From positions 201,351 through 265,350 of the forward strand of contig JANSYM010000003.1 in assembly GCA_024742355.1 (NCBI GenBank): DNA of 64,000 nucleotides, written 5' to 3'. Origin of the DNA: Hyphomonadaceae bacterium (GTDB taxonomy: Bacteria > Pseudomonadota > Alphaproteobacteria > Caulobacterales > Hyphomonadaceae). Under the pieces are notes generated by a model. That model was given only the letters and a program-made list of their open reading frames with translations. It had not been told where the DNA came from and did no database searches. The translations under genes were made by a program, and so were the position numbers. Of this stretch, positions 1-64,000 are shown in pieces. Each line of letters starts with the position of its first letter. Within the stretch, counting starts at the first letter, position 1.

Positions 1-20
1 TTTGCATTCGAAGTCAATTT
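1..20. promoter_or_regulatory. Copy A of a 16-bp near-palindromic operator-like motif
   Basis: TTGCATTCGAAGTCAA at 2-17 matches the perfect palindrome at 812-827 in 14 of 16 positions. It is the exact reverse complement of the copy at 3891-3906, with flanks that make 19 identical bases. It overlaps the stop codon of the minus-strand hydrolase, so it probably controls a gene just left of the window. The sequence repeat is directly seen; the operator role is inferred. Confidence 0.5.
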
Positions 21-769
21 GGTGTTTCTACGACTTCGAGTTTGCAGTTTCCGTTTCTTGTGGCGTAAGCGCCTGGTCGCGCGAGCAACTCGAGAATCGC
101 GCCCGATACCGCCTCTGGCTGTTCAAGCGTAGAAATGTGCCCACAGTTCGAAAGCACGGTTAGCTGCGACGCTCCAATTCGATTTGCGATTTCCTCGTGG
201 CGGTCGATCGGACAGACTGTATCGTCCGCACCTGCAATCACGAGCGTTGGGCAAAGGATCGACGACGCTGTCTCGAGATAGGCGTCCCGAATGGTCAAAG
301 CCATCGTTTGCCTGCAAAACACATCCTTACCGAGCGCCACTCCCATGGCTTCCAATAGTTCGAGGCGCTCCGGCGTCCTGTTCAAAGGGGCCAGATATTG
401 AGGTTTCAGCTCCTCGCGCAGTACTAGATCGAGTTCACCGGCGGCAACCCGTCCCAGTTGCTTCTTTCTTGCTAGTCCGGCTGCATCGGCGCGAGCAGTT
501 GTATTCATGAGTGCGAGATGCGTGACGCGCTCCGGCGCTTGTTTGTAAATCTCCAAAGCGACAATCCCGCCCATCGAGAGACCGGCGACGGCGAACCTTT
601 TGGGAGCATCTTTCAATACCATTTGAGCCATACGCTCGATCGAACAGGCCTGGGTCAAATCGCCCACGGAGCAAGCGACCCCTTTTCTAGAAAGCGCTTC
701 AATCTGGGGGCGGAACAACCGCCCATCGCACATGAAACCGGGAAGAAATACGACTGACTGACGTTTCAT
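14..769 (-). CDS. alpha/beta-fold hydrolase
   Basis: A 251-residue single-domain alpha/beta hydrolase, probably a cytoplasmic esterase, lactonase or C-C hydrolase of unknown substrate. The nucleophile elbow GLSMGG puts the catalytic serine near residue 65. An acid is likely in the AGADDTV segment (about 182) and the histidine in NCGHIS (about 211), so the triad looks complete. The oxyanion segment FLPGF is at 8-12. I chose the internal ATG at 769 because MKRQSVVFLPG is a natural N terminus, and the extra 26 codons upstream (to 847) would run through the 812-827 palindrome. The gene is divergent from L-serine dehydratase with 78 bases between starts. Family assignment is firm; substrate is unknown. 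Confidence 0.85.
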   Translation of the reverse strand: MKRQSVVFLPGFMCDGRLFRPQIEALSRKGVACSVGDLTQACSIERMAQMVLKDAPKRFAVAGLSMGGIVALEIYKQAPERVTHLALMNTTARADAAGLARKKQLGRVAAGELDLVLREELKPQYLAPLNRTPERLELLEAMGVALGKDVFCRQTMALTIRDAYLETASSILCPTLVIAGADDTVCPIDRHEEIANRIGASQLTVLSNCGHISTLEQPEAVSGAILELLARPGAYATRNGNCKLEVVETPN

Positions 770-811
770 GACACTGATTCCATGGCTGGCAATCTCTGAT
801 AAAAGCACATA

Positions 812-827
812 TTGCATTCGAATGCAA
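812..827. promoter_or_regulatory. Copy B: perfect 16-bp palindrome in the hydrolase/sdaA divergent promoter
   Basis: TTGCATTCGAATGCAA is a perfect inverted repeat lying between the divergent starts at 769 and 848. Its position is right for an operator controlling both genes. Near copies sit at 2-17 and 3891-3906. No cognate regulator can be assigned; the only full-length regulator gene in this block is the LysR gene at 5278-6234, and the site lacks the usual T-N11-A LysR look. Confidence 0.6.
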
Positions 828-847
828 AACGGGAAGGTGCTTGTCAC

Positions 848-2224
848 ATGTTATCTGTCCTAGAAGTCTTTCGGGTGGGAATCGGCCCATCCAGTTCCCA
901 CACGGTCGGGCCAATGCGCATCGCTCGACGCTTCATGCGCTCGGTTGCTAGTTTGCCGGAATTGAAAGCGGGCCGGCGGCTCGAAGTCTCACTGAGAGGG
1001 TCGCTCGCGTTCACAGGCGAAGGGCATGGAACTCCGAGGGCCGTAACACTCGGATTGCTCGGATTTGACCCCGAAACAATCGATTTGGACCGCGCCGCTC
1101 AGGCGCTGCAGACACTCACCCACAGCAAGCGTTTGCAGTTGACCGCTGACATAGAACTCGATTTCGATCCTGCGCGCGACATTGCAATGGATTTTGAGCA
1201 GCCTGCCGATCTCCATCCAAACGAAATGGAGTGCTGCATACTAAACGAGCAAGGTGAGCGGCTGGTATCGGAAGTGTTCTATTCCACAGGTGGCGGTTTC
1301 ATCGCATCGCAAGCGCAATTGAAGAGGCCCGTCGAAAGCGACTTTGTAACAGCAGGGAGCTCCGTTCCCTTCGAATTTGGCTCAGCGGCAGAATTGCTCG
1401 AGCATTGTGAACGAGAAGGGGTGAGTGTTCACGAGATCGTTCTTGCAAATGAGGATGCCAAGCGAGCACGACTGGCGACAAAATCCGCACTGGCTGAAAT
1501 CATGTCCGTCATGATGAATTGCATCGATCGCGGACTAGAAACCGAAGGCATTCTTCCGGGCGCGCTCGAGGTAACCAGGCGCGCTCCTAAACTTTGGGGC
1601 AAACTTTGCGCGCAGCTGCGGGCGAATGAAAAAGAACAACTCTTCGATTGGCTGAACACTTATGCCATGGCGGTCAATGAAGAAAATGCCGCAGGCGGCA
1701 AAGTTGTGACCGCGCCGACAAATGGCGCAGCGGGAATAATCCCCGCAGTCCTGAGACACTATTGCGCTGATAGCCCGAGATCAGTGCAGGATGTCGAAAC
1801 GTTCTTGCTTACAGCCGGCGGTATCGGCCTCCTTTATAAACAACGCGCTTCGATTTCTGGCGCAGAGATGGGATGCCAAGGCGAGGTGGGCGTTGCCTGC
1901 TCAATGGCGGCGGGCGGCCTTGCGGCGGTGTGGGGAGGTACGCCGCAACAAGTGGCGCAAGCGGCCGAAATCGGGATGGAGCACAATTTAGGATTAACCT
2001 GCGATCCAGTCGGCGGGCTGGTTCAGATCCCTTGCATTGAGCGCAACGCTCTAGGCGCTGTCAAAGCAGTGAATGCTGCTCGATTGGCGCTGCACTCCAC
2101 CGGACCCATGAAAGTGTCGCTGGATCAGGTCATCGAAACAATGCGCCAGACCGGGCTCGATATGTCATCCAAGTATAAAGAAACGAGTCAGGGCGGACTG
2201 GCAGTAAATGTGGTTGAATGCTGA
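848..2224 (+). CDS. sdaA: L-serine ammonia-lyase (iron-sulfur type)
   Basis: This 458-residue enzyme deaminates L-serine to pyruvate and ammonia in the cytoplasm using a [4Fe-4S] cluster. The N terminus carries the family hallmark [11 protein letters not shown] (about 14-23). The N-terminal beta domain and C-terminal alpha domain are fused, as in proteobacterial SdaA. The alpha domain has the cluster cysteines in MGCQGE (343), TCDPVGG (385) and IPCIERNA (396). The ATG at 848 is preferred to a TTG at 812, which lies inside the palindrome; GGAAGG precedes 848. It overlaps the next gene by 1 or 7 bases, so the two are probably co-transcribed. Identity is close to certain. Confidence 0.95.
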
Positions 2225-2841
2225 TGGACGCTGACACTTTCATTCGCGCGATCGATATTGCTGGCGTGTTTGTTTTTGCGCTCTCGGGCGGGCTTGTCGC
2301 CATTCGGCAAGATATGGATCTGTTTGGAATTATCGTCGTTTCGTTCTTGCCCGCCGTAGGAGGCGGAACGCTTCGAGATCTTCTCCTCGATCAGCCTGTT
2401 TTCTGGCTGAATGATCCAATAAGCCTGCTCGCTGCTATGGCTGGTGGCGTCGCGGCGTTTCTCTCACCGGGGTTCTGGGCGCGCCTGCGCGTTCTGGTTT
2501 GGATAGACGCGATCGGGTTGTCTCTCTTTGCGATGACCGGAGCATCTAAAGCCATGGGATTGGGGCACGAGGTGTTCGTCGTGATCATCATGGGAACGAT
2601 TACCGCTACGGCTGGAGGACTGATACGCGATATCGTTTGCGGCGAGAAAGCCATGCTGCTCAGAGAAGAAATCTACGCTACGGCGGCCTTGATCGGGTGC
2701 CTGATTTTCTGGGCACTCAGCGAGGCAAAAGTCGATGCGTCGATCAGTCTGATCTTGGGCGCGACATCCGTTTTTCTCATTCGATCAATTGCGATCCGGT
2801 TTGACCTGAATTTGCCCAAACCACGTTCCCGGAACCGATAG
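2218..2841 (+). CDS. TRIC-type / UPF0126 membrane protein
   Basis: A 207-residue inner-membrane protein with seven predicted membrane segments arranged as two UPF0126 repeats. Each repeat carries the glycine-rich kinked-helix motif: GGGTLRD (48-54) and GGLIRDIV (133-140). Prokaryotic TRIC homologues are trimeric monovalent-cation channels; some relatives are annotated as glycine-linked transporters. It overlaps the end of sdaA (ATG at 2218 or ATG at 2224, the latter sharing one base with the sdaA stop), so translational coupling is likely. The pairing with serine dehydratase hints at a role in amino-acid use, but that is inference. Confidence 0.88.
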   Translation: MLMDADTFIRAIDIAGVFVFALSGGLVAIRQDMDLFGIIVVSFLPAVGGGTLRDLLLDQPVFWLNDPISLLAAMAGGVAAFLSPGFWARLRVLVWIDAIGLSLFAMTGASKAMGLGHEVFVVIIMGTITATAGGLIRDIVCGEKAMLLREEIYATAALIGCLIFWALSEAKVDASISLILGATSVFLIRSIAIRFDLNLPKPRSRNR

Positions 2842-2849
2842 CGCTATCG
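2836..2849. terminator. 14-bp palindrome spanning two convergent stop codons
   Basis: CGATAGCGCTATCG is a perfect palindrome. It contains the stop codon of the plus-strand TRIC gene (2839-2841) and that of the minus-strand SnoaL gene (2844-2846). It has no loop and no T-run, so it is a weak terminator candidate at best; the symmetry and location are directly visible. Confidence 0.3.
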
Positions 2850-3857
2850 TCCGCGCAGGTCAGACATACGTTCCAAGATATCCAACCCTTGCTGTTTCAA
2901 ATAGTACGGCAAGTCGATGAACACCCAGTTTTCGGCCAGTTTGTCGCCATCTCGCCGATAAACATCAACCACCCGCATTTCGCTCGACGCTGCAGCTTCT
3001 GGTAACCCCAGAAATCCGCCAGTGTTCCGGTTGCTCAAATTGGCCCAGCCGAAGAACCCGCCATAATGTCCCTCGGCAATTCGGGCGACGTGGCCATTAT
3101 AGGTTTTGTCAGCGAGGTTGAGGCGAAACGGGTGCTGATGCTGCGCCTGGTATCGCTCGATCGTATAACTCGCCCCGATCCCGCAGGGACCATACCAGCA
3201 CATGTCTTCGTGCCAGCTGCGTGCGAGGAGTTCAGGTGGGCATTTTGTGCCAGTCAGATGATTTATGGAATCAAGATCGGCGATCATGCGATTTATCAAA
3301 TCGATGGTCTGCTGCGTTTCGGCGGAGCTTTGTGAGGTGTCCAAAACTCCATCATGCGTCCGCGGACCCGGGTAAATGAAGTAAGACCCCGTCATCGGGG
3401 GCAGGGGGTAGACGCCTGCCTGCTGCATGACTCCTATCAGATCGAAGAACAGTGCGCTCTCGACAATCTTGTCATTTTCTACGCGCATGAATTCTGCGTA
3501 TCGCAAATGCGCCATGCGACCGGTGCGCGGAATGCCCAGCCAGTCTTCATCAAACAGTCCGACAAAATGCCCCATGCTGCAGGTCCACACACTCGCGCCC
3601 TGATCGACATCATTCTCGCCGCCGAAGAAGACGTCCTCGCGACGCTGTAGATGGCGTAGCGACTTTCGAAGCGGTCGCCAGAAATCTGAGATCACAGACT
3701 CGATGCCGGTTCTCTCATAAAATGGATGCATACTGCGCCATTTGAACCCTTCGCCAAGCGCCTGGCACCCAAGCTCCATCCACTGCTCATCGGATGTTTG
3801 GTCAAAGTCGGCCATATGCTGTTTAACAAGCGCCTTGGCGTCACAAATATTGGTCAT
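2844..3857 (-). CDS. double SnoaL-like (NTF2-fold) protein, paralogue 1
   Basis: A 337-residue protein built of two consecutive SnoaL/NTF2-like cone-shaped domains, roughly 35-170 and 190-325. It shares spaced motifs with the divergent gene at 3987-5036: a WYGP-x-GIG segment, an NWV-(F/L)-(I/V)-DL segment near the end, and an AH-(L/M)-RY segment in the first domain. The two are therefore paralogues. SnoaL-fold proteins include polyketide cyclases, hydrolases, isomerases and lyases, so the reaction cannot be stated. No signal peptide is seen. A copy of the 16-bp motif lies about 35 bases upstream of the start, suggesting regulation together with the sdaA/hydrolase pair. Confidence 0.8.
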   Translation of the reverse strand: MTNICDAKALVKQHMADFDQTSDEQWMELGCQALGEGFKWRSMHPFYERTGIESVISDFWRPLRKSLRHLQRREDVFFGGENDVDQGASVWTCSMGHFVGLFDEDWLGIPRTGRMAHLRYAEFMRVENDKIVESALFFDLIGVMQQAGVYPLPPMTGSYFIYPGPRTHDGVLDTSQSSAETQQTIDLINRMIADLDSINHLTGTKCPPELLARSWHEDMCWYGPCGIGASYTIERYQAQHQHPFRLNLADKTYNGHVARIAEGHYGGFFGWANLSNRNTGGFLGLPEAAASSEMRVVDVYRRDGDKLAENWVFIDLPYYLKQQGLDILERMSDLRGR

Positions 3858-3890
3858 GCGAACCCTCTCTTATGGCTAGCTCTAGCGAAA

Positions 3891-3906
3891 TTGACTTCGA
3901 ATGCAA
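3891..3906. promoter_or_regulatory. Copy C of the 16-bp operator-like motif
   Basis: TTGACTTCGAATGCAA is a 14/16 match to the palindrome at 812-827 and the exact reverse complement of the copy at 2-17. It lies between the divergent SnoaL genes, 34 bases upstream of the minus-strand start, where a repressor could block transcription. The match is observed; the function is inferred. Confidence 0.5.
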
Positions 3907-3986
3907 TCCTGTTATCCATCCGCGGCAGGGTTGCGCAAATTCACGCACCTTGGGTTTACTAACCTTCACGTCCACAATTCAAATAG

Positions 3987-5036
3987 GTGCGTCTCGAAAT
4001 GCAAGCACATGAACTGAAAGCCACGCTCGCTCCATTCAAGAAATCTGCCGAAACGGCCACTCTGGAAGGCATGCGCGCGGTTCTGTCCCAACTGCTGAGC
4101 GCGGATGCCGCCGTGAGAATGTGCCACCCGTTTGGAACACTCTCAGGTCCTGAAGCAATGTTCGAAACCTGTTACACCCCGCTCTTGAGCGCCATGCCCG
4201 ATCTTGAGCGCCGTGACATGATCGTCATGGCCGGCACGACGCCGGAAGGGCAGGACTGGGTCGGTACGATGGGCAACTATATGGGCACCTTCACTGCGCC
4301 GTTTCTGGATATCCCGCCGACGGGTCACCTTGCCCACATGCGCTATCATGAGTTCTTTCGTCTCGTCGATGGGCACGTCGTTGAAGTGCAAGCCATCTGG
4401 GACATTCCAGAGCTGATGATGCAGGCCTGCGCCTGGCCGATGGCGCCGCAGCTTGGAGGCTTCCTCTGCACCCCCGCACCGATGAGCGGTGATGGACTGC
4501 GTATCGAAGGCGATGGCGCCAAAGCGCAACAACACGTTGTGGATATGCTGACCGATCTGTGTAAGCACCCTGCAGACCCGGATCCACAGATCATGAATCT
4601 GGAGGCGTACTGGCACCCGAGATTCAACTGGTACGGCCCATCCGGTATTGGCACGGGCCGCGGCATTTCAGGATTTCGGAACTGGCATCAGATTCCCTTC
4701 CTGCGTGCCATGCCTGACCGTAAACTGGACGCCATGGGCGACTTACTTTCCCACTGGGTCGGTGAAGGCGAATATGTCTGCGAGACGGGCTGGCCCAATA
4801 TGCGCCTGACACTCTCGCACGATGGCTGGATGGGCATCGCGCCAGCTGGGAAAGAAGTCCTCCTGCGAAGCCTTGATTTCTGGCGACTTGAAGAGGGCCT
4901 CATCCGAGAGAACTGGGTTCTCGTAGATCTTCTGGATCTCTACTCGCAAGTTGGCGTTGAGGTGCTGGACCGCATGCGAGAGTTCAACAAAGCCCGCGCG
5001 GTGACTGCGATTCATGTTCCTGACGGCATGAGCTAA
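3987..5036 (+). CDS. double SnoaL-like (NTF2-fold) protein, paralogue 2
   Basis: A 349-residue protein (345 if the ATG at 3999 is used instead of the GTG at 3987) with two SnoaL/NTF2-like domains. It aligns by eye with the divergent paralogue over its full length, sharing (A)H-(L/M)-RY-x-EF, WYGP-x-GIG and NWVL-V-DLL. The first domain begins after a short helical N terminus. Two adjacent diverged copies suggest either a heteromer or two steps on similar substrates. No signal sequence is seen, so it should act in the cytoplasm. The exact reaction is unknown. Confidence 0.8.
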   Translation: MRLEMQAHELKATLAPFKKSAETATLEGMRAVLSQLLSADAAVRMCHPFGTLSGPEAMFETCYTPLLSAMPDLERRDMIVMAGTTPEGQDWVGTMGNYMGTFTAPFLDIPPTGHLAHMRYHEFFRLVDGHVVEVQAIWDIPELMMQACAWPMAPQLGGFLCTPAPMSGDGLRIEGDGAKAQQHVVDMLTDLCKHPADPDPQIMNLEAYWHPRFNWYGPSGIGTGRGISGFRNWHQIPFLRAMPDRKLDAMGDLLSHWVGEGEYVCETGWPNMRLTLSHDGWMGIAPAGKEVLLRSLDFWRLEEGLIRENWVLVDLLDLYSQVGVEVLDRMREFNKARAVTAIHVPDGMS

Positions 5037-5277
5037 CGCTCATGAGGCGAGACTGCGATCTCACTCCTAGTCTACCTAGGATGCGGTTGAAAATGTGCGT
5101 TTCGGGCTGCGAGTTCTATGGGGCGACGCTGCGTCTCGCTCGGCGCAGCAAGTGCGTGCGCTTCAAAAGCGACCTCCCTCTTTTTCCGCCTCTGCGTACG
5201 GTTGATCTCACTCTCCCTCATCGACAGTACCCTAACGAAGCGCAAACGATTAATGATTGCCCTTGTATGAATCCTGC

Positions 5278-6234
5278 TCACGTGCCGGACGGCGCGAGCA
5301 TCGCATTGTCTATGAGCGGTGCGAGATGCGGATCTGCTGCGATCTCCGCTTTCAGCCAGTCGGCGAACAGTCGAACTTTCCGTTGACCTGATCGTTCCTT
5401 TGGGCAGGTCAGGAACCAATGACCGATCGTGCGAACCTGTTTTTCTGGAAAGAGATCGACGAGATGACCAGCCTCAATGTCCTCTGCCACGTAAGGCTGC
5501 ATTGCGAGCGAAACACCCAGACCGCGCGCGGCCGTTTTCAGAGCATGATCATAACTGTCGAAACGCAGGCCCGCATCAGGATCAATTCCCTTGATATCAT
5601 TGGCTTCGAGCCAGACAGCCCAGTCATTAGCGGAAGGATACACCTGGAGAATGGGGTGCAGGGCGAGATCAGCGGGCCGTGCCAGTGGAGCTCCCTTCTT
5701 CCTAGCTGTCTCCAGATATTTCGGGCTACACACCACCATCATCCGCGGCGAGAATAGATAGTCGTAATGTAGAGCGTCCTGTTTGCGCTGGCCGATCATG
5801 ACGGACAAATCGACGCCATGCTTGCTGAAATCTGCGTCGATTTGTGATGTGTTGAGACGCACTCGTAAATGCGGGCAGGCGCTCTGAAAGGCTTGAAGCC
5901 TTGGCATCAACCAACGCACAGCAAATGTGGAGTACATTTGGATGGTGAGGACGTTTTCAACCTCAGGACTTAGCAGCCGACGGGTCGCAGCGTCGATCCG
6001 GTCGAATGAATCGCGAACAACAGGATAGTACATCGCGCCGACCTCGCTGAGCTCAACTGCTCGTGCCGTTCGAATGAACAGTTCTATGCCCAGACTGGCC
6101 TCAAGGTGTTTGATCTGATGCGAGATTGCCGATTGCGAGACCGCCAGCTCCTCGGCGGCGTCACGAAAAGATACATGGCGGGCAGCTGCCTCAAAGGCGC
6201 GCAGAGCAGTCAAGGGCGGAAGGCGTCGCTTCAT
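5278..6234 (-). CDS. LysR-family transcriptional regulator (GcvA-like)
   Basis: A 318-residue LysR-type regulator. The N-terminal winged HTH spans about 8-66, with the recognition region RDAAEELAVSQSAISHQIKHLEASLG at 24-49. An effector-binding domain of the periplasmic-binding-protein fold covers about 92-300. The opening MKRRLPPLTALRAFEAAARH is typical of the GcvA subgroup. It reads away from the TPR-sulfotransferase gene, with 85 bases between the starts, so it probably controls that gene and perhaps the downstream TonB receptor. The 241 bases between its stop and the SnoaL gene at 5036 show nothing further. The ligand is unknown. Confidence 0.9.
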   Translation of the reverse strand: MKRRLPPLTALRAFEAAARHVSFRDAAEELAVSQSAISHQIKHLEASLGIELFIRTARAVELSEVGAMYYPVVRDSFDRIDAATRRLLSPEVENVLTIQMYSTFAVRWLMPRLQAFQSACPHLRVRLNTSQIDADFSKHGVDLSVMIGQRKQDALHYDYLFSPRMMVVCSPKYLETARKKGAPLARPADLALHPILQVYPSANDWAVWLEANDIKGIDPDAGLRFDSYDHALKTAARGLGVSLAMQPYVAEDIEAGHLVDLFPEKQVRTIGHWFLTCPKERSGQRKVRLFADWLKAEIAADPHLAPLIDNAMLAPSGT

Positions 6235-6319
6235 AACCGCAATGGAGCATGAATAATATTCATCGACCAGATAGTATTATGATTTTGCCATCTGCGCTCA
6301 ATTATCGGAGAAAGAAGGA

Positions 6320-7969
6320 ATGTCCGATCGCGACTCAAACGGAATGGAATCTGTGGGTGCTCAGAAGGCCGAACGGGACGCGCTCCGCGCTGCAGGCTCG
6401 CCGGAACTGCTTGAGGCTGCCGATCACATGCTCGCTGGCGCGTTCGGAAAAGCTGAGCCGTTGTGTCGACAGGTCCTCAGCCGAAATCCTCTGGATGTTA
6501 ACGCGATGCGCTTGCTGGCCGAGATCGGACTAGAGGTAGGACGGCTCGAAGATGCCGAGGCTCTGCTCGAACGCGCGCTCGAACTTGCACCGGACTTCCA
6601 TCTTGCGCGGGCGAGCTATGCGAATGTGCTCGCAAGACGGGGCAAGTTCGAGTCTGCGCTCACTGAACTCGATTTGCTACTAGCAAATGACCCCGACCAT
6701 CCCGGCCATCTGGTGCTCAAAGCCAACACACTTGTCAGGATCGGAGAACACGAAAAGGCAATAGCCCTGTACCAGCGCGTTCTCGGCCAAGGTGGATCCA
6801 CTCCGGGAATTCAGATGAGTCTGGGCCACAGCCTCAAGACGATCGGCGATCAGGATGGTGCTATCCATGCTTACAACGCTGCGCGTGCAGCAAAAGAAGA
6901 TCTCGGCGACGCCTGGTGGAGCCTAGCTAATCTAAAAACATTCAGGTTTTCGAACGAAGACATCGACACTATGGTCGAGGTGGCATCGCGTGAAGGCATA
7001 ACGCGGGATGATTATCTTCACATCGCCTTCGCTCTCGGAAAGGCTCTCGAAGATCTCGGCAGATATGAGGAGTCCTTCACGTGGTATCGGCGTGGCAACG
7101 CTATCCGTCGGCGGCTGGTTGGCTATAACGCAGATGAGAATGCAGCGGATATGCAGCGCATTGCCGACTATTTCTGCGTCCGTCGTATAGAAGACAGGAA
7201 AGACGCCGGACATCATGATCCCGCTCCGATCTTCATCGTCGGACTGCCACGCGCCGGCTCAACCCTTCTGGAGCAGATTCTGGCAAGCCACAGCATGGTG
7301 GAGGGCACTCAAGAGCTCGCGGACATTATCTCGATTGCACGGCGCATCGCTGGAAAGAAACGGGCAACAGATCCATCTAGATATCCCGGTGCGATCTCAG
7401 ATCTTTCGGACAAAGACCTGACGGCGCTGGGCGAGGAGTACATAGAGCGCACCCGGATTTACAGGCAGGGCGCGCCGCATTTCATCGACAAGATGCCCAA
7501 CAATTTCGCGCATATCGGACTGATCCGCCTCATTCTGCCTCGCGCAAAGATCATCGATGCAAGGCGCCATCCTATGGCTTGCTGCTTCAGTGGCTATAAG
7601 CAACTCTTCGCCAAGGGGCAGAACTTCACTTACAGCCTTAGTGACATTGGTCGATACTACGCAGACTATGTTGGCCTGATGCAGCACTGGCATCGAGTCA
7701 TGCCCGGGCATGTCCTGCATGTACAATATGAGGACGTGGTTCGCGATATTGAAGTTCAGGTTCACAGGATACTGGACTATTGCGGTCTGCCGTTCGAAGA
7801 AGACTGCCTTCGTTTCTTTGAGAACCGGCGAGCCGTTCGCACCGCGAGTTCAGAACAGGTTCGCCAACCGATATACACATCTGGGCTGAACCAATGGGAG
7901 AATTTCGCCCCATGGCTGGAACCGTTGAGGGCGGCGCTCGACGACAGACTCGCGGATGCTAAGACATAA
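6320..7969 (+). CDS. TPR-repeat sulfotransferase family protein
   Basis: A 549-residue protein with an N-terminal tetratricopeptide solenoid (about 30-270) followed by a sulfotransferase domain. The PAPS 5'-phosphosulfate loop is IFIVGLPRAGSTLLEQ (304-319) and the 3'-phosphate-binding region is near DARRHPMACCFSGYK (413-427). No signal peptide is visible. Proteins of this architecture often lie beside TonB-dependent receptors in Caulobacterales and Sphingomonadales, as here. The true acceptor substrate is unknown. A weak inverted repeat (AGACATA/TATGTCT) overlaps the stop codon. Confidence 0.88.
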   Translation: MSDRDSNGMESVGAQKAERDALRAAGSPELLEAADHMLAGAFGKAEPLCRQVLSRNPLDVNAMRLLAEIGLEVGRLEDAEALLERALELAPDFHLARASYANVLARRGKFESALTELDLLLANDPDHPGHLVLKANTLVRIGEHEKAIALYQRVLGQGGSTPGIQMSLGHSLKTIGDQDGAIHAYNAARAAKEDLGDAWWSLANLKTFRFSNEDIDTMVEVASREGITRDDYLHIAFALGKALEDLGRYEESFTWYRRGNAIRRRLVGYNADENAADMQRIADYFCVRRIEDRKDAGHHDPAPIFIVGLPRAGSTLLEQILASHSMVEGTQELADIISIARRIAGKKRATDPSRYPGAISDLSDKDLTALGEEYIERTRIYRQGAPHFIDKMPNNFAHIGLIRLILPRAKIIDARRHPMACCFSGYKQLFAKGQNFTYSLSDIGRYYADYVGLMQHWHRVMPGHVLHVQYEDVVRDIEVQVHRILDYCGLPFEEDCLRFFENRRAVRTASSEQVRQPIYTSGLNQWENFAPWLEPLRAALDDRLADAKT

Positions 7970-8062
7970 TTCTGTTCAGCCTGCCTATGTCTCTTAGATT
8001 GACAAAGATCATTGTTTTTATAGATTATTTTCTGAATAAACTCCGATCACCAGCCTGGCGTG

Positions 8063-8087
8063 CATGATTTTTTTTCAACCAATCATG
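8063..8087. promoter_or_regulatory. Inverted repeat in the TonB-receptor leader
   Basis: CATGATT and AATCATG are separated by 11 bases in the 279-base gap ahead of the receptor gene. They could be an operator or a leader hairpin. The surrounding stretch 7990-8110 is clearly AT-rich compared with its neighbours, as expected for a promoter. The assignment is tentative. Confidence 0.25.
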
Positions 8088-8248
8088 ATTATTCGTCTTT
8101 TGTCGCAAGAGCCAGACTGAGCTAGCGATTGATGCAGCGTGAAACGCCGCTGACAACTTGGCGGAGAAAAAAGCGCGACAAATTGCACATAAGGTCAGCC
8201 AAAAGAGCCTGGACCACAAGGCCCTGCTGATGAGGGAGGAAAATCAGA

Positions 8249-10555
8249 ATGAATAACGCAATGATCTCGAGGCGCACGCGTCTTCTCGGGCAGGCCTCTG
8301 TCCTGGCATTTGCAGGATTGCTCGCTGGCTTTCCCGCAATGGCGCAGATCGAGACCGCAGATGACAGCTCGGATATGAAGCTCCAGACTGTCACGGTGAC
8401 CGCGCAAAAGAGGACTGAGAACCTGCAGGACGTTCCTGCCAGCCTTCAAGTTCTCGGCGGTTCGGAACTCGATGCTCAGGGCGTCAGCAATTTCGAAGAC
8501 TATGTCGCTCTGTTACCGAGTGTATCTTTCGCAGGACAAGGGCCTGGGAACAGTCAGGTCTTTATGCGGGGCATTTCCTCCGGCGGAGACGGCAACAAGT
8601 CTGGTTCGAGTCCAAGCGTTGCAGTCTATCTTGATGATCAGCCCGTGACTTCGATCGGGCGTGTTCTGGACGTCCACATGTACGACATAGCTCGAGTCGA
8701 AGCTGTTGCCGGTCCTCAAGGCACGCTGTACGGTGCAGGGTCTCAGGCTGGCACGCTCCGCATCATCACCAACGCACCAAACAGTGATGGTTTCGAGGCA
8801 GGCTACGATCTCTCGGTCGGCACAACAGAAGACGGAAGTGAGAGCTACTCGGCTGAGGGCTTTGTCAATGTTCCCTTCTCAGATCGCGCTGCTCTGCGTC
8901 TCGTCGGGTGGACCTCCCGCGACGGAGGCTACATCGACAATGTCCCGGCCATGACAGCCTTCACGTTTGGTGGAATCACGGTCGATAATGCTCCTTTTGT
9001 TGAAGAAGACTTCAATACAGAAGACAATTACGGCGCGCGCGCTGCCCTCAGGATTGATCTGAACGAAAATTGGACAGCTACGGCAAAGGTCATGCGGCAA
9101 AGCCAGAAAACCAATGGTGTCTGGGACCACGATCCAGATGATATTGGTGACCTCGAAGTCGCCCGCTTCTTCGAAGACCGTGGCAAGGACGAATTCACTC
9201 AGGCAGGCGTCACAGTTGAAGGTGAGGTTGGCGGTTTGCAGCTCACCTATGCCGGATCCTATCTTGATCGCGAGGTTGAATATGACGTCGATTACTCCGC
9301 CTACGCTGAATACTCAGCCTATATCCCCTATTATACGTGCTACAGCTCGGGAACGCTGGACGCGGCAACATGTACGGATCCTCGCATCCAGTATGACAGT
9401 GATGACACCTATGAAACCATGACGCATGAATTGCGTGTTCAGAACGACGAAACCAACCGTTTCCGCTTTATAACAGGCCTGTTCTACCAGCAGGCTGAAC
9501 ATGATTACCTTAATATCTGGCACATCCCCTCGATTCCTGCTGATCGCAGCGTGAATGCCAACCCGCTGCTCAGCGGCTATCCTAATGATGCGTACTTCAT
9601 CACCGACCAAGTTCGCACTGAAACGGAAACAGCGCTGTTTGGCGAGGTGTCTTTCGATTTCACGGACCGGCTAACCGGCACGCTCGGGGCGCGCTTCTTC
9701 GAGACGGAGAGCGATCTGGTGGGGGCGGTTGGAACTCTCTTTTCAGGCAGCCCACTGATCGATCTCTCTTCAGGGGAAAGCGGAGAGGTGTTCAAGGCGA
9801 ATCTTAGCTACAACTTCACGCCTGACGTGTTGTTCTATGTAACGGTTTCGGAAGGGTTCCGCCCGGGCGGCAACAACAGGGCCTCGACCTCCAACATCCC
9901 GGCTGTTTATCAATCGGACCTCATCACCAATTACGAAGTCGGATGGAAATCCACTTTCTGGGATGGGCGAGCGCGTTGGAATGGCTCCGTGTTTCATATG
10001 GACTGGGAAGACATCCAGATTACGCGGTTTGATCCCGCTGAATCCTTTCTGGGTCTAACAGCCAATGTCGGCGCCGCCCAATCGCGTGGCATCGAGACAG
10101 ACTTTTCTATCCTTCTGACTGAAGGATTTCAGGTGAATGGTGCAGCGTCGTGGATTGATGCTGAGCTGACGGAAGATTATGTTCGCAACCTCTCGACCGG
10201 AAATGTGGACGCTCCCACCGGTACCGAATTGCCAGATATTCCACGGTTTAAACTTGCCCTGACAGGTCGCTATGACTTCGAGTTAGCAGGTATCGACGCT
10301 TTTGCGCAGGGTAGCTATCGTTTCGTCGGCGAACGCTATAATGACCTGTTCGTCGCGGCGCGTCAGGAACAGGATGCCTACTCGGTCGTCAACTTGTCTG
10401 CGGGTTTTGACCGGGAGACGTGGGGAGCAAGCCTGTATATCACCAATGTCACCAATGAGCGCGCTGAACTAAATCGAAATGCTGCGACTTTTGATGAGCG
10501 AATAACAACCAACCGGCCGCGAACGGTTGGAGTGAACCTGTATCAACGGTTTTGA
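8249..10555 (+). CDS. TonB-dependent outer-membrane receptor
   Basis: A 768-residue receptor importing a scarce or bulky substrate across the outer membrane with TonB energy. It has a signal peptide ending near AMA-Q (residue 33), a TonB-box-like LQTVTVTAQKR (45-55), a plug domain (about 56-170, with GPQGTLYGAGSQAGTLRIIT) and a beta-barrel ending in the typical terminal phenylalanine (YQRF). A strong GGGAGG precedes the ATG. A hairpin followed by GTTTT lies just after the stop. It resembles the broad-specificity Caulobacterales/Sphingomonadales receptors, not a dedicated siderophore receptor; the substrate cannot be read from sequence. Confidence 0.95.
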   Translation: MNNAMISRRTRLLGQASVLAFAGLLAGFPAMAQIETADDSSDMKLQTVTVTAQKRTENLQDVPASLQVLGGSELDAQGVSNFEDYVALLPSVSFAGQGPGNSQVFMRGISSGGDGNKSGSSPSVAVYLDDQPVTSIGRVLDVHMYDIARVEAVAGPQGTLYGAGSQAGTLRIITNAPNSDGFEAGYDLSVGTTEDGSESYSAEGFVNVPFSDRAALRLVGWTSRDGGYIDNVPAMTAFTFGGITVDNAPFVEEDFNTEDNYGARAALRIDLNENWTATAKVMRQSQKTNGVWDHDPDDIGDLEVARFFEDRGKDEFTQAGVTVEGEVGGLQLTYAGSYLDREVEYDVDYSAYAEYSAYIPYYTCYSSGTLDAATCTDPRIQYDSDDTYETMTHELRVQNDETNRFRFITGLFYQQAEHDYLNIWHIPSIPADRSVNANPLLSGYPNDAYFITDQVRTETETALFGEVSFDFTDRLTGTLGARFFETESDLVGAVGTLFSGSPLIDLSSGESGEVFKANLSYNFTPDVLFYVTVSEGFRPGGNNRASTSNIPAVYQSDLITNYEVGWKSTFWDGRARWNGSVFHMDWEDIQITRFDPAESFLGLTANVGAAQSRGIETDFSILLTEGFQVNGAASWIDAELTEDYVRNLSTGNVDAPTGTELPDIPRFKLALTGRYDFELAGIDAFAQGSYRFVGERYNDLFVAARQEQDAYSVVNLSAGFDRETWGASLYITNVTNERAELNRNAATFDERITTNRPRTVGVNLYQRF

Positions 10556-10565
10556 TAATTCTCCA

Positions 10566-10604
10566 GGCCCGTCACGGACAAGAGCGCCTTGGCGGGCCGT
10601 TTTG
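10566..10604 (+). terminator. Probable terminator after the TonB receptor
   Basis: GGCCCG (10566-10571) pairs with CGGGCC (10593-10598), followed by GTTTTG. The inner part can pair further. It lies 10 bases past the receptor stop. Confidence 0.5.
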
Positions 10605-10695
10605 CACTTGAAAGTACAGCTGCAGCTCATGAGACAGTCGAGGCTGCGCCTAAACAGGCAATAGTTTGATCATGGTCTGAGGTTTCGAACATCTG

Positions 10696-11148
10696 ATGCA
10701 GCTCGTTCCCTTTATGAAATTTCGCAATTCCCTGGCGCAGGTACAGGATATTGGCCAAACACCCTATGGTCGACGTATCACCTACATCACTGGTGAAGGC
10801 CGGTTCGAAGGCCCGAAACTGCGAGGCCGTATCCTGCCCGGCGGTGGGGACTGGCTCCTGAAAGGCGAATATGGACTTTCCAGACTGGACGTCCGCAAAA
10901 CCTTCGAAACTGAGGATTCTGCTCTCATCCATGTCACCTATACGGGACTATATCGCTTCAACGAAACGGTGACCGCACGACTCGAATCGGGACAGGCAAG
11001 CGATTTTGGTGACACCCTATTCGTCACGCAGGTACAATTTGATACAGGCGATCGCCGCTACGCTTGGCTCAACGAAACGCTCGCAGTCGGACAAGGACGC
11101 GAAACCTGTGACGGGGTTGAGTACCGTGTCTCCGCGATAATTGTTTGA
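10696..11148 (+). CDS. DUF3237 domain protein
   Basis: A 150-residue soluble protein of the DUF3237 family, predicted to form a small beta-barrel. It begins MQLVPFMKF and carries the family pattern GEGRFEGPKLRG-x-ILPGGGDWLL (about 34-55) and a central HVTYTGLYRF strand. No biochemical function is established for most members; they recur in catabolic clusters for aromatics or steroids, which fits this location. It follows the TonB-receptor terminator and has no close partner downstream, so it may be a separate transcript. Confidence 0.8.
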   Translation: MQLVPFMKFRNSLAQVQDIGQTPYGRRITYITGEGRFEGPKLRGRILPGGGDWLLKGEYGLSRLDVRKTFETEDSALIHVTYTGLYRFNETVTARLESGQASDFGDTLFVTQVQFDTGDRRYAWLNETLAVGQGRETCDGVEYRVSAIIV

Positions 11149-11370
11149 GATATTCGTTGCGACTCGGTGTTTAATCTAGAGAACGGTTGAACCTGACCCG
11201 CTTGGCTGCTCTGCGTTTCGGTTCTGCTGAGTAATGAAATCATTCGAACGCGCGTTCAGCTGAGACGCGAGTCCTCGTGTCCTCCCAATTTCGTCAGAGC
11301 CGATCCCAACTCGAAATATGGGCCAGTTTTTCTGGTGCAGACCAAATTTCAGTTCGAATCCACATGCAAA

Positions 11371-11845
11371 CTATTTTACACGGATAGGAAGATTGGGATT
11401 GAACTGGGTTGCAGCGCGCCACATCCACTCCAGTGGACCATACTGAAAAAAGCGGAACCATAGATTTGCACCAGCGACTTGAATCGCGAAGCCAATCACC
11501 GCGACGAGTGCCATTTGCATCGCGGTAACATCGTCCCAGAGCCCGAAGCCAAAATTGTAGAAAATCGGGACAAAAACTATCGATTGACCAATGTATAAAG
11601 TCAGGCTCATTCGACCAGCATTAGCTAGCGCAGAGAGCAATCTGCCGCGAAGCAAATACCAGACCTCAAAAAAGATCGCAGTTTGCACAATCATGAATAT
11701 CAAATTGATCCACCCCGCAACCAGGTTGGACGCGTAAAAATTGGTGCCCCAATATGCGTTTGGCGGGAACAAGGAGACCAGCGCATCCTGGCTGCTATAT
11801 AGAGCTATCGTGGCGCAGCGCGGCGGGACCCGACCGCTTCAAGCT
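11371..11845 (-). pseudogene. DUF418 membrane protein, C-terminal remnant
   Basis: The readable frame encodes the C-terminal part of a DUF418 membrane protein: several hydrophobic helices and the family-like stretch AGRMSLTLYIGQS. The frame can be followed upstream from a TTG at 11772 to about 11845, through DALVSLFPPNAYWG, before an in-frame TGA. The N-terminal two thirds of a normal DUF418 protein of about 400 residues is missing. There is no convincing start or ribosome site. It looks like a gene cut by recombination, leaving a scar between the DUF3237 and SDR genes. Confidence 0.65.
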
Positions 11846-12268
11846 TCAAATGAACGCTTGCGCACCGGCTTGATCGCCGAGCTAGGAGGAATGCAGGCGA
11901 GAGCATGCTCCGCTCAAAGATTGGCGGTGAAGGTTGAATAAAATTCAACTCGAGGCGAAATTTTTAAAGTCGTTTCTGATGGCACTCTGAGATATCGTTT
12001 GGCAAGTTCATCGGAAAACCTCATTCGTAGAAGGACCGGAAACTATGATCGCCGCGCCTCAATTGAGTTCTTCTTGTGCTTCGCATGCTATGCACTGCAG
12101 GGTGTTATCGCTGAACGAGCGACAGCTGTTTGGATACAGTTCAAGAGCTCGTGTTGTGAGTTCGGTTTTCTTTCAGCGCGCAATGCGTCCATTCGAGCTT
12201 GGAACCCGCGCGCGAGATCGTCAGATTGTCTTTCGGAGCGGCGTATGGCTGGATTAACAGGGGCGATC
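11846..12268. other. Gene-free stretch upstream of the SDR gene
   Basis: A plus-strand open frame runs from about 11999 into the SDR gene, but its first 90 codons show no family features and the SDR has a good start with Shine-Dalgarno at 12269. The stretch probably holds the promoter of the SDR-to-hydratase series and debris from the DUF418 truncation. No further gene is supported. Confidence 0.5.
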
Positions 12269-13096
12269 ATGGACGGTTCACAAACTTTCGAGCGGCCGGA
12301 TAATCAACGCGGTGGGTCGGAAGAGTCGCTTGGCATTGCAATTGTGACTGGCGCAGCGTCGGGAATTGGCGAAGCGGTCGCGCGCAAGTTGGCCTCAGAA
12401 AATTGGACGGTTCATATCTGCGACATCGATGCGAACGCTTTAAAGCGATTTTCTGATCGTCACCCGAACATTCATACTTCTGTTGCCAGCGTATCAAACC
12501 CCGCCGATGTTCAAAGCGTGGTCCAAGGCGTGCTGGAAAAGCATGGACGGATAGATGCCTTGATCAACAATGCAGGCATTTCCGGCATGACCGCTCCAGT
12601 CGAAGAATTCGATATCGAAGACTGGCGACGCACGATCGACATAAACGTGAACGGTAGTTTCTATTTTGTCCGCGAAGTGGTGCCAGCCATGAAAGCGGCT
12701 GGAAAAGGCGCGATTATCAATATCGCCTCGACCGCCGCTTTGTTTGGCTATCCCCAACGCTCAGCATACGCCGCAGCAAAATGGGCGATCCTGGGATTTA
12801 CCAAGACCCTCGCGATGGAACTTGGTCCCTTCGGAATTCGCGCGAATGCGATCTGCCCAGGCTCGGTCGAAGGACCGCGTATTGATGGCGTGATTGAGCG
12901 GGACGCGGCAAAACGCGGTGTCAAACCTGAAGACGTACGCCGCGTCTACGAGGGACAAGTATCTATGCGCAGTTTTGTAAGCGCGGATGATATCGCAAAC
13001 ATGTGCGCCTTTCTGGCATCCGGCCAGTCTCGCTTCGTTTCCGGGCAGGTAATTGCTGTCGACGGTCACACTGAATCTCTTTCCTTCCCCTTCTAG
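12269..13096 (+). CDS. SDR-family NAD(P)-dependent oxidoreductase
   Basis: A 275-residue classical short-chain dehydrogenase. The cofactor loop is TGAASGIG (27-34), followed by NNAG (100-103), catalytic Ser in NIAS (154) and YAAAK (Y167, K171). An aspartate after the second strand (ICDID, about 52) favours NAD over NADP. I chose the ATG at 12269 because AGGGG sits 5 bases upstream. The gene ends 11 bases before the MDR start and opens the compact plus-strand series of esterase, BCCT carrier and CoA enzymes, so it probably oxidises a hydroxyl group of the imported compound. Confidence 0.92.
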   Translation: MDGSQTFERPDNQRGGSEESLGIAIVTGAASGIGEAVARKLASENWTVHICDIDANALKRFSDRHPNIHTSVASVSNPADVQSVVQGVLEKHGRIDALINNAGISGMTAPVEEFDIEDWRRTIDINVNGSFYFVREVVPAMKAAGKGAIINIASTAALFGYPQRSAYAAAKWAILGFTKTLAMELGPFGIRANAICPGSVEGPRIDGVIERDAAKRGVKPEDVRRVYEGQVSMRSFVSADDIANMCAFLASGQSRFVSGQVIAVDGHTESLSFPF

Positions 13097-13107
13097 TGAG
13101 AACAAAT

Positions 13108-14100
13108 ATGAAAGCCATTTGGTTTGAAGAATTCGGCCCCGCTGCCGATGTGCTAAAAATTGGTGACCAACCGAAGCCCGATATTGAACCCGGAGAAGTT
13201 TTGGTCCGACTCAAGACCAGCGGCCCGAACCCGTCTGACGTCAAAAAGCGAAACGCGTCTTTTCCCAATCTCCTAGATGGCGGGCACGTTATTCCGCACA
13301 GCGATGGCGCAGGTATCATCGAAGCTGTCGGCGAGGGTGTGTCGAGTGACCGTGTCGGTGAACGTGTTTGGGTCTACCAAGCGCAGTACGGTCGGCGGTT
13401 TGGAACAGCAGCGGAATTCGTCTCTGTCGCATCAGAACGAGCGCCCAGATTGCCCGATCAAGCCAGTTTCGAAATTGGAGCCTGTCTGGGGATCCCCGTG
13501 ATGACGGCGCATCGCTGCGTGTTTTCCGATGGCGATGTTAAAGGCAAAACCATCCTTGTTTCCGGCGGAGCGGGCAGGGTTGGATACTATGCCGTTCAGT
13601 GGGCCGCCATGGCCGGCGCAACTGTCATTGCCACTGCGAGCAATGACGACGACAAAGCAGCCTGTATCGACGCGGGCGCGCATCACGTCGTCAATCACCG
13701 ACAAGAAACCTGGCCGGCGGATGTTCTCGCTTTCACAAATGGTGAAAAAATTGACCGCGTTGTCGAAGTCGAGTTTGCCACGAACATCGAAAACGTGCTG
13801 GAGATCATTCGAATTGGTGGCACCATCGCGACATACTCGTCTGGATCAAACCTAAATCCTGTCATTCCGTTTTACCGCATGATGTTCATGGATTTGACCG
13901 TGTACATGGCTATCGTCTACGCCATGCCCGAAGATGCCAAGAGCCAAGCGATCCACGACATCAATAAAGCGCTTGCGTCGAACAAATTGAAACATCGGAT
14001 CGCCGCGACAGTTCCGTTCGAAGACTGCGCGAGGGCGCATGAACTCGTTGAGAATAGCTCGACGCGCGGGTGCGTCATTGTCACCATCGAAGGTGACTAG
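13108..14100 (+). CDS. Zinc-independent MDR / quinone-oxidoreductase-like protein
   Basis: A 330-residue medium-chain reductase/dehydrogenase. The GroES-like N-terminal domain covers 1-125, and the Rossmann domain starts with VSGGAGRVGYYAVQWA (about 151-166). The cysteine set for structural zinc is absent, as in NADPH:quinone reductases and enoyl reductases. It begins 11 bases after the SDR stop (ATG at 13108; a GTG at 13096 is less likely). It lies between an oxidising SDR and an esterase, consistent with a reductive or oxidative step on a CoA-free intermediate, but substrate is unknown. Confidence 0.88.
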   Translation: MKAIWFEEFGPAADVLKIGDQPKPDIEPGEVLVRLKTSGPNPSDVKKRNASFPNLLDGGHVIPHSDGAGIIEAVGEGVSSDRVGERVWVYQAQYGRRFGTAAEFVSVASERAPRLPDQASFEIGACLGIPVMTAHRCVFSDGDVKGKTILVSGGAGRVGYYAVQWAAMAGATVIATASNDDDKAACIDAGAHHVVNHRQETWPADVLAFTNGEKIDRVVEVEFATNIENVLEIIRIGGTIATYSSGSNLNPVIPFYRMMFMDLTVYMAIVYAMPEDAKSQAIHDINKALASNKLKHRIAATVPFEDCARAHELVENSSTRGCVIVTIEGD

Positions 14101-14104
14101 CAGG

Positions 14105-15640
14105 TTGACGAGAGAAGCTTCAATTCCGCTTTCTGTTCTGAGCTTGCTTTGCTGGTTGGCAGCGTGCATGCCAACGCTACCCGGCAGCACTCAGGCTGAT
14201 GCACATGTTGAAGTATCGCAAGGACTGTTGCGAGGGACTGAACTTGGTGAGACGGGCGGCGCATTTTTGGGTGTGCCATTTGCAGCGGCCCCGATGGGTG
14301 AACGCCGCTGGCGCTATCCCGCCCCCCAGGAACCATGGGAAGGAACGAGGGACGCAGTTGCGTTTGCGCCTGCGTGCATGCAAGGCAGCTACATGACTGA
14401 TTGGTACGCCGATGTGATCGGTGATTTTGGCGGCGAACCGGAAACTGCAGCCAAGCCAGTAAGCGAGAGCGAAGATTGCTTGTACTTGAACGTCTGGTCC
14501 CCGGACCTGCAACCGGATACTCCCTTGCCGGTTATGGTCTGGATTCACGGCGGCGGATACTCAGGCGGCTGGACCTACGAACCAAATTACATTGGCGACG
14601 CTTTGTCGGAACGTGGTGTCATCGTCGTGTCGATTGCCTACCGTCTCGGTCCCTTCGGCTACCTTGGACCAGATAGCACGGGTAATTTCGGCCTGATGGA
14701 CCAGATAGTGGCGTTGGAATGGGTTCAGGAGAATATCGGGTCATTTGGCGGTGACGCCAATAATGTAACCCTGTTCGGTGAGTCCGCGGGAGCGGCATCC
14801 ATCGGGACTTTGATTGTTACCCCCAAAGCAGCCGGACTATTCCAAAAAGCGATTCATCAATCTGGCGGGTTTGAATTCATAGAGCCATCAACCAATCGCG
14901 ATATTGCGCCAGCGTTTGAAACCCTCACGGCAGCGCTCGCGCCTCTTGATCCAGCAACTGTCAGCGCGTCTGATCTACTAGAAACGAGCCAGTCAGTGCT
15001 TTCGGGTCATTGGTTTACGCCGGTGGCTGATGGTGCGCTGTTACCAGATCGACCTGACAATCTCCTCGCGCGAGGCGACGTCAATGCCGTTGATTTGATG
15101 ATCGGAACCAATTCAGACGAGTGGCTAATGTCGCTGGATATGTCAGATTTGGATGAGCAAATTGCCGATTGGGGCCATCGTGCGCCCGGCGCTACTGAGA
15201 TGATTTCTGCACTGGTTCAGGAAGCTGGGATCGCCGGCGCGTTGGACCGGCTCGAAACGGCCCATCAAATGAGATGTCCGGGCGCGCGATTGGCCGGCGC
15301 AATGAATGCCGCTGGAAAGCAGGTTTATATGTATCGATTTTCTCGCGTACGGGCGTCCGAAATGGGAGCCAGAATCGGGAGTTACCACGGTGCGGAGATC
15401 CCGTATGTGTTCAATACGCACGATGATTGGTTACCCACCGATGCGGTCGATACAGAACTGACCGATCTGATGATGCAGGCCTGGGTGGAATTTGCGCGAT
15501 CCGGCGATCCATCGCGTTCACAGGATTGGCCCGAATACGGATCCTCAGGGTCGCTCATTGAGTTGGGAGATCAGATTACAGTTTCCAAACCGATCGATCG
15601 TGCTCTTTGCGATCATTTGGGGCGCATAGAGGCTGAGTGA
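14105..15640 (+). CDS. Carboxylesterase type B, probable lipoprotein
   Basis: A type-B carboxylesterase (about 511 residues). Visible marks are CLYLNVWSPD, the oxyanion segment HGGGYSGG, and the nucleophile elbow GESAGAAS; the acidic residue and histidine (GSYHGAEIPYVF) are also present. The N terminus LSVLSLLCWLAAC looks like a lipoprotein signal with lipobox LAAC. No good ATG precedes it except one 61 bases inside the MDR gene, so I propose the TTG at 14105, with GAAGG about 10 bases upstream. Start is uncertain. It probably hydrolyses an ester before import by the adjacent BCCT carrier. Confidence 0.88.
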   Translation: MTREASIPLSVLSLLCWLAACMPTLPGSTQADAHVEVSQGLLRGTELGETGGAFLGVPFAAAPMGERRWRYPAPQEPWEGTRDAVAFAPACMQGSYMTDWYADVIGDFGGEPETAAKPVSESEDCLYLNVWSPDLQPDTPLPVMVWIHGGGYSGGWTYEPNYIGDALSERGVIVVSIAYRLGPFGYLGPDSTGNFGLMDQIVALEWVQENIGSFGGDANNVTLFGESAGAASIGTLIVTPKAAGLFQKAIHQSGGFEFIEPSTNRDIAPAFETLTAALAPLDPATVSASDLLETSQSVLSGHWFTPVADGALLPDRPDNLLARGDVNAVDLMIGTNSDEWLMSLDMSDLDEQIADWGHRAPGATEMISALVQEAGIAGALDRLETAHQMRCPGARLAGAMNAAGKQVYMYRFSRVRASEMGARIGSYHGAEIPYVFNTHDDWLPTDAVDTELTDLMMQAWVEFARSGDPSRSQDWPEYGSSGSLIELGDQITVSKPIDRALCDHLGRIEAE

Positions 15641-15676
15641 GAGCTCATGAAGACCTCAACAAAATAGGATGAGATC

Positions 15677-17173
15677 ATGACAGGCAAACCAGTTGATTGG
15701 GCAACATTTTCGCTTGCCGTAGCCACCGCCCTTGGCGTTGCCATCACGTTGATCCTTTTCAGTGACAGTCTGGGGCCAACCATCGTTGCCATCTATGACT
15801 GGACGGCTTTCAATCTGGGCATTGTCTATCAGCTCGCCGCCATAGGCGCGATGGTGCTCGCCATCTATCTGATTTTCGGCCCATATGGCCGCGTAAAACT
15901 CGGCGCCGAAGATGATGAACCCGATTTCTCGACCCTAAGCTGGGTTGCCATGTTGTTTACCGCCGGTGTCGGCGGTGGACTATTGTACTGGGCCGGAATC
16001 GAGTGGGCCTACTATATCGACTCTCCGCCATTCGACGCGGAGCCACGTTCCAATGAAGCCATCCGTTGGGCAACAAGTTATGGACTGTTTCACTGGGGGC
16101 TGAGTGCCTGGTGTATCTACGGAATCCCTACCATCGGTATCGCCTACGCCTTTTACAATAAGGGCGTGCCTTATTTGCGCTTCAGTGCATCAATCCTCGG
16201 AGATAAATGCAATACGTCCATATGGGGTAAGGTGATTGACCTTAGCTTCATGATCGGACTGATCGGAGGAGCCGCGACAGCGCTCGCACTGACGGTCCCA
16301 GTCATTTCAGCCGGAACATCCGAGCTCACAGGAATCGAACGCAACGTTGCGATGGATCTGGCAGTTATCGCCGTTTGTGTGGGCTTGTTTGGAGTGACAG
16401 TTTATCTTGGGCTTGAGCGAGGGATAAAACGGTTAGCAGATGCGAACTTGTGGCTCGCTCTGATCTTCTTGGCGTTTGTGTTGATCGCCGGACCGACAAC
16501 GTTCATTTTGATGATCGGTACTGAGAGCCTGGGGCATATGCTCTCCAATACCATCTCGATGATTACCTATGCAGACCCAGTCGAAAAGACAGGTTTCGTT
16601 CAGGATTGGACTATTTTCTATTGGGCCTGGTGGTTCGCCTTTGCGCCCTTTGTCGGCATCTTCGTGACGCGCATCTCGAAAGGTCGCACGATCCGTCAAG
16701 TCCTCGCAGGAATGTGCGTGTTCGGTAGTATTGGGGCCTGGGCGTTTTTCATCATTTTTGGAAATTATGCGCTACACCTCGAACTCACGGGTGCTTTGCC
16801 CGTTGTCGACATGGTCAATACCGATGCGGCAAGCGCGATCGCGTCCGTCATATCCGAGCTACCTTTCGGATCAATCGCGTTGGCAATATTCGTAGTTGTG
16901 ACGACGGTATTCGTTGCAACCACCTACAATTCCGCGAGCTACTCCCTCGCTTCAGCGGCCACAAAATCGCTTCACGCAGGTGAGGATCCAGCTCAGTGGC
17001 ATCGTGTTTTCTGGGCGATCGTCCTCGGATTGATGCCGATTGGTTTGATGTTCATTGGCGGCTTGAAAGTCGTCCAGTCTGCGGTTCTGCTTTCTGGTTT
17101 GCCGATCGCGATAGCCGGCGGTTTTATGGCGAAAACTCTACTATCTGATCTTCGCCAAGAGGAGCAAAAATGA
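15677..17173 (+). CDS. BCCT-family transporter
   Basis: A 498-residue, about 12-helix inner-membrane carrier of the betaine/carnitine/choline family. It has the glycine-rich segment [10 protein letters not shown] (96-105) in transmembrane helix 3, the [12 protein letters not shown] stretch, and the tryptophan-rich signature [15 protein letters not shown] (about 313-327) followed by the cytoplasmic [15 protein letters not shown] proteins move quaternary ammonium compounds, and some move DMSP or ectoine. Its last four bases overlap the CoA-transferase start (ATGA), so the two are co-translated. This suggests the pathway substrate carries a trimethylammonium or similar group. Confidence 0.94.
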
Positions 17174-17868
17174 GTAAGGTCTTTGAGAGTGCAGGGGCTG
17201 CACTCGAAGGTGTCTTGTTTGACGGAATGTCGATTGCCGCGGGTGGATTTGGCATTTGTGGGATACCTGAAAACTCAATCGCTGCCATTCGTGACGCAGG
17301 AACAAAAGAGCTCACGATCTACTCTAACAATTGCGGTGTGGATGGATTTGGCTTGGGCGTGCTGCTCGAGACGAGGCAGATCCAAAAGATGTGCTCGTCC
17401 TATGTCGGCGAGAATGACCTGTTCATGCAGCAATATCTCTCCGGTGAGCTGGAGCTGGAATTCAACCCGCAAGGCACACTCGCCGAGCGGATGCGCGCGG
17501 GCGGCGCGGGTATTCCCGGCTTCTACACCAAGACCGGTGTCGGCACAGTGATCGCTGAGGGCAAGGAAGTGAAATCCTTCAATGGCGAAGACTTTATCAT
17601 GGAAGAAGGCATCTTTGCCGACCTCGCCATTGTCAAAGCCTGGAAGGCTGACACGACCGGCAATGCGATCTTCCGCAAGACCGCCCGCAACTTCAACCAG
17701 CCGGCAGCTACCTGCGGCAAGGTCTGCGTCATGGAAGTCGAAGAGATTGTGCAGCCGGGCGAGCTTGATCCCGATGCCATCCACATTCCCGGCATCTATG
17801 TGCATCGCCTGGTGCAAGGCACATTTGAGAAGCGGATTGAACAACGCACCGTACGGGAGAAAGCCTAA
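17170..17868 (+). CDS. scoA: 3-oxoacid CoA-transferase subunit A
   Basis: The A subunit (232 residues) of a succinyl-CoA:3-oxoacid-type CoA transferase. The family motif [13 protein letters not shown] is at 21-33, and the protein aligns to full length. The gene overlaps the BCCT gene by four bases and the B-subunit gene by one. From about 17,440 onward the DNA becomes richer in GCC/GGC codons than the flanking genes, suggesting a recombinant segment. Role: activating an acid product by moving CoA from succinyl-CoA. Confidence 0.95.
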
Positions 17869-18497
17869 TGCCCTGGGATAGAAACCAAATGGCGGCCCGC
17901 GCTGCGCAAGAGCTGGAAGACGGCATGTATGTCAATCTCGGCATCGGCATCCCGACCCTGGTCGCGAACCATATTCCAGACGGCATGACGGTGACGCTGC
18001 AATCCGAGAATGGCATGCTCGGCATGGGGCCGTTCCCATTTGAGGGCGAGGAAGACGCTGACCTGATCAATGCTGGCAAGCAGACGATTACTGAGCTGCC
18101 GCACACCGCCTATTTCGACAGCGCCACCAGCTTTGGCATGATCCGCGGCGGCAAGATCGCTATGGCCATTCTGGGTGCCATGGAAGTGGCGGAGAATGGC
18201 GACCTCGCCAACTGGATGATCCCCGGCAAACTGGTCAAAGGCATGGGCGGGGCGATGGACCTGGTGGCCGGCGTCGGCCGCGTTGTGGTGATTACCGATC
18301 ACAACAATAAGAAGGGCGAGGCCAAGCTTCTGAAAGAATGCACTTTGCCGCTGACCGGCAAGAATGTGGTCGATCGGATCATTACTGATCTCGGCGTTTT
18401 TGACGTCGTCGAGGGCGGTCTCAAAGTGGTCGAGTTCGCGCCCGACGTTACGCCGAAGATGGTAGCAGAACGAACGGAAGCAAGATTGGTCGAATAG
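17868..18497 (+). CDS. scoB: 3-oxoacid CoA-transferase subunit B
   Basis: The B subunit (209 residues) of the CoA transferase. It has [17 protein letters not shown] and the catalytic glutamate in SENGMLGMG (about 45-52), which forms the glutamyl-CoA thioester. The start overlaps the stop of the A subunit by one base, so the two are translationally coupled and form a heterodimer/heterotetramer. The base composition resembles the chromosomal genes to the right more than the neighbours in this block. Length is normal for the family. Confidence 0.95.
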
Positions 18498-18538
18498 GTG
18501 GCGCCTTGTCCAAAGCCGCAAAATTGAAAGGAGTTTCT

Positions 18539-19624
18539 ATGACCAATTCGAATGCAAAAAGACTGCGCGTTGACGGCGGTCAGGAGGTCATTTCAGAAAT
18601 CAACGGCCGGGCTGGAATCATCTCATTAAATCAACCAACCACACTGAACGCTCTAACACGTTCTATGAATGAGAAGATCAGTGCGTCATTAAAAAGCTGG
18701 CTGAATGACGACCGCGTCGAGCTTGTAATATTAGATCATGTGCCAGGCAGCCGAGGGTTTTGTTCGGGTTGTGATGCGCCGAGTTTGGTGACGATGGGTA
18801 AATCCAACATTCGCAAAGCCCAGTGCTTTTTAGCCGATCAGCAGAAGCTGATCCACTTCATAGCAAACTATCCAAAGCCATGCGTCGCCATAATCGATGG
18901 TGTCACCGCAGGTTCTGGAGCAGGTCTATCCACCCTCGCATCACACCAAATCGCCACTGAAAACACTTTGTTTGCGCTTCCTGAAACAGGCATGGGATGG
19001 TTCCCAGGGTGCGGTGCGACTTGGTTTTTGCCGAAGCTCGAAGGAGAGCTTGGTACATGGTTGGCACTGACCGGCGCTCGTCTCAGAGAGGAAGACGTTG
19101 TTGCAGTGGGTTTGGCCTCCCATTTTTGCGGAGCTGAAGAAGTTGCAACAATGAAGGATGGTCTGTGCAGGCGCGGTGTTGAGGCACTGGGATATGCGAA
19201 GACCAGGTTTGAGTTTTCGCTCCAAGATAAACGCTCTGAAATGGACGAGGCCTTTTCGGGCGATTCGATACTGGACATTTTGCGACGCCTGAAATCAGGC
19301 AGCCAATGGGCGAAAGCGCAAGCAACAAAAATTGAAGCTAAATCGCCCCTGTCCGTTCGGATCGCGCTAAGGCTTTTGCGAACGGGCGAGTATCTTGGGA
19401 GCTTACAGGACGGTCTCAAAATAGAGTACCGGATCGGCTCAAGACTCCTTCATTGTCGCAATTTCTATGAAGGCGTTCGTGCAACCCTAATCGACAAAGA
19501 TCATGATCCTTATTGGCGTCCAGCTGGCTTGCGATCGGTGACGTTTGATATGGTAGCGCCTTACTTCCGTCCACTCGATAAAAAGGAGCTGAGACTCGCC
19601 GCCTTGAACTCTGTTATCCAATGA
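18539..19624 (+). CDS. Enoyl-CoA hydratase / 3-hydroxyisobutyryl-CoA hydrolase-like protein
   Basis: A 361-residue crotonase-fold enzyme whose length and C-terminal region match the HIBYL-CoA hydrolase branch better than short hydratases. Crotonase oxyanion-hole residues are near SRGFCSGCDAPS and DGVTAGSGAGLS, followed by FALPETGMGWFPG. The first oxyanion loop has SGCDA where most members have AGGDV. The ATG at 18539 is chosen because AAAGGAG lies 7 bases upstream. A half copy of the TTCGAATGCAA motif falls inside the first codons. Expected step: hydration or thioester hydrolysis of a short acyl-CoA. Confidence 0.85.
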   Translation: MTNSNAKRLRVDGGQEVISEINGRAGIISLNQPTTLNALTRSMNEKISASLKSWLNDDRVELVILDHVPGSRGFCSGCDAPSLVTMGKSNIRKAQCFLADQQKLIHFIANYPKPCVAIIDGVTAGSGAGLSTLASHQIATENTLFALPETGMGWFPGCGATWFLPKLEGELGTWLALTGARLREEDVVAVGLASHFCGAEEVATMKDGLCRRGVEALGYAKTRFEFSLQDKRSEMDEAFSGDSILDILRRLKSGSQWAKAQATKIEAKSPLSVRIALRLLRTGEYLGSLQDGLKIEYRIGSRLLHCRNFYEGVRATLIDKDHDPYWRPAGLRSVTFDMVAPYFRPLDKKELRLAALNSVIQ

Positions 19625-20067
19625 TCTGCTTGTTGCGTTTGGTTTCGTGAGGACTAAGCGAGCATATTCACTCTCATGCCGGCCTCTTTACTCTTAACGG
19701 TTCAATTTCCGCACCGCCAGCTTGCGCCTGAAACCCGGAAAATCCTCCAACCGGGTGGTGCAGAGATGGTGAGCAAGTCACGTTTTCGAGGACTCTGCAA
19801 ATTCATGGTCGGAAATCACGGGGCTGGGTCATGACCTTTCCATGATTCATAGTGGGAGGTTTGCCGAGCGTGTCGGGGAACGGAGCTTCCATCACAAGCT
19901 CTCGCAGATCTAGCGAACAAACGCATATTGCGCCGATCGGATCGCGGAAGACGCTCAACATCGTTCGATGTGGGCCTCGATGACGAAGACTGAGTAATCA
20001 GATTGCGGCTATTTCTGCGCGACGGCTCTGCAGAATTGTCCCAGCCGATCGAGGTTGCGGCCTCTTA
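19625..20067. other. Gene-free junction between metabolic block and conjugation module
   Basis: No intact gene is seen. One plus-strand frame, 19776-19910, encodes 45 codons ending at TAG and stays open for 27 more codons to a TAA at 19992-19994, which may be a decayed gene I cannot name. I searched it for the 3' end of the tRNA at 45522-45598 and found no copy, so it does not contain an obvious attachment site. Confidence 0.5.
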
Positions 20068-20382
20068 TCAAAAGGGCTTCGATCGGGTCCAGACCAGGAC
20101 GCCGGTGGCGTCTGCTTTATTCTCGAAAAAGGCGGCTCTGACCGGACGCGCAAAACTCGGATCATCGAGTTGAACGGAGAGGTATGGTTTTTCTCCATCC
20201 TTGCTTTCTTCACGCCAGGCTGCGCCGAGTTCTGCGCCTCCCGCGTATATCCGATAATCAGGCGCGCTTTGTTTCGCCTTGCTCTTATTGGGCACGAGCT
20301 GGGCTTTGACGTTGATCGTCATTGTTCGGATCGTGCCGGTATATTTACCGTCCTTTGAGGTGAAAGTACCAATTTGTGCCAT
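20068..20382 (-). CDS. DUF736 protein, copy 1
   Basis: A 104-residue DUF736 protein, typical of alphaproteobacterial conjugative elements. It has IGTFTSKDGKYTGTIRT at the N terminus and the family PDYRIYAGG segment (about 41-49). It follows the trb genes and lies 3 bases after DUF2274. Function is unknown; DUF736 members are usually carried by integrative elements next to transfer genes. A second copy sits at 38354-38677 on the other strand. Confidence 0.85.
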   Translation of the reverse strand: MAQIGTFTSKDGKYTGTIRTMTINVKAQLVPNKSKAKQSAPDYRIYAGGAELGAAWREESKDGEKPYLSVQLDDPSFARPVRAAFFENKADATGVLVWTRSKPF

Positions 20383-20385
20383 GAT

Positions 20386-20622
20386 CTAGTCTCCTGTTCT
20401 GGCATTGTTGGAAAGGGCTTTGCGGGCGCGCTTGAAACCGGCATCTGAACCAAGAAACGTTTCAAGCATCGCTGGAACGAGCGCTTCAGGCTTTTCGGTT
20501 TTGCCATAGGTGCGCTCGTAGATTTCGGCATAGTCACCAAGCGCCGTTGCAAGTTCAGGGTCCAAAGCAATTGTCATTCGAACGGGCGTGCGATCGGGTA
20601 GTTGAGAAAGACGAAGAGACAT
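20386..20622 (-). CDS. DUF2274 protein
   Basis: A 78-residue DUF2274 protein found downstream of trbI in many alphaproteobacterial conjugative elements. It has LRLSQLPDRTPVRMTIALDPELATAL (about 3-28), resembling a ribbon-helix-helix N terminus. It lies 9 bases after trbI and 3 before DUF736 in the same minus-strand operon. A DNA-binding role is plausible but unproved. Confidence 0.85.
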   Translation of the reverse strand: MSLRLSQLPDRTPVRMTIALDPELATALGDYAEIYERTYGKTEKPEALVPAMLETFLGSDAGFKRARKALSNNARTGD

Positions 20623-20631
20623 GGCGTTTCC

Positions 20632-21870
20632 TTATGAGTGAGGGCGCAGGATGATGTCGCGTGTTACAATCACGCGTACCGGCCATCCCGGGCGGACAGT
20701 TATCGTTGGCTGAATATTGAGGTTGCGATCCACGACACGTTGCCCAGCCTGATTAAATGATTGACCGGCACCATCACGAATAGCGCGCGCAATATCGTCT
20801 TCGTCGTTCGAGCCAAGCTCTGCGCCGATACCTAGTATGGTCGCGAGGCCGGCGGCGACAAAAACCCGATCCCAATGGTGATCTGTTCGATCACGAAGGC
20901 CAGCAAAGCCTTGCATGTCAGCGCCGGGGGCGTTGATTTGAATGGACGACCCATCTGGGAAGATAAGACGATCCCAAACAACCAGCGCTCGATCTTGTCC
21001 AAACGAGACTTCCGACTGATAGCGCCCGAGGAGTCTCGAGCCTTGAGGAATGAGCAAGTGGTGACCTGATACGGTGTCATAAACAGGTTGTGTCACCTGG
21101 GCGATGATTGTGCCTGGCAGATCGGAGTTGATGCCAGTGATGAGGCTCGCCGGAATTAGGGTCCCGGCCATGACCTGGTAGGGCGACACTGGATCCTCAA
21201 TGCTTTGAGTGTTGTAGATGTCCTGATCCAATCGCTCGCTCGCAAAACCGATCTTACGAACCTGTAGGTTTGCATCTGGCGACGGTCCAAATCCGGCAGG
21301 CGTTTGCTGCGCCGCTGCGAGCGCCAGGAGTTCAGAGCCAAGCGGAGAGCTTGGTTGAGAATTGCCTTCAGGCTGTTGCGCTGCGTTTGCGCGGGCCTGA
21401 AGCGAAAAGAAAACAGGTGCTCTCGCAGCTTCTTCAGCCAATGCAGCCTCACGCATCCGAGCCGCTCGGGCCGCTTCATCTTCCGGGTTCGGTCGAAAGT
21501 CAGATCGTGGTTCCGTGATAAATTGCGTCTCCACGCCGAGCTCGCGTTCCGCGGCAAGAACCGTTGAGCCGAGATCGCCCGCGAGTGGAGGACCCAGAAC
21601 CGGAGCCGGTCTGACATCGCTATAACTTACCGGCAAAGCAGACAGCCCATCAGGCTTGCGGGTATTTTCCACATTATAGAGTTCCGGCCCGGGCGCGGCG
21701 CTGTCGGCCGTCGGAGGTTGCAGCGCCACGCTTGCCGCAGCGAACAGTCCGAGCACGCCGAGGCCCGCCCCGACCATCAAGACTTTGCGGTTGATCCGTG
21801 TGACCGGTTTTGGGTCCGACCGGATTTTCAGCCGCTCTGCATGTTCATCAAAGGGGATTGGCTCACTCAC
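20632..21870 (-). CDS. trbI: Conjugal transfer protein TrbI (VirB10-like)
   Basis: A 412-residue VirB10 homologue that spans both membranes and forms the channel scaffold. It has a cytoplasmic N terminus, one TM segment (VLMVGAGLGVLGLFAAASVAL, 30-50), a proline- and alanine-rich periplasmic linker, and the conserved C-terminal domain from about 210 (TLIPASLITGINSDLPG, then LLIPQGSRLLGRYQSEVSFGQDRALVVWDRLIFPDGSSI). It starts 5 bases after the trbG stop, part of the minus-strand trb operon. Confidence 0.95.
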   Translation of the reverse strand: MSEPIPFDEHAERLKIRSDPKPVTRINRKVLMVGAGLGVLGLFAAASVALQPPTADSAAPGPELYNVENTRKPDGLSALPVSYSDVRPAPVLGPPLAGDLGSTVLAAERELGVETQFITEPRSDFRPNPEDEAARAARMREAALAEEAARAPVFFSLQARANAAQQPEGNSQPSSPLGSELLALAAAQQTPAGFGPSPDANLQVRKIGFASERLDQDIYNTQSIEDPVSPYQVMAGTLIPASLITGINSDLPGTIIAQVTQPVYDTVSGHHLLIPQGSRLLGRYQSEVSFGQDRALVVWDRLIFPDGSSIQINAPGADMQGFAGLRDRTDHHWDRVFVAAGLATILGIGAELGSNDEDDIARAIRDGAGQSFNQAGQRVVDRNLNIQPTITVRPGWPVRVIVTRDIILRPHS

Positions 21871-21875
21871 GATGA

Positions 21876-22868
21876 TTACCCTCCAAACAAGGCTGCCAGG
21901 CCAGCTCGCGCCTGGCCCTTTTGGATTTTCACGACAGTCTGACGCTTTGTTCCGAGGCGAAGCTCGGCCGCCTGAAACAAGCGGTCCACCACATAGTAAT
22001 TCGAACGGATACGATAATTGACGAGCTCTGCATCGCCGCCGTCGCCAAGTACAAAGAGCGGCGGCATGTCGGTCGTCGCTATGGTCGTCGGCATCTGAAT
22101 AAATACTTGTCGCCCATCATCGAAAACGCGAACCGGTTTCCAACTCGGCGTATCGCCGCTCAGGCGGTAATCGAAATTGAGACGGTCCAATGTAAGGCCG
22201 GCCTCGACGCTGGAGGCGGCGCGGACCTCTGCTATTCCATTCCTAGACGTCAATTCGGCCAATTCATCGCTCGGATAGCGCCAGGAGAGCGCCGCCATAT
22301 AGCCGCCATTCACGCTCTCAAGTTCAAGATGATAAGTGCGCCGATCGGTAGCGATCATGAGATTGGTGCGAATGCCAGCGCTGATCGGTTTGACCAGCAC
22401 ATGCGCGCGGGCCGACGCTCCGGACCCTGACGACGTATCGCCGACAACCCACCGCACCGTGTCGCCTGCGGAAACAGACACCAGTGTTTCGCCAGGCTGC
22501 AAAGCAATGTCGGACACCTGGCCAGGGCTGGAATAGAGCCGATAGAGCGCACCCTCCGTATAAGGATAGATTTGAATAGCATTCACATAGCCATCGACAG
22601 AGGGTTCGATCAACGCGCTTTGGCGGCCTTGAGCGATGGCGTCACGCGGATGCACGGTATCGATCTCGGCATTGGTCTCGATCCGCTTCATCTGACCCGG
22701 TAAAGGAAGCGGCTTCACCGTTTCGACAATTTCGACAGGACGCGGGTCAGACTCAATCACGAGGGACGCTTGCGCGAACGCTTCATCATTTATTGGTTCG
22801 AGCTCCGGCGTCGTCGCGCATGCGGCTATGAGCGCGACGAGGCTGGTCGAGAGTATGAGGCGGATCAT
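21876..22868 (-). CDS. trbG: Conjugal transfer protein TrbG (VirB9-like)
   Basis: A 330-residue VirB9 homologue, an outer-membrane core component. The N-terminal lipoprotein-like signal ends in LIAAC. The C-terminal beta domain (from about 110) contains TVRWVVGDT and the later segment NYYVVDRLFQAAELRLG. The ATG at 22868 is chosen over a frame open to 23144 because CAGGAGA precedes it and the signal peptide starts there; the longer version would overlap trbF. It lies four bases after trbF. Confidence 0.95.
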   Translation of the reverse strand: MIRLILSTSLVALIAACATTPELEPINDEAFAQASLVIESDPRPVEIVETVKPLPLPGQMKRIETNAEIDTVHPRDAIAQGRQSALIEPSVDGYVNAIQIYPYTEGALYRLYSSPGQVSDIALQPGETLVSVSAGDTVRWVVGDTSSGSGASARAHVLVKPISAGIRTNLMIATDRRTYHLELESVNGGYMAALSWRYPSDELAELTSRNGIAEVRAASSVEAGLTLDRLNFDYRLSGDTPSWKPVRVFDDGRQVFIQMPTTIATTDMPPLFVLGDGGDAELVNYRIRSNYYVVDRLFQAAELRLGTKRQTVVKIQKGQARAGLAALFGG

Positions 22869-22872
22869 TTGA

Positions 22873-23562
22873 CTATTCTCCTGTGACAAGATCTTCGCCC
22901 CAATTGAGGCTGTGAACATAAAGGCCGAGCGGATTGGCCCGTAGGGCTTCCGGGGTTTTGGGAGGCTGGGTGATGATCGAGAACAGACCGGTGAAGCGGG
23001 CGGCATCGACCAGCGCGCCATTCTCATATGTCTTCTCGATCCAGCGGGCCTGAAAGCTCGCATCCGAGACACGCACCACGCTGATGACATCCACGGTTCG
23101 AGACTTGCGCCCGACATCGGCAAAGGGATCATTGGCGCTCGCATATTCGCTGAGCGTGGTGGCGGCTTGCGCGGTTACATATTCATAGGCGGCGAGCCAG
23201 TTTTCCCTGACCACCACGGGATCGGTGCTGAGTCCTCGGACCTTGGAAATGAACGCGGCCAGGTGATGCGCGATCTGAGCATCTTGCGGCTCATAGGCTT
23301 TTGTCGCGGGGCCAATGACTGTCGCAGCGCCGGTTTCATCGACCTCCACGATGTAAGGCGTCACGGTCGATTGCAGGCTGCGCCAAACGAGAGCGCCTGA
23401 TGTGGCAAATGTGAGAGAAAGGCACCCAAGCGCCATCAAACGCCAATTCCTGGCCTGGACCCGCGCCGAGCCTATCCGCTCATCCCAAACTTGCCCGGCT
23501 TTTTGATATGGCGTTTCGGGAAAGGGGCTTTCGCCATAGTGAACCGAGCTTCTACGGAACAT
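22873..23562 (-). CDS. trbF: Conjugal transfer protein TrbF (VirB8-like)
   Basis: A 229-residue VirB8 homologue, an inner-membrane bitopic assembly factor. A single TM segment (LMALGCLSLTFATSGALVW, about 43-61) is followed by a periplasmic NTF2-like domain with TPYIVEVDETGAA. It belongs to the trb operon, with trbL ending three bases upstream. Confidence 0.95.
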   Translation of the reverse strand: MFRRSSVHYGESPFPETPYQKAGQVWDERIGSARVQARNWRLMALGCLSLTFATSGALVWRSLQSTVTPYIVEVDETGAATVIGPATKAYEPQDAQIAHHLAAFISKVRGLSTDPVVVRENWLAAYEYVTAQAATTLSEYASANDPFADVGRKSRTVDVISVVRVSDASFQARWIEKTYENGALVDAARFTGLFSIITQPPKTPEALRANPLGLYVHSLNWGEDLVTGE

Positions 23563-23564
23563 GT

Positions 23565-24887
23565 CTAGTCATCCTTGTCTTTTAAGCTTGGGGCCGCGCC
23601 AGCGCTGCCGCGATCGCCGTCATGGACGGCGCGCAGGGTCATACCGGACGCCTGACTGACGCGCTGCTCGGTCTGGAAACGCCGCGCCCAGGCAGCCGGG
23701 GGAGCGCTGGAGGAGGTTTCAGATGCAGAGCCGCCGCTCGCAGTCGTTGAGCCGCCGGTTGCAGACCAGGCCGCGTCGCGCCCATTTTGATGGGCTTGGC
23801 GCATCGCTCGGATCGGTCGACCAGCTGCGCGGCGGGCGGAATCGAGCCCCGCTCGTGCAACGCCTGCAATTCCCGCCGCCGCGCTCATTCCGGATCGGCC
23901 ACTGGAGGCGCTTCCCATCGCATATGCCGTGCGCGCTGAACCTGTGATGGAAGCGCCCGCTTTCATGGCCGAAGACACGCCAGATGCGGCGGTTCGAGTG
24001 GCTGCCATGCCGCCTGCGCCCACCACATAAGCGCCGGCGCCAACGGCGGCGGCGGTTCCAATAGCAGAACCCGCACCAAGTTGCGGCGCGCCCGTGATCA
24101 GGCCGCTGGCAATGCCGGGCGCAAAGACGCCCATCCAAAGAAAGACAATCGCCGCGAGCACCGTGCCCATGACTTGAGCAAGCGTGACATCACCCGGGCC
24201 GCGGAAGGCATCTGTCACGGACGTGAAAAGCGTTGAGCCAATACCAATGATAATGGCGAGAACCATCAGTTTGATGCCAGACGTGATGACATTGCCCAGC
24301 ACGCGCTCTGCCAGAAAGGTCGTCTTGTTCCAAAGCGCAAACGGCACCATCACAAAGCCTGCCAGAGTCGTCAGCTTGAATTCGAGAATGGTGATGAAGA
24401 GCTGCACGGCGAGCACAAAGAAGGCGACCATAATGATCGCCCAGGCGACGAACATGACGGCGATCATGATGAAGTTATGGAAGAAGCTGATCGGCCCGAG
24501 CATGTCGCCGATCTCCGTGAGGAGAGGCTGGGCTGCACTAAAACCCACGCTCGCAATATAGCCCGGCCGCATCAGGTCACCCGCGGTCAGTGCTCCACCC
24601 GTGGCGGTAATGCCAAGCGCGGCGAAACTATCAAAGATGATAGTGGAGAGCGCCGCGAAATTACCGATGATGAAGGCGAAGAACCCGACATAGAGGACTT
24701 TCTTCAAAAGCCCCGCAATCACATCAGCGTTCTGGCTGAGCGCCCAAAACAGACCTGCCAGTGTAATATCGATCGCGATAAGCGTGGTCGTCAGATAAGC
24801 AACGTCGCCTGCCAGCAGTCCAAATCCGCTATCAATGTAGCGAATGAACGTGTCCAGGAATTGATCGATGACGCTAAGCTCAGGCAT
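23565..24887 (-). CDS. trbL: Conjugal transfer protein TrbL (VirB6-like)
   Basis: A 440-residue polytopic VirB6 homologue with about six membrane segments in the first 270 residues, followed by a glycine/serine/alanine-rich, low-complexity cytoplasmic tail (about 275-440). It forms part of the inner-membrane translocation pore. The start follows the trbJ stop by three bases. Confidence 0.93.
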   Translation of the reverse strand: MPELSVIDQFLDTFIRYIDSGFGLLAGDVAYLTTTLIAIDITLAGLFWALSQNADVIAGLLKKVLYVGFFAFIIGNFAALSTIIFDSFAALGITATGGALTAGDLMRPGYIASVGFSAAQPLLTEIGDMLGPISFFHNFIMIAVMFVAWAIIMVAFFVLAVQLFITILEFKLTTLAGFVMVPFALWNKTTFLAERVLGNVITSGIKLMVLAIIIGIGSTLFTSVTDAFRGPGDVTLAQVMGTVLAAIVFLWMGVFAPGIASGLITGAPQLGAGSAIGTAAAVGAGAYVVGAGGMAATRTAASGVSSAMKAGASITGSARTAYAMGSASSGRSGMSAAAGIAGVARAGLDSARRAAGRPIRAMRQAHQNGRDAAWSATGGSTTASGGSASETSSSAPPAAWARRFQTEQRVSQASGMTLRAVHDGDRGSAGAAPSLKDKDD

Positions 24888-24890
24888 GGT

Positions 24891-25598
24891 CTAGTTTCCC
24901 AAAAAGCTCTGCGTCCGGGCGCGGCCACGTGTCTCTTCTGCGAGTTCTTTGGCACGGTTGAGCGCCTCGGCGCGGTAATGCGCTGCCATCATGGATTCGA
25001 TTTGCATCAGCTGTTCAGTCTGCAGCGCCTCGATCTGATTGCCCGCCTGCAAGGCTTGAAGATTACCCGCAGCCGCCTGGCTTTGTCCGAGCAATGAATT
25101 GAGGCTCTCGCTATCAGCGCGCGAGGTTTCGACGATCCCGGCCGTGACTGTCAGACTTTGGCGATACGCGGATCTCGATTGTCGCCAGCGCCGACGCGCA
25201 TCTCGCATAAGGATCTGAGCGTCCGGCGGCGTATCGCCATAGGTCTCCGGATAGATTTCCTCATATTCGCGCTCGACTTCCTGCACCCCGTAGCCAATGC
25301 CTTCGGCGCGGCGCATCAGATCTTCAATGCGCTGCATTCGGGCGCGAATGTCATTCGCAATACTGTCAGGAAGTCGCTCCAGATCGCGCGCCATATTTTC
25401 CAGCATTTCAATTTCATGGGCGAGCTGCTGAACCTGATTGGTTATCTCTTCGAGCGCGCGCACCGCCGAGAGAATATTCTGCGTGTGGTTGGCGGGGTCA
25501 TAAACCACGCCTCCACCGAATTGCGCCTCGGCTATTTGAGGCGTGAATGCGAAAGCAGGGATCGCTGCGAGGGCCACGGATAAAATGTGGGATTTCAT
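24891..25598 (-). CDS. trbJ: Conjugal transfer protein TrbJ (VirB5-like)
   Basis: A 235-residue secreted VirB5 homologue at the pilus tip. It has a signal peptide ending near AEA-Q (26), then FGGGVVYDP and a long alpha-helical body with coiled-coil character (NQVQQLAHEIEMLENMARDLERLP). The ATG at 25598 is chosen because the signal peptide begins there; the frame upstream (to 25679) overlaps trbE. No trbK-like lipoprotein is visible between trbJ and trbL. Confidence 0.92.
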   Translation of the reverse strand: MKSHILSVALAAIPAFAFTPQIAEAQFGGGVVYDPANHTQNILSAVRALEEITNQVQQLAHEIEMLENMARDLERLPDSIANDIRARMQRIEDLMRRAEGIGYGVQEVEREYEEIYPETYGDTPPDAQILMRDARRRWRQSRSAYRQSLTVTAGIVETSRADSESLNSLLGQSQAAAGNLQALQAGNQIEALQTEQLMQIESMMAAHYRAEALNRAKELAEETRGRARTQSFLGN

Positions 25599-25609
25599 TT
25601 GGACGTCTC

Positions 25610-28054
25610 CTATTCCGCAGCAATCAGACTTTGGTGGGGTTTTCTGCCGGGGTGCTCGCCGATCAGGTCGCCGGCCCACGGCAAGCCTCTCGCGTGAAGC
25701 CAGGTTTCGGCGAAGTCAGAAGCCTCACTTTCGGCAACCGTCCGGTCGATGAGTTTCTGAGCCTCCGGGTCAGAGGCGCCGCAGAAAGCAAGCGCGATCG
25801 GACCAAGACCAAGTTCGAATACACGACAACCGAGCGGGGATTGATAATAATAATCGTGCTTGGGCGTGGCCTGCGCGATGAGCTCAATCTGGCGCTCATT
25901 AAGGCCGAAGCTCTCATAGACTTTCGCAGATTGTGGCTCCCGGGCGCGGTCATTCGGCAAAAAGATCCGGGTTGGGCAAGACTCTATCAGGGCCGGTGCA
26001 ATGCTGGCACTTGAAATGTCGGCAAGCGATTGGGTCGCAAAGACAACGGCGACATTTTTCTTGCGCAGGGTTTTGAGCCATTCACGAATACGCGCCGCAA
26101 ACACGGGATCATCGAGAAACAGCCAGGCTTCATCCAGAATGAGCAATGTCGGTTTGCCGTCGAAGCGTGCCTCGAGGCGATGAAACAAATAGGTAAGCAC
26201 CGCTTCGGCCGCCGCCGGGCTCGCCATCAGCGTTTCCATTTCAAAGCAGCAGATGTTTTGAAGCGTGAGTGAGTCGCGATCGCCATCGAGCAAACGTCCG
26301 TGCGGGCCTTCTAGCGTGTAGGGCTGTAGGGCAGATCTGACCTCGTCATCTTGAAGCAGCATGCAAAGCCCCGTCAGCGTGCGCTCAACTTGCGGAGCGC
26401 TCGCGAGTGATTGGAGCGCCTCCCAGATTGCAGCCTTATGTTTAGGTGTTATTTTCAAGCCTTCGCGGGCGGCAAGTGCAGTCAGCCAGTCGGCTGCAAA
26501 ACCTGCGTCTCGTTCTTGGTCGACGTCTTTGAGTGGTTGGAGGTCCGGGCGCTCTGCTCCGCCGAGATCCATATGGGCGCCATTCATGGCGAGCGTCGTC
26601 GCCCGCGCTGAGCGGCCCTTGTCGAAGATGAAGACTTGCGCACGTTCATATCGCCGCCATTGTATCGCCATCAGCGACAACAAAACGGATTTGCCCGCAC
26701 CTGTAGGACCAACGACCAGCGTGTGACCGACATCGCCGACATGCAGATTAAACCTGAATGGGGTAGCGCCGGCGGTTTGAGCCTGGATGAGGGCAGGGGC
26801 ATTTAAATGGGCATTCTGGCTTTCACCTGCCCAGACCGCAGATAGAGGGACCATATGCGCCAGATTCAGCGTATGCAGGATCGGCTGGCGGACATTTGCA
26901 TAGGCATGACCAGGGAGACTTCCAAGCCAGGCATCAACGGCGTTCAAGGTCTCCTTGATGACTGTAAATCCGCGGCCATTGATGATCCGCTCTGCGACCC
27001 GCAAATGCTCATCCACAGTTCTGCGATCAGCATCCGCAACCGTGATCGTCGTCGTCACATAGCCGTAGGAGACCAGATCACTGCCGAGCTCTTGCAAGGC
27101 CTGATCGGCATCGAGTGCCTTATTATCCGCGTCATTGTCGACCAGAGCCGCTTGTTCATTGAACATGGTCTCGCGTAGGACCGTGCTCACGGATTTCCGT
27201 TTAGCGAACCAGTGCCGACGCTTCTTCGAGAGGAGCTTTTCAGCTTCAGCCTTGTCCATCGCAATGAAGCGCGTCGCCCAACGATAAGAAAATCCTTGCC
27301 GGTTCAGCTCATCCAATATGCCGGGCAGAGTGGTGGCAGGAAACCCAAGCACGGTGAGCGTTCGAAGGTGTGCGTCCCCAATCATCGGTTCGAGCCCGCC
27401 TGCGAAGGGTTCATCTGCGAGGATCGCATCCAGAAAGACGGGTAGATCAGGTGTTCTGACCGGGTGGCGTTTGGTCGAAATTGTCGAATGTAAATAGGTC
27501 AGGGTTTCATCGTCGGAAAGCGGTGTAATCTCTGCGAGACAAGGCTCCAGCAAGTCGAACGTTCTCGCTGCCTGTTGTTGGAAGGTCTCAAGGCGCTGGC
27601 GCCAACCCACAGCATTCTCATCTTCAGCGCGGGTTATAAGCGCCTTCTCAGCGCGGCCTGTTGCGTCGGCCGGTGGCAACCACAGAAGCGTCAAATAGTA
27701 AGAATTGACGAAACGGGCTCCGGCTTCATCGCTGGCAAGCGCGCGTTCCTGGTCCACCAGCCAAGACGCAGCATCCGGAAAATCGCATTCGGGATAATCA
27801 TGAGCCTCGTCGCGCTGGGCTTCGAAGAAGAGCGCCCAGCCTGATCCAAACCGGCGCAAAACATTGTTCACGCGTGCGGTGACGGACACTAGCTGATCCT
27901 CGGTCGAACTTTCGAGATCGGGTCCGCGATATCGAAACGTCGTCTGGAAACTCCCATCCTTGTTGAGCACGACACCATGTGCGACCAAACAGGCCCAGGG
28001 GAGGTAATCGGCCAGCAGGCGCGGCGCCTCGGAAAATTCTTTCAGGTTCAGCAT
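25610..28054 (-). CDS. trbE: Conjugal transfer ATPase TrbE (VirB4-like)
   Basis: An 814-residue VirB4-type ATPase that powers pilus assembly and substrate transfer. The N-terminal VirB4 domain is followed by a RecA-like motor with Walker A VVGPTGAGKSVLLSL and Walker B LLILDEAWLFLDD, then the FATQSLADIS segment. The start at 28054 overlaps trbD by 7 bases; an alternative in-frame ATG at 28090 has no better ribosome site. It is the largest gene of the trb operon. Confidence 0.95.
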   Translation of the reverse strand: MLNLKEFSEAPRLLADYLPWACLVAHGVVLNKDGSFQTTFRYRGPDLESSTEDQLVSVTARVNNVLRRFGSGWALFFEAQRDEAHDYPECDFPDAASWLVDQERALASDEAGARFVNSYYLTLLWLPPADATGRAEKALITRAEDENAVGWRQRLETFQQQAARTFDLLEPCLAEITPLSDDETLTYLHSTISTKRHPVRTPDLPVFLDAILADEPFAGGLEPMIGDAHLRTLTVLGFPATTLPGILDELNRQGFSYRWATRFIAMDKAEAEKLLSKKRRHWFAKRKSVSTVLRETMFNEQAALVDNDADNKALDADQALQELGSDLVSYGYVTTTITVADADRRTVDEHLRVAERIINGRGFTVIKETLNAVDAWLGSLPGHAYANVRQPILHTLNLAHMVPLSAVWAGESQNAHLNAPALIQAQTAGATPFRFNLHVGDVGHTLVVGPTGAGKSVLLSLMAIQWRRYERAQVFIFDKGRSARATTLAMNGAHMDLGGAERPDLQPLKDVDQERDAGFAADWLTALAAREGLKITPKHKAAIWEALQSLASAPQVERTLTGLCMLLQDDEVRSALQPYTLEGPHGRLLDGDRDSLTLQNICCFEMETLMASPAAAEAVLTYLFHRLEARFDGKPTLLILDEAWLFLDDPVFAARIREWLKTLRKKNVAVVFATQSLADISSASIAPALIESCPTRIFLPNDRAREPQSAKVYESFGLNERQIELIAQATPKHDYYYQSPLGCRVFELGLGPIALAFCGASDPEAQKLIDRTVAESEASDFAETWLHARGLPWAGDLIGEHPGRKPHQSLIAAE

Positions 28055-28302
28055 GAGAGAAACGCCTTGTGACGGGTGGAACGCGAACAAACGGCCATGA
28101 AGTCCGGGTCGGAGCGCGCCATAAAGACCGCTGCAGAGTGTCCGAGCGCCCAGAAGAGAAGGCCAGGGATCCAGAGGCGCAGCCCGAGCGCTAGGACGGC
28201 TGCGAGCGTTCCGATCAGGATAGCAGCGCTCCTAGGCGCTCCCGCCATCAGGATCGGCTCGGTCAGCGAACGATGCACGGGGAGTTCGTAGCCCTCGCGC
28301 AT
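28048..28302 (-). CDS. trbD: Conjugal transfer protein TrbD (VirB3-like)
   Basis: An 84-residue VirB3 homologue. It has the typical N terminus with VHRSLTEPILMAGAPR (9-24) and then one or two membrane segments (SAAILIGTLAAVLALGLRLW). It overlaps the neighbouring trb genes at both ends, so it is translationally coupled. It is an inner-membrane partner of the VirB4 ATPase. Confidence 0.92.
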   Translation of the reverse strand: MREGYELPVHRSLTEPILMAGAPRSAAILIGTLAAVLALGLRLWIPGLLFWALGHSAAVFMARSDPDFMAVCSRSTRHKAFLSC

Positions 28303-28634
28303 TAGACCAGAGCTCCGCCGCCGAAAGCGAAGAAGGTCAGGAAGAAGCTCGTGGCTGCAAATGCTATGGACAATCCGAAAACGATCTGGATGAGCTTGCG
28401 CATGCCGCCGGATGTCTCACCAAAGGCGAGCGCAAGACCGGTTAGCGTGATAATGATCACCGCAACAATGCGCGCAACTGGGCCTTCAATAGATTGCAGG
28501 ATCTGATCGAGTGGGCCTTCCCAGGGCATGCCTGACCCGGCTGCCCAGGCCGGCGCACTTATCATGGCACTTATGGCCAGCGCAGTCCCAAGTTTGGTTA
28601 TTCGATGAATGGATCGGATATGATCAGTGATCAT
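28302..28634 (-). CDS. trbC: Conjugal transfer pilin TrbC (VirB2-like)
   Basis: A 110-residue VirB2-type prepilin. A signal peptide ends at AWA-A (about 31). Two hydrophobic helices follow (ARIVAVIIITLTGLALAFG and LIQIVFGLSIAFAATSFFL), linked by a short polar loop containing GETSGGMRK, the classic major-pilin layout. Its coding region overlaps trbB by four bases and trbD by one, inside the trb operon. Confidence 0.93.
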   Translation of the reverse strand: MITDHIRSIHRITKLGTALAISAMISAPAWAAGSGMPWEGPLDQILQSIEGPVARIVAVIIITLTGLALAFGETSGGMRKLIQIVFGLSIAFAATSFFLTFFAFGGGALV

Positions 28635-29626
28635 TGCGAGGCTCCTTGTTGAATAAGAGAAAATGAGCGTCCGGTTAGCGGTTCAGTCTCGTAAATCCCG
28701 CCGTCAAACTCGAGCACACGAATGGCTTCGGTCACGCGCCGAACACCGTTTTCTCGCGACATGAAAACGACGACATCGATCGCTTCGGCGATCAGCTCGT
28801 GGGGCATGCGCGGCGTAGCTTCGAGCGCAAGCTGCTCCAGGCGCCGCAACGCGCCGAGCGCAGAGTTTGCATGCAGAGTCGTGAGACCGCCGGGGTGTCC
28901 TGTGTTCCAGGCTTTCAGGAGATCAAGCGCTTCGGGTCCGCGCACTTCACCGACAATGATCCGGTCGGGTCTCAATCTGAGCGTCGAGCGGACAAGGTCC
29001 CTTAAGGTGACCTGATCACCTCTTGTCCGGAGCTGTACTTTGTTGGCGTTCTGGCAATTCAGCTCACGTGTATCTTCGAGAATGACAATACGATCCTGCT
29101 CGATGCCAGGTTCGCTAAGTAAGGCATTAGCGAAGGTCGTTTTTCCAGAGGACGTGCCGCCCGCAATCAAGATATTCTGGCGGGCTTGGATGGACGCCTT
29201 CAATGACTGCGCCACCGGTGGCGCAACACTGCCTTGATCGACATAGTCCTGGAGGTTGAACGGTGATGAGGTAGGTTTGCGGATCGAAAAGCAAGGCTGC
29301 GTCGAAACGGGTGGCAACAGCCCTTCAAATCGTTCGCCGCCGTCCGGCAATTCAGCCGAGATGATAGGAGAGGCCGAGCTGGCGGTTCCTCCTACGGATG
29401 AGGCAACAAGCCGAATAACCCGTTCGCGGTCACCTGCGCTTAAACTGTCATCAGAAACCGTAAGGCCAAGTCCGACTTGTTCCAGCCAGACGCTCCCATC
29501 CGGATTAGCCATGATTTCAATCACGCTCGGATCCTCGAGCGCAGCTCGCACCACAGGACAGAATGCCGTACGAAGCATGGTCGTGCGCCGCGAATGGGTT
29601 TCTGTGTTGCGGGCGGGCTGCGCCAT
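28631..29626 (-). CDS. trbB: Conjugal transfer ATPase TrbB (VirB11-like)
   Basis: A 331-residue hexameric VirB11 ATPase on the cytoplasmic face. Walker A is GGTSSGKT (156-163), with ILEDTRELNC (Asp box), RPDRIIVGEVRGPEAL (Walker B region) and GHPGGLTTLHANS (His box). The ATG at 29626 is preceded by AAAGGA, favouring it over the internal ATG at 29578. It is the first gene of the minus-strand trb operon. Confidence 0.95.
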   Translation of the reverse strand: MAQPARNTETHSRRTTMLRTAFCPVVRAALEDPSVIEIMANPDGSVWLEQVGLGLTVSDDSLSAGDRERVIRLVASSVGGTASSASPIISAELPDGGERFEGLLPPVSTQPCFSIRKPTSSPFNLQDYVDQGSVAPPVAQSLKASIQARQNILIAGGTSSGKTTFANALLSEPGIEQDRIVILEDTRELNCQNANKVQLRTRGDQVTLRDLVRSTLRLRPDRIIVGEVRGPEALDLLKAWNTGHPGGLTTLHANSALGALRRLEQLALEATPRMPHELIAEAIDVVVFMSRENGVRRVTEAIRVLEFDGGIYETEPLTGRSFSLIQQGASQ

Positions 29627-29931
29627 CGGGGAGGTCCTTTTGCATCAATTGCGAGGACCAGACTGGAGGATAGATTCAGCCCTGATGAGTGAGAGCGCGG
29701 GCCATTAAGTGCGAACTCGAGCCATTAGCTGCAACAACATGCAAACTAGATTTGAACTGAATTGCCAATTTTCAAAATGAAACAGTGAATTCGCGCCTAA
29801 AATTGGAATCGGACGACATTCAAGCTCAAAAGTTAATGACTAGACTTGTTTTGTTAACGTTTCGGCTTCGCCCACACGTCGTACTGGCACTTTCGTTGCG
29901 GCGCACCTCTCAAGCTGGGGAGGCTGGAACA
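29627..29931. promoter_or_regulatory. Divergent promoter region of trb operon and DUF2285 gene, with 12-bp direct repeats
   Basis: This 305-base gap separates trbB from the plus-strand regulator gene. GCCATTAAGTGC (29701-29712) and GCCATTAGCTGC (29721-29732) are direct repeats 20 bases apart, about two helical turns, with 10 of 12 identical bases. The spacing suggests a binding site for a tandem dimer; the DUF2285 protein is a natural candidate. An AT-rich run follows at about 29740-29800. Confidence 0.4.
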
Positions 29932-30771
29932 ATGAAGACTTATGAACTGAAATCCGATGGGCTGTTGAAGCGCTACGATTACCTATGGCGGATGACATCG
30001 GACCGTTGGGCTTGGGAATATCTGAGGCGAAACGAAGAGTTTCTGGAAGATGCGAGCGCCTTCGATCAAAACGACATTTCGGAACTGACGGTGTGCAACA
30101 ATATCAGGGTGCTGAAATCACGTGTCCCGCAAACCGTCGCTGAGCGCTGGGGCCTGATTATGATGCCTGATCCATCCAAAAATGCGATCGACGCTGATGT
30201 CGTATGGAACGAAAAGGCTTTTCCAGATCAGGTCGAGATAAACGTCATCCCAAGGGGCGAGAATGAAACTTGCGAGATCTATGACACCAGCGTCGCGCTC
30301 GCGCGGATCTCTCACTTTACAGATTCAATCGGGCGCGAATTCCTGCTTACGCGGGGCAATGGCTGCGTGTTTCAGACGCGGTGTCATGGCATCTCTTTGC
30401 TTGGCATGGAACGCGTTCGCATGAAGCTTCAGATATCCGATTTCGAAAGCTATGACCGCAAAGTCAAAGCGCAGCAGGAAGGTATGCGTGTCTTCGGGAA
30501 CGACCCCGAAGCCGAAGCACCAAAATGGACCAAGCGAACCCATATGTTGCGAGATGGATTAATCGTGCTCGACTCGCTAAAGCTTGGCATGAGCCGTAGG
30601 GAGATTGCGATCGTTCTTTACGGCAAAACCAAGGTATCTGATGAGTGGCAAAGCGGTCATATGAAAGACGCTGTGAAATATCTCGTCCAGAAAGCTGAAG
30701 CACTGCGCGATGGCGGATATTTGGTGGAACTACTCGGCGGTCATGTCGGGCCTGATCGGGCGGCAGCTTGA
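29932..30771 (+). CDS. DUF2285 / DUF6499-type regulator-like protein
   Basis: A 279-residue protein of the kind carried by alphaproteobacterial conjugative elements. The N terminus KRYDYLWRMTSDRWAWEYLRRNEEFLED matches the DUF6499-type domain, and the C-terminal DUF2285 region has RDGLIVLDSLKLGMSRREIAIVLYG followed by a helical stretch like an HTH. I chose the ATG at 29932 because GGGGAGG precedes it; the frame is open upstream to 29785 without features. It is divergent from trbB and probably regulates transfer; that role is inferred from position. Confidence 0.75.
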   Translation: MKTYELKSDGLLKRYDYLWRMTSDRWAWEYLRRNEEFLEDASAFDQNDISELTVCNNIRVLKSRVPQTVAERWGLIMMPDPSKNAIDADVVWNEKAFPDQVEINVIPRGENETCEIYDTSVALARISHFTDSIGREFLLTRGNGCVFQTRCHGISLLGMERVRMKLQISDFESYDRKVKAQQEGMRVFGNDPEAEAPKWTKRTHMLRDGLIVLDSLKLGMSRREIAIVLYGKTKVSDEWQSGHMKDAVKYLVQKAEALRDGGYLVELLGGHVGPDRAAA

Positions 30772-30808
30772 TCCAGTAGGTGCCTCCGTACGAGGCGACA
30801 GAATTCCT

Positions 30809-30878
30809 ATACGCGTTTTCGTATTAACTTGAAATATACGCATTATCGTATATATCCACTTTATTCGCGAACGCGTAT
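30809..30878. promoter_or_regulatory. Three hipBA operators with exact 27-bp spacing
   Basis: Three 16-bp inverted repeats of the form ATACG-N6-CGTAT lie upstream of hipB: 30809-30824 (ATACGCGTTTTCGTAT), 30836-30851 (ATACGCATTATCGTAT) and 30863-30878 (ATTCGCGAACGCGTAT, one mismatch). The centres are exactly 27 bases apart. This is the layout expected for cooperative binding of a HipB dimer autoregulating hipBA; E. coli hip also has several spaced operators, with a different sequence. Confidence 0.75.
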
Positions 30879-30889
30879 GGAGTGTATGA

Positions 30890-31135
30890 ATGACTGACCT
30901 TATTAGAAGCCCCCGAATGGCGGGCGATCTGGTGCGCAAAGCGCGCAAGGCGCGCGGCTGGTCTCAAACTGAACTCGCATCTCGCATGAATGTTCGCCAG
31001 GCAACAGTTTCCAAGCTCGAAGCCGGCGAGCCTGCAACGCGAATGGAAGTCTTCTTTGATGCGCTCACCGCGCTGCAACTGGAACTTGTCGTCTCAAAAC
31101 GAGGTAGCGGCGCCGACTTTGCGAGCTTTTTCTAA
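30890..31135 (+). CDS. hipB: HipB-type antitoxin and autorepressor
   Basis: An 81-residue XRE/Cro HTH protein, the antitoxin of a hip module. The HTH is at about 18-44 (RKARGWSQTELASRMNVRQATVSKLEAG). It overlaps hipA by one base, so the two are co-translated. Three evenly spaced inverted repeats lie 12 to 81 bases upstream. It is expected to bind HipA and repress the operon. Confidence 0.92.
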   Translation: MTDLIRSPRMAGDLVRKARKARGWSQTELASRMNVRQATVSKLEAGEPATRMEVFFDALTALQLELVVSKRGSGADFASFF

Positions 31136-32448
31136 TGCCGCGGCGATCTCAAACCCGGCGTCTCAACGTCTTTCTGAATGCGCGCTTAGTTGGCCGCTTG
31201 GAGCAGTCTGCTAGCGGCGCCATCAGCTTTGCATATGACCCCGACTGGCTCGGTTGGGAACATGCCATGCCGGTCTCGACGTCGCTCCCGCTCGCTGAAC
31301 GCGTACGGAGCGGCGCCGACGTTGTAAACGTCTTTGAAAACCTTCTACCCGATGCGGAACGCGTACGACGCAACGTTGCTGAACGCCTTGGCGCTGAGGG
31401 AACAGATGCGTTTTCACTTTTATCGGTGGCGGGACGCGATTGTGTTGGAGCGCTTCAGTTTCTGCTCGATGATGAGGCGCCAGGTCAGGCTGGGGAAGTG
31501 CAGGGCGAACAACTGTCCGAAGCACAAATTGCTCAGTTGATCCGTGGGCTTCGCGTCAATCCGCTTGGCCTCGACCGTGAGGATGAAGACTTTCGGATCT
31601 CGATCGCCGGCGCTCAGGACAAAACTGCGCTTCTGAAAAACGATGGTGTTTGGCATCGGCCGATTGGAACGACTGCCACAACGCATATCTTAAAACCCGC
31701 CATCGGCGTCATCCATAATGACATTGACCTGAACGACAGCGTTCAAAATGAATTTGTCTGTATGGAGCTTTGCCGAGCACTGGGTCTTGAAGTCGCTGAA
31801 GCTACAATCGAAAGCTTCGAAGACCAGCTCACGCTGAGCGTGACCCGGTTCGATCGGCTCTGGACCGACGACGGTCGATTGCTCCGACTACCACAGGAAG
31901 ACTTCTGTCAGGCCATGTCGGTTCCGTCGACTCGAAAGTACCAACGCGACGGAGGACCCAGCGTCTTGGATATCCTGGAGCGCTTGAAGGAAAGCGACGC
32001 GCCAAATGAAGATCGCCTGGCATTCTTCCGCGCTCAAATGGCGTTCTGGCTCATAGGAGCAACCGACGGGCACGCTAAAAACTTCTCGATCCAGCTGCGC
32101 CCGGGTGGGCGATTCGTCCTTGCGCCGCTATACGACATCATTTCAGCGCAACCGATCGTTGACGATGGGCGTATCGCCCATAATCGCTACAAACTGGCGA
32201 TGTCGGTCGGCGATAATAATCGCTATCAGATCATGCAAATTTCAAAACGCCATTTTGAACAAACGGCTGAAACGGCTGGCTTGCCGAAAGGGACGGTGGA
32301 CCAACTTTGCGAAGAATTGGACGCGGCAATCCTTCGTGCCCTGGGTGCGATCAGGGAGTTGGCTGACAATACGGTACCTGAGGCATTAATCGAGAGTATC
32401 AGTTCTGCGGTGCGGACGAGACGAGAACAGCTTGTCTCGAATGTGTAG
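31135..32448 (+). CDS. hipA: HipA-type serine/threonine kinase toxin
   Basis: A 437-residue HipA kinase. The N-terminal couple_hipA domain covers about 5-105, and the kinase core follows: the autophosphorylation/ATP loop RISIAGAQDKTALL (154-167) with serine 156, catalytic segment GATDGHAKNFS (308-318, Asp 311) and the metal-binding YDIIS (333-337). All key residues are intact, so it should be active. HipA kinases phosphorylate aminoacyl-tRNA synthetases and induce dormancy; the target here is unknown. On an integrative element it probably acts as an addiction module. Confidence 0.93.
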   Translation: MPRRSQTRRLNVFLNARLVGRLEQSASGAISFAYDPDWLGWEHAMPVSTSLPLAERVRSGADVVNVFENLLPDAERVRRNVAERLGAEGTDAFSLLSVAGRDCVGALQFLLDDEAPGQAGEVQGEQLSEAQIAQLIRGLRVNPLGLDREDEDFRISIAGAQDKTALLKNDGVWHRPIGTTATTHILKPAIGVIHNDIDLNDSVQNEFVCMELCRALGLEVAEATIESFEDQLTLSVTRFDRLWTDDGRLLRLPQEDFCQAMSVPSTRKYQRDGGPSVLDILERLKESDAPNEDRLAFFRAQMAFWLIGATDGHAKNFSIQLRPGGRFVLAPLYDIISAQPIVDDGRIAHNRYKLAMSVGDNNRYQIMQISKRHFEQTAETAGLPKGTVDQLCEELDAAILRALGAIRELADNTVPEALIESISSAVRTRREQLVSNV

Positions 32449-32625
32449 GACGCCAGACACCGGATTCGGGTGGTTAGGCTGCGGCTGGAAGTTCCCAAAA
32501 CCAGACGTTACGGAGGCGGTTGATGGAAACCAGAGCCGAGGCTGGATGACGTCGTGCACAAGAGCCGTTTGTTGCTAGATAAGTTTGATTGTGAATAACT
32601 ACTCCCGGGTGCGCTGGGGGCTTAT

Positions 32626-33327
32626 TTGGAAAACGCAATTTCATACGTATGCGATCAAGTGTCGGGGATAGGCATAGACTGTCGCGAAGGAGTTTTCACT
32701 CTAACAGTATGGCATCTTATGATGATCGCAGTCGTGGCGCCACTTATTGGGGCGGTGGTGCATTTCTTTCGTAGGCACAAAGATATTAGCGGCAAGAGTT
32801 GGCGGCAGTATCAACGAATGAAGAGCCACAAGCGGGGAGCAGTAAACTATCCGTCTACCTTGATGCTCAACGCTCACACGCTCCGGGACGTTCTGAACGA
32901 ACCAGGGCTTTCCGACACAACTGTAAGGGAGGCCGCCGGAGTTCTAAACGAACGGCTCAAAGACAAATATTTCTTGGTGCAGTCTCGGGAGGGCGGAAAG
33001 GAGCTGTTCCGAAAGGAACTCAAAATTCGCGCAGGTTGGATGACTTTGGGGCCTCAACTATTTCGAACAGATCCTGAGACTCTCAAGATTCTCAAGTCGA
33101 AAAGCGTAAGCGATGCGGATGACGAAACCGAAGACAATCAGGGGGCTATCGGAGAATTCGACATTTTCTTCAGGCCGATTGCCAATTGGGATGTACGCCA
33201 CTGGCTCAATCACCCAAGTCGAGAAGTCAGAATTGGTATTTGGGTTGCCATGTTCGCGACGGCATTGGAGTTCGGTCCCGAACTGGCGGAGTTCATCAGA
33301 GCGCTATTCACCACGCCCTCGAGATAA
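32626..33327 (+). CDS. Uncharacterised membrane protein of the element
   Basis: A 233-residue protein I do not recognise. One membrane helix (LMMIAVVAPLIGAVVHFF, about 31-48) follows a short N terminus with CREGVF. The middle is soluble, basic then acidic (DADDETEDNQ, about 162-171). A second hydrophobic stretch (GIWVAMFATALEFG, about 205-218) lies near the end. The start at 32626 is a TTG, so the true N terminus is unsure. It lies between hipA and an SH3 protein, in the element's variable gene segment. Confidence 0.55.
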   Translation: MENAISYVCDQVSGIGIDCREGVFTLTVWHLMMIAVVAPLIGAVVHFFRRHKDISGKSWRQYQRMKSHKRGAVNYPSTLMLNAHTLRDVLNEPGLSDTTVREAAGVLNERLKDKYFLVQSREGGKELFRKELKIRAGWMTLGPQLFRTDPETLKILKSKSVSDADDETEDNQGAIGEFDIFFRPIANWDVRHWLNHPSREVRIGIWVAMFATALEFGPELAEFIRALFTTPSR

Positions 33328-33386
33328 CTGGAGGGTCGAAACTTGTGTGAAATTGGACAAATGTTTTGTCCGAAATACTGCCATAA

Positions 33387-33938
33387 GTGGCACGGACGTG
33401 CGCGGTGAGACAGTTTCGTTTCCCCGCTTTGATAATCTCACTTTGGTTAGCGGTAGCCGCAAACGCTTGCGCACAGCAGGAGATGAATTGCGAGAACGCG
33501 ACGGTAGGCGGAAACAGTCGTTTTGTATCAACGAACCTCAATTTACGTTCAAGTCCAAGCCGATATGGAAAAGTCCTTGTCACCCTTCCAAAAGGTGAGT
33601 TGGTTTATGAGTTCCGGCTTATTGATGGCTGGAGTCAGATCAATGTCGCATCCCTGAATGTCACCGGTTTCGTTGCTTCACGGTATCTCAGCGAGACTTG
33701 TATTCCGGGTGGTGGGATCTCTAGGCAAAACTTAAGTCGTGATCAGATCGTATCGATACTTATCGCCGACAGCCTCGCCTCTTATCGAGGAAACTGTCCG
33801 TGCCCTTACAATACCGATAGCGCTGGGAGGAGTTGTGGCAGACGATCAGCATATTCCCGCCCAGGTGGTCGCTCACCTCTTTGCTATCGTTCTGATGTTT
33901 CTACAGCTCAAATTGAGCGTTTTCGCACCAATAGGTGA
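33387..33938 (+). CDS. SH3-domain secreted protein
   Basis: A 183-residue exported protein. A signal peptide ends near ANACAQQ (about 30), followed by a bacterial SH3 module (VSTNLNLRSSPSRYGKVLVTLPKGELVYEF, about 47-76). The cysteine-rich C terminus has CPCPYNTDSAGRSCGRRSAYSRPGG, a stretch I associate with a family of SH3 proteins that share this tail. The start is a GTG at 33387 or 33405. Role is probably periplasmic; no partner is evident. Confidence 0.7.
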   Translation: MARTCAVRQFRFPALIISLWLAVAANACAQQEMNCENATVGGNSRFVSTNLNLRSSPSRYGKVLVTLPKGELVYEFRLIDGWSQINVASLNVTGFVASRYLSETCIPGGGISRQNLSRDQIVSILIADSLASYRGNCPCPYNTDSAGRSCGRRSAYSRPGGRSPLCYRSDVSTAQIERFRTNR

Positions 33939-33968
33939 CAAGGCACTCGTTAAAACTCTCTGATTCGC

Positions 33969-35195
33969 TCACTCGCCTTTCTTGCCTTCGAGGAGATCAA
34001 GTGAACCTACCTTCTCAAACAACTTCTCGATGTCCAGAGTTTCGGAGTTGTCCGCATAAAAAAATCTAGGAGCCAAAAAGGCTTTGATTCGATCTTGAGT
34101 GGATTTGGGTAAGGTTGATAAATACGGCCCTAAAGCGGCGATGTGCAATTGATTCCGTTTGGCAGTGTCATACGCTTTCTTCTGTCTTCTCGACTGAGCT
34201 CCAGCGTAAGCCGCCGGAACCAGCAATACCGTTGAGATCGGAAATCTCGACAAAACCTGGGTCCAATCGATTGGGCTAAATCCTTTCACGAAGTATGAGA
34301 CCAAGCTTGGACCAACGAGAACAACAATTGCTAGGACCATGAAGAAAAAAGTAATGCCGTCCCAAAGCATTCCCGCGCGTCGGGCGCTTTCGGCATTCTC
34401 CTTGTACCCACCAATTTGTGAGTCTCTGCCAACCAAGCCATATAGCTGCAAAATTTCTTCGTGCTTTTCTGTAGAATCTGACTGCAAATCTTCCAGAAAT
34501 TGGAGCAGTTGACTGGCATCTTTTGAGAATTTCGTCTTGCTGCTATCGATGTGCTTTTTCAGAGATTCGTCCGTTTCGGCCAGTTTCTCTCTCAGTGTTG
34601 TGGAGAAACCATCGAGAGCTTCGTTGAACGCCTTTGAACGACTACCTTGCGACTCAGTGAATTGAGTTTCGACATTACCTAATCCGTCCGTGATCCTCTG
34701 CTGTTCAGCATCAATTGCTTGCTTCAATTGGTTACTGAGCGTCTCCAGTTTTTCCAAGTCGCTCAAGGATTGTTGAGACTTCGAATCGAGTTCTGCGATT
34801 AGTGAATGAGTTCGCTTGGACAGCGCAGTTAGCACCGTGCTGTATGAGTCTTTTCCTTCTACTCGAAATACGGATGGGAACGATTGAAATGCGCTACTCA
34901 GATTGTTGATAGCATTTTGTATGTGGGTGGCGTTTTTATTCGACAGGAAATTGTTGAGCTCAGTGACCACGTTGTGCAGATGGCTATGAGTTTGATCTAG
35001 AGACACTGTTGGGATCATGATCGCATCAGACCCAACGATCCTAGCCAGAATTAGTTCGGTTAGTGCATAAAACCTTTCAAACATTCCTTCAGGAAGCTCC
35101 GACGCTTGCGCTCGCAATTCGTCAGCTCGCTCCCTGAGTTGTTCGACTGTGTTAAATAGTGCATGTGCTTCGACTTGCTGGATAGTGTGAGCCAT
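33969..35195 (-). CDS. Uncharacterised coiled-coil membrane protein
   Basis: A 408-residue protein not recognised as a named family. The first 250 residues are rich in heptads and polar helices (for instance SDLEKLETLSNQLKQAIDAE) and look like an extended coiled coil. Two membrane segments follow (ITFFFMVLAIVVLVGPSLVSYF and ISTVLLVPAAYAGAQ), then a soluble C-terminal tail. The internal start at 35195 has GGAAG upstream. It reads opposite to the surrounding genes and is AT-richer than the tra genes, which suggests separate acquisition. A defence or surface-exclusion role is possible but unsupported. Confidence 0.55.
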   Translation of the reverse strand: MAHTIQQVEAHALFNTVEQLRERADELRAQASELPEGMFERFYALTELILARIVGSDAIMIPTVSLDQTHSHLHNVVTELNNFLSNKNATHIQNAINNLSSAFQSFPSVFRVEGKDSYSTVLTALSKRTHSLIAELDSKSQQSLSDLEKLETLSNQLKQAIDAEQQRITDGLGNVETQFTESQGSRSKAFNEALDGFSTTLREKLAETDESLKKHIDSSKTKFSKDASQLLQFLEDLQSDSTEKHEEILQLYGLVGRDSQIGGYKENAESARRAGMLWDGITFFFMVLAIVVLVGPSLVSYFVKGFSPIDWTQVLSRFPISTVLLVPAAYAGAQSRRQKKAYDTAKRNQLHIAALGPYLSTLPKSTQDRIKAFLAPRFFYADNSETLDIEKLFEKVGSLDLLEGKKGE

Positions 35196-35661
35196 TGATT
35201 CTTCCGGAGTGGATGTACAATCCGAGACGATACACCAAGTCATTTAGGAACAAAACTAGAACTTTCGGATTTTCGGTGAATAAGATCGGGTGTCGATCCG
35301 GGCTCGACCGTGTGAACCCATTAAAAGTCAATTCTTCATTTGATAGATCGGAAGAATCTTCGAGTTCCAAACCATAATTATTCGTTTGTCACTAATGTCT
35401 CCTAATGCTCGCCCATCAGTCATGGAATCCTGACCAGCCTCAATAGGTAGAGCTTTCCCTGCAGTCGGTCTGGGGCGGACAGCGCGCCTGCCAGAGCGCG
35501 GTCGCCCCTCAAGGGGAGCGGGATTGATAAGTTCTCAGACCGTCTGACTACATCTTACCTAACCCCTTGCGGCACGCCCTTATGCGCTCTTGCTGTCGCT
35601 CTTTCCTGCCGCCCCATCCCGCCTGCCGGGAAAGGAATGCGGGGTGGGACGGAGATGAGAT
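35196..35661. other. Gene-free leader ahead of ardA
   Basis: This 466-base stretch separates the minus-strand coiled-coil gene from ardA. It contains AT-rich DNA to about 35,400, then GC-rich inverted segments. The clearest hairpin pairs GCCCCATCCCGC (35611-35622) with GCGGGGTGGGAC (35639-35650), 10 of 12 positions complementary, just upstream of the ardA ATG. No gene is seen. Confidence 0.45.
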
Positions 35662-36231
35662 ATGAGCGCTACACCGCTGACACCTGCACCCCTTGTCGGG
35701 ACCACCGGATCATCACTCAGGGACACACCCCGTATCTATGTTTCATGTTTGGCCGCTTACAATGCGGGTCGACTGCATGGGCGGTGGATCGCTGCGGACA
35801 AGGGGCAAGATCATATCTGGGCTGAGGTGCGCCAGATGGTGAACGAGAGCCCTGAGCCGGGTGCCGAAGAATGGGCGATCCATGATTATGACGGGTTCGA
35901 GGGCGCACCAATTTCAGAATATGCCGGTTTCGACTGGGTCTGTGATTTGGCAGAGTTTATCAACGAGCGCGGCGGACTTGGAGCAAAAGTTTGCGAGCAC
36001 TATTGCGGTGACCTCGAACAGGCAAAAGCCGCGTTTGAGGCTTATGCGGGATGCTACACCTCACTCGCGGACTTCGCCGAATCTCTGATGCGAGAGACCG
36101 GCCCGAAGATTCCGGAGGCCTTCCAATTCTATATCGACTGGTCCGGCATGGGCCAGGACTTGGCGCTGAACGGCGACGTGTTCACCATCGAGATGCACTT
36201 CGATGAAGTGCACGTCTTCTGGTGTCGATGA
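35662..36231 (+). CDS. ardA: Antirestriction protein ArdA
   Basis: A 189-residue acidic ArdA, a B-DNA mimic that blocks type I restriction enzymes during conjugative entry. After an N-terminal extension (MSATPLTPAPL), PRIYVSCLAAYNAGRLHGRWIAA opens the domain, with the typical FEGAPISEYAGFDWVCDLAEF and the C-terminal IDWSGMGQDLALNGDVF. GGAG precedes the ATG. It lies next to the transfer leader-type genes, as is usual for anti-restriction genes in conjugative elements. Early expression from a single-strand hairpin promoter is possible (see leader). Confidence 0.93.
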   Translation: MSATPLTPAPLVGTTGSSLRDTPRIYVSCLAAYNAGRLHGRWIAADKGQDHIWAEVRQMVNESPEPGAEEWAIHDYDGFEGAPISEYAGFDWVCDLAEFINERGGLGAKVCEHYCGDLEQAKAAFEAYAGCYTSLADFAESLMRETGPKIPEAFQFYIDWSGMGQDLALNGDVFTIEMHFDEVHVFWCR

Positions 36232-36262
36232 GCGATTTCAATTTTCCCAACTGGAGACCACT

Positions 36263-37996
36263 ATGGCTGAGCCAGACCTCAAACATATTCCGCTCGAGCA
36301 GTTGAAAGTCAGCAAGCTCAATATGCGCCATGGGCGCAAGAAGCCTGATGTGTCGGACATTTTACCGTCCATTCGCCAACGCGGCATTCGCCAGACTTTG
36401 CTCGTGCGCAAGGAAGGCAACGGCTATGGCATTGTTGCCGGTCGGCGTCGGTTCTTCGCGCTAAAAGAGATTGCAAAAGAAACGGGGCAGGTCCTGCTCA
36501 TTCCATGCGCTGTTATGCCGGAGAATGATGCTGCTGCAGCCATTGAAGCCTCCGTCATCGAAAATGTCGGACGCTTGCCTGCAAGCGAGATGGAGCAATA
36601 CACCGCCTTCAAACGGCTTTCCGATGAAGGGCGGAGCATAGACGAAATCGCCAGCTTCTTTGGCGTGCGTGAATTGCTGGTTCGCCGGGTGATGGCGCTT
36701 GCCTCGTTAATCGCGCCCATTCGAAAACTCTATGCGGACGACGAAATCGACCGCGCGACGATCCGGGCGCTGACCCTTGCGACCGAAGCCCAGCAAGCCG
36801 AATGGGTTCGACTCCATAGTAGCGAAGATGAGCGCGCCCCGATCGGGCGAAACTGCCGCGCATGGGTGACAGGCGGGGTGTCGATCACGACCGACAAAGC
36901 TCTGTTTGAACTTGAGCATTTCGAAGGCGAGATCATCGGCGATCTGTTTGGAGATCATGGCGTGTTTGCCGACCCGGAAGCGTTTTGGAGAGCGCAGTCC
37001 ACGGCGGTTTCCGAAAAAGTCGATGCGCTCAAGAATGCTGGATGGTGCGATGTGATTTGCCTTGAGCGTGGACAGTACTTTCAGCGCTGGGAGCATGTTG
37101 AGAGGTCGCTGACAGAGGGCGGAAAGGTCTTTGTCGAAATCCGCCACGACGGAACCGTTACATTTCACGAGGGATATCTCACCCAGGCCGAAGCCCGGCG
37201 TCGGCAGAAAAATTCGAGCGATGAATCGGGCCCCACGGGACCGATTAAGCCGGAAATGAGTGGACCTTTAGCTGAATATGTTCTGCTTCATCGCCACGGC
37301 GCTGCGCAGGCAAGCTTGCTGAAACACCCCGCTATCGCGCTTCGATTGATGATCGCCCATGCGATGACGGGCAGCGCGCTTTGGGATGTTCGCGCCCATG
37401 AATGCAGATCCCGAAAGCCCGAGACGCGAGCCAGTGTTGAAGCCAGCAGTGCGGCGAACGAAGTCATAACAGCCGGAGAAAAAGTCGATAATCTGTTCCA
37501 AGACAAAGGCGCATATGGCAAAGCGCGCCGCAATTCTGACAGTTATCGTATAGTCGAGATATTTGCCGCCTTGCTCCAAATGAGCGATGAAGATGTGCTT
37601 GATATTGTTGCCTATATCATGTCTGAAACGCTCGAAGCAGGCGGCAGTGCTGTCGAAGCCGTACTGCATGTCTGCGAGGCTGACCCGTCCAAATATTGGC
37701 AACCTGACGAAGCCTTCTGGTCCTTGGTCAGAGACAAACGCGCCATCAATGCCATGGTCGAAGATATCGGATCCAAAACCCTTGCCGATGAATGCCGAAC
37801 CGATACTGCGAAGGTTCAGAAACAGCTGATTACGAACCGAATTGACGGGATAGGCTGTGAGCCGAATGTTGACTGGCGACCCGGTTGGATGTCAGTGCCA
37901 CCTCGCCGATATGTTTCGGATGCACCTTCACCGCCTGTCGATGCTTGGGAGCGGGTGAGCCGCCTGTTCGACGCCATCAATGCAGGCGCATCTTAG
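36263..37996 (+). CDS. Large ParB/RepB/Spo0J-family protein
   Basis: A 577-residue ParB-family protein. The N-terminal ParB/Srx-like nuclease fold is at about 5-100 (VSKLNMRHGRKKPDVSDILPSIRQRGIRQTLLVRK, IVAGRRRFFALKEI), followed by a KorB-like HTH (about 130-170). The long C-terminal part is variable. It is chosen to start at 36263 because GGAG sits nearby and the domain begins there; the open frame upstream is not. No ParA partner is nearby, so it is probably a regulator or stability protein of the element, not a segregation pair. A terminator follows. Confidence 0.88.
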   Translation: MAEPDLKHIPLEQLKVSKLNMRHGRKKPDVSDILPSIRQRGIRQTLLVRKEGNGYGIVAGRRRFFALKEIAKETGQVLLIPCAVMPENDAAAAIEASVIENVGRLPASEMEQYTAFKRLSDEGRSIDEIASFFGVRELLVRRVMALASLIAPIRKLYADDEIDRATIRALTLATEAQQAEWVRLHSSEDERAPIGRNCRAWVTGGVSITTDKALFELEHFEGEIIGDLFGDHGVFADPEAFWRAQSTAVSEKVDALKNAGWCDVICLERGQYFQRWEHVERSLTEGGKVFVEIRHDGTVTFHEGYLTQAEARRRQKNSSDESGPTGPIKPEMSGPLAEYVLLHRHGAAQASLLKHPAIALRLMIAHAMTGSALWDVRAHECRSRKPETRASVEASSAANEVITAGEKVDNLFQDKGAYGKARRNSDSYRIVEIFAALLQMSDEDVLDIVAYIMSETLEAGGSAVEAVLHVCEADPSKYWQPDEAFWSLVRDKRAINAMVEDIGSKTLADECRTDTAKVQKQLITNRIDGIGCEPNVDWRPGWMSVPPRRYVSDAPSPPVDAWERVSRLFDAINAGAS

Positions 37997-38353
37997 CTAA
38001 AAAGCCAGATCAAAGAAGCGAGCTGGAGCTAGACTCCGGCTCGTTTTGCTTTGAAAGCCACGTTCCTTTGCTACCATCTTCCTTCGCCCATTCAGCGCGC
38101 GTGATCGCCTCAAGCCCCGTCTCATGCCTGGAGGACCTGGCCGCTGAAACCGCCATCTGAAACGGGTCCAAACAGGAATTTTCCCCGGCGCTGGCGCGCC
38201 TCCTCGCGCAGCAAAATTTCTGTTCTCCCCCGTGCTCCGCTTACGCTTCGCCCCGTCGGGTTCAGAAGGCAATTTCAGCGGCCTTTCGGTCCGGCGTCGA
38301 CGGGGCATGAAGCTTCCCGAAGACACGCCAAAGAAACGAAAAGGAGACTTAAA
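37997..38353. other. Gap between the ParB-like gene and DUF736
   Basis: This 357-base stretch opens with a terminator (38020-38047). The rest is GC-rich, repeated purine/pyrimidine DNA without an open frame that looks real. The DUF736 ribosome site AAAGGAG is at its right edge. I see no RNA gene or further signal. Confidence 0.4.
38020..38047 (+). terminator. Rho-independent terminator after the ParB-like gene
   Basis: GAGCTGGAG (38020-38028) pairs with CTCCGGCTC (38034-38042), allowing one G-T pair, across a 5-base loop, and is followed by GTTTT. Confidence 0.7.
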
Positions 38354-38677
38354 ATGGCAAACGCACTTGGATATGTCAGCGAAACGAAAGCCGGATTTGA
38401 AGGCATGCTCGCCATGATGAACCTGTCAGCCTCGATCCGCATTGCAAAGAATGAGGAAAAGACAACCGACGGACAGCCTGATTATCGCATCTTCGCAGGC
38501 GAAACGACCACAGAAATCGGCGGAGGGTGGCTCAGAAAAGCCAAAGCATCAGGCCGCGAATATGTTTCGCTCACCCTGGCTGACCCACAAATTGGACCTC
38601 GCCGGATTTATGCGAATCTCGCCCCGGTCAAAGGCAAGAAAGGGCGTCATGTGATCCTCTGGAACCCACGAGATTAA
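38354..38677 (+). CDS. DUF736 protein, copy 2
   Basis: A 107-residue DUF736 protein with the family PDYRIFAGETTTEIGGGW segment (about 42-59). AAAGGAG precedes the ATG. A strong terminator follows, so it is probably a single-gene transcript. It and copy 1 at 20068-20382 are diverged members of one family at the two ends of the transfer gene set. Confidence 0.85.
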   Translation: MANALGYVSETKAGFEGMLAMMNLSASIRIAKNEEKTTDGQPDYRIFAGETTTEIGGGWLRKAKASGREYVSLTLADPQIGPRRIYANLAPVKGKKGRHVILWNPRD

Positions 38678-38701
38678 GCGAAGTACATCTATTCACCCGA
38701 G

Positions 38702-38733
38702 CCGCGCCGAGACTGTTCTCGGCGCGGTTTTTT
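38702..38733 (+). terminator. Strong Rho-independent terminator after DUF736 copy 2
   Basis: CCGCGCCGAG (38702-38711) pairs perfectly with CTCGGCGCGG (38718-38727) across a 6-base loop, followed by TTTTTT. This is a textbook intrinsic terminator. Confidence 0.9.
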
Positions 38734-38855
38734 ATGAATTGTTTGGTTAAGCGCGCAGGGGAAAAACCTCTCCATCTCATTTTTCCGCTCCCGAACGGCC
38801 GCATATTCCCGCAAGCCTCTCCCATCGACACCAAGACGAAACAGGGAGATCGAAC

Positions 38856-39098
38856 ATGTCAGAAACCGCAAACCCAAGACTTGAAGCAGGTGATTGGCCC
38901 GAGCTTTTAACCGTTCAAGAAGCAGCGAAATTTTTACGCCTTACGCGGTCTACGCTCGATCATTATCGCTGCGAAGGACGTGGTCCCATTTACCGCAAAC
39001 ACGGCGCGCGGGTCTTCTATCCCAAGCCTGAACTGATCCGTTGGTCTGAGCGAAATAGCTATGCATCAACGTCGCAGCGCATTCGCAAAGACTCATGA
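38856..39098 (+). CDS. MerR/excisionase-type HTH protein
   Basis: An 80-residue protein with a single excisionase-like HTH: LLTVQEAAKFLRLTRSTLDHYRCEGRGPIYRKHG (about 18-51), then VFYPKPELIRWSER. GGGAG precedes the ATG, and it overlaps traF by four bases. In many alphaproteobacterial elements a gene of this kind precedes traF and may be the excisionase or a local regulator. It is small but well supported. Confidence 0.82.
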   Translation: MSETANPRLEAGDWPELLTVQEAAKFLRLTRSTLDHYRCEGRGPIYRKHGARVFYPKPELIRWSERNSYASTSQRIRKDS

Positions 39099-39595
39099 AG
39101 TGGCTTAGCATTGGTGTGGGCTTTGCGGCGATCGCGGCGCTCATCCTCGCACCATTCCTTGGACTTCAAAAGCACTTGATCTGGAACCGGACTGCCAGTG
39201 CGCCGATCGGTTTTTATTGGGTGAAAGACAGCCCTGTCGCTTATGACCGTTGGGCCGTCCTTTCACCCAAAAGCGATGCCAGCCATTGGGCAGAAACTCA
39301 TGGATTCGTGGGCAAAGACTGGCCTTTATTGAAAGCGATCGCGGGGCTGCCAGGCGACAAAATATGCCGCGAAGATCAGGCTATTCTCATCAATGGTGAG
39401 GTCCGCGCTTTAGCCGTTAAGCAAGACCATATGAAGCGAGATTTACCGGTTTGGAGCGGTTGCCACATGCTCTCGGAAGATGAAATCTTCTTGCTGAACG
39501 CACACCCAAAATCGCTCGATGGACGCTATTTTGGGGTCACAAGAATTGAAGACGTGGACGGCATCGCCGTCCTCCTCTTTGAAGTCTCGTGGTGA
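39095..39595 (+). CDS. traF: TraF-type S26 signal peptidase (conjugal transfer)
   Basis: A 166-residue S26-family peptidase of the TraF type that processes the conjugative prepilin. A membrane anchor (IGVGFAAIAALILAPFLGL, about 6-24) is followed by the nucleophile in TASAPIGFYW (Ser in SAPIG, about 36) and the general-base Lys in LLKAIAGLPGD (about 82). The HTH gene upstream overlaps it by four bases, indicating a shared transcript. Confidence 0.92.
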   Translation: MKWLSIGVGFAAIAALILAPFLGLQKHLIWNRTASAPIGFYWVKDSPVAYDRWAVLSPKSDASHWAETHGFVGKDWPLLKAIAGLPGDKICREDQAILINGEVRALAVKQDHMKRDLPVWSGCHMLSEDEIFLLNAHPKSLDGRYFGVTRIEDVDGIAVLLFEVSW

Positions 39596-39800
39596 AGCGG
39601 TGCAAGCGCATGCAAAGCGTTGCAAGGAAACTGGCGGGAGTTGATAGCGGACCCGGTAGGGCAAGATTAAAGCTCATGCACCATCCGGCGCATAAGACAC
39701 TGTCTGCACATCGATTTTTTAGTGTTCTTTGCACGCCGTTGCGGTGCAGGTGCCGTTTGAAGCCTTTGTATTTTCTGGGTTCAGGCGTGGTGCAGGTCAA
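39596..39800. other. Candidate transfer origin with 10-bp iterons
   Basis: The 205-base gap between traF and the relaxase holds TGCAA at 39601, 39611 and 39621, an exact 10-base period (TGCAAGCGCA, TGCAAAGCGT, TGCAAGG). This region sits just before a relaxase gene, where origins of transfer are often found. The iterons are seen directly; no nick site is recognisable, so the origin call is a guess. Confidence 0.35.
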
Positions 39801-41678
39801 ATGAGCGGGGACTTTGATTTTTCGCCTCGGCTTGGCAGGATCCGCGATCTTGGGCGTGGGAGCGGGCAGAGCGCTCGAAGCAATATTACGCGTGCTGCGG
39901 CCAGGTTAAACCGTCGTCCCAAAAAGCCTGGCTTTACCGGTGCGCGAATGGGTCGGGGGAGCGCGGTGAAATTTGTCTCCTCATCACTGCCGCGCTTTCG
40001 AACGCGTCGGGTAGTCGTCAAAGTGCATATCGCGCGGGCCCGCGGGAAGAGCAGAGCAGGGGCATTTCGAGCACATCTTAGCTATCTTCAACGAGATGGA
40101 GTCGATCGAGACGGTGCTGGTGGGGATCTTTACACGCGAGAAAGCGGAGATGTTGATCAAAGACGGTTCCTCAAGAACAGCCAGTCCGACCGACATCAAT
40201 TCAGGATCATCGTGTCGCCGGAGGACGGGCATGCGTTTGAGGATCTCAAATCCAATACGAGAACACTGATGACGCAAATGGAAAACGACCTGGGCCAAAA
40301 GCTCGATTGGGTCGCCGTTGACCATCACAATACCGGTCACCCGCATACGCATATCGTGATCCGAGGGCGTGACGGGCGCGGACGCGATCTTGTCATCGCA
40401 AGAAACTATCTGACCCAAGGTCTTCGTGAACGCGCAGAAGAACTGGCGACCCTCACACTTGGGCCTCGGCGCGATCTTGAGATTATTAGGGCGCAGCAAT
40501 CAGAGGTCTCGCAAGATCGTTTTACGGGTCTTGATCGAAAGCTTGCCGAGCTGGAGCGCGATCATCGAATTGTTGTCGCACCGGCCTCCGGAGCCCAGAA
40601 GCGTTTTCGTAGCAATCTTCACTTGCGTCGCCTGGCGCACCTTCGAGCGCTACATCTCGCTGAACCCGTTGGTCCGCAGCAATGGCAGATGAAACGGGGT
40701 TGGGATGAAACATTAAAGACGATGGGCCGCCGCGGAGATGTGATCCGATCTCTCGCTGCCGAACACCGCACTCAAATCGAACAGAAGACCCTCAAGTTCT
40801 GGGGTGATAGATCCGGTGATGAGCCGGCTCTTCTCGGAGAGGTTTTAGCATCGGGTCCTGATGACGAATTGCGCGATCGGCGGTTCATTATTGTCCGCGA
40901 TTTTGAAGGGACCACTTGGCATGTCCCTGGTGGTGAAGATCTTGCGCTCCAGGAAGGCGCTATCATCGCGGTTCAGGATCACGCGGGCGTACCGCGACCC
41001 GCAGACCGAACCATCGACAAAATCGCCGAAAGAAGTGGTGGGTATTATTCGGATGACCTTCACGCTGCATATGATCCCTCATCCACGGCCGCTTACCGCG
41101 AAGCCCATAAGCGAAGACTTGAGGCGCTGCGCCGCGCAGGCCTCGTAGAGCGCCAACGGGATGGCACCTGGGATATCCCAGATGATTATTTGAAGCGGGT
41201 CGCTGCTTTCGAACGCACTCTTGGTGTGCCGAAAATAGTCGTAAAATCCTGGCTCAGCATTGCCGATCAGATTGAGTCTCACGGGCCTGTCTGGTTGGAT
41301 CGCCTTAGCGCTGATGAGACCCCTATGCTCGGGGGTGCGATTGAAAAACGACACCGCGTTCTGAAAGCTCGCGGATCACTGGATCAGAAAGCCATGGCGC
41401 AAGCCGAGTTGCATGAGGCCGCAAAAGCGCATGCCGTGAAGACTGGAGAGATTTATCATCCACTTTCCACCGGTGATCAGTTCCGGGGTCGCTACCAGGG
41501 TCATTTGGACCTCGGGCAGGGGAGAGTAGCCCTGCTCAGCAACGGCAAGGTATTCTCGCTGGTCCCATGGCGGCGTGACCTGACTCATTTGCGGGGACGA
41601 GATTTGTCTATTGAGCGCACACGCTCTGGGATCAGCTTCTCAATCACTCGCGCCCGAACGCGTGGACTGAGCCGATGA
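39801..41678 (+). CDS. rlxS: Relaxase, VirD2/RlxS type (DUF3363)
   Basis: A 625-residue relaxase that nicks the transfer origin and leads the strand into the recipient. The catalytic histidine cluster is HHNTGHPHTH (175-184); candidate nucleophile tyrosines are Y95 and Y111. The C-terminal part is DUF3363-like, ending in an arginine-rich tail. The ATG at 39801 is chosen because family-like sequence begins there; a longer open frame upstream lacks features. The neighbours are traF, traG and a tandem-repeat gap. Confidence 0.92.
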   Translation: MSGDFDFSPRLGRIRDLGRGSGQSARSNITRAAARLNRRPKKPGFTGARMGRGSAVKFVSSSLPRFRTRRVVVKVHIARARGKSRAGAFRAHLSYLQRDGVDRDGAGGDLYTRESGDVDQRRFLKNSQSDRHQFRIIVSPEDGHAFEDLKSNTRTLMTQMENDLGQKLDWVAVDHHNTGHPHTHIVIRGRDGRGRDLVIARNYLTQGLRERAEELATLTLGPRRDLEIIRAQQSEVSQDRFTGLDRKLAELERDHRIVVAPASGAQKRFRSNLHLRRLAHLRALHLAEPVGPQQWQMKRGWDETLKTMGRRGDVIRSLAAEHRTQIEQKTLKFWGDRSGDEPALLGEVLASGPDDELRDRRFIIVRDFEGTTWHVPGGEDLALQEGAIIAVQDHAGVPRPADRTIDKIAERSGGYYSDDLHAAYDPSSTAAYREAHKRRLEALRRAGLVERQRDGTWDIPDDYLKRVAAFERTLGVPKIVVKSWLSIADQIESHGPVWLDRLSADETPMLGGAIEKRHRVLKARGSLDQKAMAQAELHEAAKAHAVKTGEIYHPLSTGDQFRGRYQGHLDLGQGRVALLSNGKVFSLVPWRRDLTHLRGRDLSIERTRSGISFSITRARTRGLSR

Positions 41679-41772
41679 TCGGATTTGCAGGCGTTTGCTT
41701 GCGCTCCAACTAGGCGCCGCATGTTCATATCAGCAGATTACATCGCATGATTGAATTGTCTGCGAGCCCTCG

Positions 41773-43692
41773 ATGACCCCTGCAAAAATCTTGATCGGTC
41801 AGATCATCATCGTCTTCGCGATCATTATCGGGACGCTTTGGGGCGCAACTCAATGGACCGCTCATCAACTCGATTATCAACCTGCGCTGGGCGCGCCATG
41901 GTTCGTCGCTCTAGAGACGCCGATCTACAAGCCCTGGCGCCTATTCCAATGGTGGTATGCTTACGAGGCCTACGCTCCAGAGATCTTCACGAAAGCGGGC
42001 GTGATCGCAGCGAGCGGCGGACTGCTCGGCATTGTCGCCGCAGTCATTGGATCTGTCTGGCGCAGCCGATATGAGCGCAATGTCACGACTTATGGATCCG
42101 CGCGTTGGGCTGAGGAGAGCGATATTCGCAAAGCCGGTCTTTTGAAGAATGACGGCGTCTTCCTTGGGGCATGGGAGGGAAAGTATCTGCGTCATTCCGG
42201 CCCTGAACATGTTCTCACTTTTGCGCCAACACGTTCGGGTAAAGGCGTCGGACTCGTCATCCCGACTTTGCTTTCCTGGACTGGGAGCACGATCATTCAC
42301 GATATCAAAGGAGAGAACTGGGACCTGACATCTGGATGGCGATCTAACTTCTCGCGCTGTATCCGGTTTGACCCCACCGATCCGGCCTCGCTGCGGTACA
42401 ATCCACTCTCAGAGGTCCGCCTCGATTTGAATGTTGTTCGCGATGTCCAGAACATTGCGGATATTTTGGTCGATCCGGAAGGCAGCCTTGAACGGAGCAG
42501 TCACTGGGAGAAAACGGCGCATGCTCTACTCGTCGGTGCGATCCTGCATGTGCTCTTTGTCGAGAACGACAAAACCCTCGCTGGCTGCGCGAGGTTTTTA
42601 TCCGATCCCTCTCGGACGTTTGAGAAGACGCTCGGCGTCATGCTCAAAACCGAGCACGACCAACATGAAGTCAACGATACGATTGCGCAGGTTGCGCGCG
42701 AGCTGTTGAACAAATCAGAGAATGAGCGTTCAGGCGTGCTCTCTACCGCGATGAGCTTTTTAACGCTGTACCGCGATCCGATCATCGCTTCCGTAACTGG
42801 CGGGAGCGATTGGCGGGTTGAAGATCTAGTTGATGCCGCCCAGCCGACCTCACTCTATTTCGTCATACCTCCGTCCGACATCTCGCGAACAAAGCCCCTT
42901 ATTCGGCTGATTTTAAATCAGGTTCTGAAGCGGCTGACCGAGCGTTTGGCTGGTCCCGGGAGACGTCAATTGCTTTTGATGCTGGATGAGTTTCCAGCGC
43001 TCGGTCGGTTTCAGTTTTTCGAAGAGTCGCTTGGATATATGGCGGGCTTCGGAATCCGCGCCTTCTTGATTGCCCAGTCGCTCAATCAGATCGAAAAGGC
43101 TTACGGTCCGAGCAATTCTATCCTCGACAATTGTCACGTCCGCGTCGCGTTTGCGACCAATGATGAGCGCACAGCCAAGCGCGTTTCAGAAGCGCTCGGA
43201 ACCAAAACTGAGCTCAGATCGCAAAAGAACTATGCCGGTCATCGGCTAGCGCCATGGTTATCTCACATGATGGTCTCGCGGCAGGAAACCAGTCGCCCGC
43301 TCGTGACGCAAGGCGAGGTTATGCAGCTCGCCGCTCACGAAGAGATTGTGATGGTTGCGGGATGTCCGCCGGTTCGAGGCAGGAAGCTTAGATACTTCAC
43401 GGATCGAAATTTTGTTTCGCGCGTGTTGGATCCGCCAAAGCTTGGAGATGCCCCCAAACTTGCTTTTGCTGCGACTAGATCTTCGCTGAACTCGTCTGGC
43501 GCAACGACGTCCCCAACCAGACAGTTGGAGATGGAGCTTCCAGAACCATTGGAAAGCGCAGAGATTGAGCGCTCATGCCAGTCAGAGCCGAGCGCTGAAT
43601 TCGAAAGCAAACACGACGACCAGCCCGCGAAACGGGCGAAACTCGCGGCTTTAGATCGAAGCGACGATAGTGATTACTTCCCAATGGACTGA
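41773..43692 (+). CDS. traG: Conjugal transfer coupling protein TraG (VirD4-like)
   Basis: A 639-residue type IV coupling protein that links the relaxosome to the Trb channel. N-terminal membrane segments (about 7-25 and 74-96) precede the motor with Walker A FAPTRSGKGVG (150-160) and Walker B LLLMLDEFPALGRF (about 395-408). The low-complexity C terminus (from about 570) is typical of variable tails. Two bases separate it from the CopG-type gene. Confidence 0.95.
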   Translation: MTPAKILIGQIIIVFAIIIGTLWGATQWTAHQLDYQPALGAPWFVALETPIYKPWRLFQWWYAYEAYAPEIFTKAGVIAASGGLLGIVAAVIGSVWRSRYERNVTTYGSARWAEESDIRKAGLLKNDGVFLGAWEGKYLRHSGPEHVLTFAPTRSGKGVGLVIPTLLSWTGSTIIHDIKGENWDLTSGWRSNFSRCIRFDPTDPASLRYNPLSEVRLDLNVVRDVQNIADILVDPEGSLERSSHWEKTAHALLVGAILHVLFVENDKTLAGCARFLSDPSRTFEKTLGVMLKTEHDQHEVNDTIAQVARELLNKSENERSGVLSTAMSFLTLYRDPIIASVTGGSDWRVEDLVDAAQPTSLYFVIPPSDISRTKPLIRLILNQVLKRLTERLAGPGRRQLLLMLDEFPALGRFQFFEESLGYMAGFGIRAFLIAQSLNQIEKAYGPSNSILDNCHVRVAFATNDERTAKRVSEALGTKTELRSQKNYAGHRLAPWLSHMMVSRQETSRPLVTQGEVMQLAAHEEIVMVAGCPPVRGRKLRYFTDRNFVSRVLDPPKLGDAPKLAFAATRSSLNSSGATTSPTRQLEMELPEPLESAEIERSCQSEPSAEFESKHDDQPAKRAKLAALDRSDDSDYFPMD

Positions 43693-43694
43693 GC

Positions 43695-44141
43695 ATGGCA
43701 AAACCACGGATCAACATACATATTCCAACCGACCTACACGCGTTGCTCTACGAGGAGGCGCGCCGCCCTGGTGTGACCAAAACGGCCATCATTGAAGCAG
43801 CACTGCGCGCGTACTTTTGCCCTGACTCAAAGCTGGGATTGGAAGAACGTTTACTTGATCGGCTGGATAAGTTCGACATTCGCCAGGGTGCAATGGAGCG
43901 AGATATCGCAGTGTGTCTCGAGACAATTTGTCATTACGTTCTTTATTGGCTCACGCGTATGGAGCCGATTCCAGATGGCGAACGAGATGCAGCGCAGTCC
44001 CTTGGAAAAAAGCGTTTTGATCATTTCCTCGGACAAGTGGCTCGAAACTTGTCCGCCGGCGGCACTCTCGAAAAATCAAACGCTTCATTGATCCGCAATA
44101 CTAACGGTACCTCTTCTCTGGAGGGTTACCCGAGTGAATGA
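43695..44141 (+). CDS. CopG/ribbon-helix-helix protein
   Basis: A 148-residue protein with an N-terminal ribbon-helix-helix motif (RINIHIPTDLHALLYEEARRPGVTKTAIIEAAL, about 5-37), followed by a helical tail of unknown function. It starts two bases after traG and overlaps the next gene's start by eight bases, so it is probably the third gene of a traG operon. A relaxosome accessory or repressor role is plausible. CopG proteins beside traG are common in alphaproteobacterial elements. Confidence 0.82.
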   Translation: MAKPRINIHIPTDLHALLYEEARRPGVTKTAIIEAALRAYFCPDSKLGLEERLLDRLDKFDIRQGAMERDIAVCLETICHYVLYWLTRMEPIPDGERDAAQSLGKKRFDHFLGQVARNLSAGGTLEKSNASLIRNTNGTSSLEGYPSE

Positions 44142-44538
44142 GATACCTGAACTATCTGAATTCCACGAACGTATCGCAGAGGCGCAGGGCCTGAATTTGT
44201 ATGGAAAGTACAGCGAGCGAGAAGCAGCGGAAGTCCTCAATCTTTCAATCGTGTCGTTGAGACGATTGCGTAATAGCGGCGATATCGAATTTGTTCGAGT
44301 TTCCCCCAGAAAGATTTGCTTTTTCGGGTTCCAGTTGATTCAATGTTTGGTGAATTCAATGGAGAGCGAACCATGCCGAGATACAACTCAGAGAAGCCAT
44401 TTCAGATCGGAGAATTCTGGTTATCGAAGCGGCCTAAGAGTGAAGCGTGGTACAGAACCTGGTTTGACAACGAAGCTAGACAAACACGCCGCATTAGCCT
44501 CGGCACATCGGATTTTGACGAAGCCAAGCAAGCACTAA
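44134..44538 (+). CDS. HTH protein overlapping the integrase gene
   Basis: A 134-residue open frame. The first about 75 residues look like an excisionase/MerR HTH (YSEREAAEVLNLSIVSLRRLRNSGDIEFVRVSPRKICFF, about 24-62), while the tail from about 80 to 134 is read in a different frame from the integrase gene that starts inside it at 44373. A GTG start with GGAGGG upstream supports translation. The tail may be junk extension of an 80-residue protein whose own stop is lost. Candidate excisionase or directionality factor. Confidence 0.6.
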   Translation: MNEIPELSEFHERIAEAQGLNLYGKYSEREAAEVLNLSIVSLRRLRNSGDIEFVRVSPRKICFFGFQLIQCLVNSMESEPCRDTTQRSHFRSENSGYRSGLRVKRGTEPGLTTKLDKHAALASAHRILTKPSKH

Positions 44539-45587
44539 CCGACTGGTTTGTGCTTTTTCATACGAAAACTGAAGAGGCACCTGAAGAATCGACGCTCGCC
44601 GAACTTTTCGCCCGATACTATGAACAATACGGATCCAAGCTGCGCAGCCACGACAACGTTCAGCGCTATTTGCGATATTGGCTAGATTTTCACAAAACAG
44701 CAACGGTCAAAGAGGCGTGCACCCCGGCACGCCAGCAAGCGTATCGAGAATATCTACAGAATGAAATGAAGCTTTCTAAGAATTCTATCCGGCAGATTCT
44801 AACGGTCGGAAAGGCGGCGCTGAATTGGGCGTGGAAAAGAGGTGAGCTCGCGTCAGTCCCTTACATAGAACTCGTCAAAGTTCCCACGCCGCCGCCAAAA
44901 GGGCGTCCGTTAGAGGTCGAGGAAGTAGCGGATCTGATCGATAACGCCGAGTATCATCTGAAAGCGTTCATCGTGATGATGATCTCCGGGACGTCTCGGA
45001 ATAGAGCGATCCTGGATCTAAAGTTCGAGCAGGTCGATTTTCGCAATGATCTAATCGATCTCAATCCAAAAGGGCGAGAGCAAACTCTGAAGTTTCGTCC
45101 TCAGGTGAAAATCCCGCAGACCGTTAAGCCGTGGCTTCTTAAGCAGAAGGAGTTGAGTCAATCAGGCCACGTCATCGAGTTCAAAGGGGTGCCTGTAAAG
45201 AGTATACGTACCGCTTGGCGTACAGTTCGGAAATCAACAAAGTTGGATGCCGCCGTCCAACCTTATGGGCTACGTCATACCATGGCCCGGTGGTTGCGAA
45301 AGAGCAGCGTCCCCGCGTGGGAGGTTGCCGCGCAGCTCGGTCATAAATCTCCCGATGTGAGCACAACAGAGATCTACGCGCCCTTCGATCCGTCTTACCT
45401 GTTCAAGTCTACCGCAGCGATTGATGCGTTCCTCTCAGAGGTTGCGTTACAATTGCGTTACACCTCGATCTCTGATCTTATGTTGGACGAGATAAAAAAC
45501 ATTGAAAATCAGGGGGATAAATGGTGGTTCGGGGGAGACTTGAACTCCCGACCTCACGATTATGAGTCGTGCGCTCTAACCAGCTGA
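44373..45587 (+). CDS. Tyrosine integrase of the element
   Basis: A 404-residue tyrosine recombinase. The N-terminal SAM-like arm-binding region precedes the catalytic core: Arg in GTSRNRAILDL (R209 or R211), R301 in YGLRHTMARW (the usual histidine of the HxxR box is Y298 here), H324 in QLGHKSPDVST and nucleophile Y335 in TTEIYAPFD. The ATG at 44373 has GGAG upstream. The last about 20 codons (GDLNSRPHDYESCALTS) are read antisense through the tRNA gene and end inside it, the usual sign of tRNA-targeted integrases. Confidence 0.92.
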   Translation: MPRYNSEKPFQIGEFWLSKRPKSEAWYRTWFDNEARQTRRISLGTSDFDEAKQALTDWFVLFHTKTEEAPEESTLAELFARYYEQYGSKLRSHDNVQRYLRYWLDFHKTATVKEACTPARQQAYREYLQNEMKLSKNSIRQILTVGKAALNWAWKRGELASVPYIELVKVPTPPPKGRPLEVEEVADLIDNAEYHLKAFIVMMISGTSRNRAILDLKFEQVDFRNDLIDLNPKGREQTLKFRPQVKIPQTVKPWLLKQKELSQSGHVIEFKGVPVKSIRTAWRTVRKSTKLDAAVQPYGLRHTMARWLRKSSVPAWEVAAQLGHKSPDVSTTEIYAPFDPSYLFKSTAAIDAFLSEVALQLRYTSISDLMLDEIKNIENQGDKWWFGGDLNSRPHDYESCALTS

Positions 45588-45598
45588 GCTACCGAACC
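45522..45598 (-). tRNA. tRNA with CAT anticodon (Met or Ile2), integration site
   Basis: A 77-base tRNA including an encoded CCA. Read on the minus strand: acceptor GGTTCGG pairs with CCGAACC, D arm GCTC...GAGC, anticodon stem CACGA/TCGTG with loop CTCATAA (anticodon CAT), and T arm GGGAG TTCAAGT CTCCC. The discriminator is A. CAT can belong to elongator Met or, with lysidine, Ile2; I cannot tell them apart from sequence. The integrase frame ends inside it, so this is the element's attachment site. Confidence 0.95.
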
Positions 45599-45659
45599 AT
45601 CAGAAGCGCGCTGCATACACTGGGCATTGGCCGTTCGCAACCACTCTTATGCGCCAAAA

Positions 45660-46373
45660 TCAGCGTGGCCAATCATCGCTTAGCTGGGCCGAGACGAAAT
45701 GCTGTTCGAGTTCCGGGCTGGCGAAGAAGAAGGTCGCTTCGGTGATCACGGCGGTGTAGTTCTGGCGGATCGTCCGGAACGCCGCCTTGGCTTCGAAATT
45801 CAGGCGAAATTGCGAGACATAGGAAAGGCCCCATTCCGGTTCGGCTTCGAGCAGATAGCTTTGCTCGAACCGGGTCAGGCGGCCGCCTTTCGGGCCGCGC
45901 ACAGGGCGGGGCAGGGTGTAATCAATGCGCATGAACCGGCCATTCAGCGGCTCCATCCAGGCCTCGGCCTGAAGGCGCTGCGTCGCCCAGATATCGAGCG
46001 CATTGTCATTTGCGGATGGGGCATGGTGGAATTTCAGGCGCCAGGCCGGGCCCATATCGTCGACATAGACGGTTTCGCCGAAACTGGCGCGCAGATCGTC
46101 CGGAAACAGGCGGCCATCTGGCGCGGCTTCTGCGCCCCAGGCAGCGGCGGCCTGGTCGAGGTCCGCATCCTCGCCCCGCGCGATGATCAGGCGCCAGCGC
46201 CGTCCGTCCGGCTCGCGCGGATCGAAACTGAATGTGCGGCTCGCCTTGGCGCTGCTCATCTCGACCGTGAACGCCGCGCGCAGGCTTTCCGGCGCTTCGG
46301 TGGCGCGCAGGGCCTCGTCCATCGGGCCGGTGCCGACGATCAGAGGAAAGGCGAGGCTGAGGACGAAACTCAT
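45660..46373 (-). CDS. Uncharacterised secreted protein
   Basis: A 237-residue protein of unknown family. It begins with a short hydrophobic stretch (MSFVLSLAFPLIVGTG) that could be a signal peptide and has a largely beta-strand-like soluble body with EPDGRRWRLI and YSVSQFRLNFEAKAA-like strands. It is convergent-free, 62 bases from the tRNA, and reads back toward it. It has the higher GC of the chromosomal section. I see no catalytic motif. Confidence 0.6.
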   Translation of the reverse strand: MSFVLSLAFPLIVGTGPMDEALRATEAPESLRAAFTVEMSSAKASRTFSFDPREPDGRRWRLIIARGEDADLDQAAAAWGAEAAPDGRLFPDDLRASFGETVYVDDMGPAWRLKFHHAPSANDNALDIWATQRLQAEAWMEPLNGRFMRIDYTLPRPVRGPKGGRLTRFEQSYLLEAEPEWGLSYVSQFRLNFEAKAAFRTIRQNYTAVITEATFFFASPELEQHFVSAQLSDDWPR

Positions 46374-46538
46374 GCAAGCTGTCTCGGTTTTAATTACGTC
46401 TGGTTTAAGGCAGACAAGATTAACTTTGAGAGCTTGCCGATTTCAGGTTTATGCGGCGTGAACGGCGGGTGATTCCCACTCAGGAATCGGAACCGATTTT
46501 TCTTTACACGCGGCGCGACCTTGTGAGACGGGGTGAGG

Positions 46539-47653
46539 ATGACGACGATTCTGACGCCCCCGTTTGATATCTCCATCCTGCCGCCGACGCTGGCAGCGAT
46601 CGCGCCGCAAGTCTGGATCGGCCTGGTCCTGATCTGTATCGTTCTGGCCGCGTATCTGGCGGGTTATGTGTTCAAACGACTGGTGCGGGCGTTCGGGCGA
46701 CGCACCTATCAGGACCCGGACCTGTTTCTCGGATCGAGTTGGGACCTCGCCGCGCCGCTCACACAATTGCTGGTCTTCCTGGCTGTCTTTACCGGCGGCG
46801 CCGAACTGGTGGGGTTCGATTTCGGGCACACATTGGTGAATTTCTGGCCGAAAGCGCTGGCAGGATTGGTGATTATCGGTGGGGCTGTGCTGCTCGCCAC
46901 CTGGCTCAACCGGTCGCTTCGATCCTATGGTGAGCGGGCCAATGCGCGGCACAAGGTTGATGACACGCTGATCAGCTTTACCTCGGCGATTGTGCGCTAC
47001 CTTATCCTCGGCATCGCGATCTTGATGGCGATGACACAATTTGGCTTCGCACCCGGCTCGTTGATCGCCATTGTCGGTGCGGCAGGGCTGGCCATCGCGC
47101 TGGCACTGCAGGACACTTTGAAAGCGGTCGCTGCCGGTTTCATGCTGGCGGCGTTCAGACCGTTCAGGATTGGCGATTGGGTTGAGATTGGCGAGCGCGA
47201 GGGGGAAGTGCTGGACATCACGCCGTTTAACACGGCGATCCGCCAGGTGGATAATAAGGTCGTGCTGCTGACCAATGACAGGGTCTGGGGGGATGCAATT
47301 GTCAATCATAACCGACTGTCACGCCGTCGTCTGAATCTGTTTTTCGGCGTCCATTACGATACCGACCTGGATCACGCGCTGGGCGTGCTGGCGGGCATCG
47401 CAGACGCGCATGATCGTGTTCTGCAAAAATCAGACATTTGGGTCGGTGTGCACGAACTCGGCGACTGGGCGATCACATTGAGATTGCGCGCCTGGGTTCC
47501 TGGGCGCGAATTCATTCAGGTGCGCGCGGATATCACCAAAGCCGTCAAACAAGGCTTTGATGCCGAAGGCATCGAGATTCCTTACCCTCACCAGGTCGAA
47601 TTGGTGAAGGAAGGGATTGGTCTGAAGCGCGTGCCGGAATCCGACGACGAGTC

Positions 47654-47657
<4 letters not shown>
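46539..47657 (+). CDS. MscS-family mechanosensitive channel
   Basis: A 372-residue small-conductance mechanosensitive channel. Membrane segments at about 20-45, 75-95 and 100-125 precede the pore-lining TM3, with IAIVGAAGLAIALALQDTLKAVAAGF and the following FRIGDWVEIGEREGEVLDITPFNTAIRQ. The cytosolic domain covers the rest. It relieves osmotic shock. Starts at 46533 (GTG) and 46539 (ATG) are both possible. Its stop overlaps the convergent ligase gene by four bases (CTAG). Confidence 0.94.
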
Positions 47658-49279
<1,622 letters not shown>

Positions 49280-49381
49280 CGGGGATCCTCCAGATATCTG
49301 TGTTCTTTTCACCTCTTTCGAGGTCTGAGGATTGTTGTAGGTTGGCGAGCCCAGATCGGCAAGAATCGAAAGCGGAATCCC

Positions 49382-50380
49382 ATGCGACCTATCCTCCCAA
49401 TGCTCGTTTTAGCAGCAGGCCTGACCCTGACCGCGTGCCAGCCGGATGCGGGAGAGTTTGATCCCCCGGTGAGCGGCGATGCGAACCTGGTGGAGCAAGT
49501 AGATTCTAATGATGCGATTGGCTCCGAAGCGGATCGTGTTCTCTCGGTTGGCCCGCTCCCCGCCTTCTTCGATTGTGTCCGCGACAGCGGCGGCATGTTG
49601 ATCGCGTCGCATCGCGGCGGACCGGCGCCCGGCTATCCGGAAAATGCGATCGAATCCATGCAATACGGGCTCGATCAGGGCATTCTCGTGCACGAAATCG
49701 ATGTCGCAGAGAGCCGGGATGGTGTCCTGTTCCTGATGCACGACCGCACACTCGGGCGCACCACGACCGGTGATGGCTATGTCGCTGACATGGATTGGGA
49801 GACGATCCAAAGCCTCAACCTGAAAGACAATGAGGGCGCGATCACCGCCTTCACCGCGCCGAAGCTCAGCGATGTCCTGCTCTGGGCGAAACGGACCGGG
49901 GCAATTGTCGAACTCGACAAGAAAGAGACGACCAGTTTCCGCAACATCATTTCGCACGTGCGCGCCGCGGGGGCGGAGCAGAACACGATCCTGATCACCT
50001 ATAATGATGACCAGGCCAAAGAAGTGGCGCGCCTGGCGCCGGACCTGATGATGACGGCCGGCGTCAATAGCCGCGACCATCAGCAGGACCTGGTGGCCGC
50101 CGGCGTGAACTTTGACCATGTCATCGCCTGGATGGGGATCAGCAATCCCAATCCGCGCGCGTTCGAGGCGGTCGGTCGTCGCGGTGTCGAGACGGCATTC
50201 GGAACCCTCGGCCGCGCTGGTGAGCGCCTGGATGACCAATATTGGGCCGATGGCGATGGCAGCGAGTTTCAGGCCCTGGCAGATGGTGGCCTGACCATGC
50301 TGGCCACCGATACGCCGTACCGTGTTGCAGCGGCGCTTGAGGTCGACGATCTCGCTCTGTCCGCCTGCGCCGAGCGCTAA
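49382..50380 (+). CDS. Glycerophosphodiester phosphodiesterase, lipoprotein
   Basis: A 332-residue GDPD. The lipoprotein signal ends at LTLTAC (Cys 19), so it is probably anchored in the outer or inner membrane facing the periplasm. Catalytic motifs: ASHRGG (H77, R78), GYPEN (E87), HEIDVAESRDG (E105, D107) and FLMHD (H120). It hydrolyses glycerophosphodiesters to glycerol-3-phosphate and an alcohol. The stop overlaps the convergent gene by four bases (CTAA). Confidence 0.93.
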   Translation: MRPILPMLVLAAGLTLTACQPDAGEFDPPVSGDANLVEQVDSNDAIGSEADRVLSVGPLPAFFDCVRDSGGMLIASHRGGPAPGYPENAIESMQYGLDQGILVHEIDVAESRDGVLFLMHDRTLGRTTTGDGYVADMDWETIQSLNLKDNEGAITAFTAPKLSDVLLWAKRTGAIVELDKKETTSFRNIISHVRAAGAEQNTILITYNDDQAKEVARLAPDLMMTAGVNSRDHQQDLVAAGVNFDHVIAWMGISNPNPRAFEAVGRRGVETAFGTLGRAGERLDDQYWADGDGSEFQALADGGLTMLATDTPYRVAAALEVDDLALSACAER

Positions 50381-51537
50381 AGCACGAAGCGCGCCCGTTC
50401 ATTCGAGCTGATAAACTCGACCATTTCATCGTAGGACGCGCGCTCCAGCAGGGAAATTGCGGTCATGCGCTTGGCCTGGGTCTTGGCCGCATCGAGGGCC
50501 TGATCAGCATGGTTGATCGCTGTCGCATAGAATTGCATGCGCCGGGTCTCGCGCTGCGGTCGCAGGCCTTCCAGCATCGCGCGGACGCCGACGGCCAGGA
50601 TCGCAAATGCAATCGCCAGCGCGCTCAGCACCGATGTGCTGTCTTCAAACGGGCCCCAGACCGTACCGCCGAGGGCGATGAAATTGGCGATGAAGGCAAA
50701 GACCACGAGCAGGTAGCTCAAATTGCCGAGAATGTGCAGCTGCTTGGACGGCGATGACCAGAACTTGCCTTCCGATGACAGGACATAATTGGTGTACTGA
50801 ATCTGCCCGCGCATCCGCGTTTCCTTATAAGCGCGGTGGACTTCGTCCAGATGTGCCTGATGCGCCTTGTCCGGCTTCATCGCCGCCTTTCTGGCCCAGG
50901 CCTCATCGATCCAGAACGCGGATTCAGATTTCGGATCGGCAATGCTCTGGCCTGAATGCGCCGCGGCGGAGGTTTGCGTATACTTGGTGTATTCGCTGGA
51001 AATCTGATCGACAAACCTCCGCTTGAAACGCTGGAAACTGAGATCCCGCTCGTCCAGCCAGGCGGCTTTTGCGTCAGGAGAATCTGCAACAGCCGCGATT
51101 TCAACCGCGTGCGCCGCAAAATACTGCGCGTGCCATTGGCGCAGGCGTTCATTGATCAGCCGCTTCATCAGCCAGTCGCGTTTCACCTTGCCGAAGCCGA
51201 GCCCGATATTGCCGAAGACGAGCGCAAGAATGCCGAAACAGGCGCCGGCAATGGCGAGATAGTGCAATATCGGGGCATGATCTCGCTCGGCAGGCCAGAT
51301 GTCTCTGACGATCACGTCGAAAGGGAAGGCGAGCAGGGAGAGTGTTGCGAAGACGAGGGCGGCGCAGCCGATCCATCGCGAGCGACGCTTGGCTTGCACA
51401 GCCAGCCGGTCGACGCGCATAAATTCTTCCCTCAGTTCAGGATGGTCGAGCGCGAAGAAGACGTTTGGATAGCTCCGCTCCGCCAGTGCGCGATCTTCTT
51501 CTGACAATAGAAGTTCGTCATTGAAGCGAAATGTCAT
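50377..51537 (-). CDS. Four-helix membrane protein with two 2-TM hairpins (SLATT/DUF4231-like)
   Basis: A 386-residue protein. Membrane segments are about 54-76, 90-113, 268-289 and 301-323, giving two hairpins, each followed by amphipathic, Trp/Arg-rich helices (NERLRQWHAQYF, LEGLRPQRETRRMQFY). This is the layout of SLATT/DUF4231 predicted pore-forming effectors in nucleotide-signalling conflict systems, but here duplicated. I do not see a sure family match. It is divergent from the TIR gene with a 213-base shared promoter region. It may be the effector responding to a TIR-made signal; this is inference. Confidence 0.55.
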   Translation of the reverse strand: MTFRFNDELLLSEEDRALAERSYPNVFFALDHPELREEFMRVDRLAVQAKRRSRWIGCAALVFATLSLLAFPFDVIVRDIWPAERDHAPILHYLAIAGACFGILALVFGNIGLGFGKVKRDWLMKRLINERLRQWHAQYFAAHAVEIAAVADSPDAKAAWLDERDLSFQRFKRRFVDQISSEYTKYTQTSAAAHSGQSIADPKSESAFWIDEAWARKAAMKPDKAHQAHLDEVHRAYKETRMRGQIQYTNYVLSSEGKFWSSPSKQLHILGNLSYLLVVFAFIANFIALGGTVWGPFEDSTSVLSALAIAFAILAVGVRAMLEGLRPQRETRRMQFYATAINHADQALDAAKTQAKRMTAISLLERASYDEMVEFISSNERARFVL

Positions 51538-51750
51538 GCGCCCGTCCCTGGCCAGTCTGCCTGGGGGCAAGAAACACGTTCGCTTCGCAACTGGCAAGAA
51601 GGTTTCGCCCTTGCAGGCTGAAATGAAACGACTTTTCAGAACGCCCAAAAAGCAGGCAAGCGCCAAGTTCCTCTTTGGATTGCTCCGATTTTATGCGATG
51701 GCTGGGAACAAGGTCGCATTAACTAAAAAACATAAGAGAGACCGGGGGAC

Positions 51751-53280
51751 ATGGCGCATATTTTCTTATCCTATAGCAGGGCGGACCGACCGACTGCGCA
51801 AATCATAGCCGAAGCGCTGGAGGCCGAGGGCTTTTCCGTCTGGTGGGACAAGGTGCTCAGAGCCGGACAGACCTATGATGAAGTCACCGAAAACATGTTG
51901 CGGGATTCCGCTGTCGTCGTCGTCTTGTGGTCGCAGACATCAGTGAAATCCAAATGGGTGCGCGCCGAGGCAACGCTCGGACAGCGCAGCTGCGAGATGG
52001 TCCCGGCGATGATAGAGGATGCCGATCGTCCGATCATGTTCGAACTGACGCAGACGGCTGATCTCATCGGCTGGGCTGGCGATCGCAATGAGGCCCGCTG
52101 GGCCGACTTCGTCGCCGACATCAAACGCTCTCTCGAAAAGCACGACGCCGCAGCTGCGGCGCCAGAGGCCCCCGCCACCAGCGCAGCGCCTGCCGCGCAA
52201 GGCGACGCGACGATCGAGACGGTGTTCTGGACATCGATCAAGGATGGTGACGACCCAGCTGATTTCGAGGCCTATCTAAAGCGCTATCCGGACGGTCATT
52301 ATGCGGCCCTCGCCAGAAACCGCCTCGCAGCGCTGGGCGCGCCCGCCGCCGCCGCTGGTGCTGCACCTGAGCCCGCGCCAAAGCCGGCCGCGGCTGCGCC
52401 AGCGCCCGATCCGGCGCCGATAGCGCCGCCTGTTACGGATACGCCGGAAAAGAAAAAGTCCTCCAATCCGCTGCCAATGCTGATCGGTGCTGTCGCCGTG
52501 CTCGGCGTCGGCGGCTGGTTTGGGATGCAAGCGCTCAACCCTTCGGATCCTGATACTGAAACCGAGGCAGAGACCGAAGCTTCGACGCCGCCTCCGCCGA
52601 GCTGTGATGTCTGTCCAGACATGGTCGAATTGGAGGGTGGGACGTTCACCATGGGCTCGCCCTCGTCTGAAGCCAACCGGTCCGGCAATGAAGGGCCACA
52701 GCACGAGGTCACACTGCGACCGTTTGCGATCAGCGCCACCGAAATCACCCGCGCCCAATGGCAGCTCTGCGTCGATGCTGGCGGGTGTAGCGGTACGCAG
52801 GGCGGGGAAAGCAGCGCGCCCGTGACCCGCGTGAGCTATGATGACGCCACCGCATATGCAGACTGGCTGTCCGGGCAGGGCGACCGGAGATATCGCCTGC
52901 CAAGCGAAGCTCAATGGGAGTTTGTCGCGCGCGGCGGGACCGATACGCCTTATTGGTGGGGATCGGGCTTTCCTGGCCCAGGCGTCGCCGCCGGGTCCAT
53001 GGCCGATACAGCTGATCTGCCCGTCAATCCGTACGGGGTTTCAGGCATGTTGGGCAATGTCCGCGAGTGGGTCGCTGACTGCTATGTCAACAATTACTCG
53101 GATGCGCCTGCCAATGGCAGCGTTGTGCGGAGCGCTGGATGCGACCGCTTCGTTGTGCGCGGCGGATCCTGGCGCCTAGGCGCCGCAGAGCATCGCGCTG
53201 CTAATCGCGCACGGTTCAGCCGCTCGATCCGGGATCGCTCCGTTGGCTTCCGGGTCGTCGCGGAATCCGCCGCAGACTAG
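51751..53280 (+). CDS. Transmembrane TIR protein with periplasmic FGE-like domain
   Basis: A 509-residue protein. Residues 1-130 form a TIR domain (AHIFLSYSRADRP; catalytic-type glutamate E73 in KWVRAEATLG). A helical segment at 153-196 (ADFEAYLKRYPDGHYAALARNRL), a Pro/Ala linker, a KKK-flanked membrane helix at about 240-262, and a C-terminal FGE/SUMF1-like domain (290-505; GGTFTMGSP, RLPSEAQWEF, GNVREW, RGGSWRL) follow. Positive-inside residues put TIR in the cytoplasm and the FGE-like part in the periplasm. The canonical FGE cysteines are missing, so it may sense or bind instead of oxidising. GGGGGA precedes the ATG. Confidence 0.9.
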   Translation: MAHIFLSYSRADRPTAQIIAEALEAEGFSVWWDKVLRAGQTYDEVTENMLRDSAVVVVLWSQTSVKSKWVRAEATLGQRSCEMVPAMIEDADRPIMFELTQTADLIGWAGDRNEARWADFVADIKRSLEKHDAAAAAPEAPATSAAPAAQGDATIETVFWTSIKDGDDPADFEAYLKRYPDGHYAALARNRLAALGAPAAAAGAAPEPAPKPAAAAPAPDPAPIAPPVTDTPEKKKSSNPLPMLIGAVAVLGVGGWFGMQALNPSDPDTETEAETEASTPPPPSCDVCPDMVELEGGTFTMGSPSSEANRSGNEGPQHEVTLRPFAISATEITRAQWQLCVDAGGCSGTQGGESSAPVTRVSYDDATAYADWLSGQGDRRYRLPSEAQWEFVARGGTDTPYWWGSGFPGPGVAAGSMADTADLPVNPYGVSGMLGNVREWVADCYVNNYSDAPANGSVVRSAGCDRFVVRGGSWRLGAAEHRAANRARFSRSIRDRSVGFRVVAESAAD

Positions 53281-55004
53281 TTGGTCACGACCTCGATCAC
53301 AACGCGTCGGTTGAGTTGCTCGGCCACGCCATCTTCGGTGAGCACGGCGAGTTCGTCCTCGCCATACCCAACCGTCGTGATCAGGCGCCCATCGAGCCCA
53401 TTGTTGACGAACCAGTCGCGCACAAAATTGGCAAAGCGAATGGTTTGAATACGGCTTTCCGCGTTTGGCCCGGCAGTGTCATTATAGGCGCTGATGGTCA
53501 TCGATAGGATGGTTTCATCGCTCTCCAAAACCTCCCGCAGCACGGCGTCGTATGGGGTGAGGTCGGGCGAGTCATAATCGGAGACATAGAACCGCGTCAC
53601 GATTGGTTGCGATTGCGGTTCTGCCATCGGCTCTATGTCGGGCTCGGCCGCGGCAGGTGGCGGTGGCGGCGGGGCAAGGCTGCGATCGCGGCGCGGCGGC
53701 GCCTCGTCGGTGACGTCAACGGCACGGCCGCCGGCCGGGAAGGCGGATCGGTGCAATGTGCAGGCTTCGGTGTCGGGCGCGATCGACGCGTTAACGCGGT
53801 AATATTGATCGCCGTCCGGCAGGCCGCCATAGCGGGCGATTTCCAGGGCGCGTTCTTGTGGCCCGGTCTCGCCAATGGTGCACATCATATCCCACAGAAT
53901 GGTCGGGTTGTCGGAATAGTAATTGTGGCCGACGCCGAAGAGCTGCGTGGTCACAGCGGTCGCATCGATCGTCTGATAATTCTGAGCGTCACGAATATAC
54001 GGCTTGTCGGTGTCGGTATCGCCCAGCCGTTTCGCCTGGTTGAGAATGTTCGAGGCCAGCAGGGCGCGATCTGTGTCCGATGTGTAGATGGTGACATTGG
54101 CGTCGAGATTGTCGAACACACCGTTTGCAGCAGCGAAGACTTCACGTTCCACATCGGCGGCGACCAGCAGGATACGAAACTCCAGATCGTCGCGATCATG
54201 GCGGATCAGATAGTCCCGAGCGTAGTCTTCTAGCGCCTTGGTCAGGACGCGATTGCCCATGGAATGCGCGATGATATTGATGCGATCGACATCGAGGTCT
54301 TCGGTGATCAGATCGAGAAATTCCTCAAGATAAGGCGCGGAGGCGAGCGAGCGATCACGATCACCGCGATAATCGTCGATGGAGACCTCGCCAACCGACG
54401 GCCAGCTATAGAGGACCGGCACGCCAACATCGTAGATATCATTGCGCGACAAGTCGTTCGACAGCTGAGCCGCGCGCACCAGGGCTTCGTCGAACTTCAC
54501 ATTGAAGCCGTGCACGAACAGCAGGACCGCATTGGAGCCTTCATAATAGATGGCGTCCTGAAGTGTGGCGGTGAACTGCTGGCGGCCACTCGTCGTGATC
54601 CGCGTCAGGAAGACATATTCGGCGAGTTTGTTGGCATCGCTTGGCGCCTGGCCTTGCACATGCGGTGTCTCTCCGCGTTCGCGCGAGCCGCCATCGTCGA
54701 CAAGTTTCGGGAGCCAGACATCGGCGCGGCCGAGCCGGAGCGCTTCGCCATTTTCGCCTGTGCCTTCGAAGACATCCGCCGACTCCGACGCCAGGGTGGC
54801 ATCGCCGGTCTCGAGTTTGCGATTGGTACCGTACCAGACGCGGACACAGTCGACCTTTCGATTGAGGTCGCCTTGCGCGATCAGCTGATCGCAGTCTGTG
54901 CCGAAATCCGGATGCCGAATGACGAGAGGCCGATTGAGCCACCACCAGGCGGCCGCACCGCCAACGCCAACAATCACCACGATGCCGAGAAACCACTTAA
55001 GCAC
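53277..55004 (-). CDS. DUF900 alpha/beta hydrolase fused to OmpA-like domain
   Basis: A 575-residue protein. An N-terminal membrane anchor (LGIVVIVGVGGAAAWWW, about 6-22) leads a DUF900 alpha/beta hydrolase (VLLFVHGFNVKFDEAL, nucleophile S248 in AHSMGNR), a proline-rich linker at about 445-465, then an OmpA-type peptidoglycan-binding domain (about 475-575, TISAYNDTAGPNAESRIQTIRFANFV, VGYGEDE and NRRVVIEV). It should sit in the periplasm tethered to membrane and wall. It is convergent with the TIR gene, overlapping by four bases (CTAG). Confidence 0.9.
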   Translation of the reverse strand: MLKWFLGIVVIVGVGGAAAWWWLNRPLVIRHPDFGTDCDQLIAQGDLNRKVDCVRVWYGTNRKLETGDATLASESADVFEGTGENGEALRLGRADVWLPKLVDDGGSRERGETPHVQGQAPSDANKLAEYVFLTRITTSGRQQFTATLQDAIYYEGSNAVLLFVHGFNVKFDEALVRAAQLSNDLSRNDIYDVGVPVLYSWPSVGEVSIDDYRGDRDRSLASAPYLEEFLDLITEDLDVDRINIIAHSMGNRVLTKALEDYARDYLIRHDRDDLEFRILLVAADVEREVFAAANGVFDNLDANVTIYTSDTDRALLASNILNQAKRLGDTDTDKPYIRDAQNYQTIDATAVTTQLFGVGHNYYSDNPTILWDMMCTIGETGPQERALEIARYGGLPDGDQYYRVNASIAPDTEACTLHRSAFPAGGRAVDVTDEAPPRRDRSLAPPPPPPAAAEPDIEPMAEPQSQPIVTRFYVSDYDSPDLTPYDAVLREVLESDETILSMTISAYNDTAGPNAESRIQTIRFANFVRDWFVNNGLDGRLITTVGYGEDELAVLTEDGVAEQLNRRVVIEVVTN

Positions 55005-55152
55005 ACGTCACCTCCCGATACTCCACCGAGCTCTTGTACATCAGATTTGCCGGGCAGAACAAGTTGAAGGCCGCCGCGAATGCGACGCGCTTTCGCAATC
55101 GCTCGAAATGCGCCTATATCGCTTCGACCCCGCAACATTCAGAGCACGTCAC

Positions 55153-57018
55153 ATGTCCGATTTCCTGCTTCTCGCTTTCATCCTGTTATGCGCCGGGATT
55201 ATCGCCGTCCCGATCGCGACGCGCCTGAAGCTGGGCTCGGTACTCGGCTACCTGATTGCCGGCATCTGTATCAGTCCGCTGCTCGGCCTGTTGCAGGTCG
55301 ATGTCATCGCGATCCAGCATTTTGCCGAGTTTGGTGTCGTCATGATGCTTTTCCTGGTCGGGCTTGAGCTCGAGCCGAAGCTGCTTTGGCAGATGCGCAA
55401 TCGCCTGATGGGACTGGGCGGCGGGCAGGTTTTGTTGACCATGATCCTGGTCATGTCAGTGGCCATGGCGTTCGGGCAGCCGTGGAATATTGCGCTGGTG
55501 ATTGGCATGATCCTGGCGCTGTCCTCGACCGCGATTGTTCTGCAAACCCTGAACGAAAAGGGTCTGATGAAGAGCGACGGGGGCCAGGCCGGCTTCTCGG
55601 TCCTGTTGTTCCAGGACATTGCGGTGATCCCGATGCTGGCTCTGCTGCCGCTGCTGGCTTTTCCGGAAGTGGCGCAACTGACCGCCGGTTCCGAGGGCGG
55701 CGAGCATGCCAGCCTGAGCATCGTAGACGGTCTGAATGGCTGGCAGACCATGTTGGTCACAGTCGGCGCGGTCGCGGTTGTGATCCTGGGCGGAAACTAT
55801 CTGACGCGCCCGGTGTTCCGTTTTGTCGCCAGCGCCAATCTGCGCGAATTGTTCACGGCCACTGCGCTGGTCATGGTTATCGGCATAGCGCTGTTAATGA
55901 CGGTGGTGGGCCTGTCCCCAGCGCTCGGGACCTTCCTGGCCGGGGTTGTCCTGGCCAACTCGGAATACCGCCACGAGCTGGAATCCGACATTGATCCGTT
56001 CCGTGGACTGCTGCTCGGCCTGTTTTTCATTACCGTCGGAGCGAGCATCGATTTCGGCCTGCTGTCGCAATCCTTCGGCATCGTCATCAGCATGACCATG
56101 GGGCTGATCCTGCTGAAAGCGCTCGTCCTGTTCCTCCTGGGCACGATCTTCAAGATTCGCGGGGCGCAGCGCTGGCTGTTCACGCTGGCCCTGGCGCAGG
56201 CCGGGGAGTTCGGCTTTGTCCTGCTCTCTTTCACCACAGCGAACGGCATCCTACCGGACCCGATAGCCGATCAGTTGCTGCTGGTGGTTGCCCTCTCCAT
56301 GCTGATCACGCCGCTTCTGTTCATCCTCTATGACCAGATTGTTGCTGGCATCTATTCGCGCGGGCAGGAGCCGGAAGCCGATGAAATCACCGAGGATAAT
56401 GGCATCATCATTGCCGGTCGGGGACGGATCGGCGGCATAGTCGATCGCATGTTGCGCACCGCAGGCTACACCTCGACCGTGATCGATTACAGCTCCAAAC
56501 AGCTCGACATGTTGCGTATGTTTGGCGTCAGCCACGCCTATTTCGGCGATGCGACACGGCCTGATCTGTTGCACGCGGCCGGGATCGACAAGGCCAGGCT
56601 GTTAATCGTCACGATTGATGACAAGGAACAGATTACCGAACTCGTCTCCTATGCGGCGCGCAATTATCCGAACCTGCACATCATCGCGCGCGCCGTGGAT
56701 CGTCATCACGTGTATGAGCTCTGGGCGCATGGCTGCCGCGATATTATCCGGGAAACCTATGACAGTTCCTTGCGCATCGGGCGCTCGGCCTTTGAGGCCA
56801 TGGGAGTCCCTCGCGAGGCCGCTGACGAGATGAAAATGGCCTTCCACGAGATGGACCAGCAATCCATGATCGAAGTGGCTGATGTCTACGATATCGAGAT
56901 CCCGGCGCACGAAAACGAAGCCTATATCACCCGCGTCCGCGAGCGGGCGGAGGCCTGGGAAGCCGAGCTGCATGACCGGATGATGGAGATCATGGAAGAC
57001 GAACCGGAAAAGGCCTGA
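55153..57018 (+). CDS. KefC-type monovalent cation:proton antiporter
   Basis: A 621-residue CPA2 antiporter. About 12 membrane segments (1-380; LVGLELEPKLLWQMR, the conserved LVVALSMLITPLLF) precede a TrkA-N regulatory domain (NGIIIAGRGRIGGIVDRML, about 413-431; then FGDATRPDLL) and a C-terminal helical tail. It probably exports K+ or Na+ in exchange for H+. The ATG at 55153 is preferred over the frame open upstream, which covers unrelated sequence. Downstream are a small protein and the clp genes. Confidence 0.9.
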   Translation: MSDFLLLAFILLCAGIIAVPIATRLKLGSVLGYLIAGICISPLLGLLQVDVIAIQHFAEFGVVMMLFLVGLELEPKLLWQMRNRLMGLGGGQVLLTMILVMSVAMAFGQPWNIALVIGMILALSSTAIVLQTLNEKGLMKSDGGQAGFSVLLFQDIAVIPMLALLPLLAFPEVAQLTAGSEGGEHASLSIVDGLNGWQTMLVTVGAVAVVILGGNYLTRPVFRFVASANLRELFTATALVMVIGIALLMTVVGLSPALGTFLAGVVLANSEYRHELESDIDPFRGLLLGLFFITVGASIDFGLLSQSFGIVISMTMGLILLKALVLFLLGTIFKIRGAQRWLFTLALAQAGEFGFVLLSFTTANGILPDPIADQLLLVVALSMLITPLLFILYDQIVAGIYSRGQEPEADEITEDNGIIIAGRGRIGGIVDRMLRTAGYTSTVIDYSSKQLDMLRMFGVSHAYFGDATRPDLLHAAGIDKARLLIVTIDDKEQITELVSYAARNYPNLHIIARAVDRHHVYELWAHGCRDIIRETYDSSLRIGRSAFEAMGVPREAADEMKMAFHEMDQQSMIEVADVYDIEIPAHENEAYITRVRERAEAWEAELHDRMMEIMEDEPEKA

Positions 57019-57229
57019 CCTGGCGTTTTCGCCGGAAACGCTTGACCTTTGCTGGAAATCTCGCGTAAGGGAGCGCCTCGGTTGAGGCGCCTGCCGCTCG
57101 CTGGACTCACGTCCCTGGTGAAGACCTCCCGGTTTATCCGGCCTATCGCAGACCATTTCACACCCGGTCTGGCGGCAATGCGAGCCCCGCCCTTTGCAGG
57201 ACCAAATGGATTTGTGAAAGGATTCTGTG

Positions 57230-57670
57230 ATGACACATCACATCTATACGCGTGTGCAGGCGAAAGCCCGGGCGCGCGAGTTGAAAGCCAGAAGCGAAAC
57301 GGGCCTGACCTATGCGTCGGCGCTGGAACAGGTCGCCCACGAGATGGGGTTTCGCGACTGGAACACCGCCGCGGCGCGGCTGTCGAATGAACCTGAAGCG
57401 TGTTGGCAGATCGGCGAACGCGTCAGCGGGGCCTACCTGAAGCGCCCGTTCCATGGACGCGTGCACGCGGTGCGCGAACTGCATGATGGCGCCGGCTATG
57501 AACTGACGCTGCACCTTGATGAGCCGGTGGACGTGGTTGACTGGGAGAGTTTCTCAGCGCTTCGACAGCGTGTGACGTCTTATGTTTCACCCGAGGGCGT
57601 GTCCTGGCTCAAGACCAGTGACGGCGTTCCGCACCTGACCGTGGCACGGGAGAATGCGTTCGCGGTTTAA
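57230..57670 (+). CDS. Glyoxalase-superfamily-annotated small protein
   Basis: A 146-residue cytoplasmic protein of a family usually named glyoxalase superfamily protein. It starts MTHHIYTRVQAKARARELKA and has SALEQVAHEMGFRDWNTAAARL (about 28-49), then a C-terminal beta-rich region (GRVHAVRELHDGAGYELTLHLDEPVDVVDWE). The ATG at 57230 is preferred over the GTG at 57227; GAAAGGA precedes it. Its enzymatic role is unknown. A possible shared repeat/terminator follows. Confidence 0.75.
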   Translation: MTHHIYTRVQAKARARELKARSETGLTYASALEQVAHEMGFRDWNTAAARLSNEPEACWQIGERVSGAYLKRPFHGRVHAVRELHDGAGYELTLHLDEPVDVVDWESFSALRQRVTSYVSPEGVSWLKTSDGVPHLTVARENAFAV

Positions 57671-57686
57671 TGTACCAAATATAGTT

Positions 57687-57721
57687 CGCCCTCATCCTGA
57701 ACGTGTCGAAGGACGAGGGCG
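57687..57721. terminator. Hairpin and possible dispersed repeat between small gene and clpA
   Basis: CGCCCTCATCCT (57687-57698) pairs with AGGACGAGGGCG (57710-57721), 11 of 12 positions, across an 11-base loop. It can serve as a bidirectional terminator for the convergent gene and clpA. The loop sequence GAACGTGTCGA with the flanking ATCCT/AGGA resembles a common alphaproteobacterial intergenic repeat; that resemblance is from memory. Confidence 0.55.
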
Positions 57722-57743
57722 AGCTTGAACACTCAAGAGAAAA

Positions 57744-60062
57744 TCAGACCTTTTCAGGCTTGCCTTTTCCAGGGGTCTTTGGCTTGCGCTTGGCTGGCTT
57801 GTCTTCGACATATTTGAAGGTCAGTTCGTCAGCCTTCTTGTCGTGGCCAATCTTGACCGTGCCGCCTTTAGACAGCTTCCCGAACAGAAGCTCTTCCGCC
57901 ATCGGCTTCTTCACATATTCGGAGATGATCCGCGCCAATGGACGCGCCCCGAATTCTGAGTCGAAGCCGCGTTTTGCGAGCCAGTCGCGGGCTGGGTTAG
58001 AGAGTTCGATCGTGACATTGCGGTCAGCCAGCTGAACTTCCAGCTGCAGCACGAACTTCTCGACCACACGCTCGATAATCTCTGGCGTCAGACCGCCGAA
58101 GGTGATGACCGCGTCGAGGCGGTTGCGGAATTCCGGCGTGAACAGGCGCTTCAGCGCTTCTTCCTGCTCGTCATCCTTGCGACCGCGGCCGAAGCCAATC
58201 GAGTTCTTGGCCGCATCCGAGGCGCCGGCATTCGTGGTCATGACCAGAATGACATTGCGGAAATCGACCTTGCGGCCATTGGCATCCGTAAGCGTGCCAT
58301 TGTCCATCACTTGCAGCAGGACATTGAACAGGTCCGGGTGGGCTTTTTCGATCTCGTCCAACAGCACGACCGAGTGTGGGTGCTGCATCACGGCATCGGT
58401 GAGCAGGCCACCTTCATCATAACCGACATAGCCAGGAGGGGCACCGATCAGGCGTGAGATGGAGTGACGTTCCATATATTCCGACATGTCGAACCGGTGC
58501 AGCTCGACGCCGAGAATGGAGGCCAGCTGACGCGTGACCTCGGTCTTGCCGACGCCGGTCGGGCCGGTGAACAGGTAAGAGCCAATGGGCTTGTTCGGCT
58601 CGCGCAGGCCGGCGCGTGAAAGCTTGATGGCGCTGGACAGGGCATCGATCGCCTGTTCCTGGCCAAACACAACCCGCTTGAGGTCGGCTTCGAGCGACTT
58701 GATCGCCTGAGCATCGTCCTTGGTCACCTGTTTCGGCGGGATGCGGGCAATCTTGGCAACGATGGCTTCGATTTCCTTCACGCCAATGGTCTTGCGACGC
58801 TTGCTCTCCGGAACCAGCCACTGCGTGGCGCCAGCTTCGTCGATGACGTCGATGGCCTTGTCCGGCAATTTGCGGTCAGTCATGTAGCGGGCCGAGAGTT
58901 CAACTGCGGCGCGGATCGCATCATTGGTGTAGCGCAGGCCGTGGAAGTCTTCGAATGTGGCCTTCAGGCCAGTCAGGATCTTCACCGCATCTTCGACATT
59001 TGGTTCGACCACATCAATCTTGCGGAACCGGCGCGACAGGGCGCGGTCTTTTTCGAAATGCTGTTTGTATTCTTTGAAGGTCGTCGAGCCCATGCAGCGG
59101 ACTTCGCCATTCTGCAGCGCTGGCTTCAGCAGGTTGGACGCATCCATGGCGCCGCCTGAAGTGGCACCGGCACCGATAATGGTATGGATCTCATCAATGA
59201 ACAGAATGCCTTTATCCTGTTCGCCTATCTCTTTCATGACCGCTTTCAGGCGTTCTTCGAAATCGCCGCGATAGCGCGTGCCGGCGAGCAGGGCGCCCAT
59301 GTCGAGAGCCCAGATGACAGCATCGTTCAGGATTTCCGGCACTTCGCCATTGACGATCATGCGGGCGAGCCCTTCGGCGATCGCGGTTTTGCCAACGCCG
59401 GGGTCGCCGACCAGGATCGGGTTGTTCTTGGCTCGGCGGCACAGCACTTCGATGCAGCGTTCGACCTCCAGCTGGCGTCCGATCAGCGGATCGATCTTAC
59501 CCTGCTTGGCCTTTTCATTGAGGTTGACGCAATACGCATCCAGCGCCTCGCTTTGCGGGGCATTTGGCGGAATCTCTTCCTGTTCAGCGCCGCGCGGTGT
59601 CGATGGCCGGTTCTGCCCCGGCACTTTCGACACGCCATGACTGACATAATTCACCGCATCGTAACGGGTCATGTCCTGCTCCTGCAGGAAGTAGGTCGCG
59701 TGGCTTTCGCGCTCGGAGAAGATCGAGATCAGGATATTGGCGCCCGATACTTCGTCACGGCCTGAACTTTCGACATGCAGCACGGCGCGCTGGACCACGC
59801 GCTGGAAGGCGGCTGTCGGCTGGACTCGGCCCGACGGATTCTCGGTGATCAGGCTGGACAGGTCTTCATCGATATATTGTTCCAGCGCCTGTTTGAGCGA
59901 GGCAATGTCGACCTTGCAGGCGCTCATCACTTCGATGGCGTCTTCATCATCGGTTAGCGCCAGCAGCAAGTGTTCAAGCGTGGCATATTCGTGTTGGCGC
60001 TCGCCCGCTGCCGTAAGGGCGCGTTCGAGGGCGTTTTCGAGACTAGGGGTTAAGCTTGGCAT
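57744..60062 (-). CDS. clpA: ATP-dependent Clp protease ATPase subunit ClpA
   Basis: A 772-residue AAA+ unfoldase. The N-terminal Clp_N repeat domain covers 1-145. The first AAA+ module has Walker A GDPGVGKT (219-226) and the second GPTGVGKT (about 500-507). The ClpP-binding loop carries IGF in NSIGFGRG, as expected for ClpA and not ClpB or ClpC. It unfolds substrates for ClpP degradation. It is immediately downstream of clpS, 9 bases, as usual. Confidence 0.97.
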   Translation of the reverse strand: MPSLTPSLENALERALTAAGERQHEYATLEHLLLALTDDEDAIEVMSACKVDIASLKQALEQYIDEDLSSLITENPSGRVQPTAAFQRVVQRAVLHVESSGRDEVSGANILISIFSERESHATYFLQEQDMTRYDAVNYVSHGVSKVPGQNRPSTPRGAEQEEIPPNAPQSEALDAYCVNLNEKAKQGKIDPLIGRQLEVERCIEVLCRRAKNNPILVGDPGVGKTAIAEGLARMIVNGEVPEILNDAVIWALDMGALLAGTRYRGDFEERLKAVMKEIGEQDKGILFIDEIHTIIGAGATSGGAMDASNLLKPALQNGEVRCMGSTTFKEYKQHFEKDRALSRRFRKIDVVEPNVEDAVKILTGLKATFEDFHGLRYTNDAIRAAVELSARYMTDRKLPDKAIDVIDEAGATQWLVPESKRRKTIGVKEIEAIVAKIARIPPKQVTKDDAQAIKSLEADLKRVVFGQEQAIDALSSAIKLSRAGLREPNKPIGSYLFTGPTGVGKTEVTRQLASILGVELHRFDMSEYMERHSISRLIGAPPGYVGYDEGGLLTDAVMQHPHSVVLLDEIEKAHPDLFNVLLQVMDNGTLTDANGRKVDFRNVILVMTTNAGASDAAKNSIGFGRGRKDDEQEEALKRLFTPEFRNRLDAVITFGGLTPEIIERVVEKFVLQLEVQLADRNVTIELSNPARDWLAKRGFDSEFGARPLARIISEYVKKPMAEELLFGKLSKGGTVKIGHDKKADELTFKYVEDKPAKRKPKTPGKGKPEKV

Positions 60063-60071
60063 GTGTGTCTC

Positions 60072-60449
60072 CTAGTCCTCTTTTTCCATCGTACATTGCA
60101 ATGGGTGTTCATTGCGGCGCGCCATGTCCATGACCTGGGCGACTTTCGTTTCGGCAACTTCATATGTGTAGACACCGCAGACGCCGACACCTTTCTGGTG
60201 AACGTGCAGCATAATCCGAGTCGCCTGTTCCCGGCTCTTGCCGAAAAAGCGCTCCAGGATCAGGACCACAAACTCCATGGGCGTGTAATCATCATTCAGG
60301 ATCAAGACCCGGTACATGCTCGGTTTTTTCGTGCGGACGCGGGTCTTGGTGGCAATTCCAAGACCACCTTCATCGCCTCCATCAGGGCCGGTAGGGCCTT
60401 GCGGACCTTCGGGATCTGAGAGCGTTATGCGGTCGATTCTGATAGACAT
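60072..60449 (-). CDS. clpS: ClpS adaptor protein
   Basis: A 125-residue N-degron adaptor that delivers substrates to ClpA. An alphaproteobacterial N-terminal extension precedes the core with [11 protein letters not shown] (about 52-62), [33 protein letters not shown] and the terminal CTMEKED. It lies directly before clpA, with a 9-base gap, as a typical two-gene operon. Confidence 0.97.
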
Positions 60450-60524
60450 GGCCTAGAAGATAAGCGTTCCTTTCGGTTTGTGTAGACTGGCGCTGACTTG
60501 CCGTAGGATCAAGCCAGAATTTGA

Positions 60525-60920
60525 TCAATATGTGTTCACGCTTCGAATTAATTCCTTCACGCGTTTGCGATTGGCGCCAAGGTCGGAATAGCCAACCCGT
60601 GAGCGCGAATAAATCGCGAATGTGGCCTTGCCTTCATTGACGGGAATGATCTCGATATCGACATCATCCTTGAAACGCATCAAACCCGTCGTCGCCACGA
60701 ACTTTATCCGCAGGTTTTCCGGGTCGGCTTCAAAGTCTCCGAACCGCCGCTCCGAGGCGATAACTTCGCTCATTCTGGAGAACAGGCCGCGCCCGGTCAT
60801 GGCCATCACAGGCGGGGCGAAATCCGGCTCTGCGGCCAGGCAGTGATTCTCAGGCGCCGCCAGACAGGTATTGGGTTTGGGCGGGCGTTTCAGCGATTTG
60901 AAGGAAATGAAATCAGTCAT
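60525..60920 (-). CDS. DUF1499 domain protein
   Basis: A 131-residue soluble protein of the DUF1499 family. It has PPKPNTCLAAPENHCLA (about 14-30) and the C-terminal FAIYSRSRVGYSDLGANRKRVKELI (about 101-125). No signal peptide is seen. Members are often small, uncharacterised proteins, sometimes in energy-related contexts. It is oriented like the clp genes, with 75 bases between. Confidence 0.82.
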   Translation of the reverse strand: MTDFISFKSLKRPPKPNTCLAAPENHCLAAEPDFAPPVMAMTGRGLFSRMSEVIASERRFGDFEADPENLRIKFVATTGLMRFKDDVDIEIIPVNEGKATFAIYSRSRVGYSDLGANRKRVKELIRSVNTY

Positions 60921-61040
60921 GGTGGCCCGAGCTTGCCGGAAGTTGACCGGTTTGTCAGGTGCCTAAACTGCAAGCGCCGGGCGTTTCCACCCGGCGCGTA
61001 CATGTCCGCGCAGTCTGGCGCGGCGCAGGGGAGGGGACGC

Positions 61041-61457
61041 TTATGCGTCCGCTGCTTTCTTGGCGACCTTCTTGGCTTGCTTGGCCAGGGGCGCAAATGC
61101 TTCGCGCATCGTGTCGGCATAAACTTCAGATAGTTCGTTGAAACCCTTGAGATTGTTCTCAAAAGCCGACTTCACGAATCCGGTCTGTACGGTCATCGCT
61201 TCGGACAGCGTGCCAGCCTCGGACAGTTTCTTGCCGGTCTCAACCGACAAGGCCATTTGCTGCTTGAGGTGATCCATCACGGCTTGTCCGGCTTCCTGCA
61301 TGCCTTTGACAGAGGCGCGGGTGCTGGCAGTGGACGCTTCCATGGCGCTGCGGGCAAGCGTGCCCATCGAATCCTGGTTCGGAAACAGTCCGGCAAAAGC
61401 GTCAGCGTCGAAGCCGCGGAATGGAAAAGCGAAAGGTGATGAAGGTGTGGCAGTCAT
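61041..61457 (-). CDS. Phasin family protein
   Basis: A 138-residue phasin-type protein that coats polyhydroxyalkanoate granules. The N-terminal PFAFPFRGFDADAFAGLFPN precedes a long amphipathic helical body (STRASVKGMQEAGQAVMDHLKQQM, then FVKSAFENNLKGFNELSEVYADTM) and a Lys/Ala-rich C terminus (KQAKKVAKKAADA). A palindrome TTGTGC-ACT-GCACAA lies 63 bases upstream of the start, plausible as a PhaR operator. Confidence 0.88.
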   Translation of the reverse strand: MTATPSSPFAFPFRGFDADAFAGLFPNQDSMGTLARSAMEASTASTRASVKGMQEAGQAVMDHLKQQMALSVETGKKLSEAGTLSEAMTVQTGFVKSAFENNLKGFNELSEVYADTMREAFAPLAKQAKKVAKKAADA

Positions 61458-61519
61458 GTTCCAGATCCCTTGTTTACGTCACGGAATATATGCCGGGATT
61501 ACGCGGTTGCAACAAAAAA

Positions 61520-61534
61520 TTGTGCACTGCACAA
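61520..61534. promoter_or_regulatory. Palindrome upstream of the phasin, possible PhaR operator
   Basis: TTGTGC-ACT-GCACAA is a perfect inverted repeat in the gap between the phasin and DacA genes, 63 bases upstream of the phasin start. It contains TGC-N3-GCA, matching the core of the CTGC-N3-GCAG pattern known for PhaR sites in alphaproteobacteria. Function is inferred; no phaR gene is in the window. Confidence 0.5.
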
Positions 61535-61666
61535 AATTAAGATTGCGGTAACGAAATCGGCATGAATCCTAACAGAAAAGCCATGTGCATTTACCTCTAG
61601 CTAACCTTATGAATCGATCCTACTGTTTCCCGGGATGTCGGGGTAAGCTCATTTGGAGACCCGTGC

Positions 61667-62641
61667 ATGTCCGTTGGTTTTTCTACGTTTTCGATCAAAG
61701 CCGCTCTGGCCGCCGGAACCTTTCTGGCATTTGGAACCGTATCGACCGCGTCTGCCGAAAAATACGCCTCGATCGTCATCGATCTGGAAACCGACCAGGT
61801 CCTGCACGCGCGCCATGCGGATGCGCCGCGATACCCGGCCTCACTGACCAAGGCGATGACGCTCTACATGCTGTTCGACGCGATGAAGAGCGGTGAGGTG
61901 AAACTGTATGAGCGCTTGCCGGTTTCGCGCGCTGCTGCCAGTCAACCGCCATCCTCGCTGCGCCTGCGCGCGGGTTCCACCATCACCACCAAGGATGCGA
62001 TCAATGCGCTGATCACCAAGTCCGCGAATGATGTCGCCGTGGTTGTCGCGGAACGTCTCGGCGGCACTGAACAACGCTTTGCGACCCTGATGACGGCAAA
62101 AGCCACCGCAATGGGCATGGAAAGCACGACGTTCAAGAACGCGTCCGGCCTGCCTAATTCGCAACAGCTATCGACCGCTCGCGACATGTCCATCCTGGCC
62201 GAGCGCCTGCTCGAAGATCATGCTGATTATTACGGCTATTTCGCCAATACCAAGTTCAGCTGGGGCCGCGCCAATTACAAGAACCACAACAAGCTGATCG
62301 GCCGCGTCGTCGGCGTCGATGGTATCAAGACGGGCTATACGCGCGCGTCTGGTTTTAACCTGATGGCGAGCGCCAAGCGCCGCGGGCGCCGGGTCGTGGC
62401 GATCATGTTTGGCGGATCGACCGCACGCTCGCGCGACCAGCACGTCTCCGACCTGATCGAGGCGGCGTACAAGAGTTTCGAACAAGGCGACGAAGCCCCG
62501 GAATTGCGGATGCGTATGACCTTCAGCGATATCCAGCCGCCGGTAGACCCGGATGGCGCGGCTATGCCGGTCCTGAACGGACGTATTTTTGGCGCGAATG
62601 CTGTCGTCGCCGAAGGGGATGAAGGTTCCAAGCAAGACTAG
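61667..62641 (+). CDS. D-alanyl-D-alanine carboxypeptidase (DacA type)
   Basis: A 324-residue penicillin-binding carboxypeptidase trimming peptidoglycan. A signal peptide covers about 1-30 (ending ASA). Catalytic motifs: SLTK (59-62), SAN (119-121) and KTG (221-223). It lacks a long C-terminal membrane tail, so it may be soluble in the periplasm. It lies before a serine hydrolase, with 9 bases between. Confidence 0.94.
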   Translation: MSVGFSTFSIKAALAAGTFLAFGTVSTASAEKYASIVIDLETDQVLHARHADAPRYPASLTKAMTLYMLFDAMKSGEVKLYERLPVSRAAASQPPSSLRLRAGSTITTKDAINALITKSANDVAVVVAERLGGTEQRFATLMTAKATAMGMESTTFKNASGLPNSQQLSTARDMSILAERLLEDHADYYGYFANTKFSWGRANYKNHNKLIGRVVGVDGIKTGYTRASGFNLMASAKRRGRRVVAIMFGGSTARSRDQHVSDLIEAAYKSFEQGDEAPELRMRMTFSDIQPPVDPDGAAMPVLNGRIFGANAVVAEGDEGSKQD

Positions 62642-62650
62642 GAGGCGATC

Positions 62651-63823
62651 ATGCTCGCATTTCGTCTCTTCGGAGTATTCGCCGCCGCACTGATGCTGGC
62701 GGCGCAGTCTTTTGCCGCCCCGGTGGATCATGATGTGCTGGACGAGCGCCTGACCCGGCTTGCGGCTGACACCGAGATTGTTGGTCTGGCTGTTGCCGTG
62801 ATCGAAGATGGCGAAATTACTTTTGCGCGCGGCTATGGCGTCACCAGGTTTGACGGCGAGCCGGTCACTGACCAGACTGTGTTCCGCTGGGCATCCCTGT
62901 CAAAAGGCGTCGCCTCGACCGCCGTCGGCAAAATGGTCACCGATGGCCAGCTGGCGTTGTCTGATACGATCAGCAAGTTCAAGACGTCGCTGCGCCTGCC
63001 ACTCGGTGGCGAGAAAGTCGGCACATTGGATGATCTTCTGTCGCATCAGATCGGCATCGTCCCAAATGCTTATGATACGCGCCTCGAAGATGGCGGCGAT
63101 CCCGCGCAGATCCGCAAAGCGCTCGGCAAGCTGAAACGTACCTGCGTCGTTGGCGAATGCCACACCTATCAGAACGTCGCGTTCGACGCGATTGCGGAAG
63201 TCGTGGCTTCGGTCCGCGGCGTTGATTTTGAAGAAGTGGTCCGGCTCGACCTGTTTCAGCCATTGGGTATGCAGGATGCGAGCTATGGTCTCGAAGCCTT
63301 GCGGGGATCTTATTCCTGGGCGGAGCCGCATCGCAAACGCCGCGTCGACCCGAAACCGGTGCGCCGGACCGTGAACCGGTCCTATTACCGCGTGCCGGCG
63401 GCGGGCGGGGTCAATGGCTCGATCCGCGACCTGGCGCAGTTTGCCCGCGCGCAAATGGGCCTGGAACCTGAAATCCTGTCTCCGGATACGCTGGCGGAGC
63501 TGCATACGCCGCGCGTCTATACACGGCGCGAACAGTCCAGCATGAGCCGGCGCTATGGTGGGCACTTGCGAGATGCACGCTATGCACTTGGCTGGCGGGT
63601 CTACAAATATGGCAAACCAGGCTATCGCGTGGTTGGACATCGCGGCGCGGTGGATGGCTACCGGTCGATGATCCTGTTTGATCCGGAGCGCAATGCCGGG
63701 GTCGTCGCGCTGTGGAATTCAAACTCCCGCAAGCCGGTCGGAATACAGTTTGAAGTCATGGACATGGTCTATGGGCTGGACGCCAAGGACTGGCTGCAAC
63801 TGGATGCCGGCACGAGTGATTAA
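62651..63823 (+). CDS. Beta-lactamase-fold serine hydrolase
   Basis: A 390-residue serine hydrolase of the class C beta-lactamase/PBP-like fold. A signal peptide covers about 1-23. Active-site motifs: SLSK (S82, K85), YQN (Y173, N175) and HRG (about 334-336). It may be an esterase, peptidase or amidase; a true beta-lactamase role is not indicated. AGGAGG precedes the ATG, and it is closely spaced with the carboxypeptidase, suggesting a two-gene cell-wall operon. Confidence 0.92.
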   Translation: MLAFRLFGVFAAALMLAAQSFAAPVDHDVLDERLTRLAADTEIVGLAVAVIEDGEITFARGYGVTRFDGEPVTDQTVFRWASLSKGVASTAVGKMVTDGQLALSDTISKFKTSLRLPLGGEKVGTLDDLLSHQIGIVPNAYDTRLEDGGDPAQIRKALGKLKRTCVVGECHTYQNVAFDAIAEVVASVRGVDFEEVVRLDLFQPLGMQDASYGLEALRGSYSWAEPHRKRRVDPKPVRRTVNRSYYRVPAAGGVNGSIRDLAQFARAQMGLEPEILSPDTLAELHTPRVYTRREQSSMSRRYGGHLRDARYALGWRVYKYGKPGYRVVGHRGAVDGYRSMILFDPERNAGVVALWNSNSRKPVGIQFEVMDMVYGLDAKDWLQLDAGTSD

Positions 63824-64000
63824 GTGTCGGCGCTAAACAGCAGAAAACAATAACAAAATACTACTTAACCAAGAATATTTGAATATTCGAGGAGAAGTGG
63901 ATTTTTATCCATACCTGCTAGCGTTCCAGAATGTCTGCTGGCCGCGCACACTTCGAATCGACCAAGCTCGATATGTCTGAGCGTACAAGAATGCACGCCT

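Follow-up and report, generated by a model that had tools for sequence, protein, structure and literature searches.

The question raised by this locus is whether a membrane-anchored TIR protein and the membrane protein encoded beside it work together as receptor and effector. The window, which is the whole stretch of 64,000 nucleotides analyzed from a Hyphomonadaceae bacterium, carries three genes that a preliminary description had joined into a possible defence system, and all three were found where it had placed them: P0001 (50377-51537, minus strand, 386 aa), P0002 (51751-53280, plus strand, 509 aa) and P0003 (53277-55004, minus strand). The profiles of its homologs, an AlphaFold model and hydropathy identify P0001 as a four-helix SLATT/DUF4231-like membrane protein and predicted effector; Pfam, hydropathy and a cysteine alignment identify P0002 as a TIR-membrane helix-FGE-like receptor. 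The start codon of P0001 at 51537 is shared by many homologs (alignment A1). Between the two divergent genes lie 213 bases (51538-51750), which contain islands conserved in 8 genomes (alignment A4) and presumably both promoters. The neighbours of the pair in the window are housekeeping genes, with no defence island, and the site is chromosomal, adjoining homologs of MscS, GDPD and Na/H-exchanger-TrkA_N; searches of plasmids, phages and viral contigs for the pair gave no matches.

Pfam placed a TIR_2 domain at residues 4-110 of P0002 (E 7.1e-20; 51760-52080, plus strand) and an FGE-sulfatase domain at residues 288-503 (E 5.7e-47; 52612-53259, plus strand). Between them hydrophobicity revealed a single membrane helix, residues 241-259 (52471-52527, plus strand), with the TIR side more positively charged. 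The catalytic residue, Glu73 in the motif W-V-R-A-E, is kept in 31 of 31 aligned TIR rows; six of these rows come from genomes already represented, and one (L048) has no adjacent SLATT gene. The L036 row was unaligned. The solved TIR structures nearest to P0002 include a chain deposited as the NAD(+) hydrolase AbTIR. For the FGE domain the closest solved structure is PvdO, and Cys285, 288, 340, 346, 444 and 464 are invariant in 12 rows. The aligned FGE 6muj has two cysteines at its copper site, near the C terminus; in contrast, the corresponding RGG/KGG stretch of the P0002 family lacks cysteine in 12 of 12 rows. From the helix, the charge and the cysteines, the TIR domain is predicted to be cytoplasmic and the FGE/PvdO-like domain exported, and the TIR-TM-periplasmic FGE topology proposed earlier is thus borne out by prediction.

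Hydropathy and charge indicated four hydrophobic helices in P0001, arranged in two pairs (residues 59-77/90-108 and 276-294/303-321). These correspond to two predicted membrane hairpins, residues 59-108 (51214-51363, minus strand) and 276-321 (50575-50712, minus strand), both helical in the AlphaFold model, which is all-helical with a mean pLDDT of 87.5. The first hairpin is followed by a conserved W-L-x2-R-L-x2-E-R-x-R-Q-x3-Q motif (residues 122-138; 51124-51174, minus strand), in which W122, E130, R131, R133 and Q138 are invariant in 28 of 28 rows (alignment A2). Compared profile against profile, the two halves of P0001 were not alignable as a repeat (hhalign probability 4%), and therefore the "double 2-TM" of the preliminary description stands as a description of shape, four helices in two pairs, and not as a demonstrated duplication. 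The SLATT resemblance proved weaker by sequence than had been claimed, since Pfam gave neither a SLATT nor a DUF4231 match for P0001 itself at E 0.1; a search of the PDB gave no usable fold match. It is through the homologs that a SLATT-like nature is supported: DUF4231 was matched, mostly weakly, by 8 of 37 in one set and 9 of 28 in another, SLATT_1, SLATT_3, SLATT_4 and SLATT_5 by 1-2 each in these sets, and DUF2207_C by 10 of 37 and 11 of 28. A hallmark of SLATT/DUF4231 proteins is a membrane hairpin that leads into a helical cytoplasmic part, and this layout is predicted in the model of P0001, with the hairpin occurring twice. P0001 would probably open a pore.

Orthologs of both P0001 and P0002 are present in 8 of 29 genus genomes, and 21 have neither, that is, no P0001 match and no P0002 ortholog. 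Carriers include the cultured Hyphomonas johnsonii (locus L029). In the family, a TIR gene encoding a membrane helix lies directly beside every one of the 12 close P0001 homologs (E of at most 2e-160). Among 21 distant SLATT-like genes of the family, 5 have a TIR neighbour and none was found for 16, which makes 16 of 33 family SLATT-like genes overall without one. A second SLATT/DUF4231 hallmark is a linked enzyme that produces a nucleotide-type signal; here a TIR gene is adjacent at 22 of 34 loci in named genomes, and none is adjacent at 12 (the 22 overlap the 12 close family homologs by 12 loci). These paired loci span Hyphomonadaceae, Parvularculaceae, Acidobacteriota and Planctomycetota; conservation of the pairing beyond close relatives, set beforehand as a test, was found as far as the last two phyla. 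A strong hydrophobic helix follows the TIR domain in the partners checked (L021, L031, L032, L036, L046 and L051). TIR and SLATT distances were correlated (r = 0.92, p = 1e-4, n = 19), in a comparison without a control gene for shared species descent. Orientation varies: the pair is divergent in the window, convergent at L032 and L036, on the same strand with a 4-base overlap at L031, and on the same strand with the receptor first at L179, L180 and L183. At these last three loci, which belong to three other genomes, the receptor is 54-55% identical to P0002 and the SLATT protein encoded after it is far diverged. That of L179, the only one of the three scanned, is 27% identical to P0001 over 125 residues and scores above the Pfam DUF4231 cut-off (33.4 versus 24.7 bits). 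Some SLATT relatives have TIR partners that carry WD40 or TPR domains: at L031 the SLATT protein is 50% identical to P0001, and its partner is a TIR-TM-WD40 protein. TIR-TM-FGE proteins without a SLATT neighbour also exist, one of them in a genome (G013) without any SLATT match. The adjacency of P0001 and P0002 is far above chance, and the two genes form one module.

The preliminary description had also counted the convergent gene P0003 in the system. Its product matched DUF900 (E 6.4e-42) and, below threshold, OmpA in Pfam. At an identity of at least 50%, this gene was found in 19 of the 29 genus genomes; the pair is missing from 12 of these, and one further genome carries the pair but not the gene. 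P0003 was therefore rejected as a third component and lies outside the module.

We propose with moderate confidence that P0001 and P0002 constitute one receptor-effector module, consisting of an exported sensor, a TIR signal or contact and a SLATT pore, most likely for defence. P0002 would span the inner membrane, keeping the TIR domain cytoplasmic and exposing the FGE/PvdO-like domain on the outer side, where binding of an envelope or invader ligand would bring TIR domains together. The TIR domain would then cleave NAD by Glu73 to yield an ADP-ribose-type signal or, alternatively, touch P0001 directly in the membrane. P0001 would open a pore, and growth would stop or the cell would die, most likely as a defence against phage or other attackers. 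To the observed domains, pairing, co-inheritance, retained catalytic Glu and association of related SLATT proteins with other kinds of TIR receptor, this proposal adds a putative ligand, signal, pore and defensive role. Counted against it are the lack of a SLATT/DUF4231 match or usable PDB fold match for P0001 itself, the TIR-TM-FGE proteins without a SLATT neighbour, the TIR-less genes among distant family members (16/21) and loci (12/34), the lack of a defence island and of mobile-element matches, and the missing descent control in the distance correlation. Such a pair could let the cell answer trouble at its surface, perhaps by dying.

The same pair may instead monitor the envelope for stress or wall damage and tune ion flow, as a housekeeping sensor. 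Its chromosomal site adjoining MscS, GDPD and Na/H-exchanger-TrkA_N homologs and the lack of mobile-element matches agree with such a role, but presence is patchy (8/29 genus genomes), relatives pair with other kinds of TIR receptor, and TIR genes tend to be more numerous in carriers (3-16 TIR_2 matches per genome versus 0-9 in the other 21 genus genomes); we consider it unlikely. It is quite improbable that the TIR protein acts by itself through NAD depletion, with the SLATT-like protein serving as immunity factor or regulator. The conserved catalytic Glu and the TIR-TM-FGE proteins lacking a SLATT neighbour would fit, but PMC7159879 presents SLATT proteins as predicted pore-forming effectors, DRT10 defence depends on SLATT (PMC12632851), and no TIR neighbour was found for 16 of 33 family SLATT-like genes, where an immunity protein would not be needed. 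That the FGE domain functions as a periplasmic enzyme (a PvdO-like oxidase) with the TIR as scaffold and no joint function with SLATT is very hard to credit: PvdO is the closest solved structure, but the TIR partners of SLATT relatives can carry WD40 or TPR instead of FGE, TIR and SLATT genes are co-inherited, and none of the 12 aligned rows has the FGE copper cysteines, the last being no argument against PvdO-like activity.

In the bacterial TIR defence systems known to us, infection is sensed inside the cell. In Thoeris, a nucleotide signal produced by the TIR protein acts on a second protein, and the effector ThsA (SIR2-SLOG or TM-macro) is encoded beside it. The present pair likewise combines a TIR with a second protein, but only weak ThsB-type HMM matches were obtained, the TIR is membrane-anchored, and P0001 has neither a PADLOC match at E 1 nor a SIR2, SLOG or macro Pfam domain. 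In firmicute phages, a TIR gene lies beside a 2TM SLATT gene, and ADP-ribose derivatives are predicted to regulate SLATT; those genes are phage-borne, and the portion of PMC9503650 considered does not mention an exported sensor, whereas here a chromosomal TIR carries a helix and a predicted exported sensor, and the SLATT protein has four helices. The GAP1-N1 GTPase-centred conflict systems, as covered in an excerpt of PMC7159879, link TIR or PNPase effectors to a 2TM SLATT gene; TIR and SLATT are common to both, but a Pfam scan of nine window proteins around the pair found no GTPase. DRT10 phage defence, according to part of a preprint (PMC12632851), requires SLATT as a proposed membrane effector and pairs it with a reverse transcriptase and noncoding RNA, whereas the window's own genome (18 contigs) has 0 matches to PF00078. 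The FGS (FGE-fold) lectin-like sensors of multicellular bacteria, in the portion of PMC8195603 considered, are also TIR-linked, often with NTPases and DGRs, but are intracellular invader sensors; P0002 is predicted to be exported and lacks an NTPase, and the reverse transcriptase of DGR-diversified FGS sensors was not found in its genome by the same PF00078 search. The TIR-SLATT pairing is already in print, in the parts of PMC9503650 and PMC7159879 cited, so the earlier claim of no described system falls for the pairing; we found no description in the literature of a membrane-anchored TIR receptor with an exported sensor. An exported sensor would permit alarm before phage DNA entry or upon envelope damage, and the pair would place a defined receptor upstream of SLATT proteins, testable with two genes.

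Eukaryotic Toll-like receptors combine an external sensor of leucine-rich repeats, one membrane helix and a cytoplasmic TIR. By prediction, P0002 has the same three elements, but their order is reversed, with the TIR N-terminal and the sensor C-terminal, and leucine-rich repeats are lacking. P0002 would work like Toll-like receptors without being a member of them, and no other bacterial arrangement would come as near to Toll signalling as a membrane TIR with an exported sensor, paired with a membrane effector. A bolder and doubtful, though conceivable, extension is a bacterial Toll-like receptor class, in which membrane TIRs with varied exported sensors (FGE, WD40, TPR) each gate their own dedicated four-helix SLATT channel, through contact or a very local signal within the same membrane, and release no diffusible alarm; danger outside the cytoplasm would then lead to membrane permeabilisation with no alarm spreading through the cell.

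The SLATT/DUF4231-like membrane protein gene P0001, the divergent TIR-TM-FGE receptor-like gene P0002 and the DUF900-OmpA gene P0003 abut one another in the window, as the preliminary description had placed them. P0001 (50377-51537, minus strand) encodes 386 aa with four hydrophobic helices in two pairs, and P0002 (51751-53280, plus strand) encodes 509 aa in which one hydrophobic helix separates a TIR_2 domain (E 7.1e-20) from an FGE-sulfatase domain (E 5.7e-47); P0003 (53277-55004, minus strand) carries DUF900 and a sub-threshold OmpA match. Housekeeping genes flank the trio: MscS, AMP-ligase and GDPD to one side and, to the other, a Na/H exchanger carrying TrkA_N, a member of the glyoxalase superfamily and a ClpA-like gene. 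The divergent intergenic region (window:51538-51750) contains islands conserved across 8 genomes, including GGCAAGAAGGTTTCG-like stretches, and these are a possible shared operator.

The pairing of P0001 and P0002 is real, and the two genes are inherited together, a check that the preliminary description had called for. Among 29 genus genomes, strong P0001 matches occurred in 8 and P0002 orthologs in exactly those 8 (matched in three of them as two pieces, TIR and FGE), giving a Fisher p of 2.3e-7, uncorrected for relatedness of the genomes. The chromosomal place of the pair was identical in all eight carriers, window included, and genome G001 showed the empty site, with GDPD followed directly by DUF900 and neither pair gene. 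In 105 Hyphomonadaceae genomes, 33 SLATT-like genes were found in 32; all 12 at E 2e-160 or better adjoin a TIR-TM gene, as do 5 of the 21 distant ones (the second copy in G003, and G360, G368, G369 and G380). Profiles found no TIR neighbour of the other 16 in the fetched stretches, some of which reach a contig end; one or two neighbours were scanned with Pfam at 10 of these loci, revealing enzymes at nine and a histidine kinase at one. In the named-genome collection, a TIR gene was adjacent at 22 of 34 loci (16 of 28 outside the genus), a count that overlaps the family count by 12 loci; at the remaining 12 (L033, L038, L042, L044, L047, L048, L049, L050 and L052-L055), L048 has a TIR gene ~5 kb from the SLATT-like gene and L049 lies at a contig end. 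On the SLATT tree, the label "divergent TIR-TM-FGE" needed 2 changes versus 12.9 in shuffles. TIR and SLATT distances at 19 loci were correlated (r 0.92, p 1e-4; 0.87 within the genus, 0.83 outside), a value that shared descent of the genomes can raise.

P0003 had been put forward as a third part of the system, a view that the genomes do not support: a near-full-length DUF900-OmpA (at least 50% identity) was present in 19/29 genus genomes; 12 of these lack the pair, and G028 has the pair without it. DUF900-OmpA is a neighbour.

The SLATT likeness of P0001 held through its relatives but not through its own profile. Pfam gave no SLATT or DUF4231 match to P0001 itself at E 0.1, the sole match being a sub-threshold DUF2207_C. 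Its homologs matched DUF4231 in 8/37 and 9/28 cases in two sets (best E 3.8e-7, 28-set) and SLATT_1, 3, 4 and 5 once or twice apiece, with DUF2207_C commoner than DUF4231 (10/37 and 11/28), and the UniRef name of the Hyphomonas johnsonii homolog starts "SMODS and SLOG-associating 2TM effector doma". W122, E130, R131, R133 and Q138 were invariant in 28/28 alignment rows. Most weight falls on a second pairing, found in G360, G368 and G369, where a P0002-like receptor (54-55% identity) lies directly upstream, on the same strand, of a 337-aa protein. This partner shares 27% identity with P0001 over 125-140 residues (compared for L179 and L183), and the L179 copy, the one scanned with Pfam, reached 33.4 bits against the DUF4231 profile, whose curated cut-off is 24.7. 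Because of the homolog matches, the invariant residues and the second pairing, we treat P0001 as probably SLATT-like, with a predicted effector function. Its AlphaFold model was all-helical (mean pLDDT 87.5); comparison of its N- and C-terminal halves found no duplication, and comparison with solved structures gave no helpful match.

The TIR domain of P0002 retains its catalytic residue, the W-x3-E glutamate being kept in 31/31 aligned rows. Among the solved structures closest to this domain by profile is a chain deposited under the name NAD(+) hydrolase AbTIR. The TIR side of the helix was more positive than the far side in 16/16 TIR-FGE rows with the helix region; this favours a cytoplasmic TIR and an external FGE in TIR-FGE proteins, from which we infer the topology of P0002. 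Six cysteines in or just ahead of the FGE domain were invariant in 12/12 rows, as would be expected for a domain predicted to be exported. PvdO is the solved structure nearest the FGE domain by both sequence and model, and the FGE cysteine pair is absent in 12/12 aligned rows, so the domain is probably a binding domain, a PvdO-like oxidase role being the less likely alternative.

As the most likely mechanism, we propose that an external ligand would cluster P0002, that its TIR would then cleave NAD or contact P0001, and that P0001 would then permeabilise the inner membrane; ligand, chemistry, pore and phage defence all belong to this proposal. Against this proposal, TIR-TM-FGE proteins also exist without a SLATT neighbour (L138, L140 and L137, the last in G013, whose whole genome gave no SLATT match), so SLATT cannot be the sole output of these receptors.

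The preliminary description knew of no such system, which stood in part. TIR adjoining a 2TM SLATT is already known, as described for firmicute phages (PMC9503650) and GTPase systems (PMC7159879); the phage adjacency is as here, whereas the SLATT here has four helices. A preprint presents SLATT as essential for DRT10 defence (PMC12632851), and another report proposes the FGE fold as an invader sensor (PMC8195603), intracellular there and predicted outside in P0002. We found no description in the literature of a membrane-anchored TIR receptor with an exported sensor, as predicted here, paired with a four-helix SLATT.

TIR-TM-FGE, the type in the window, was the commonest SLATT partner. TIR-TM-WD40 partners occurred at L031 (same strand, overlapping by 4 bases), L051 (same strand) and L032 (convergent), TIR proteins with TPR at L046 and L021, and one with several helices at L036. 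All six have a helix after TIR (residues ~165-239, hydropathy at least 1.9); the L046 partner has a second candidate in the same region and that of L036 two further helices near its end. The L031 SLATT formed one clade with those of 11 TIR-TM-FGE partners (support 100/98), its position inside being unsettled, and the SLATTs of two WD40 partners branched just under it at lower support (89/74, 85/68); on this tree the receptor change may have run in either direction. The L031 TIR resembles the TIR-FGE type weakly, so the whole receptor gene differs, beyond the sensor alone. Two TIR-rich islands, L138 (G028:C1:176000-193000) and L139-L140 (G003:C2:78000-110000), are a TIR receptor repertoire within one genus; besides TIR, their proteins carry caspase, nSTAND1, WD40, FGE or Sel1 repeats, and in several of them a hydrophobic helix follows the TIR.

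Other SLATT-like genes had different neighbourhoods. In seven family genomes (L174-L178, L182, L184), a TIR neighbour of a 333-375 aa SLATT-like gene was not found; at L174, L175 and L182, where the convergent neighbour was scanned, it was a zinc-type alcohol dehydrogenase. In Albimonas (L050:8444-11125), a gene with a prokaryotic STING domain is followed on the same strand by a small gene and then a SLATT-like gene, and nSTAND1 NTPase, TPR-DUF2610 and SLATT-like genes are consecutive at L042:5594-11092, the SLATT frame having one internal stop. In Rhodoblastus (L048:3306-11095), a TIR gene, a NACHT-FGE gene and a symporter gene lie upstream of the SLATT-like gene. A DUF6709 gene, possibly a further SLATT partner, adjoins the SLATT-like gene in Methylocystaceae and Hyphomicrobiaceae assemblies (L033:8925-9638 and L038:11093-11794).
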